A stretch of DNA of 32,584 nt, taken from contig WFZC01000157.1 in the NCBI GenBank assembly GCA_015489765.1, positions 1 through 32,584 on the forward strand, written 5' to 3'. Numbering within the stretch: position 1 is the stretch's first letter; each line of letters opens with the position of its first letter. A program made the translations under genes and the position numbers. The notes beneath the pieces are model-generated. The model did no database searches. It saw only the letters and a list, made by a program, of their open reading frames with translations, and was not told where the DNA came from. Positions 1 through 32,584 of this stretch are shown one piece after another. Origin of the DNA: Desulfobulbaceae bacterium. Its GTDB lineage: Bacteria; Desulfobacterota; Desulfobulbia; Desulfobulbales; Desulfobulbaceae.

Positions 1-240
1 GCTTTATTCCGGCCAGTGTCGTTGGAAACGAAAAAGTGCTACTTTAAAAATATCACAGGCAATGGCCTAACTGAAAGAAAAAAACAGATTTTTTTCTCCG
101 AAGATGGTGGGAGGCATGAAGAGAGACAGAGACCACAGAATGCATAGGCCCCATAATACGATGATATTTGGCTGTATCACAGGCGGGGGGAGCTGTTGGT
201 CTCTCTGGCGGGGTAACTGTTTAAAATATAAATCAATAAT
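1..240. other. Gene-free left edge
   Basis: I see no open frame with coding character here on either strand. The stretch is AT-rich and holds a 10-base direct repeat (TATCACAGGC at 51-60 and 175-184). It also holds an imperfect inverted repeat made of AGAGACCACAG near 128-138 and CTGTTGGTCTCTCT near 193-206. Either could be an operator or a remnant, but nothing assigns a function. Confidence 0.5.
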
Positions 241-430
241 GATGGTGTCGTAAAAACTTAATTATACTGGGTCGCGTGTCCTGTGGTGATTCGTGGGCCT
301 ACTGCATGCATATTTAAGACCCGCCACAGAACACTATTCCTCGGAGTCTATGGTACACTCCAATTACCTGGATATCTGTGTTTTTATTTAGTCATCTTTA
401 AGCATTGTCTAAACTTTTTACAATTCCATC
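241..430 (+). repeat. MITE-like inverted-repeat element, copy A
   Basis: This 190 bp element begins GATGGTGTCGTAAAAA and ends TTTTTACAATTCCATC. Its ends are degenerate versions of the terminal inverted repeats seen more cleanly at 9446-9634. An inner hairpin arm (GTGTCCTGTGGTG, pairing with CGCCACAGAACAC) is shared with that copy, as is the TCTTTAAGCATTGTCT stretch before the right end. The flanks AATAAT (235-240) and AATACT (431-436) match at five of six bases, consistent with an eroded target-site duplication. It encodes nothing and lies just past the 3' end of the cupin gene. Confidence 0.8.
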
Positions 431-477
431 AATACTAATTTCCTGAAATTGCGTATGGTTGTTTTACAGGCAACTCC

Positions 478-798
478 TCAGATAGGCGGGGCAATGGTAA
501 CAATGATGCGCATATCGCTGTCGGCGCGCACGCCATGGGGTTCCCTGATATCAGAGATCAGCATATCTCCGGTTTTTGCCGGAATAACCGCCTCGCCCTC
601 ACCGAGAAAAGCGCCCTCTCCCTCAATGACAAGGATGCTCAACTGGCCGTCCAGGTCATGGGAGTGGATGGGAAAAACATGCCCAGCCTTGAGATTGAAG
701 TTGAGAATCTTGAAATGTTCCGAATCATGAAGCACAATACTCTTCATGCCCAGGGGGCTGAATTCCCGGCTGTCGGCAAGGTCTAATTTTTTCATCAT
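478..798 (-). CDS. Small single-domain cupin protein
   Basis: This 106-residue protein has the size and pattern of a one-domain cupin. A metal-binding-type motif FPIHSHDLDGQ (His45, His47, with Gln52 where many cupins have Glu) is followed by EGEGAFLGEGE and, near residue 88, an REPHG segment supplying the second-motif His. Cupins of this kind are beta-barrels that bind metals or small ligands; many are sensors or sugar/auxiliary enzymes, so no reaction can be assigned. The start overlaps the end of the MscS gene by four bases (ATGA), so it is the last gene of a three-gene minus-strand unit. An ATGATG start leaves the first residue ambiguous. Confidence 0.85.
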   Translation of the reverse strand: MMKKLDLADSREFSPLGMKSIVLHDSEHFKILNFNLKAGHVFPIHSHDLDGQLSILVIEGEGAFLGEGEAVIPAKTGDMLISDIREPHGVRADSDMRIIVTIAPPI

Positions 799-1937
799 TG
801 TCTTTTCTCCTCTGCAATGTTGTCCCTGGGAGTGCCGGCATTGGTCGGTTCCCGGTTGATTCCCTCCCCTTGGAGATAGATGTCTCTTTTGGGATAGGGA
901 ATTTCTATGTTTCGCTCCTGAAAGGCACTGTAAATCATCTTCAGCAGATTATGGGTTTCCCTGCCGCGATGCCGGGGATCCTGCACCCAGACCAGCAGTT
1001 GGAAATTGATGGCCGAGTCACCAAAACTTCGTACCCGCACCCGTGGCAGCGGTTTTTCGGCCAGGGCATGGTTCTGTTCCGCCACTCCAAGCAGGGTCTT
1101 TTCAACCAGCCGCAGGTCGCTGCCGTAGGCGACCCCCACGTCAAGCCGTATCCGGTAACGGGGCTCCGGCGCCGACTGGTTGATGATTTTGGTGGTGGAC
1201 ATAATCGAGTTGGGGATCGTAATCAGAATATCGTCCCGTGTTTTGATCTTGGTCGACCGGATACCCACCTCCACTACTTCACCACGTTCACCGCTGTCTA
1301 AGATAATATAATCCCCGACCTTGTACGCCGCATCGACAAACAGGGCAATGCCACCAAAAAAGTTGGCCAGGGTGTCCTTGGCGGCAAGGGCTATGGCAAT
1401 ACCGATGATACCGGCGGAGGCAAAAAGCGGGGTAAGGTTGACCTTCCAGATGACCAGTCCCCAGAGGATGCCGGTGAAGAGCAACACTATCCGGGAGATA
1501 TTTTTCAGCATGTAGAAATGGGTCTTGTCCATCCTGGTCAGCATCCAGCCCATGTTGTTTTCGTCCATGGCGGTGATTTCCCTGATGAGGGAAAACCACC
1601 AGACCATCAGGATCAGGGTCTTGACCATGTTGGGCAGCACCATGTCCCATGGGGGCTGCAGGGATGGTTCAAGGAGGATGGCGTGCATTATGCCGAGCAG
1701 GAAGATCGACCAGCAGATGGGGCGGTGAACTATTTCCAGGATCCGTTCGTCCGCCTGCCAGTGGGTGCGGCTGGCGATGCGGATCAACAATCGGTCGATA
1801 AAGAGATCAGCCGCCTTGGTCAGGATACCGTAAAAGAGAACAAGCAGAAGGCGCCGTCCGGGATGATAGTTGCCGAGTTCGTGCAGGATATAGCTGAGTT
1901 GTATTTTGACGATCTGCAGCAGGGTGTCGAAATCCAT
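795..1937 (-). CDS. MscS-family mechanosensitive ion channel
   Basis: This 380-residue membrane protein matches the small-conductance mechanosensitive channel family, which opens under membrane tension to release solutes in osmotic downshock. The N-terminal half has several hydrophobic helices (about residues 20-45, 75-95, 105-120, 145-170). The pore-lining helix follows (about 170-200; AGIIGIAIALAAKDTLANFF, the Gly/Ala-packed TM3 pattern). Next come the MscS beta domain (VGDYIILDSGERGEVVEVGIRSTKI and the IPNS segment) and an alpha/beta domain ending near IEIPYPKRDIYL. It lies 11 bases downstream of the Trm112-like gene and overlaps the cupin gene, so the three are probably co-transcribed. 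It is somewhat longer than E. coli MscS, with extra N-terminal helices. Confidence 0.93.
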   Translation of the reverse strand: MDFDTLLQIVKIQLSYILHELGNYHPGRRLLLVLFYGILTKAADLFIDRLLIRIASRTHWQADERILEIVHRPICWSIFLLGIMHAILLEPSLQPPWDMVLPNMVKTLILMVWWFSLIREITAMDENNMGWMLTRMDKTHFYMLKNISRIVLLFTGILWGLVIWKVNLTPLFASAGIIGIAIALAAKDTLANFFGGIALFVDAAYKVGDYIILDSGERGEVVEVGIRSTKIKTRDDILITIPNSIMSTTKIINQSAPEPRYRIRLDVGVAYGSDLRLVEKTLLGVAEQNHALAEKPLPRVRVRSFGDSAINFQLLVWVQDPRHRGRETHNLLKMIYSAFQERNIEIPYPKRDIYLQGEGINREPTNAGTPRDNIAEEKRQ

Positions 1938-1948
1938 ATCGTTTCGGC

Positions 1949-2131
1949 TCAGGTCGTCTGGTCCGGTTCTATCGGCCTGGCCTCATCGACGAGCATGATG
2001 GGAATGTCGTCCCGGATTGGGTAGATAAGTTTGCATGTTTCACAGATGATGCCGTCTTGGTCGGCGTTTAGCCGCACCGGCCCTTTGCATTTCGGGCAGG
2101 CAAGGATATCAAGGATTTCCTGTCGTATCAT
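1949..2131 (-). CDS. Trm112/UPF0434-family small zinc protein
   Basis: This 60-residue protein begins MIRQEILDILACPKCKG and carries paired CxxC motifs (Cys12/Cys15 and Cys30/Cys33) followed by the family's YPIRDDIPIML strand. Trm112-like proteins are small zinc-ribbon-type folds; in eukaryotes and archaea they partner methyltransferases, while the role of bacterial members is largely unsettled. I chose the ATG at 2131 rather than a longer in-frame start because the family begins at this point and a G-rich ribosome-binding site (AGGGGG) sits just upstream. It is first in the minus-strand unit with the MscS and cupin genes. Confidence 0.9.
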   Translation of the reverse strand: MIRQEILDILACPKCKGPVRLNADQDGIICETCKLIYPIRDDIPIMLVDEARPIEPDQTT

Positions 2132-2308
2132 GGAATGTTCCCCCTGGAACAGGTGTGAAAATATTGAGTCTTTGTTGTTGTTTTCCGGTTTGTCCGCCAG
2201 TCTCTCCTGATCGACAATTGACGGAGACGATGAAAGGGCGTATAACCTTGCCAACCATCATGCATAATTTTTCCATAATTTTCAATAGAACTTGGAGCAA
2301 CCGGGCAA

Positions 2309-3334
2309 ATGAAAAAGAGTATTCCCGTGGACCAGGCCGTGGGCATGGTGCTGCCACATGATATAACCGAGATAGTCAAAGATGAGTTCAAGGGCTGCGC
2401 CTTTAAAAAAGGCCATATTATCAGGACCGAAGATGTTGAACACCTCAGGCGTCTTGGCAAGGAACATATCTATGTCCTTGAACTGGGTGAGACCGAGATC
2501 CACGAGAATGAGGCTGCCCGCCTTCTGGCGGCGGCGCTTGCCGGCCCGGGAACCGGGTACAGTGATCGGGTGGAGGAGGGCAAGGTGGCCATCAGGGCGG
2601 TCCATGATGGTCTGTTGAAGATCAATAAGGAATCGTTGCTCAGGATCAATATGCTGGGCGATGTGATGTGTTCCACCCTGCAGACAAATACGCCGGTGAA
2701 AAAGGGCGAGCAGGTGGCGGCAACCCGATTGATTCCCCTGGTTGGCAGCCGCGCCCTGGTTAAGGAGGCGGTTGCCCTTGCCGGCATGGGGGAGCCGGTG
2801 GCCCGGGTCCTGCCCCTGAAAAAGGTGCGGGCCGGCCTGGTCATCACCGGATCGGAGGTGTTTTATGGCCGCATTGAAGACCGGTTTGAGCAGGTATTAC
2901 GCGACAAGTTGGCCAGGTTGGGTTCAGAGGTGGCCATGGTCGGATTTGCTCCGGATGATCCTGCCAAGATCGCCGCTGAAATCAGAAACTGCCTTGAGGC
3001 GGGCGCCGATCTTATTATCACCTCCGGCGGCATGTCTGTTGATCCCGACGACGTGACCCGTACCGGTATCCGGGAAGCCGGGGCCGAAGACACGGTCTAC
3101 GGCACACCGGTTTTGCCCGGCGCCATGTTTCTGGTCGGGCGGATCGGTAATGTTCCTGTGCTGGGTCTTCCCGCCTGTGGAATGTTTCACAAAATCACTA
3201 TATTTGACCTGATTTTGCCCCGAATCCTGACCGGCGAGACCATCACCAGACGGGAACTGGCGGACATGGGCCATGGAGGGTTGTGTCGAAACTGCAAACA
3301 GTGCCGTTACCCGATCTGTAATTTTGGCAAATAA
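2309..3334 (+). CDS. MoeA-like molybdopterin-binding protein
   Basis: This 341-residue protein resembles the MoeA-like, MoCF-type molybdopterin-binding family. The N-terminal part (VDQAVGMVLPHDITEI, then FKKGHII and RLGKEHIYVL) looks like a MoeA N-terminal region. The MoCF domain spans about residues 175-310, with LVITGSEVFYGRIED and the signature TSGGMSVDPDDVT. MoeA proteins insert molybdate into molybdopterin; this subfamily lacks the usual GGVSVGDYD form, so it may bind the cofactor rather than catalyse standard insertion. A Cys-rich tail (CRNCKQCRYPICNFGK) could bind metal. It is divergent from the Trm112-like gene across a 177-base gap that should hold both promoters. I cannot place it in a specific molybdoenzyme pathway from context. 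Confidence 0.85.
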   Translation: MKKSIPVDQAVGMVLPHDITEIVKDEFKGCAFKKGHIIRTEDVEHLRRLGKEHIYVLELGETEIHENEAARLLAAALAGPGTGYSDRVEEGKVAIRAVHDGLLKINKESLLRINMLGDVMCSTLQTNTPVKKGEQVAATRLIPLVGSRALVKEAVALAGMGEPVARVLPLKKVRAGLVITGSEVFYGRIEDRFEQVLRDKLARLGSEVAMVGFAPDDPAKIAAEIRNCLEAGADLIITSGGMSVDPDDVTRTGIREAGAEDTVYGTPVLPGAMFLVGRIGNVPVLGLPACGMFHKITIFDLILPRILTGETITRRELADMGHGGLCRNCKQCRYPICNFGK

Positions 3335-3521
3335 GTTATTTGGCCTGATTGTTGCAATAAGATGAATCTGTGATGGCCGGAAAATAACCGGAAAACAGGT
3401 GGTCCGGAACAGGTCAGGGCTATTTTATTTGCCTGAATCCGGGGAAACTGCTATCCTATCATCAGGAGTACCAGCCTTTTTTTATATGTTGTACTGCAGA
3501 ATTTCGGGCAGGAGATGTATT

Positions 3522-6089
3522 ATGTCGAAGATATTAATGCATTTGTTTTGCATAGCAGCACTGGTTGCCGGAACTATTGCCGTAAGTCAAGCAGGTGAGC
3601 TGGATACCGCCTTTGGCGTTGACGGGCGCGTGTCCCTTGAGCTTGGCGCCTATGGTGATCGGGCCCAGGCCATTGTTATCCAACAGGACGGAAAAATTCT
3701 TTTGGGTGGTTCTTCTCTTAATGAGGAATCACTTGCGGTTTCGCTTCTTCGACTTCTTCCCGATGGCAGCCCGGACCCGGAATTTAACGGTGATGGAACG
3801 GTTATTGTCGATGTCAGCAGCGCTGATGATGAAATTCTGGCCCTGGGCCTGGCACCAGATGGAGACATTATTGCCGGTGGCTATACCGGCAGCGGTAATG
3901 ACCGGGATTTTCTCCTGATGCGTTTTCATGGTGATGGTTCTCTGGATACGGGGTTTGGCGACCATGGCCGGGTCATCACCCAGGTTGGTAACAGTGATGA
4001 TGAGATTACGGCCCTTGTGGTTGACAAAAACGGTGACATTCTGGTGGCCGGCAATGGAGCCGGGACCAAAGGCCGTGTTGTTGCGATCGGCCGATACCTG
4101 GAGGATGGGCGACTTGATGCCGGTTTCGGCGACCAGGGAATGAGTCTGACCGGGGTTGGTGTTGATGCCCTGGCCCAGGGTATGGCACTTGATAAGGAGG
4201 GCCGTATTGTTGTTTCCGGTTCCTATACGGATTCCATCCACACCCGGGTGATGCTTGTCGGCTTTAGCGAGGATGGCCACCTGGATAGTGGTTTTGGTGT
4301 TGACGGTATTGCCACTGTTTCAAATAGTGAAGAAATATCCGAGGGCTATGGCCTCTATCAGGCCGAAAACGGTGATTTTTATGTTGCCGGCTCGGTTGGG
4401 CCGGAGGGAGAACGGGAGGCCGCTCTTTTCCGTTTTACCCGCAATGGTCGCCTTGATACCGCGTTTGGCGATAACGGGATTCTGGTGACTGCAATCGGAC
4501 CCGAGGATGATGTCCTGTACAGTCTTGCCGGCGATGCAGACAGTTTGAATGCGGCAGGCTTTACCACAACCAATGGTAATCGTGATTTTCTGCTGATTAC
4601 CTATGACCGGCACAGTGATGAAATTTCCCATCCGGCTCCGCAACCGGAAGACAGAGAGACAAGTCTGCATATTGGTGGTCTGCAGGTCAAGGAATCACTG
4701 GCCTCTTATGCTCCCAAACCTGAAACACCGGATGAGCAACTGTTGCCGGCAGTGGTGACTACCTCCTTTGGGGCCGGTGAATCGGTGAGTTATGGCCTGG
4801 CCATGCAGAAAGACGGCAAGGTGGTCACCGTGGGCACAGCCGGTGACAATGGCACAACCAGCGCCGTGGTGGCCCGGTTCAGTAAGAGCGTAACCCCAAA
4901 GGCGGCCATAAGAGGATCGGTGGACAACAATGTCTACATAACCACATTGCCGGTCACCGATATCAAGGCGACCGGGGCCTTTTCCGGTGGCAATATCAAT
5001 GCGGCCCTGGGCACGGTCAGCCAGCGGGGAGTTGTTTTCTCCATTGCTCCCTATCCTGTCTGTAAAGGCGATTGCGCGACAGGCGGTCACCCGGATGATA
5101 CTCCAACTGACCCAACCAATCCAAACGACCCGGGTAATCCGGTCAATACCGGGCCGCCGAAAATTTCCAACCCGCGGCCCTCCGGGTCGGTGGATACAAC
5201 TTCGGTAACACTGGGGGTAACCACGGATGTGAAGGCGACCTGCAAATATGGTGAAGTAGGCGGGGTGGATTATAACTCCAAGGTAAAAACTTTTTCTTTG
5301 ACTGGTGGAACCGAGCACTCGCAAACTGTCTCAGGACTTGAGCAGCTCGCTCAAAAACATTATTATGTCAGATGTAAAAACAGCGCTACCGGCGCTGTCA
5401 ATTCAACGGATACAGAAATTTCCTTTGTGGTGAAGCTACAGAAACAGGCAGTTGTCTCTAAGTTAATGGGCCTGTCCAGTTCCGCTGTTATCGGCGCCTG
5501 TGACACCATAGGTAATCTCCTTGTTCCGTCTGCCCATGCCCAGGCAGTCATCAGCGGCACAACCCCTGATGGAACAACCACCGCTTCGTCATCTTCTTCT
5601 CTGAAAATGCGGAAAGAGGGCTTTACCAATGACGGTTCCGGCGCAGGGTTATACAGCTCGATCCTGAAAGGTCTGGCCCCGGATACCCGGTACTATGTCC
5701 GCGCTTATGCCATCGTTGACGGCGTGACATATTATGGTCCTCAAATCCTCTTTGAGACCTCCAGCGCCTGTTTCATCGCCACTGCCGCCTATGGATCGCT
5801 GCTTGATCCGGCCGTGGTTATCCTGCGGGATTTCCGGGACCATTACCTGAACACAAATTCCCTCGGCAGAAAATTTGTTGCCTGGTACTATACCAATTCT
5901 CCGCCCCTTGCCGACTGGATAGCGGCCTCGCCCCGTTTGCGGCTTGTGACCCGTGTTCTCCTGGTACCGCTAATCGGTGCGGGTTGGCTGTTTCTGCATC
6001 CAGCGGCGGCCGCAATGCTGCTTTTCCTGTTCCTGCTGATGACCATTGCGGCCTGGCGAAGACATGGCAGCTCGTCCCTGCCTGCCTGA
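3522..6089 (+). CDS. Secreted delta-60 repeat beta-propeller protein with CFI-box C-terminus
   Basis: The protein is 855 residues. The ATG at 3522 follows an AGGAGA ribosome-binding site and starts a signal peptide (to about residue 24); an in-frame start at 3399 is less likely. Six delta-60 repeats follow, each about 57 residues and opening LDTAFGxxG or a variant, plus a seventh partial one, together enough for a seven-bladed propeller. After a Pro/Thr/Asn-rich linker (about 523-546) come Ig/FN3-like segments. The tail begins at Cys750 with CFIATAAYGS, the CFI-box motif known from predicted C-terminal sorting domains, and ends in hydrophobic helices and a basic end. The protein is therefore probably exported and anchored or processed at the surface. 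It lies 46 bases upstream of gspG and is a candidate type II substrate. Function is unknown. Confidence 0.88.
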   Translation: MSKILMHLFCIAALVAGTIAVSQAGELDTAFGVDGRVSLELGAYGDRAQAIVIQQDGKILLGGSSLNEESLAVSLLRLLPDGSPDPEFNGDGTVIVDVSSADDEILALGLAPDGDIIAGGYTGSGNDRDFLLMRFHGDGSLDTGFGDHGRVITQVGNSDDEITALVVDKNGDILVAGNGAGTKGRVVAIGRYLEDGRLDAGFGDQGMSLTGVGVDALAQGMALDKEGRIVVSGSYTDSIHTRVMLVGFSEDGHLDSGFGVDGIATVSNSEEISEGYGLYQAENGDFYVAGSVGPEGEREAALFRFTRNGRLDTAFGDNGILVTAIGPEDDVLYSLAGDADSLNAAGFTTTNGNRDFLLITYDRHSDEISHPAPQPEDRETSLHIGGLQVKESLASYAPKPETPDEQLLPAVVTTSFGAGESVSYGLAMQKDGKVVTVGTAGDNGTTSAVVARFSKSVTPKAAIRGSVDNNVYITTLPVTDIKATGAFSGGNINAALGTVSQRGVVFSIAPYPVCKGDCATGGHPDDTPTDPTNPNDPGNPVNTGPPKISNPRPSGSVDTTSVTLGVTTDVKATCKYGEVGGVDYNSKVKTFSLTGGTEHSQTVSGLEQLAQKHYYVRCKNSATGAVNSTDTEISFVVKLQKQAVVSKLMGLSSSAVIGACDTIGNLLVPSAHAQAVISGTTPDGTTTASSSSSLKMRKEGFTNDGSGAGLYSSILKGLAPDTRYYVRAYAIVDGVTYYGPQILFETSSACFIATAAYGSLLDPAVVILRDFRDHYLNTNSLGRKFVAWYYTNSPPLADWIAASPRLRLVTRVLLVPLIGAGWLFLHPAAAAMLLFLFLLMTIAAWRRHGSSSLPA

Positions 6090-6135
6090 TGGCTCACTGT
6101 TTTTTGTAATCAGATAATTTTGTTATGGTTTTTTT

Positions 6136-6591
6136 ATGTATATGAAGAGTAAACGACATCCCATCGCCCAGCAGGGCTTTACCCTGATTGAGCTTATGGT
6201 GGTCATGGTCATCCTCGGTATCCTGGCGACCATGATCGTGCCCCGCATCATGGACCGGCCGGAAGAGGCCAGGCGCACCAAGGCGGCCATTGATATTCAG
6301 GCCCTTGAGCAGGCCCTGAAGCTGTACAAGCTTGATAATGGCAGGTACCCCACCACCGAACAGGGATTGCAGGCCCTGGTGGAGCCGCCCGCGGTCGGTA
6401 AACTGGCCAAAAGATGGCGTAAGGGCGGGTATCTTGACAAGAAAAAGGTGCCCAAGGACCCCTGGGACAACGATTTTATCTATATCAGTCCGGGACTGCA
6501 TTCGGATTTTGACCTGATGTCCTATGGCGCCGACGGCGAACCCGGCGGCGAAGGCAACGATGCCGACATCAACAACTGGGAACTCAAGTAA
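6136..6591 (+). CDS. gspG: Type II secretion major pseudopilin GspG
   Basis: This 151-residue protein is the major pseudopilin, which polymerises into the periplasmic pseudopilus that pushes substrates through the secretin. The prepilin leader ends QQG before [15 protein letters not shown], with the Glu at mature position 5 needed for assembly and N-methylation. The conserved GspG core follows ([19 protein letters not shown], then [14 protein letters not shown]). The C-terminal [19 protein letters not shown] loop matches the calcium-binding site of the family. No strong ribosome-binding site precedes the ATG; Met3 is an alternative start. It opens the gsp operon. Confidence 0.97.
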
Positions 6592-6595
6592 TTTT

Positions 6596-7144
6596 TTGCA
6601 ATGGCCCTGTCTCCCGGCACGTCGTTTTCCGCAACAACGGCTGCCGGACGGCTTTACCCTGGTGGAGCTGCTCGTTGTCATGGTGCTGCTCTCCCTCTTG
6701 ACCGGCTTTGCCGTGCCCAAAATCCGGACGGCCCTGTTTACCGACCAACTCAAGGCCACGGCCCGTAAGCTGATCGGCCTTGTCAACGAGACCGGTCAGC
6801 AGGCCCGAATCGAGCACCAGCCATACCTGCTGATCTTTGATCCTGCGGCCCGACAATTTTCGGTCAGGGCCGCAGGAAAGAAAGGGGAAGAAGCCGCGCC
6901 ATCCATCCACCCCTTGTCTCTGCCATCCGATGTCCAAATCCTTGATTTCAGCTCGGTCCATGGTGGCAAGCAGGATTCCGGCGAGCTTACGCTCATGTTT
7001 TCCAAAAAAGGGTATGTGGATAAGACCCTGATTCATTTGCGGGATGATTCAGGCCGGAACATGACCCTGGCGCTGTCGCCCTTTCTCGGCGTTTCCAGGT
7101 TATACGATTCATATCGGACAGTTGAACAGGACACCTTTCGATGA
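6596..7144 (+). CDS. gspH: Type II secretion minor pseudopilin GspH
   Basis: This minor pseudopilin has a leader ending RLPDG before FTLVELLVVMVLLSLLTGFA, with Glu5 present, and then a roughly 150-residue beta-rich domain. No ATG lies in frame after gspG. The best start is the TTG at 6596, four bases after the gspG stop, giving 182 residues with a GGGAA motif about 12 bases upstream. The only in-frame ATG (6524) would overlap gspG by 68 bases and is less likely. The end overlaps gspI by ATGA. The assignment as GspH rests on position between gspG and gspI and on the pseudopilin leader. Confidence 0.9.
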   Translation: MQWPCLPARRFPQQRLPDGFTLVELLVVMVLLSLLTGFAVPKIRTALFTDQLKATARKLIGLVNETGQQARIEHQPYLLIFDPAARQFSVRAAGKKGEEAAPSIHPLSLPSDVQILDFSSVHGGKQDSGELTLMFSKKGYVDKTLIHLRDDSGRNMTLALSPFLGVSRLYDSYRTVEQDTFR

Positions 7145-7554
7145 TGGTTCGGTCCCGGTCGGGATTCACACTTCTTGAAGTCATGGTATCGGTGACCATT
7201 ATCGGTATTGCCCTGGTCACCTTGATCGGCGCCCAGTCGCAGAGTATTTCCATCGCCACCCTCTCCCGTTTTGAAACCACGGCATCCCTGTTGGCCAGGC
7301 AGAAAATGGCCGAGCTTGTGCTTGGTGGTTTTGAAGATCTGCATTCCGATGAGGGAGATTTTACCCAATCTTTTTCCGACTATCACTGGCAGGTGGAGAT
7401 TCGGGAACTTGGTGAGGACGATACCGGTATCAAGGACAGTGATGACCTGTTAAAGGCCGTTGATCTGACCATAACTTCCGACCTTGAACCGGATGAACGG
7501 TTTGTTGTCCGTCGGATAGTGATGATACCCATCAAAGCGGCTGGTTCATCATGA
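7141..7554 (+). CDS. gspI: Type II secretion minor pseudopilin GspI
   Basis: This 137-residue minor pseudopilin nucleates the pseudopilus tip with GspJ and GspK. It has a short leader MMVRSRSG followed by FTLLEVMVSVTIIGIALVTL with Glu5, and then the GspI-typical ARQKMAELVLGG region, where Met/Ala and KMAE are diagnostic. It is coupled by ATGA overlaps to gspH upstream and gspJ downstream, implying translational coupling. Two tandem ATG codons leave the first residue ambiguous. Length is normal for the family. Confidence 0.95.
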   Translation: MMVRSRSGFTLLEVMVSVTIIGIALVTLIGAQSQSISIATLSRFETTASLLARQKMAELVLGGFEDLHSDEGDFTQSFSDYHWQVEIRELGEDDTGIKDSDDLLKAVDLTITSDLEPDERFVVRRIVMIPIKAAGSS

Positions 7555-8291
7555 TAACGACACGGGGCGGATACGGCAGGGTGACCGGCAACACTTGTCT
7601 TTGGTGTTGTCATGGCTTTACCCTGCTGGAGATCATGCTGGCGACCCTGATTCTGGCCCTGGTGGTCAGTATGATCACCCTGTCGCTTTCCGGCTCTCTC
7701 CGGGTTGTGGATGCCACCCTGGACCAGGGCGACCTCTACTACCGGGCCCAGGTGGCCATGGAACGGATTGGTCAGGACCTGGAATCGGCAGTCCTGGGCG
7801 CTGACGGTGAATTTATCGGCCAACCGGTGGAGAATGGGGAAACACGACAGACAATTCTCCACTTCACGTCCATGGCCCATCAGGTCTTTGATCCGAAAAA
7901 CGGGCGCCAGGGCATGGCGGTTATCGAGTATCAGCTAATGCCGGACCCGGAAAACAGTGACCAGCTGCTTCTGCTGCGCAGTGATCAGGTGGCCGTGCCG
8001 CAGGGGAAAAGAGCAGATAGCCGGAATATCGGCAAAAATGATTTTTTGCTCACCGATCACCTGCGCTCCGTTGCCTTTACCTATTTTGATGCCCGGGGAG
8101 AAGAGCATGACTCCTGGGACACCCGGGTTGAGCCGGATGCCAGCGCCGATGAAAAAAAACGCAAACATCGACTGCCGGCCGCTATTGGCTGTACCCTGGT
8201 GTATTGGCTGGATGCGGAGAGTAAGACGGACTTGCGTTTTCAGACCAGAGTCGTGCTTCCCACCGGCATGATCAGCGCAAAAGGGCAGTAA
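7551..8291 (+). CDS. gspJ: Type II secretion minor pseudopilin GspJ
   Basis: This 246-residue minor pseudopilin is a tip-complex subunit with GspI and GspK. Its leader is long for the class (about 22 residues, ending CCHG), followed by FTLLEIMLATLILALVVSMI with Glu5. The QVAMERIGQDLESAV helix and a late LVYWLDAESKTDLRFQTRVV segment match GspJ. It overlaps gspI by ATGA and ends 12 bases before gspK. Confidence 0.94.
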   Translation: MITTRGGYGRVTGNTCLWCCHGFTLLEIMLATLILALVVSMITLSLSGSLRVVDATLDQGDLYYRAQVAMERIGQDLESAVLGADGEFIGQPVENGETRQTILHFTSMAHQVFDPKNGRQGMAVIEYQLMPDPENSDQLLLLRSDQVAVPQGKRADSRNIGKNDFLLTDHLRSVAFTYFDARGEEHDSWDTRVEPDASADEKKRKHRLPAAIGCTLVYWLDAESKTDLRFQTRVVLPTGMISAKGQ

Positions 8292-8303
8292 CCAGGATAT
8301 ATC

Positions 8304-9431
8304 ATGAGATGGGATCGGGATTTTCTTCCATTACCAATGTTTCCGAAAAAGGGTATCCGTCATTATCTTCATGGCCTGGCTGCCGACCATGGCGGTATGG
8401 CCCTGTTGATGACCCTGGCTGCCATCAGCTTTCTTATTGCTGTTACCGTTGACCTGGCCACCAGCGTCAACCGTCAGATACAGGCTTCCCACGGACTGCG
8501 GGAGTCTGTGCGCATGGACGAGGCGCTTGTCTCCGGTCTGAATCTCGTCCGTGCCTCGTTGTTTGCCGATCAGCGGAAACAACACTTTGACACCCTGCTT
8601 GACGGGTGGAACACTCCTGATAAAGAGGCCCTGGCCAGCCTCTTTGCCGGCATGCAGCTCTCCATTCGCGTGCAGGACATGTCGGGCAGAATTCAGATCA
8701 ACAGTCTGGTGGCAGTCAGGAATAATCATCACAAACCGGGTCTGGGATCGGGGCGCCAACCCGGCTCCAGGGTTCCGGGACAGGTAAACGGCAAAGACTC
8801 TGAAAAATTACAGCGCGGGCTCTGGATTCGTTTTCTTCTCTCCGGAAAATTTAATGTTAACGGCCAACAGGAAGCCGAAGCCCTGATTGACGCCCTCAGC
8901 GATTGGCTGGATGAAGACGATACCGAGCGGGATCACGGGGCGGAAAGCGGCTATTATCAAACGCTCAAAACACCGTATGTCTGCAGGAATGGCCCATTAC
9001 AGTATCCGGAAGAGCTGCTGCTGGTTAAGGGCTTTACCCGAAAGCTGGTCTATGGGGACAAAGAACATGAAGGAATTATTGACTATTTGACAATTTATGG
9101 TCAGGATGGCAAGATAAATATAAACACCGCTCCTTCTCTCGTGTTGCAGGTGTTGGCCCCTGGAGTGGATGAAGACATGGTTGGTGCACTTGTTGCTTTC
9201 CGCAGGGAAAAAGAGAATCTCAGCGCCCTGAAGAATCCGCAATGGTACCGGCATGCTCCCGATTTTCCAGGTGATATTGTCTTTGATAATAACCTGGTCA
9301 CCACCATAAGTTCCTATTTTATGGTGACCATAACCGCGGATATCAACGGATTTGAGCAGACCGGCACAGGATTTCTATATCGGAACCCACAGACAAAGGA
9401 GCAGGATCTGTTGAGCTGGCGGGTGGATTGA
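8304..9431 (+). CDS. gspK: Type II secretion pseudopilin GspK
   Basis: At 375 residues this is the largest pseudopilin, which caps the pseudopilus tip. The leader ends HGG before MALLMTLAAISFLIAVTVDL. As is characteristic of GspK, no Glu stands at mature position 5. The alpha domain typical of GspK is present, with DALSDWLDEDDTERD and KININTAPSLVLQVLAPG, the helix-hairpin-helix-like NINTA motif. The ATG follows an AGGA ribosome-binding site eight bases away. The stop is 14 bases before the repeat element at 9446, which separates it from gspL. Confidence 0.95.
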   Translation: MRWDRDFLPLPMFPKKGIRHYLHGLAADHGGMALLMTLAAISFLIAVTVDLATSVNRQIQASHGLRESVRMDEALVSGLNLVRASLFADQRKQHFDTLLDGWNTPDKEALASLFAGMQLSIRVQDMSGRIQINSLVAVRNNHHKPGLGSGRQPGSRVPGQVNGKDSEKLQRGLWIRFLLSGKFNVNGQQEAEALIDALSDWLDEDDTERDHGAESGYYQTLKTPYVCRNGPLQYPEELLLVKGFTRKLVYGDKEHEGIIDYLTIYGQDGKININTAPSLVLQVLAPGVDEDMVGALVAFRREKENLSALKNPQWYRHAPDFPGDIVFDNNLVTTISSYFMVTITADINGFEQTGTGFLYRNPQTKEQDLLSWRVD

Positions 9432-9445
9432 ACCTGATGATTTCT

Positions 9446-9634
9446 GATGGCGTCGTAAAAACTTCGATCTACTGCGTCGTGTGTCCTGTGGCGACTCTCA
9501 ACATACTGCATGTATGGTTAAGACCCGCCACAGAACACTACTCCTCGGAGTCTACGCTTCGCTCCGCTTACCTGTATATCTGTGTTTTTACTTAGCCATC
9601 TTTAAGCATTGTCTGGACTTTTTACGAGTTCATC
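9446..9634 (+). repeat. MITE-like inverted-repeat element, copy B (best preserved)
   Basis: This 189 bp element begins GATGGCGTCGTAAAAA (9446-9461) and ends TTTTTACGAGTTCATC (9619-9634), imperfect terminal inverted repeats matching at 13 of 16 positions. ATTTCT flanks it on both sides (9440-9445 and 9635-9640), a 6 bp target-site duplication, so it appears to be a mobile insertion. Inner arms 9481-9493 and 9526-9538 form a strong hairpin (12 of 13 paired). It has no open frame of its own. It sits between gspK and gspL and ends 20 bases before the gspL start codon, so any transcript through the operon contains its hairpins. Confidence 0.9.
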
Positions 9635-9653
9635 ATTTCTGTTACTGGAAAAA

Positions 9654-11174
9654 ATGGCGAAACGAATACTCAGCCTTGATATACAGGAAGATCTGCTCTG
9701 CTCCGTTGTCGTTGAACAACGCGGGCCGGAGTTGCTTGTCCTTGCCTGTGCATCGCTAAGGATCGATGATTATGACGGGCTGTCAAGCGCCGTGACCGAC
9801 CTGCTTGCCCGGCTTGATGCCAGTGTTGACGGCTGTGTCATCGGGCTGCCACTTTCCGCGCTGAGTTTTCGCAACCTGACCCTTCCCTTTACCGACCGGA
9901 AAAAGTTGGCCCAGGTCTTGCCGCTGGAGCTTGAAGAACAGCTGCTGACCCCTGTTGACCAGCAGATCATTGATTTTGTTATCACCGGCAGAGAGGAGCA
10001 GGGAAGCAGGGTACTGGTGGCCGCAGTCGAAAAAGAGATGCTGGAGGCCTTTCTCCCCTTACTGGTGGACAATGGGTACCCGGTACAAACCCTTGCTGTT
10101 TCCCTTGAGCTCCTGGTACACCAATACATGGCCGCTGACCAGGTTCAGGATGGGCCGATCCTCTTTCTCCACGCTGGTTCCCATGCCCTGCACATGGCCT
10201 GGTGGGCGGATGGACAGGTTGTCTTTATGCGGAGAATAGCCTATCCAGAACCGGTTTTTACCACGCCCCCGGCCGGAAATGGAGAGATTGCCCTTACCGT
10301 TGATCGTAAAACGGCCGAGCAGTACATGCATGCGGTTTGCGAGCGCATTCGTGCATCTCTCTATTATGCGGGCGCAGGAGAGGAAGGTGCCAATACTCCG
10401 CGGCAGGTGGTACTTTCGGGATGTATTGCTGTTGCCGGGTCCTGGCAGTCATTTTTTGGCCATGAGCTTGCGTTGCCGGCGTTGAGCTGGGAGCCGATGC
10501 AGGGGGTGTCCGGACTGCGGCTTGCGGAACCGGTCCAGGGGAACTGGAATAACCGGCTCTATGGACCTGCCCTTTTTTTTGCTGTCAGTGGCCTGAAAAA
10601 ACAGAAAAAACGGACCGGGTTGAATTTCCTCAAGGGGGAGTTTGCCCCAGGGCCGATCGCTCTTTTTTCCAGACGCTCTTTAACGGCTATTGCGGCCGGT
10701 GTCGTCCTGGTTCTTCTTGTCGGTTCAGCCCTGTTATGGGCTGAATATCATAATCTTGATGTTCATGCCGCCAGGTTGCATAAACAAATGGTCAGTCTCT
10801 ATAAACAGACCTTTCCGGAGGCCACCAGAGTAAACCGTCCCTATCTACAGATGCAGTCCAGGCTGAAGGAGGTGCAGGGGACGGAAGTCGCATTGCCGCT
10901 GTTTTCAGGTGAAAAACGAGCGCTTACTCTCCTTGCCGATATTTCCAGCCGTATCCCCAAAGATGTCACCGTTCATGTTTCCCGGCTGGTTATTGACCGG
11001 GAAAGCGTGCAGATCAAGGGAGTTACCGATGCCTTTAACAATGTGGATGTGATAAAAAATACACTTGCCGCTTCTCCCCGCTATGGTGAGGTCAAGATCG
11101 TGTCAGCTGCCGCGGACAAGAAAAAGGGCAGGGTTCGTTTTGAAATCCATCTGCTCCTGGGCGAGGCCTCCTGA
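9654..11174 (+). CDS. gspL: Type II secretion assembly-platform protein GspL
   Basis: This 506-residue inner-membrane protein couples the GspE ATPase to the pseudopilus platform. The cytoplasmic N-terminal domain (about 1-330) is actin-like, starting MAKRILSLDIQEDLLCSVVV, with the GLPLSALSFRNLTLPF motif typical of GspL/PilM-like folds. A single membrane helix spans about 342-363, followed by a short coiled-coil and a ferredoxin-like periplasmic domain (LVIDRESVQIKGVTDAFNNVD). I chose the ATG at 9654 because homology begins there; upstream in-frame codons lie in the repeat element. The ribosome-binding site is weak (TGGAAAA). It overlaps gspM in a TGATG junction. Confidence 0.93.
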   Translation: MAKRILSLDIQEDLLCSVVVEQRGPELLVLACASLRIDDYDGLSSAVTDLLARLDASVDGCVIGLPLSALSFRNLTLPFTDRKKLAQVLPLELEEQLLTPVDQQIIDFVITGREEQGSRVLVAAVEKEMLEAFLPLLVDNGYPVQTLAVSLELLVHQYMAADQVQDGPILFLHAGSHALHMAWWADGQVVFMRRIAYPEPVFTTPPAGNGEIALTVDRKTAEQYMHAVCERIRASLYYAGAGEEGANTPRQVVLSGCIAVAGSWQSFFGHELALPALSWEPMQGVSGLRLAEPVQGNWNNRLYGPALFFAVSGLKKQKKRTGLNFLKGEFAPGPIALFSRRSLTAIAAGVVLVLLVGSALLWAEYHNLDVHAARLHKQMVSLYKQTFPEATRVNRPYLQMQSRLKEVQGTEVALPLFSGEKRALTLLADISSRIPKDVTVHVSRLVIDRESVQIKGVTDAFNNVDVIKNTLAASPRYGEVKIVSAAADKKKGRVRFEIHLLLGEAS

Positions 11175-11707
11175 TGGCACTGTCTAAACGGGACAAGACA
11201 ACCCTGTTGGCAGGAGCTGCTGTGCTGCTGGTTTTTGCCTTTGTCCAGTTCGTCGTCTTTCCTCTTATTGATAAACGAAAACGGCTCACTCGGGCTATCG
11301 CCACCAGGGAGCGGCAGCTCGTTGAAATGCAGGCCATGCAGCAAAAGTATGGACAACTGCATGCGCAGAGCAACAGCCTGGAGAAGCAGCTTGCAGCAAG
11401 GGCTAAAGGATTCAGTCTGTTTTCTTTTTTGGAAAAAATGGCGACCCGGAGCAAAATCAAGGACCATATCGCCTATATGAAGCCATCGTCCATGACCGGT
11501 GAGGGGAACCTGCGGCAGATCATGGTGGAGATGAAGCTGCAGGCCATTGGAATTCAGCAGCTTGTCGATTTTTTAAAATATATTGAATCACCAGAGAATA
11601 TTGTGACGGTGAAACGGATATCCATCCAGGAGAATAAAAAAATAGAGAAAAGTCTTGATGTGGTGATCCAGGTAATCAGTATCACCCGGGAGAATGGTCA
11701 TGGATGA
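11174..11707 (+). CDS. gspM: Type II secretion protein GspM
   Basis: This 177-residue bitopic inner-membrane protein binds GspL in the assembly platform. It has a short cytoplasmic start (MALSKRDKTTLL), one membrane helix (about 10-30), then a coiled-coil (KRKRLTRAIATRERQLVEMQ) and a small ferredoxin-like periplasmic domain (MVEMKLQAIGIQQLVDFLKY, then SPENIVTVKRISI). Its topology and its position after gspL support the call. The start overlaps the gspL stop; the end overlaps gspN by eight bases. Confidence 0.9.
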   Translation: MALSKRDKTTLLAGAAVLLVFAFVQFVVFPLIDKRKRLTRAIATRERQLVEMQAMQQKYGQLHAQSNSLEKQLAARAKGFSLFSFLEKMATRSKIKDHIAYMKPSSMTGEGNLRQIMVEMKLQAIGIQQLVDFLKYIESPENIVTVKRISIQENKKIEKSLDVVIQVISITRENGHG

Positions 11708-12653
11708 GCAGCAACAAAAGCGGCAGAGGGGTGCTGTGATGCACTGGTTGTTGTCTTCGCTTGGTTATCTGCTCTATACCCTGGTGGTGTTGGTTTGTCT
11801 GCTCTGGTGGAAATTTCCGGCCCGGACAATGAAAACCTGGCTGGAACATCGCTTGAACGCCGAAACATCAGGATATGCCTGGAATATTGAAAAGTTGAAA
11901 CTCGTATTGCCGGGGCGTATGCAGATAAGCAGTATAACGCTTTCCCCGGTGCAGGACAAGGTGCCATTGCTCAGGATCGGAGAACTTGATCTGGTTCCCG
12001 ACCCAATACTACTTTTCGGCAGGAACAAGCTGATCAGGTATCGCATGCAAATGTTTGGCGGTACTGCCGAAGGGAGTCTTGTTTCCGGTACATGGTTTCG
12101 ACAATTTGATTGCCGGGGAAAATTTTCCGGTCTCCAGATCCAGCGGATGACAGCCCTGCGTAAGAGTCTTCAACGCCAGATAAGCGGCGTTGCGGACGGC
12201 AGTTTTTCCTGGCATGGTGGCCGCAGGACCACGGAAAAACAGGTAATGGCCGGCAAGGTAATCATTCATGAGGGTATTGTACCTCTGAGAAAACCGGTTC
12301 TCGGACTGACGACACTGCCGTTTTCGACCATCGAAACCCTGTTTGCCTACGGAAAAGGGCAGTGGACCATTGAACAGGGGAAATTTGTGTCGCCAAAACT
12401 GACAGCTACCTTCAGCGGCCGGGTTGAACCGGCTGACAGGATATCCGATTTTCGTTTGCAGTTTACCGGCAGGCTGATACCCCGGTCGGAACTGTTTTCC
12501 GGCGGTAATAGCAGGATGGCCGGGATAATTCAGTCCTTTCTCAAGGACGGCAGCCTGCCCTTTACCCTCAGCGGCACCGCCGCTGAACCGGGCATTCATT
12601 TTGCAAATGGTTTGTCAGAGGCGATGAATCGTCTCCAGGGCAGGAGGAGGTAG
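11700..12653 (+). CDS. gspN: Type II secretion protein GspN
   Basis: This protein of about 317 residues has a single N-terminal membrane helix (about 15-40), followed by a beta-rich periplasmic domain with AsmA/GspN-like repeating strands (for example GTAEGSLVSGTWFRQFDCRGKF in spaced segments, and the late LPFTLSGTAAEPGIHFANG). GspN is an accessory subunit present in only some type II systems; its exact role is unclear. I prefer the ATG at 11700 to the one at 11694 because the GGGAGA ribosome-binding site (11688-11693) is then correctly spaced. It ends three bases before the gspC GTG start. Confidence 0.85.
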   Translation: MDEQQQKRQRGAVMHWLLSSLGYLLYTLVVLVCLLWWKFPARTMKTWLEHRLNAETSGYAWNIEKLKLVLPGRMQISSITLSPVQDKVPLLRIGELDLVPDPILLFGRNKLIRYRMQMFGGTAEGSLVSGTWFRQFDCRGKFSGLQIQRMTALRKSLQRQISGVADGSFSWHGGRRTTEKQVMAGKVIIHEGIVPLRKPVLGLTTLPFSTIETLFAYGKGQWTIEQGKFVSPKLTATFSGRVEPADRISDFRLQFTGRLIPRSELFSGGNSRMAGIIQSFLKDGSLPFTLSGTAAEPGIHFANGLSEAMNRLQGRRR

Positions 12654-12655
12654 GG

Positions 12656-13420
12656 GTGGTCCGTCATGCCATAACACTTGCCATGCTCTTTGTCCTCGTG
12701 TATGCGGGTGTTCACCTCTATTACGCCCGCCTGGAAAAGCGGCTGCTCGCCACCTCTGTGACGGTGGCGGAGCAGGCTGTAGTCTCTCCTGATTCCGGTC
12801 ACAAGCAGGTGAAAACATCTCCAGTCCTGCCGGCGCAGGGGAATGATTTCAGCGTCATTGTTGACCGGAATATCTTTGGGGCGGTTCTGGTCCAGGAGGC
12901 CGGGGCAAAGCAGACAGCCGTCCCTGAAATTAAGGAAGAGCCAAAGGAAACAACCCTTAAGCTGGTTCTTTTGGGAACCATCAGTGGTGATGAACGGGAC
13001 GCCCGGGCGATTATTGTTGACGAAAAGGAGAAGAAACAGGACCTTTATCAGGTCGGCGATGCCATCCAGGGGGCATTGATAACCGCCATTGAACGGGGTA
13101 AGGTGATTCTTGAATTTAACGGCAGAAAACAGTTTTTGCTCATCAAGGAGCGCAAGGGCGGTGACCATGAAGGCGCCCAGGGGGGCTTTATGCCGCAACC
13201 ACCCTCTTCCGGACTGGAACGAAGGGGATCCCCATTTCCCAGGAGCAACCTGGGAGTACCGGCGCCGGTTGTTCCCCATCGGCGGATAAGTTTCAGGCCT
13301 GGAAAGCCTGTCCAGCGGCCGAAACAGGAGAAAATCGGAACAGCGGCTGTTGAAGAAACTGTGCCGGCAGAAGATGCTCCGGAAGCGCTTGCGCCGGAGT
13401 TGGAAGAACTCAATAACTGA
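12656..13420 (+). CDS. gspC: Type II secretion inner-membrane/coupling protein GspC
   Basis: This 254-residue protein links the inner-membrane platform to the secretin. A membrane helix lies at about residues 5-22. The homology region (about 68-165) follows, with VDRNIFGAVL and LVLLGTISGDERDARAIIVDEK, classic for GspC/PilP-type HR domains. Instead of a PDZ or coiled-coil end it has a Pro/Arg-rich disordered tail (about 165-254), rich in Glu near the end. The start is GTG at 12656, eight bases after a strong AGGAGG site. The 112-base gap to gspD is the longest gap in the second half of the operon. Confidence 0.88.
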   Translation: MVRHAITLAMLFVLVYAGVHLYYARLEKRLLATSVTVAEQAVVSPDSGHKQVKTSPVLPAQGNDFSVIVDRNIFGAVLVQEAGAKQTAVPEIKEEPKETTLKLVLLGTISGDERDARAIIVDEKEKKQDLYQVGDAIQGALITAIERGKVILEFNGRKQFLLIKERKGGDHEGAQGGFMPQPPSSGLERRGSPFPRSNLGVPAPVVPHRRISFRPGKPVQRPKQEKIGTAAVEETVPAEDAPEALAPELEELNN

Positions 13421-13532
13421 TGGACTGCCAGGCTGTTTACGGACAGCTCTTTCGTCATCGCCGGAATTTATCTTTTTTATGGGCATTCCGGGATAGAGAA
13501 CAGAAAAAACGATCATACTCGGGGTAAGGAAT

Positions 13533-15785
13533 GTGCGTTTAATGCGTGTGAGATCATACAGTGTACTATTTTTTTGCCTGTCGGTACTTCTCTGGATGGC
13601 CGGGCCAACATATGCGTCCCGGCCCGGGACCGTACAGCCGCGGACATCATCGTCGCAACGATATGTCACCATTGATTTCAATGATGTGGATATCAATCTG
13701 TTCATCAAATATATCAGTGAGTTGACAAAAAAGAATTTTGTCGTTGACCGGGCAGTCCGGGGCAAGGTGACCATTATTTCGCCAACCAGGATATCCGAGG
13801 AGGATGCCTACAAGGTCTTTGAATCGGTCTTGGAGGTGAATGGCTTTACCACGGTCCCCAGCGGGGCGATAATCAAGATTGTTCCGGCGGTACAGGCGCG
13901 ATCCAAGGCCATTGCCACCATTCGCAGGCCGGGCGTCCAGTATCCGGAGGACAAGGTCGTTACCCAGATAATTAAACTGACCAATGCTGATCCCCGTGAA
14001 GTGAAAAAGATCCTGGCCCCCCTGGTTTCCAAGACCAGTGTGGTCATTTCCCATCCGGAATCGGGCATCCTGATCATTACCGACGTCCAGTCCAATATCG
14101 AACGGCTCCAGGAAATCATCAAGGCCATCGATGTTCCCTCAATTGGCGAGGAGGTCGCGGTCCTGCCCCTGAAATACGCATCTGCCTCGGCGGTGGGAAA
14201 ATCCATAAGCCGTCTTTTTCAAAATGTGGTGAAAAAAGGTTCGCGTCGTCAGACCATCCGCGTCATTCCCTATGAGCGGACCAATTCGCTCATTGTTTTT
14301 GCCCCCAGACCCCAGATTGCCAAGATCAAACATCTTCTTGCCCGGCTCGATACGGAAATTCCCCGGGGCGAGGGCGATATCCATGTCTATTACCTGCAGA
14401 ATGGTGATGCCGAGGAAATGGTCAAGGTGCTGGCCAACCTGCCGGAAAAAAAGACCGGTGCAAAGAAAGTCCGCACCAAGGCCCCGTCAATCTCCGACCA
14501 GGTAAAGATCACCGCCGACAAGGAAACCAACTCGCTTATCATTACCGCTCCGCGCGAAGAGTACATGGCCCTTGAAGACGTCATCAAAAAACTGGATATC
14601 CCGAGACGCATGGTCTATCTCGAGGCCCTGATCATGGAGGTCTCGGCGGACAAGTCTTTTGAGGTTGGCGTGCAGTGGGGCGGGGCCGGTGATTTTGATG
14701 ATAACACCGGCAAGGTGGCTGCCGGTTTCAGCGGCAATCAGCCCAGGCCCTATGACGTGCTCAACGGGTTAAAGGAGACACCACCGGTCCTGCCGGCCGG
14801 ATTTACCTTCGGTGTCTTGAAACAGGGTATTAAAATCGGCAATGTGGTTTTTCCCAATCTCGGGGCCGTTCTCAAGGCATTCCGAAAGGATTCCGACATC
14901 AATATCGTGGCCACCCCGCAGATCCTGACCATGGACAACAAGAAGGCCACCATTGTTGTCGGTGAGAACGTGCCGTACATCACCAGCCAGAATACCACCA
15001 CCGCCCGCCAGGACTATACGAACTACGAGTACAAGGACGTGGCGACCACCCTGGAGATCACTCCCCAGATCAATCACTTCGATGTACTCAGGCTTGAGAT
15101 TATGGCCGAGGTGATCAAACTGAAAAATCCCAATGATGTCAGTGGCACACCAACCACCTTCAAGCGCAAGGCCGACACCACTGTGGTCGTGCATAACAAT
15201 GAGACCGTTGTTATCGGCGGCATCATCGGCCAGGACGCCTCTTCCAGTGAGTTCAAGGTGCCGCTGCTTGGTGATATACCCCTGCTCGGTTGGCTGTTTA
15301 AAACTCGGACAACTTTTCATAAAAAAACCAACCTCTACATCTTTATCACCCCCAAAATTGTCGATAATCCCGCGGAACTGGCCTCCATTTATTACAAGAA
15401 GCGGGATGTGATGGAGGATGTCAAAAAGGGGTCCAGTGTCATTGTGGATGACCAGTTGAACAAGACTCCTAACCCGCGGCACGCCATGGAGCTGACCAAT
15501 CTCGGTTTTGCAAAACTGCGTAACAGGGAAAATGGCAGGGCCAGGGAATATTTTGAAGAGGCCCTGAAAATCGATCCGAAAAACCCCTATGCCCTGGTTA
15601 ATCTCGGGGTTGCCTGTGAGCGCCAGGGTGACAGGGAGCGGGCGGCGAAGCTCTATGGTAAGGTGTTGCGCCTTGAAACCGGCGCAAATATCGAAGGTGG
15701 CAATTCCGCTTTGGAATCATTGAAAAAAATTGCCAGGGAAAACCTGGATCAATTACGGAACACCCACAAGAAGTCCAAGGAATAA
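13533..15785 (+). CDS. gspD: Type II secretion secretin GspD with C-terminal TPR domain
   Basis: This 750-residue outer-membrane secretin is the channel through which folded substrates leave. It has a signal peptide (about 1-29) and an N0 domain (FNDVDINLFIKYISELTKKNF). Three N1-N3 repeats follow, with the Asn/Arg-rich ERTNSLIVFAP and KETNSLIITAPREEY signatures. The secretin core has VPYITSQNTTTARQDY, then TTLEITPQIN, VVIGGIIGQD and VPLLGDIPLLGWLF. An unusual tail from about residue 645 contains two TPR-like repeats (AMELTNLGFAKLRNRENGRA, then YALVNLGVACERQGDRERAA) where many GspD proteins have an S-domain. The start could be GTG 13533 or ATG 13542; neither is ideally spaced from AAGGA. Confidence 0.95.
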   Translation: MRLMRVRSYSVLFFCLSVLLWMAGPTYASRPGTVQPRTSSSQRYVTIDFNDVDINLFIKYISELTKKNFVVDRAVRGKVTIISPTRISEEDAYKVFESVLEVNGFTTVPSGAIIKIVPAVQARSKAIATIRRPGVQYPEDKVVTQIIKLTNADPREVKKILAPLVSKTSVVISHPESGILIITDVQSNIERLQEIIKAIDVPSIGEEVAVLPLKYASASAVGKSISRLFQNVVKKGSRRQTIRVIPYERTNSLIVFAPRPQIAKIKHLLARLDTEIPRGEGDIHVYYLQNGDAEEMVKVLANLPEKKTGAKKVRTKAPSISDQVKITADKETNSLIITAPREEYMALEDVIKKLDIPRRMVYLEALIMEVSADKSFEVGVQWGGAGDFDDNTGKVAAGFSGNQPRPYDVLNGLKETPPVLPAGFTFGVLKQGIKIGNVVFPNLGAVLKAFRKDSDINIVATPQILTMDNKKATIVVGENVPYITSQNTTTARQDYTNYEYKDVATTLEITPQINHFDVLRLEIMAEVIKLKNPNDVSGTPTTFKRKADTTVVVHNNETVVIGGIIGQDASSSEFKVPLLGDIPLLGWLFKTRTTFHKKTNLYIFITPKIVDNPAELASIYYKKRDVMEDVKKGSSVIVDDQLNKTPNPRHAMELTNLGFAKLRNRENGRAREYFEEALKIDPKNPYALVNLGVACERQGDRERAAKLYGKVLRLETGANIEGGNSALESLKKIARENLDQLRNTHKKSKE

Positions 15786-15797
15786 TATCCCGTATTT

Positions 15798-17489
15798 ATG
15801 AAGCATCTCGGAGAAATTCTTGTCGAACAGTTCGGGGTTGAGCCCGGCGATATTGAAGACGCCTTGTCTCTGCAGGAGGACAATGGCCGTCGTCTCGGCG
15901 AGATGCTGGTCGGGCAGAAAAAGATCAGCGAGGAAGACCTGCTCAGGGCCCGTTCCATTCAATCGGGCATGGAACTGCGAACCAGGCTGCCGACCGAGCC
16001 GGATCCCTTTTTCATTGACCGGGTTGCCATCGGTTTTTTGAAAAAGTATATGATGATCCCGGTGGCAACGCCGGACGAGTGTTTTATTGCCATGGCCGAG
16101 CCCCACTATTTTCAGCAGCTTGACGATCTGACCAGGACCCTGCAGTGGGACGGCATCAAGACTGTTCTGGCGCCGCAGGAAGAGATCTTTGTCGCCATTA
16201 ACTCCGCCTATGATTCGGGCAGTCGGGATGCGGCTGACCAGGTTCTGCAGGATATCGACGAAGAAGACCCCGAGTCCATCCTTTCGGAAATCGAGGAAAC
16301 AGCAGACCTGCTCGATGACACCAGCGATGCCCCGGTCATCAAACTGGTCAATCTGGTCCTTTCCCAGGCCGTGCGGGACAATGCCAGTGATATCCATATC
16401 GAGCCCTATAAAGACCGGGTCAAGATCCGCAAGCGGGTCGACGGCATTCTTTATGATATGTACTCCCCGCCCAAGCATGTTCAGTCCCGGCTGATTTCAC
16501 GCATCAAGATCATGGCCAGGATGGATATTGCCGAAAAAAGGCTGCCCCAGGACGGACGGATTGAAATCCGGATTGCCGACAAGAATATTGATCTCCGGGT
16601 GTCAACGCTGCCCACGGCATTCGGTGAGCGGGTGGTCATGCGTCTTCTCGACAAACCGGCGGTCCTGCTCGATCTGGAGAGTCTGGGCATGACCAAGACG
16701 GACCTGGCCCGGTTCCGCCAGTTGATCAAGGCGCCCTACGGCATTATTCTGGTCACCGGTCCCACCGGCAGCGGCAAGACAACCACCCTCTATTCGGCGC
16801 TTTCCATCCTCAATCAACCCGGCATAAATATTATTACCGTCGAGGACCCCATCGAGTACCAGATCAACGGCATCAGTCAGATGCAGGTCAACACCAAGAT
16901 CGGCCTGACCTTTGCAAATGGACTGCGCACCATAGTTCGTCAGGACCCCGATATTATTCTGGTCGGTGAAATCCGCGATCTGGAAACCGCTGAAATCGCC
17001 ATTCAGTCCGCCCTCACCGGCCACCTGGTTTTTTCCACCCTGCACACCAATGATTCCGCTTCCGCCGTGACCCGGCTCATCGATATGGGGCTGGAGCCAT
17101 TTCTGGTCTCCTCGTCGGTAAATGCTATCCTGGCCCAGCGCCTGGTGCGTAAAATCTGCCCCCACTGTCGAGATTCCTACAAGCCGGACCAGGAATACCT
17201 GGCCCGGGTGGGGCTGTCTCCTATCAAGTTCGGCGACCGGGTGCTCTACCATGGGCATGGATGCCCGGAATGCATGGGAACCGGATACAAAGGGCGAATA
17301 GCCCTTTTCGAGTTGATGGTATTAAACGATACCCTCAAAAGCCTTATTCTGACCACCTCGGATGCCGGCCAGCTCAAGAGGCAGGCCCTGGCCTCGCTGG
17401 CCTCGGGAATGCGCACCTTGCGCCAGGACGGCCTGCGCAAGGTGCTGGCCGGGCTGACCACCCTGGAAGAGGTGTTTCGCGTTACCTGA
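15798..17489 (+). CDS. gspE: Type II secretion ATPase GspE
   Basis: This 563-residue cytoplasmic hexameric ATPase powers pseudopilus assembly. The N-terminal part is an MshEN-like domain (MKHLGEILVEQFGVEPGDIE, and GRRLGEMLVGQKKISEEDLL). The catalytic domain has Walker A GPTGSGKT (321-328), an Asp box and Walker B region (DPDIILVGEIRD, from about 383), a His box (VFSTLHTND), and the tetracysteine zinc site Cys454/457/489/492 that marks GspE/PilB ATPases. It follows gspD by 12 bases and is convergent with gspF, ending 59 bases from it. Confidence 0.97.
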   Translation: MKHLGEILVEQFGVEPGDIEDALSLQEDNGRRLGEMLVGQKKISEEDLLRARSIQSGMELRTRLPTEPDPFFIDRVAIGFLKKYMMIPVATPDECFIAMAEPHYFQQLDDLTRTLQWDGIKTVLAPQEEIFVAINSAYDSGSRDAADQVLQDIDEEDPESILSEIEETADLLDDTSDAPVIKLVNLVLSQAVRDNASDIHIEPYKDRVKIRKRVDGILYDMYSPPKHVQSRLISRIKIMARMDIAEKRLPQDGRIEIRIADKNIDLRVSTLPTAFGERVVMRLLDKPAVLLDLESLGMTKTDLARFRQLIKAPYGIILVTGPTGSGKTTTLYSALSILNQPGINIITVEDPIEYQINGISQMQVNTKIGLTFANGLRTIVRQDPDIILVGEIRDLETAEIAIQSALTGHLVFSTLHTNDSASAVTRLIDMGLEPFLVSSSVNAILAQRLVRKICPHCRDSYKPDQEYLARVGLSPIKFGDRVLYHGHGCPECMGTGYKGRIALFELMVLNDTLKSLILTTSDAGQLKRQALASLASGMRTLRQDGLRKVLAGLTTLEEVFRVT

Positions 17490-17548
17490 GCGCGCCTTCA
17501 GCGGCGCCTGCATGGGCTGTTAACAGGATGATCAGATCAGCTATGGAG

Positions 17549-18775
17549 TTACCTGATCAGCTGGTTCATCTCAAAGATGGGCAGGAGAATGGAGATGACG
17601 ATGAAGGCCACGACCAGGCCCATGCCCAGGATCATGATCGGCTCTATCATCGAGGTCAGGGCAAGGATCTTTGCCTCGATCTCCTTTTCGTAGCTCGTTG
17701 CCGCTTTGTCCAGCATCTTTTCAAGGGCGCCACTCTGTTCACCCACGGCTATCATCTGAACAAGCATGGGGGGGAACCATTTGCTTTCCCGCAGGATATC
17801 AGAGAGACTCTTTCCCTTTTCCAGTTCAAGGGCGGCATCGTCGATCACCTCGGCTATCAGGGTGTTGTTGAGGATATTTTTGACTATGCCAAGCGAGGTA
17901 AACAGGGGAACACCGGCATGGAGCAGACTGGAGAGGGTCCTGCTGAATCTGGCCGAGGCGATCTTGATGTTGATATCACGTAGGCCCGGAAGAGTCAGCT
18001 TCATCCGGTCCCAGAGTCGGCGTCCCTTTGGTCGACTCAGCGCATAACGCAGACCGATGACAAGGATGGCAGCCAGCAGGAGAATCAGCCACCAGTAATG
18101 GGCAAGCATGGTACTCAGGCTGATGAGGAAGACCGTTGGCAGCGGCAGCGCCTGTTTGGAGCCTGCGAACACCTTGGTAATTTTAGGAATAATAACGGTG
18201 ATCAGGGTAAATAATACGCCAACGCCGATACATCCCATAAAGATCGGATAGATAAGGGCGGCGGTGATACGGGACTTCAGCGCCTGCTGGTTCTCGCCAA
18301 AGTCAGCCAGCCGTTCCAGGACAACGTCTAAGGAACCCGAAGCCTCCCCAGCCTGAACCATGTTGATATAAATCTTTGAAAAAATACGCGGATGCTCGGA
18401 AAGGGCGGTGGTCAGGGAATGCCCTTCGTTCACCTGGTCTTTTATCTGGGCGATAATAGTGCGAAAGGTGGGATTGGTGGTCTGTTCTATGAGACCGTTT
18501 AAAGCGGGCACCAGCGGAATACCGGCGCCAAGCAGGGTGGCCAGTTGACGGGTGGCGACATGGACCTCCTGCTGTTTGACGTGGCCGCCCAGCCGTACAA
18601 CCGATAGATTTTTCTTCTTTCCCTTTGTATTGCCGGAAAGGGTTTCCCTGATGTCAACGGGATAGTTGCCTGCCTGCCGAATTTTCTGTCTGGCGCCGGT
18701 CCGTGAATCCGCCTCGATTATCCCTTTCAGTTTTTTTCCAGCCGGATTCAGGGCCGTGTATTCATAAACAGGCAT
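17549..18775 (-). CDS. gspF: Type II secretion inner-membrane platform protein GspF
   Basis: This 408-residue polytopic membrane protein is the platform core that contacts GspE. It starts MPVYEYTALNPAGKKLKGII, the standard GspF opening. Two T2SSF domains follow (TRQLATLLGAGIPLVPAL at about 77, and RFSRTLSSLLHAGVPLFTSL at about 272) with three membrane helices (about 170-195, 222-245, 377-400). It lies on the opposite strand, convergent with gspE, so it needs its own promoter in the 200-base gap shared with the selenoprotein gene at 18980. Its sequence is intact, so the flip does not look like decay. No obvious ribosome-binding site precedes the ATG. Confidence 0.96.
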   Translation of the reverse strand: MPVYEYTALNPAGKKLKGIIEADSRTGARQKIRQAGNYPVDIRETLSGNTKGKKKNLSVVRLGGHVKQQEVHVATRQLATLLGAGIPLVPALNGLIEQTTNPTFRTIIAQIKDQVNEGHSLTTALSEHPRIFSKIYINMVQAGEASGSLDVVLERLADFGENQQALKSRITAALIYPIFMGCIGVGVLFTLITVIIPKITKVFAGSKQALPLPTVFLISLSTMLAHYWWLILLLAAILVIGLRYALSRPKGRRLWDRMKLTLPGLRDINIKIASARFSRTLSSLLHAGVPLFTSLGIVKNILNNTLIAEVIDDAALELEKGKSLSDILRESKWFPPMLVQMIAVGEQSGALEKMLDKAATSYEKEIEAKILALTSMIEPIMILGMGLVVAFIVISILLPIFEMNQLIR

Positions 18776-18896
18776 GGGCGCAAGGTCGGATTGTTAAGTA
18801 AATTTTCGATGAAATCATACAGGTATAATATCCTGAAGCTCTGTTTCTTGACAGGAAAAACTGATGGCCGGCAATACTCTTCATTGTGCCGCCCCT

Positions 18897-18924
18897 TTGC
18901 AGGCAGGGTTCTCTATGGTAGAAT
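18897..18924 (+). promoter_or_regulatory. Candidate sigma-70 promoter for the SelW-like gene
   Basis: TTGCAG (18897-18902) and TAGAAT (18919-18924) are separated by 16 bases, and a transcript would begin about 50 bases before the ATG at 18980. A second possible -35 box, TTGACA at 18848, lacks a convincing partner. This is a pattern match only. Confidence 0.4.
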
Positions 18925-18979
18925 ATGAGGTACTGTTAGAGTCTGATGCTTTTTTCATGCCGTTTTTTCGGGAGGTTGT

Positions 18980-19204
18980 ATGAAAGTACGTATTGAATAC
19001 TGTGGCCAGTGAAACTATGAACCCCGTGCCTCCAGGCTGGAGGAAGAACTGCGTGCCGCCTTTGGACCGGATCTGGATGTTGAACTCATCCGGGGCAGCG
19101 GCGGTGTTTATGATATTACTGTGGACGGAAAAACTGTTTTTTCCAAAAAAGAAAAGGGACGCTTTCCTGGACCCGGAGAAATAGTCGCCCTGATGCGACA
19201 GTAG
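18980..19204 (+). CDS. SelW/SelT/SelH (Rdx) family selenoprotein with in-frame UGA
   Basis: Reading the UGA at 19010-19012 as selenocysteine gives a 74-residue protein starting MKVRIEYCGQ-U-NYEPRASRL. The CxxU motif (Cys8, Sec11) sits at the end of the first strand, exactly as in SelW-type thioredoxin-like redox proteins. The family's later signature is present (GSGGVYDITVDGKTVFSKK followed by GRFPGPGEI, about residues 39-68). A GGGAGG ribosome-binding site lies four bases before the ATG, and the frame is open on both sides of the UGA to a TAG stop. A SECIS-type hairpin follows the UGA. The likely role is thiol/peroxide redox chemistry in the cytoplasm; the substrate is unknown. It ends 15 bases from the convergent DtxR-type gene. 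Alternative: a Cys-family gene broken by a nonsense mutation, less likely given the hairpin and the position of the codon. Confidence 0.9.
19010..19043 (+). promoter_or_regulatory. Bacterial SECIS-like hairpin after the SelW-like UGA
   Basis: The UGA is at 19010-19012. CCTCCA (19029-19034) pairs perfectly with TGGAGG (19038-19043), leaving a loop GGC (or AGGCT with a five-pair stem). A G stands among the first two loop bases, and the loop begins 22 bases after the UGA, inside the roughly 16-37 range accepted for bacterial SECIS elements recognised by SelB. It lies inside the coding frame, as bacterial elements do. Confidence 0.75.
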
Positions 19205-19219
19205 TGTTTTCTGGTTTCT

Positions 19220-19729
19220 CTACTTCTGCCGTTGCAATCTGTTTTTCAGGCATTGGGCGACGCAGTCATCGCAATCAAGCCTGGTCCGTCCTTTTGCGCA
19301 GAAGTCAGTAAAACCGTTGATAAGGTCTTTGCCGCCCCTGGGACACTGATCGAGGAACTTGATGAATTGGACCATTCGGTCAATGATTTCCGGGGGGGCG
19401 GTATGTTCGATTTTACAGGCGCCCTGTTCGGCAATGGCGTCGTCAATGGCAAGGACTTCGATGAAGAATTTTTTCAGGGCATTGTGGCGTCGTATGACAT
19501 CTTTTGCCGCAATTTTACCATTATCGGTCAGGGTGATGACCTCATAGGGGGCATAATTGATGAGCCCTTTTTTTGAGAGTGACCTCAGTGCTTCAGTGAC
19601 CGAGGCGCCGCTTACACCAAGACGGGCGGTGATGTCCTTGCCCCGGGCCACCTTCTTTTCAGCGATAATATGATAAATTGCCTCGATATAATCTTCCAGG
19701 CTGGCGCTGAGTTGCCGGCTGTTTTTCAT
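19220..19729 (-). CDS. DtxR/MntR-type metal-dependent transcriptional regulator
   Basis: This 169-residue protein has the DtxR layout. A winged helix-turn-helix (about 8-72: SLEDYIEAIYHIIAEKKVAR, then GVSGASVTEALRSLSKKGLI) is followed by a dimerisation and metal-binding helix region (KDVIRRHNALKKFFIEVLAI, then a CKIEHTAP motif holding typical Cys, Glu and His ligands). Such proteins repress iron or manganese uptake genes when metal-loaded. The C-terminal third is unusual in having five clustered cysteines (QCPRGG, FCAKG, DCDDCVAQC), which could bind metal or an Fe-S cluster. There is no SH3-like third domain. A weak AGAG site precedes the start. Its targets are not evident in the window. Confidence 0.9.
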   Translation of the reverse strand: MKNSRQLSASLEDYIEAIYHIIAEKKVARGKDITARLGVSGASVTEALRSLSKKGLINYAPYEVITLTDNGKIAAKDVIRRHNALKKFFIEVLAIDDAIAEQGACKIEHTAPPEIIDRMVQFIKFLDQCPRGGKDLINGFTDFCAKGRTRLDCDDCVAQCLKNRLQRQK

Positions 19730-20042
19730 TGAATTCTCTACGGTTGGAGTGACGAAAAAATGTCCCGTAATGCTCCGGCTGTTTTTCCTGGTCCAGGGGT
19801 GTGCAAAGGGGTGTGTGGTGGTGCTCTGTAACTGGTGGACCAGGAATTCTTACCCAGACTGCAACGAGTATCGGCAGCAGACCGGAAGCCGCTGCTGCTA
19901 CACCGACCCTTTTTCCGGCGATCTTAAAAAAGAATATTTGACAGGATATATAGTGTCGCAAATGACGTCAAGAAGAATGTCTGGATAATCACATACAGAC
20001 GGACGGAGAGAGCAGGTATCAACCATTTACCAAAACGCGGGT
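19730..20042. other. Intergenic region upstream of recN, with long inverted repeat
   Basis: This gap of about 313 bases separates the divergent DtxR-type gene and recN. It contains a perfect 9-base inverted repeat CCTGGTCCA (19787-19795) and TGGACCAGG (19836-19844), 40 bases apart. A TTGACA (19938-19943) could serve as a -35 box for recN, but the matching -10 is poor. I see no tRNA-like structure. A 79-codon frame here (GTG at 19749) has no family resemblance and I do not call it. Confidence 0.5.
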
Positions 20043-21728
20043 ATGTTGCAGGAACTACGCATTAAAAATCTGGCATTACTCAAATCAATGCACCTTGAAC
20101 TACCGGATCAGGACAGCGGTCTGGTTGTTCTTACCGGTGAGACCGGGGCCGGCAAGTCCATTATTTTGCAGGCGCTGCACCTGTTGACCGGGGGACGCGG
20201 CTCGTCCTCCTGGATACGCAGTGACTGTCCCTTTGCCGAAGTGGAGGCCTTTTTTGTTCTGGGAGATCACCAGCGGCAAATGCTCGCCTTTCTCGAAGAG
20301 CATGGACTGGATTCAGGCAATGAATGCCTGGTCCGCCGGATATTGAGCACTGGGGGCCGGAGCAGGATGTTTATCAACGACAGGGCGGTGACCGCCAGGC
20401 TGGCAGCGGAATTGGCGGAAAATTTGGTCAGCATTGGTGGGCAACACGATCATCAACAGCTTCTGCAAGCCAAAAAACATCTCGATTTCCTGGATACATA
20501 TGGTGAGTTATGGCCCAAGCGGCAATCTTTTACCCGCTTGTTTAAAGAGTGGCAACAACTGTCCGGAACCCTGCGCGACCTGCAGGAAAAAGAACAGGAC
20601 AAGGAACAAAGGCGTGATTTTTTAAGCTATCAGTTAAAGGAAATCAATGAGATAGCTCCTGTTTCCGGAGAGGATGAGCGGTTGATGAAGGAGCGGGACC
20701 TGTTGAAGGCCTCTTCAACCCTTGCCTACCTTACCGGTGACAGCCTGCACCTGCTTCGCTCACAGTTACTTGATCCCTTGGCAGCGATCAGGAAAAATAT
20801 GGAAAATGCCGCCGGCCTTGATCCGGAGGTGGCTGAACTTGCAGAGAGAATTATTTCCTGTTGTTTTGAGATAGAAGATCTGGAAACCTCGTTGGACCGG
20901 TACCGGGCCGGCCTGCCCACAAATCACGCCCGGCTTGAGGAAATTTCCGATCGGCTGGCCAGGCTCAAGGGGCTGCAAAGAAAATACGGCCAGGGCCTTG
21001 ACAGTGTGCTAGCCTTTGCCAAGCAGATTGAGATGGAACTAGCCGGTCTGGATGATCTCGAGGATGATATCGCGGACCTGGAATTGGCCCTGGAAAAGAC
21101 CAGCACCAAGGCCCTGCTCATAGCCACCGAGTTGAGCCAGGCCAGAAAGACGGCAGCGGCAAAACTCGAAAAGGCCATGCAAGCGGAGTTGGCGTCACTC
21201 CAGTTCCCGCAGGCAGTATTCAAGGTCGCCATCGGCTTTCCCGAGGGCATGGGGATGGATGGCGTTCAGCCTTCCGGGCGTGATCAGGTGGAATTTCTCT
21301 TTTCCGCCAATGCCGGTGAACCGGTAAAACCATTGGCCAAAGTCGTTTCCGGTGGAGAACTTTCACGGCTCATGCTTGCCATGAAATGTATACTTGCCCG
21401 GCGCGACCAGGTGGATACGGTCATTTTTGACGAGGTCGATGCCGGTATCGGCGGCCAGGCAGCCGAGGCGGTTGCCGCCAAAATCAGCGAACTGGCAACC
21501 CACCACCAGGTAGTCTGCATCACCCATCTTCCCCAGATCGCTGCTTATGCACAGACCCATTATCTTGTTGAAAAAAAAGTGGAAGATGGCCGGACAATCA
21601 CATCCATCCGTCTGTTGACCCAGGAAGAACGGGTGCAGGAACTGGCACGAATGCTGGGAGGCGAGTCGCCAAGTCGTCAGACTCTGGCCCTGGCCAGAGA
21701 GCTTGCGGAAAGGCAGGTCGGACAATGA
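20043..21728 (+). CDS. recN: DNA repair protein RecN
   Basis: This 561-residue SMC-like ATPase acts in double-strand-break repair by holding and aligning DNA ends for RecA. It begins MLQELRIKNLALLKSMHLEL with Walker A GETGAGKS at residues 32-39. The VSIGGQHDHQQLL motif is characteristic of RecN. Two coiled-coil arms (about 160-380) flank a short middle. The C-terminal ATPase lobe has VVSGGELSRLMLAMK (signature), DTVIFDEVDAGIGGQAAEAV (Walker B) and VVCITHLPQIAAYA. Length is normal. It is followed 19 bases later by the PP-loop gene. Confidence 0.98.
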   Translation: MLQELRIKNLALLKSMHLELPDQDSGLVVLTGETGAGKSIILQALHLLTGGRGSSSWIRSDCPFAEVEAFFVLGDHQRQMLAFLEEHGLDSGNECLVRRILSTGGRSRMFINDRAVTARLAAELAENLVSIGGQHDHQQLLQAKKHLDFLDTYGELWPKRQSFTRLFKEWQQLSGTLRDLQEKEQDKEQRRDFLSYQLKEINEIAPVSGEDERLMKERDLLKASSTLAYLTGDSLHLLRSQLLDPLAAIRKNMENAAGLDPEVAELAERIISCCFEIEDLETSLDRYRAGLPTNHARLEEISDRLARLKGLQRKYGQGLDSVLAFAKQIEMELAGLDDLEDDIADLELALEKTSTKALLIATELSQARKTAAAKLEKAMQAELASLQFPQAVFKVAIGFPEGMGMDGVQPSGRDQVEFLFSANAGEPVKPLAKVVSGGELSRLMLAMKCILARRDQVDTVIFDEVDAGIGGQAAEAVAAKISELATHHQVVCITHLPQIAAYAQTHYLVEKKVEDGRTITSIRLLTQEERVQELARMLGGESPSRQTLALARELAERQVGQ

Positions 21729-21747
21729 TGATGCGTGGGGGCGGAAT

Positions 21748-22797
21748 ATGAAAGGAAAGATTGCCTTGGCCCTGTATTCCGGCGGCCTTGATTCCATCCT
21801 GGCCTGCGGAATTATCCAGGCCCAGGGGATAGAGGTCAGGGCGTTGAAATTCGTCACCCCTTTTTTTGACCATCATCTGCTCGCTGTCCGGGATGCATAT
21901 TGCGCGGAAATTCGTCAAAAATACGGCTTTGATGTCCATCTGGTCGATCTCAGCGAGGGGTATATCGATCTGCTGCAAAATCCGGCCCACGGGTTTGGCA
22001 AGAATTTCAATCCCTGCATCGACTGCAAGATTCTGATGCTGACCAGGGCCCGGCAACTCCTCGATCATTACCAGGCCTCTTTTCTTATCACCGGGGAGGT
22101 GCTGGGGCAGCGGCCCATGTCCCAACGCCGGGACACGCTCAGGGTCATTGAACGTGATTCGGGCTGCGAGGACATTCTTCTTCGACCGTTGTGCGCCAAA
22201 CGTTTGCCGCCCACCTTGCCGGAACGCGCAGGCTGGGTCGACCGTGACCGGTTGTACGGGTTTACCGGCCGGGGACGCAGGCCTCAGCTTGATCTGGCCC
22301 GCGAGTTGGATATAACCGATTTTCCGGCCCCGGCCGGGGGATGCGTCCTGACCGATCCCAATCTGGCCGATCGCATCAAGCGTTTTTATGCAGGCCTGTT
22401 CATGCTTGAGCCCGGACAGTTTCAAGTAAATGACTTTCGTCTTCTGCTGGTGGGACGGCAGTTTCGTCTTCCCGGGGGGCATTGGCTTGTTCTTGGCCGC
22501 AATAAGCGGGAAAATGAGCAGATTCGTGCCCTGGCCGGCGCCGGTGACTGGCTGCTGTACATGGAGACACGGCCCGGACCAACCGCTCTTTTGCGCAGGA
22601 CCGGGCAACTGCTGGAGGCAGCCGCGGACAGGGATGAAGTAGTCACCCTTGCCGCAGGTCTGGTTGTCCGGTATGGAAAGAAGACAGGAGATCGGCGTGT
22701 TGCCGGCGATGTACTCCTTGAGCAGGCCAATGACCGGAGACTTTTGCCCCTGGTTGCTCCCCTTGAAGATACGGTATTTCAAACATGGATTGTCTGA
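21748..22797 (+). CDS. PP-loop ATPase with C-terminal NFACT-R-like domain, putative tRNA thiolation enzyme
   Basis: This 349-residue protein starts MKGKIALALYSGGLDS; SGGLDS is the PP-loop that adenylates the substrate in ThiI, MnmA and related thiolases. A Cys pair (NPCIDCK, about residue 90) and a later Cys (AGGCVLTDP, about 200) are placed like the catalytic cysteines of ThiI/MnmA-type tRNA sulfurtransferases. The C-terminal part (about 230-349; LLLVGRQFRLPGGHWLVLGR, then NKRENEQI) resembles the NFACT-R RNA-binding fold. An RNA-directed thiolation is therefore likely, with the target nucleoside unknown. I chose ATG 21748 (after a GGGGGCGG stretch) because homology begins there. It overlaps the next gene by 13 bases. 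Confidence 0.8.
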   Translation: MKGKIALALYSGGLDSILACGIIQAQGIEVRALKFVTPFFDHHLLAVRDAYCAEIRQKYGFDVHLVDLSEGYIDLLQNPAHGFGKNFNPCIDCKILMLTRARQLLDHYQASFLITGEVLGQRPMSQRRDTLRVIERDSGCEDILLRPLCAKRLPPTLPERAGWVDRDRLYGFTGRGRRPQLDLARELDITDFPAPAGGCVLTDPNLADRIKRFYAGLFMLEPGQFQVNDFRLLLVGRQFRLPGGHWLVLGRNKRENEQIRALAGAGDWLLYMETRPGPTALLRRTGQLLEAAADRDEVVTLAAGLVVRYGKKTGDRRVAGDVLLEQANDRRLLPLVAPLEDTVFQTWIV

Positions 22798-23597
22798 TAG
22801 AACTGCAGGAAAAGGATCGTCACCGGTTGGTGGAATTTATTTTCCAGCGGCAAAAGGAAGATGGAGCCTTTGCCGCCTGCCCAACTCTTCCTTCAACCGT
22901 TGCCGATACCTTTTACGCCCTCAGCATGCTGAAGATGCTGGATAATTGCAATGGCAACCGGTCTCTCTTTTCCCGGATCAATGGCGAAAAAATTCAGGCC
23001 TTTGTTCGTGCCCATGTCCCGATCCGCCACAGCCTTCCCCTGCGGGTCCGATTCTTTCTCTATGAAATTTTCCGGATGGTCACAGAAGCTCCGCTTGCGG
23101 ACGAGGAGGCCTTCTATGCCGATCCTTGTGATGACCTTGATACCGGCAAGATACTTAGCTACGAAAATTATTATTATATCGGGCAACTGGCAGGAGATTT
23201 TCAGAAAAGTTTTCAGGTCGCAGATTTCCACCTTGCCGACTGCACAAGCAGGGATGTCTGTTTTTATCTCCTTTCATTTGCAGAGGATGCGAAGAAACGG
23301 GCTGCCGAGATTGGTGACTGGCTAAAGAGATGCCAAAACCATGATGGCGGGTTCGGATTTTTTCCCGGAACGACCTCCTATATTGAATATTCCGATTACT
23401 GCCTGTCGGCCCTGTCGACTTTAGGTCAACCACCGCTGCATGTCCGACAGGCGAGCCAATATATCCTTGCCTGCAGGACTGGAAGCGGTGGGTTTTCCCG
23501 CAGCACAAAGGCTGCCCCTTTCCTTGACGCATCCTGTCATGCCCTGCATGGGCTGTTGTGTTTGCAACGCCTTGTGACCGGCCGGTCGCGGCCCTGA
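22785..23597 (+). CDS. Alpha/alpha-toroid (prenyltransferase/squalene-oxidase repeat) protein
   Basis: This 270-residue protein contains repeats of the type found in protein prenyltransferase beta subunits and triterpene cyclases: QRQKEDGAFAACPTLPSTVA near the start, RCQNHDGGFGF near 188, and ACRTGSGGFSRS near 235. Each is followed by a helix pair with a DT/DYCLSALS-like element. The DxDD protonation motif of squalene-hopene cyclases is not visible, and the protein is less than half their length, so cyclase activity is not supported. It overlaps the PP-loop gene by 13 bases, implying translational coupling and perhaps a shared task, which I cannot name. Confidence 0.75.
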   Translation: MDCLIELQEKDRHRLVEFIFQRQKEDGAFAACPTLPSTVADTFYALSMLKMLDNCNGNRSLFSRINGEKIQAFVRAHVPIRHSLPLRVRFFLYEIFRMVTEAPLADEEAFYADPCDDLDTGKILSYENYYYIGQLAGDFQKSFQVADFHLADCTSRDVCFYLLSFAEDAKKRAAEIGDWLKRCQNHDGGFGFFPGTTSYIEYSDYCLSALSTLGQPPLHVRQASQYILACRTGSGGFSRSTKAAPFLDASCHALHGLLCLQRLVTGRSRP

Positions 23598-23643
23598 TGT
23601 GCTTTCTGGATGGGTAAATTTGGTCAAATCGGCCAGGAACTGT

Positions 23644-24543
23644 TCAAGGTTTTGTCAAGAGAAGTAACCAGGGCAGACCGATGTTTTTGGCGGTAAATCG
23701 GGCGTTTGGGACAAAACCCTTGATAAAATCCACAAATGCCGAAGTTCGGGTATAAACACCATAATAGCCATTAAAAATATCGCACCGTGTGCCATAGGAG
23801 ACCAGGCCGACATGCACCCATTCCCCGTCGATAGTGGTCACCACCGGTCCGCCGGAGTCACCGTTGCAGGCATCTTTTCCCTCGTAATATCCGGCACATA
23901 TCTGTGAGGTTAGTAGAGGATATTGGTAAATATTGTCGCATGTGCTCTTGTCAACCACTGGCAGGTCGACCTGGCGCAGTTTTTCAGGATAATAAAATCC
24001 TGAAGGTCCGTTTGCCCAGCCCCATCCCAGGGCGGTGATGGTTACACCCATCAGGTCCGCGGGGATCTCTTCCCGGGAACTGCCGGAAAAGAGTGTTATC
24101 GTTGGCCCGCTGGAAGATTGTTGCAGCTCAATGAGGGCAATATCATTGGTCAGGTTGGTCGTGTTGTAGCCGGGATGCATATGAATACCCCGGACCTTGA
24201 TCCTCGGGCCGGTGAAGGATTTCAGATCATAGATGCCGACCGCAGCCTCGATGTCGGCGGCGCTTTTGCCGTCGACACAGTGGGCCGCGGTCAGGACCCA
24301 GGAATCGTCGATGAGTACCCCGCTGCAGTACTGGGCCTGGTAGGTATCAGGCTGGCTCGAGAGAAGGAGGGCGACCATCCAGGGCCAATCTCCTGATTTT
24401 GACTCGCTGCCACCCAGTATCTTGGCGGTAATTGCCGGGGACTCCGTTGTTTGCCGGTTAAGGTCGTCGGCAAGAACTCCATGCGGGAGGAGGACAAGGA
24501 GAAGAATCAGCAGGAGTTTGTGATGTGAAAAGATAGTTGTCAT
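23644..24543 (-). CDS. Secreted trypsin-like serine protease (S1)
   Basis: This 299-residue chymotrypsin-fold protease has a signal peptide (about 1-25, ending LPHGVLA) and a short pro-segment. Its activation-type site KILGGSES (Lys41/Ile42) resembles the IVGG of trypsins. The triad is complete: His88 (TAAHC), Asp134 (NDIALIEL), Ser230 (GDSGGP). Asp224, six residues before the Ser, predicts cleavage after Lys/Arg. Cysteine pairs of the fold are present. The end is a short hydrophobic stretch (KNIGLPWLLLLTKP), reminiscent of, but shorter than, C-terminal anchor or sorting tails. It is a plausible substrate of the type II system in this window. No clear ribosome-binding site is seen. Confidence 0.93.
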   Translation of the reverse strand: MTTIFSHHKLLLILLLVLLPHGVLADDLNRQTTESPAITAKILGGSESKSGDWPWMVALLLSSQPDTYQAQYCSGVLIDDSWVLTAAHCVDGKSAADIEAAVGIYDLKSFTGPRIKVRGIHMHPGYNTTNLTNDIALIELQQSSSGPTITLFSGSSREEIPADLMGVTITALGWGWANGPSGFYYPEKLRQVDLPVVDKSTCDNIYQYPLLTSQICAGYYEGKDACNGDSGGPVVTTIDGEWVHVGLVSYGTRCDIFNGYYGVYTRTSAFVDFIKGFVPNARFTAKNIGLPWLLLLTKP

Positions 24544-25046
24544 TGATTATTAATGGGCAGGCCTGCGCCATCAGCTGTCCGGCAACTTTAAGTGGGCAGG
24601 GGTAATGGATACCTCATGGAATAGTAGAAATTTTTTCTCTTTTTCTGTAGTGATAGGCATTGGTGGGAATTGGTACCAGGAAGCAAATCAGGGACAGAAA
24701 TGGTAAATAGAACAGCCATAAAGTATTGTACATCCTATTTCGGGAAATGGCAAATTCCTACACAGGTTTGTCCCGCCGACAACATCTTGTGTGGCCAACT
24801 TCCGAGGTGTGGCTGTTGCACCTGTTCTCTTGGTCGAATTGCTGTTCCATCACAACAATTTCCGTACATTACCCGTTGGACAGGATTGTTCCGGGTCACG
24901 CTTTACGTGATCCTCAAATTTTTCAGCCTTACATTTTTCAGTCTTACCAGGATGAAGACGGGTTCCGTTCGGGCAGGGCAGGGGGCTCGATGGGAGGTTT
25001 TGACCGGCGATGATGGTCCCCATCACCGGTCAGTAGACAGCAAGCA
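24544..25046. other. Gene-poor intergenic stretch
   Basis: About 500 bases between two minus-strand genes. On the plus strand two overlapping frames run through it (from 24670 and 24726), but both are rich in rare combinations, resemble no family I know, and one runs into the 3' end of the selenoprotein thioredoxin gene. I see no RNA gene or copy of the dispersed repeat. It may be the remnant of a degraded gene. Confidence 0.4.
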
Positions 25047-25616
25047 TTACTGGATTAGACGATAGGGGTAAGCCCGTTTTGTCCAGGTGCTTTCCGGATA
25101 TGCCTTGCTTAAATGCTCGTAGGCCTCTTTAAGAGGTCCTGGGTTACCACTGCTCTTGTAACGTGCGACCCCTGTTTGAAACAGGGCCTCGGGCGCGGCA
25201 TCACTGTCCGCATGGTCAGCAATAATTTTGGCGTAATGATCAAGAGCCTTGGTGAAGTCATCCTGGTGAAAATACATATTGCCGATACCTAACAGCAGCC
25301 AGGGAATAAATTGATCTGGGGCAAAGAAACCAACGGTTGCCTGGTGCGTACGGCCTTCCCGGTCAAGAATAAAAAGGGCCGGTGTCCATGTTACACCGTA
25401 TTTGCCGGCCAATGGTTGCTGATCTGAGGGAATCCGCAAGGGAACCAGGTTTTGGTTGATAAAGGTGGTGACTGCATCATCGGGATACGTAACTGCATCC
25501 ATCTGTTGGCAGCCAATTCAATTTGGATTGAAAAAGTCGAGTAAAATTGCTTTGTTTTCTGTTTGCGCCCGATCAATGGCCTGTTCCAAATCCGTCAGCC
25601 ATTCGATTGCTGTCAT
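25047..25616 (-). CDS. Thioredoxin-fold selenoprotein (UxxC) with C-terminal TPR-like domain
   Basis: Starting at ATG 25616, preceded by an ideal AGGAGG site seven bases away, and reading UGA (25520-25518) as selenocysteine gives 189 residues. The active-site strand KAILLDFFNPN runs straight into Sec33-Ile-Gly-Cys36, where thioredoxins have CxxC. The cis-proline motif follows (WTPALFILD, Pro79), then a helical TPR-like tail (about 106-189; ALDHYAKIIADHADSDAAPE, ending TKRAYPYRLIQ). A SECIS-type hairpin follows the UGA. It is likely a thiol-disulfide or peroxide reductase; there is no signal peptide, so it acts in the cytoplasm. If the UGA is taken as a stop, only the part from Met39 on, without the active site, would be called. 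The alternative of a nonsense-mutated gene is less likely because the codon falls exactly on the catalytic position. Confidence 0.92.
25483..25520 (-). promoter_or_regulatory. Bacterial SECIS-like hairpin after the UxxC UGA
   Basis: On the minus strand the UGA is at 25520-25518. GGATGC (25500-25495) pairs with GTATCC (25488-25483) in six pairs, one of them G-U, with loop AGTTAC. G is the second loop base, and the loop begins 24 bases after the UGA, fitting the bacterial SECIS pattern and closely matching the geometry at 19010-19043. Confidence 0.75.
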
Positions 25617-25665
25617 GGTTGAACCTCCTGTTGGTAAGGTTTGAAAGTCCTGTTTGTTAAACAAC

Positions 25666-25800
25666 GATGGCCTCGCACCGTAAAAATCTCGATCTATGGC
25701 GTCCTGGCCTGTGGCGATTCGCAGGCATACGGCATTTATTGTATCTCTGTGTTTTTTTTCCAGCCATCTTCAAGCATTGTCTGGATTTTTACGAGTTCAT
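25666..25800 (+). repeat. MITE-like element, copy C (internal deletion)
   Basis: This 135 bp copy begins GATGGCCTCGCACCGTAAAAA and ends ATTTTTACGAGTTCAT. It shares the left arm (CCTGTGGCGATTCGCAGGCA) and the right 60 bases with the other copies but lacks about 55 central bases, including the right arm of the inner hairpin. The flanks AAACAAC (25659-25665) and AAACAAT (25802-25808) suggest a target duplication, with the boundary uncertain by a base. It lies 49 bases upstream of the UxxC selenoprotein start, where it could affect that gene's promoter. Confidence 0.8.
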
Positions 25801-25889
25801 AAAACAATGGCTTACATCCCTCTTTTCCATACAACAGGGATGCATGGACAATCTCCTGGGAACACGATTTTTTTGCAGGATATTTTTTA

Positions 25890-25930
25890 CCACAAAATAG
25901 CATAAAAAAAGTTTTTTTATGCCGTTGTGG
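25890..25930. repeat. Long AT-rich palindrome
   Basis: GCATAAAAAAA (25900-25910) and TTTTTTTATGC (25912-25922) pair perfectly around a single G. Outside them CCACAA (25890-25895) pairs with TTGTGG (25925-25930). The structure has runs of A before and T within it, so it could act as a terminator in either direction or as a cruciform-forming or protein-binding site. No gene clearly ends here. Confidence 0.65.
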
Positions 25931-26026
25931 AAATTCCATATATGAGATATGTAATAAGGAATCTGGAAATGTCAATCAATAATTTATCGGATAAATGAAT
26001 AGTTAAAGTAACTGGAAAGCGGAGGT

Positions 26027-26054
26027 TTGTTGGATTGGTGATTTCTGTTATACT
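26027..26054 (+). promoter_or_regulatory. Candidate promoter for the small protein at 26145
   Basis: TATACT (26049-26054) is a good -10 box, and TTGTTG (26027-26032) lies 16 bases upstream of it. The 5' leader would be about 85 bases. This is a pattern match only. Confidence 0.4.
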
Positions 26055-26144
26055 CTTGACTGTGGAACATAGTGGTATTACTTTTTTTATGCAGAGGTTT
26101 GGTTTGTCTCCTGATTTCGATTGAGCAAAAAAAGGAGGATAATT

Positions 26145-26399
26145 ATGCATGATAAACAGGAACTGTGTTCAAAGATTGTGGATATGTACCCGGAGATCGG
26201 GCAGTGCGGAATTGATGTCAGGGTCGATTGGAATGAGGGAAAAAATGCCTGGGTTGTCGATCTGGCAAAAGGCAATCATCAACTCAGGCATTACCTGGAG
26301 AACCCGGATGCCGAGAGCTGCATGGAAGGTAAACAGTGCGTTTCCTTGGGGCTCGAGATCGCCCAGCTTGTCAACAATGTCAAAGGTGAGCAATACTGA
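26145..26399 (+). CDS. Conserved-looking 84-residue protein of unknown function
   Basis: The ATG at 26145 follows a strong AGGAGG site six bases away, so the shorter of two in-frame starts is used. The 84-residue product (MHDKQELCSKIVDMYPEIGQ at the start) is soluble, mildly acidic and mixed alpha/beta, with four cysteines (in ELCSK, GQCGID, ESCMEGKQC). Phrases such as CMEGKQCVSLGLEIAQL give the impression of a conserved small protein, but I cannot assign a family or function. The cysteines may bind a metal or be redox-active. It is flanked by two copies of the dispersed repeat. Confidence 0.8.
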   Translation: MHDKQELCSKIVDMYPEIGQCGIDVRVDWNEGKNAWVVDLAKGNHQLRHYLENPDAESCMEGKQCVSLGLEIAQLVNNVKGEQY

Positions 26400-26412
26400 G
26401 TCATCCAATACT

Positions 26413-26532
26413 GATGGCGTCGTAAAAACTTCGATTTACTGCGTCGTGTGTCCCGGGGCGATTCGCAGGCATACTACCTGTATAGTTGAGACTCCCCACA
26501 GGACACAGCTCCTTGGAGTCTGCACTTACTTG
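26413..26532 (+). repeat. MITE-like element, copy D (right end missing)
   Basis: It begins GATGGCGTCGTAAAAACTTC, identical to copy B for the first 20 bases and beyond, and follows that copy to about 26532 (GGAGTCTGCACTTACTTGT), where similarity stops. The right terminal repeat and about 60 bases are absent. The left flank is AATACT, the same six bases that follow copy A. It lies between the small protein gene and the 3' end of the CxxC thioredoxin gene. Confidence 0.8.
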
Positions 26533-26598
26533 TTCTGATCAGGCGGGACACGATGGCAGGTTCAAAAAATGTTGGCCAGTACCCCGGTCGGGAAATAT

Positions 26599-27126
26599 TC
26601 AGGCCCGGATAGAGCGTATCCACTGTTCTATTTGCGCCCTGGTGGGAAGCAGACCACAGCTTTTGAGTTCATTGTTTATCATCAGGGCGGGAGTCTGGAT
26701 AATACCTGCCCGGCCGATCTCGTCTGGGTCATGGATTTGCTCAATATCAGCTGCTATTCCCATAGCAGCCAACACCTCGATAACCAGCTTCTGCAGCCCA
26801 TTGCAACTGACACAGCCGGGCCCGAAGATCCGGATAACCAACCCGTCTCCGTAGCTCTTTTTTCCCTGCAGGTGTTCTGTATATTCCCTGAAAAGCGCAA
26901 TTTTATACTGCTCTTCCATGGCCACTGGAATATAATTCTGTTTTTTTACTTCCCGGTAGAGAAAATCCATGGCCTCGGCTTCCTTTAACCCTTTTGCCGC
27001 GGCCCTGTTGATGGCGATATCCAAGCCGATCAGGCCGATATTCATGTTTCCGATGCGAATGGTACGTGAGGTGGCGGCATCCATGGGGTTGTTCTTTGCA
27101 GGTATTTTGTGGGTCAGGTTAATCAT
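26599..27126 (-). CDS. Thioredoxin-like redox protein (CVSC) with extra N-terminal domain
   Basis: The C-terminal 80 residues match the small redox-active disulfide protein type of thioredoxin fold: IRIFGPGCVSCNGLQKLVIE with a CxxC active site, DIEQIHDPDEIGRAGIIQTP with the cis-Pro in QTPAL, then MINNELKSCGLLP. The roughly 75 residues before it (RIGNMNIGLIGLDIAINRAA, then EAEAMDFLYREVKKQNYIP) form a separate helical domain of unknown role. The start is uncertain: ATG 27126 (176 residues), ATG 27084 (162) and TTG 27168 are all in frame and none has a good ribosome-binding site. It is divergent from the CCA enzyme gene. Confidence 0.83.
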   Translation of the reverse strand: MINLTHKIPAKNNPMDAATSRTIRIGNMNIGLIGLDIAINRAAAKGLKEAEAMDFLYREVKKQNYIPVAMEEQYKIALFREYTEHLQGKKSYGDGLVIRIFGPGCVSCNGLQKLVIEVLAAMGIAADIEQIHDPDEIGRAGIIQTPALMINNELKSCGLLPTRAQIEQWIRSIRA

Positions 27127-27225
27127 GCCGGAAAATAAGGAAAAGCTGACTGAAAAATACCGTATCAACCATTAGGAGTAAACCGGAATCGGAAAAGGCG
27201 GCAAAAAAATATCTGTTCTGGTATC

Positions 27226-28746
27226 ATGAACTCCATGAAGGAAGAGCAGAAAAAAGGACAAAAAAGGATATCCTGCGTCGAGGTGCGTAAACTTTTTTCC
27301 GAGGATATCCTGGCCTCTCTTGCTACCATTGCCAGCAGGTACCCAGCAGGTGTATATCTTGCCGGCGGTACGGTTCGGGACCTGATCCTTGGGCGAAAAC
27401 CGGCGGATGTGGACTTGACTGTTGCCTGTCACGGCAGGGCCTGGGCCAGGGACCTTGCCCAATTGGCGGGAGGCACCTTTGTCGAGCTAGGAAGGGATGA
27501 AGATGCCGGCCGGGTGGTCCTGAACGGAGAAACCATTGATATTTCCACCTTTCGCGCCGGCGCCGTCACCATTGAGCAGGAACTGGGCAAACGCGATCTT
27601 ACCATCAACTCTCTTGGGCTTTGTCTTGATTCCCTGGTCCATGAGGCCGGTTGTGATGATTTAGCGGAATTGGCGGTCATTGATCCCTTAAGTGGCGTCC
27701 GTGACCTTGATAACGGGATGATCCGCCTCTGTTCGACCCGGGCCGTTATCGACGATCCCCTGCGTCTGTTACGGGTATTTCGCTTTGCCGCCACCCTTGG
27801 TTTTACAGTTTCCGGGAAAACATTGACCGTTGTGGCGAAACATAAAAACCGTATCGAATCGGTTGCGCCGGAGCGTATTGCCCATGAACTGGACCTGATC
27901 ATGGAGAGCGGGCAGGCCGGCGCCACCCTTGCCCTGATGGCGGACACAGGACTTCTCTTTGTCATTATGCCGGAGCTTCTCCCTGGCAGGGGTATGGAAC
28001 AGCCGGCAAGCCATCACCTTGATGTCTTTGATCATCTGCTGGAAACCCTGAACCAAGCGGAGCGGATTCAGCAACACCCGGAACGATTTTTTCCCGATCA
28101 CGCCCCTGTTATGATGTCCTGGCTTGACCGGGACCGGAACCGGCGTCTGCTCCTCTGGGCCGCTCTTCTCCATGATGTGGGAAAGCCCGCGACCTATGGA
28201 ATAAATACCGATAAGGGCGGGCGTATTACCTTTTATAATCATGATCAGGAAGGTGTTTCCCTGTTTTCCGCCTTTGCCGGGCGGCTGCGCTGGGCAGGGG
28301 CGGATACCCGGGCCGTGTCCCTGTTGATCGGCGTCCATATGCGTCCTTTTTTTCTGGCCAATGATCAGCGCCGGGCCGGAGTGAGCCTGAAGGCCTGCCT
28401 TCGCTTGCTGCGCAAGGTGGGCGATGATCTGCCCGGTCTCTTCATGCTGGCCATGGCTGACGCCTTGGCGGGTAAGGGTGAAGGGAGCCCCGAGCAGATG
28501 GAGCAGGAGCTGGCCGCGCTTTTTGGACATTTGTACCGGATCTGGCAGGAGCATGTCGTGCCCGTGCAAAAGGCAAAACCGCTTCTCACCGGCCATGACC
28601 TGATCGATAAACTCGGTCTTACGCCAGGCCCCCGATTTAAAGACATTTTGGCCCGGGTGGAAGAGGCGCAGATGGAACAGCGGATATCGACCCATGACCA
28701 GGCCCTGGCCCTGGCCGCCGAGTACAGCGACGCGCATCGGCAATGA
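27226..28746 (+). CDS. CCA-adding tRNA nucleotidyltransferase / poly(A) polymerase family protein with HD domain
   Basis: This 506-residue protein belongs to the class II nucleotidyltransferases that add CCA or A residues to RNA 3' ends. It has the GGTVRDLILGRKPADVDLTV motif (Gly47-Asp63; Asp61/Asp63 bind metal) and the conserved GKRDLTINSLG and RAVIDDPLRLLRVFRFAATL (neck) segments. An HD phosphohydrolase domain follows (about 300-420; LLWAALLHDVGKP and the later GVHMRPF). Sequence alone does not separate CCA addition from A addition or poly(A) activity. Two close ATG codons (27226, 27235) both lack a clear ribosome-binding site. Confidence 0.93.
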   Translation: MNSMKEEQKKGQKRISCVEVRKLFSEDILASLATIASRYPAGVYLAGGTVRDLILGRKPADVDLTVACHGRAWARDLAQLAGGTFVELGRDEDAGRVVLNGETIDISTFRAGAVTIEQELGKRDLTINSLGLCLDSLVHEAGCDDLAELAVIDPLSGVRDLDNGMIRLCSTRAVIDDPLRLLRVFRFAATLGFTVSGKTLTVVAKHKNRIESVAPERIAHELDLIMESGQAGATLALMADTGLLFVIMPELLPGRGMEQPASHHLDVFDHLLETLNQAERIQQHPERFFPDHAPVMMSWLDRDRNRRLLLWAALLHDVGKPATYGINTDKGGRITFYNHDQEGVSLFSAFAGRLRWAGADTRAVSLLIGVHMRPFFLANDQRRAGVSLKACLRLLRKVGDDLPGLFMLAMADALAGKGEGSPEQMEQELAALFGHLYRIWQEHVVPVQKAKPLLTGHDLIDKLGLTPGPRFKDILARVEEAQMEQRISTHDQALALAAEYSDAHRQ

Positions 28747-28814
28747 CTCCTGTTATGTTTTACGGAAAAAGATAATCCCAGGCGGCTGCCAAGAGACCCG
28801 TTTTTCTTATAATC

Positions 28815-29432
28815 ATGCGTAAAGAAAAGGATTATTACTTTGCCAAGGCAAAAAAGGACAAATACCCCGCCCGTTCTGTGTACAAGCTGGAGGAGGCGCA
28901 GGAGAAATACCGTTTTATCCGCAAGGGAAAACGGGTGCTGGATCTTGGCTGCCATCCAGGGAGCTGGAGTTTATATGCATCTTCGGTGCTTGGCCCAAAG
29001 GGTATTGTTGTTGGGGTTGACCTGCAGGAGACGGAACTTGCGGGTCAAAAAGGCGGTGCCGAAATTAACCTGCTCTGTTATGATGTCTATTCCGATGAAC
29101 TGGTCCGGGCCATACAGCGGCGGTGGCCGGGATTTCATGTGGTACTTAGCGATATGGCGCCCCGGACAACAGGCAGCCGTTATGCCGATCACCAGCAATC
29201 CCTGCGCCTGGCCCGCCGGGTCCTGGAGCTGACCCGGACTCTCCTCCATCCCGGCGGCAGCCTCTATGTCAAGGTGTTCCAGGGGGAGGACTTTCCGGAG
29301 TTCACCTCTGAGTGTAAACCGCTGTTTGAGCATGTCAAGGTTGTCAAGCCGGCGAGCTCGCGCAGAGAGAGCAGAGAGGTCTTTGTCCTTGGCCGCGGGT
29401 ATCGGCCTTCATCGAAAAAGAACAGAAAATAG
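28815..29432 (+). CDS. rlmE: 23S rRNA (uridine-2'-O-) methyltransferase RlmE (FtsJ/RrmJ)
   Basis: This 205-residue protein methylates the 2'-O of a uridine in the 23S rRNA A-loop. It starts MRKEKDYYFAKAKKDKYPAR, with the K24 of RSVYKLEEA in the family position. The SAM-binding motif VLDLGCHPGSWSLYASSVLG is followed by the catalytic Asp in VVLSDMAPRTTG, Lys in LYVKVFQGEDF and Glu in SRRESREVFVLG, completing the K-D-K-E tetrad. The length is typical. The region before the ATG lacks a clear ribosome-binding site. It precedes yebC by 55 bases. Confidence 0.96.
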   Translation: MRKEKDYYFAKAKKDKYPARSVYKLEEAQEKYRFIRKGKRVLDLGCHPGSWSLYASSVLGPKGIVVGVDLQETELAGQKGGAEINLLCYDVYSDELVRAIQRRWPGFHVVLSDMAPRTTGSRYADHQQSLRLARRVLELTRTLLHPGGSLYVKVFQGEDFPEFTSECKPLFEHVKVVKPASSRRESREVFVLGRGYRPSSKKNRK

Positions 29433-29487
29433 GCAGCCGTTTTCCCGGTCTGCCGAATGACGAGTTATTCAAGCAAGGAGTTTTCCA

Positions 29488-30237
29488 GTGTCAGGACATT
29501 CAAAATGGAGCACCATTAAACGGAAAAAGGGTGCCAATGATGCCAAAAGGGGCAAGATATTTACCAAGCTGATCAAGGAGATCACCATTGCCGCCCGCAT
29601 GGGCGGGGGCGATCCCGCCGGCAATCCCAGGCTTCGGAGCGCTATTATCGCCGCCAAATCGGAGAACATGCCCAAGGACAATATTGCCCGGGCCATTAAA
29701 AAGGGGACCGGCGACCTGGACGGCGCGGTCTACGAGGAGATCCTGTACGAGGGCTACGGTCCCGGCGGTGTGGCCGTGCTGGTGGAGACCATGACCGATA
29801 ATAAAAACCGGACCGTTGCCGATATCCGCCATTTTTTTGCCAAGAGCGGCGGCAATCTTGGAGAGTCCGGCTGCGTGGCCTGGATGTTTGACAAGAAAGG
29901 CTCGGTCATGGTCGACCGGGAGGGCGTAGACGAGGACGAGTTGATGGAGGTGGCCCTTGAGGCCGGGGCCGAGGATATACTCGAGGAGGAGACCACCTTC
30001 CAGATCCTGACCGCGGTCGATGATTTTGCTGAGGTGGTCGAGGCCCTTGAGAAAAACGGCATCACCTGTGCCGAGGCCGGCATCTCCATGATTCCCAAGA
30101 ATACCGTTGAGGTGACGGAAGAAAAAACCGCCCGTTCCCTGCTGAAACTGCTTGATAATCTTGAGGACAACGATGATGTCCAGAAGGTACACGCAAATTT
30201 TGATATTGCCGATGACCTGATGGAGAACCTGTCATAG
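29488..30237 (+). CDS. YebC/PmpR-family protein
   Basis: This 249-residue protein has the family opening [20 protein letters not shown], the [20 protein letters not shown] segment, and [16 protein letters not shown]. YebC-type proteins have been described as DNA-binding transcriptional regulators and, for some members, as factors aiding translation through proline stretches; which role applies here cannot be read from sequence. The site AAGGAG lies eight to nine bases before the GTG at 29488. It abuts ruvC by three bases, the usual yebC-ruvC-ruvA-ruvB arrangement. Confidence 0.96.
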
Positions 30238-30240
30238 GCG

Positions 30241-30729
30241 ATGCGAATCATCGGTATTGATCCCGGATCCCGGGTCACCGGGTACGGCATCATAGACTGC
30301 CGGGGCAGGGACATAGGGTTTATTACCTGCGGCACAATTCGTCTGTCGGCGGAGACGGATTTTTCCCGAAGATTGCTGTTGATCTTTGCAGGACTGTCCG
30401 AGGTTATGGAGCGGCATCGTCCGGAGGTGGCGGCCGTGGAAGACCTGTTTGTGGCCCATAATGTCCGTTCGGCCCTGAAACTGGGGCAGGCAAGGGGCGC
30501 GGCCGTGGTTGCCGCCTGCCGGCAGGGTATGCCGGTTTTTGATTATACACCGAGAAAGATAAAGGAGAGTGTGGCCGGCTATGGCAATGCCGAGAAATCA
30601 CAGGTCCAGGAGATGGTACGGGTTCTGCTTGAGCTCAGCGGTCTGCCCAGTTCCGATGCCGCTGATGCCCTTGCCGTTGCCCTTTGCCATGCCCATCATC
30701 TGACCTGTGCCGCCCTGACAACCCTGTAA
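30241..30729 (+). CDS. ruvC: Holliday junction endonuclease RuvC
   Basis: This 162-residue nuclease resolves Holliday junctions as a dimer. The four acidic catalytic residues are visible: Asp7 in IGIDPGSRVTGYG, Glu in AAVEDLFVAHN, and two Asps in SDAADALAVALCHAHH. The PRKIKESVAGYGNAEKSQVQ segment is characteristic. It starts three bases after yebC and is followed by ruvA and ruvB, forming the standard resolvasome unit. Length is slightly shorter than E. coli RuvC. Confidence 0.97.
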   Translation: MRIIGIDPGSRVTGYGIIDCRGRDIGFITCGTIRLSAETDFSRRLLLIFAGLSEVMERHRPEVAAVEDLFVAHNVRSALKLGQARGAAVVAACRQGMPVFDYTPRKIKESVAGYGNAEKSQVQEMVRVLLELSGLPSSDAADALAVALCHAHHLTCAALTTL

Positions 30730-30748
30730 CTCTTTGGTCATTGGTTCC

Positions 30749-31369
30749 ATGATTGCATCATTACGCGGAAAGGTTCAGTACAAACAACCGGGAACTGTTA
30801 TCCTGGATGTTGGTGGTGTTGGTTATGAGGTGATAACCTCCAGCCGCACCTATGATACTCTGCCGCCGACCGGGGAGGAGATTTTTCTGCTTGTTCATAC
30901 TCATGTCCGGGAAGATGCCATTACCCTGTTCGGATTCGGCAGCGGGGAAGAAAAAGAACTGTTTCTGCTCCTGAATGGAGTTTCCGGGGTCGGCCCCAAG
31001 CTGGCCATGGCCATTCTTTCCGGAATCAGCGCCGCTGACCTGTGCCAGGCCATTGCCCTCAAGGATATGGCCAGGCTGACCGGGTTGTCCGGGGTGGGAA
31101 AAAAGACAGCCCAGCGGTTGTGTATGGAGCTTGGCGACAAGGTAGGACAACTGTCCGTTCAGGGTGGCGAGCCGGGCATTTCCCCTGCCGCGCCTGCCGT
31201 TGCCGAGGGATTTGCCATGCAGGATGCGGTTTCGGCGTTGGTCAATCTTGGCTATCCGCGCAGCACGGCCTGGCAGGCCTTGCGGGCCATCCAGCAGCAG
31301 GATCCGGCAGCCACGGCCGCAATGAAGGTGGAAGAGCTGCTGCGCCTTGCCCTGCAGGCCATGGCCTGA
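30749..31369 (+). CDS. ruvA: Holliday junction branch migration protein RuvA
   Basis: This 206-residue DNA-binding subunit starts MIASLRGKVQYKQPGTVILD, the RuvA domain I beta-barrel. The helix-hairpin-helix domain follows (LFLLLNGVSGVGPKLAMAIL, then LTGLSGVGKKTAQRL), with the flexible linker and domain III (about 155-206; DAVSALVNLGYPRSTAWQAL) that contacts RuvB. I chose ATG 30749 over an upstream TTG (30734) because homology begins at MIASL. No good ribosome-binding site is visible. It ends 27 bases before ruvB. Confidence 0.97.
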   Translation: MIASLRGKVQYKQPGTVILDVGGVGYEVITSSRTYDTLPPTGEEIFLLVHTHVREDAITLFGFGSGEEKELFLLLNGVSGVGPKLAMAILSGISAADLCQAIALKDMARLTGLSGVGKKTAQRLCMELGDKVGQLSVQGGEPGISPAAPAVAEGFAMQDAVSALVNLGYPRSTAWQALRAIQQQDPAATAAMKVEELLRLALQAMA

Positions 31370-31396
31370 TGCCGTTATTTTACCTTGTGGAATTTG

Positions 31397-32452
31397 ATGA
31401 GCTTTGACGAAGAGATAACCGGCCGCCGTCTGGTGGCCGGAGACGAACAGTCCGATGACAGGGCTGCCAGTGTGGACATTCGTCCGAAAAGCCTTGACGA
31501 GTACGTGGGCCAGGATCAGGTGAAAAAGAGTCTGCGTATTTTTATCCAGGCTGCCCTGCAGAGGGGCGAGACCCTGGATCATGTCCTCTTTCACGGCTTT
31601 CCCGGCTTGGGAAAAACCACCATGGCCTATATCATTGCCAGGGAAATGGGCGCCGGTATCAAGGTGACCTCCGGCCCTGTGATAGAGAAGCCGGGAGACC
31701 TGGCGGCAATCCTTACCAGTCTCCAGTCCGGGGATGTTCTTTTCATAGATGAAATTCATCGTCTCAATCATGTGGTCGAGGAGATTCTCTATCCGGCCAT
31801 GGAAGATTTTCAGCTTGATCTGGTCATCGGCCAGGGGCCGGGCGCCCGTTCGGTGAAAATGGATCTTCCCAGGTTCACCCTGGTGGGTGCCACCACCCGT
31901 ACCGGCCTGTTGACCCCGCCCCTGCGTGATCGTTTCGGAGTTGTCCTGCGGCTTGAATATTATAGCCCGGAAGAACTGGTCCGGATCGTCAAGCGCTCGG
32001 CCAGTCTGCTTGGCATTGCCATCGATGATGAAGGCGCTCTCGAGCTCGGCCGCCGTTCCCGGGGCACACCCCGTATCGCCAACCGGTTGTTGCGGCGGGT
32101 GCGTGATTATTCAGAGGTCGGGGGGCATGCCTGCATTACCGGCAAGGTGGCGGATGAGGCCCTAGAGATGCTGGCCGTGGACCGGTTTGGCCTGGACGAG
32201 ATGGACAGGCGTATCCTGTTGACCCTGATCGACAAGTTCCAGGGCGGGCCCATCGGCCTTGACACCCTTGCCACTGCGGTCTGCGAGGAAAAGACCACCC
32301 TGGAAGACGTGTATGAGCCCTTTCTCATCCAGTCCGGTTTTCTTGTCCGCACGCCAAGGGGGAGAATGGCGACGGTGAACGCCTATGAACATTTTGGCCG
32401 GCCGGTCGCCTCCGGCCGTATGCAGCAGCCCGGACTTTTTGATCAGGAGTAA
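31397..32452 (+). CDS. ruvB: Holliday junction ATP-dependent helicase RuvB
   Basis: This 351-residue AAA+ motor has the RuvB N-terminal [20 protein letters not shown]. Walker A ([14 protein letters not shown]), Walker B ([10 protein letters not shown]), sensor 1 ([12 protein letters not shown]) and sensor 2 ([20 protein letters not shown]) are present. The C-terminal winged-helix domain ends [20 protein letters not shown] use ATG 31397; an in-frame TTG lies at 31385. Last gene of the yebC-ruvCAB set. Confidence 0.98.
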
Positions 32453-32529
32453 ATCAGCGTGTCTAAGCCATATGTTATCATGCCGGCAATAACAGTTAGG
32501 CAGATATTTATCCAATAAGGAGATCAAAG

Positions 32530-32584
32530 ATGAAAACATATGTAATATTGATAACTTTGGCGGCAACCTTATTAACACCTATTA
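32530..32584 (+). CDS. Start of an exported-protein gene, cut by the window edge
   Basis: An AAGGAGAT ribosome-binding site (32517-32524) precedes ATG 32530. The 18 visible residues, MKTYVILITLAATLLTPI, look like the charged start and hydrophobic core of a signal peptide. The rest is outside the window, so no function can be given. Confidence 0.6.
   Translation, partial: MKTYVILITLAATLLTPI

Follow-up and report, generated by a model that had tools for sequence, protein, structure and literature searches.

Does a single in-frame TGA in a short gene on the minus strand of a Desulfobulbaceae contig (WFZC01000157.1 of assembly GCA_015489765.1) end translation, or does it encode selenocysteine (Sec) in the active site of a thioredoxin-like (Trx) protein? 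We addressed this question within the 32,584-nucleotide stretch analysed (hereafter the window) and by comparison with related genomes. A mechanical ORF call at this locus gives a 151-residue protein (25502-25047) that begins at Met39 of the longer frame and does not include the catalytic motif. The first-pass annotation had described this frame as starting past the active site without a ribosome-binding site, and had argued that automatic annotation would lose the catalytic motif. The ORF listed for the window does begin after the active site, and no Shine-Dalgarno-like stretch was found in the bases before Met39. The start proposed in its place, 25616 behind an ideal AGGAGG, was found as described, and a GGAGG-like stretch precedes the equivalent start in most relatives. 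From this start the frame runs for 189 codons with one in-frame TGA, at codon 33, and is open thereafter to the TAA at 25049-25047.

25047 to 25616, minus strand: putative selenoprotein gene, 189 aa, Trx domain (UIGC) plus TPR, stop TAA; with TGA read as Sec it matches relatives over the full length
25624 to 25629, minus strand: Shine-Dalgarno sequence AGGAGG, 7 nt before the ATG at 25616
25518 to 25520, minus strand: UGA codon 33, predicted Sec, first residue of UxxC (from the codon counts of relatives and the alignment with PDB entry 2kuc)

Codon 33 among relatives

A relative of the gene is found in 71 of the 258 genomes of the same order, and codon 33 is TGA in 68 of the 70 sequences read and TGT in the other 2. 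In a sample of the phylum, a profile search at 1e-15 gave a match in 100 of 395 genomes, some of the matches being short paralogues. After the loci were read, codon 33 of 129 relatives was TGA in 116, Cys in 11 and something else in 2, and was never TAA or TAG. The TGA forms are spread over 36 family-level groups and all 116 keep the second Cys (+3); the motif is UIGC in 104. Variation between Sec and Cys at residue 33 of homologs, which the first-pass annotation had proposed as a check, is thus what was found, and the stops at differing places that it had named as contrary evidence were not seen, relatives having TGA or Cys at the same codon. Its term Geobacter-like is imprecise, the nearest named relatives being Desulfobulbaceae/Desulfocapsa. 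A conserved in-frame UGA with Cys homologues is the pattern of a bacterial selenoprotein, and the comparison supports both recoding of UGA-33 as Sec and the earlier reading of the gene as a selenoprotein. For a protein widespread in Desulfobacterota, an ordinary start-to-stop ORF call would then miss the catalytic residue. An alternative genetic code was considered and rejected: many relatives terminate this same gene with TGA, and a tRNA-Sec is present.

The mechanical call at 25502 could also mean that Met39 is the true start, the upstream reading being a remnant or leader and the UGA an ordinary stop. Such a start would not predict selection on the 32 codons that precede the UGA, yet these give dN/dS values of 0.05-0.35 (eight pairs), indicative of purifying selection, and a mean conservation of 0.61, equal to that of the tail, with Trp6 invariant among relatives. 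It would also leave translation without a ribosome-binding site, cause the active site to vanish in more than 100 relatives and sit poorly with a TGA for which TAA or TAG is never substituted. We consider initiation at Met39 very improbable.

The hairpin downstream of the UGA

25483 to 25500, minus strand: predicted bacterial SECIS core, stem GGATGC/GTATCC, apical loop AGTTAC (from the fold and from pairing across relatives)

The arms of the stem are GGATGC (25500-25495) and GTATCC (25488-25483). The six-pair hairpin with loop AGTTAC reported earlier is present; the 24 bases given as its distance from the UGA apply to the loop, which starts at the 24th base, whereas the stem starts 17 nt past the UGA. 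The folding energy of a 53-nt segment is -18.1 kcal/mol (z = -3.07), and 0 of 200 shuffles were as stable. The published bSECIS model calls for a loop of 3-9 nt, a stem of 4-16 bp, G in the first two loop positions, a distance of 16-37 nt from the UGA and an MFE of at most -7.5 kcal/mol (PMC13188914). Here the loop AGUUAC has 6 nt with G second, the stem has 6 bp, the UGA-to-loop distance is 23 nt and the MFE of the 42-nt hairpin segment is -8.9 kcal/mol. An Rfam search of the window gave no match.

In 68 sequences from the order, 97.5% of stem cells are paired; sliding the partners lowers this to 17-65%. Within the order most of the variation is one-sided and covariation is accordingly modest (3 cells); across the phylum the predicted stem covaries, with the pairing-preserving variants GGGTGC/GTACCC, GGAAGC/GTTTCC, TGGTGC/GTACCA and GAATAC/GTATTC. 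In codon counts that leave out three rows and draw on sequences that are not phylogenetically independent, ACG encodes Thr at +10 in 59 of 59 cases (25% in the rest of these genes), GTT encodes Val at +9 in 59 of 64 (37% background), and at Pro -2 all four codons are in use. In three within-genus pairs pS under the hairpin is 0.00-0.11 against 0.26-0.43. By these sequence measures the putative hairpin overrides codon choice, and the synonymous sites beneath it appear frozen. In the two Cys forms of the order the hairpin is either lost (genome G140) or keeps its six pairs with a changed loop and a different minimum-energy fold (G128).

Selenocysteine machinery and exchange with cysteine

Absence of the Sec machinery had been named as a further ground for doubt, and it does not apply: the genome from which the window derives encodes SelA (634 bits), SelB (373), SelD (367) and a tRNA-Sec(UCA) that scores 72 bits in Rfam and on which ARAGORN agrees. 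The SelD gene of this genome (L112) is itself read through a TGA and has a strong hairpin after it. Within the order, 64 of the 71 carriers of the gene pass a strict SelB threshold; of the 7 below it, six have SelA and the other is a draft genome of 60% completeness. The presence of SelB alone proves little because 215 of the 258 order genomes have it in any case.

Well-supported branches of the tree force at least four Sec/Cys changes. The Cys-for-Sec members found among Sec forms are L085 (G128), L088 (G140), L143 (G534) and L144 (G271). In family f41, SelA was not detectable in the 98%-complete genome G534, which carries a Cys form, whereas the sister G430 has SelA and keeps the UGA. Other Cys forms are found alongside the Sec trait, G271 having SelA and G128 and G140 having SelB, so the exchange seems possible without loss of the trait. 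Such repeated natural exchanges, one of them without detectable SelA, could help in studying why Sec is retained. A separate branch, f72 (L145-L153), has degenerate active sites such as CxGS and EEGS, and SelA was not detectable in three of the seven f72 genomes; this branch is possibly a redox-dead Trx-TPR offshoot.

The first-pass annotation had called the gene the second selenoprotein of the window. A quick scan of the window that covered only UGA sites with a nearby Cys gave no other convincing selenoprotein, the candidates looking like chance frames.

Domain architecture

25296 to 25604, minus strand: Thioredoxin_2/7 (DsbD-gamma-like) domain, residues 5-107 (PF13098, 1e-11; PF13899, 5e-9)
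25203 to 25295, minus strand: TPR_6 repeat, residues 108-138 (PF13174, E = 3.7e-7)

The TPR-like tail noted earlier on the thioredoxin was recovered as the TPR_6 match and extends beyond it to residue 189, the family profile matching CpoB/YbgF TPRs over residues 113-184. In conservation the tail equals the Trx domain, and its residues E143, G149, W178 and P184 are invariant. Against the PDB, the family profile matches 2kuc (3e-13) together with DsbD C-terminal domains. The sequence around the UGA reads LLDFFNPN-U-IGC, and the claim that the UGA sits just after LLDFFNPN, where the first Cys of CxxC belongs, is borne out by the 2kuc alignment, which places position 33 on the first Cys and position 36 on the second. 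Residues 77-79, an invariant WTP, fall at the YP of 2kuc, making Pro79 the expected cis-Pro. These profile comparisons support a Trx-TPR arrangement; an AlphaFold2 model built from four sequences was poor (pLDDT 50). No signal peptide was evident by eye, and the protein would be cytosolic.

Relation to known families

In NCBIfam 20.0 no model reaches its cut-off for this protein, and TsoB, Trx_VPGUxxT and trx7_PDZ give at most 34.6 bits against cut-offs of 275-805. The Trx7/PDZ and VPGUxxT families (NF041199, NF041382, NF041383) are likewise thioredoxin-like selenoproteins, but the matches are weak (17-20 bits against cut-offs of 275-350) and their motifs are CxxU or VPGU. UxxC thioredoxin-like families are numerous in a 2026 catalogue of prokaryotic selenoproteins, which nowhere refers to TPR (PMC13188914). 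One of its entries, a thiol:disulfide interchange protein (PF13098, UxxC, WP_011366075.1; PMC13188914), may overlap with the present family, the best Pfam match being the same. Separately, deep-Sep has examined Desulfosediminicola ganghwensis (PMC12013277).

The family could be that already catalogued protein of 2004 rather than a new one. The motif class and best Pfam domain agree, our protein having a PF13098 domain with UxxC, and the 2006 survey recorded the Sec form from Syntrophus and two Geobacter species (PMC1794560), all at the time placed, like the present relatives, in the Deltaproteobacteria as then defined. For the catalogued protein, no TPR fusion is mentioned. The lack of an NCBIfam model at cut-off also speaks against identity, and an assignment of our group f21 (22 draft genomes, none complete) to Geobacteraceae was not supported. 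We regard identity with the catalogued protein as unlikely. The family adds a thioredoxin-TPR architecture that usually carries Sec and seldom Cys, and an NCBIfam-type model and read-through annotation could come directly from it.

The combination of an N-terminal Trx domain with C-terminal TPRs is shared with the chaperedoxin CnoX/YbbN (PMC6282202), and in Caulobacter CnoX acts both as a reductase recycled by TrxR and as a holdase (PMC6282202). However, CnoX carries SXXC or WCGPC and no Sec, whereas the present protein has NPxUIGC, a DsbD-gamma-like Trx domain and a short TPR tail of ~80 aa. The classical thioredoxin domain of CnoX falls just short here (PF00085, 22.8 against a cut-off of 23.5), PF13098 and PF13899 both being above gathering, and CnoX was not among the 60 PDB matches listed. 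Among solved structures, the Trx domain is closest in sequence to the DsbD gamma domain and the 2kuc disulfide isomerase, which are without TPR or Sec. DsbD, to which the gamma domain belongs, is an exported membrane protein.

Gene neighbourhood and proposed function

In the window the gene is followed by a trypsin-like gene and flanked on its other side by a divergent 84-aa protein. An operon with the trypsin-like gene was considered and rejected, the arrangement not being common to relatives.

26145 to 26399, plus strand: divergent 84-aa Cys-containing protein, family unknown, near the gene in many relatives

This protein, which has no Pfam or NCBIfam match, often lies near the selenoprotein gene on either strand and has conserved Cys residues. 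It was rejected as an obligate partner, being present in 126 of the 258 order genomes against 71 for the selenoprotein gene. An ORF out of frame with it (26149-26538, plus strand) is probably spurious.

Among relatives, the gene directly downstream encodes desulfoferrodoxin (superoxide reductase) in 5 genomes of 3 families, rubrerythrin is nearby in 6 genomes of 4 families, and an EncFtn-like ferritin is nearby in 6 genomes, in 5 of them just upstream. A TrxR-like flavoprotein (TIGR01292, 122 bits, under the cut-off) is directly downstream in 9 genomes and confined to families f4 and f7. Such oxidative-stress neighbours occur in a minority of loci and are absent from the window itself. It is on these neighbours of relatives that the proposed role, a cytosolic Sec-dependent disulfide reductase in oxidative defence, perhaps chaperedoxin-like, is based. 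The best explanation, and one that we hold to be highly probable, is a SECIS-dependent Sec thioredoxin-TPR protein acting as a cytosolic reductase in an oxidative-stress setting in anaerobes.

According to this proposal SelB, with Sec-tRNA-Sec(UCA), would read UGA-33 with the aid of the SECIS hairpin 17 nt downstream, and the inserted Sec would be the nucleophile of the UIGC thioredoxin motif. The Sec33/Cys36 pair could then serve as a fast thiol-disulfide reductase: Sec33 would attack a disulfide or sulfenate of the substrate, and Cys36 would resolve the selenenylsulfide. Recharging might be by a thioredoxin-reductase-type flavoprotein such as that encoded directly downstream in several relatives, and the TPR tail may dock client or partner proteins, as in CnoX. 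A likely setting would be repair of oxygen or peroxide damage in anaerobes, beside desulfoferrodoxin and rubrerythrin-type proteins. The direction of the reaction (reduction), the TrxR partner, the TPR function and the location are all presumptive.

The protein might also be a selenoprotein that is simply a generic thioredoxin-type reductase, its TPR serving for stabilization or dimerization, with no chaperone or stress role. The DsbD-gamma/Thioredoxin_2-like character of the Trx domain and the lack of an adjacent stress gene in the window are consistent with this. Against it stand the recurrence of desulfoferrodoxin, rubrerythrin and EncFtn-like genes near the gene in several families, and a tail conserved like the Trx domain; we find it less likely than not. 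The fuller form of the stress-related reading is an uncatalogued, phylum-wide Sec chaperedoxin (UxxC Trx plus TPR) that helps anaerobes to defend themselves against oxygen by linking the reduction of disulfides to the docking of clients, with Sec the main form and several independent shifts to Cys. We put this forward tentatively, at a little under an even chance.

In several families a zinc-finger-like small protein (CPxCxGxK...GTCxC...EWRGTQ...CPTCxGTG) recurs downstream of the gene, within about 1 kb of it (L091, L092, L093 and others). Elsewhere in the window, 8304-18775 holds a type II secretion cluster (GspK, L, D, E and F), the secretin of which (13533-15785) has a C-terminal TPR stretch at residues 654-714.
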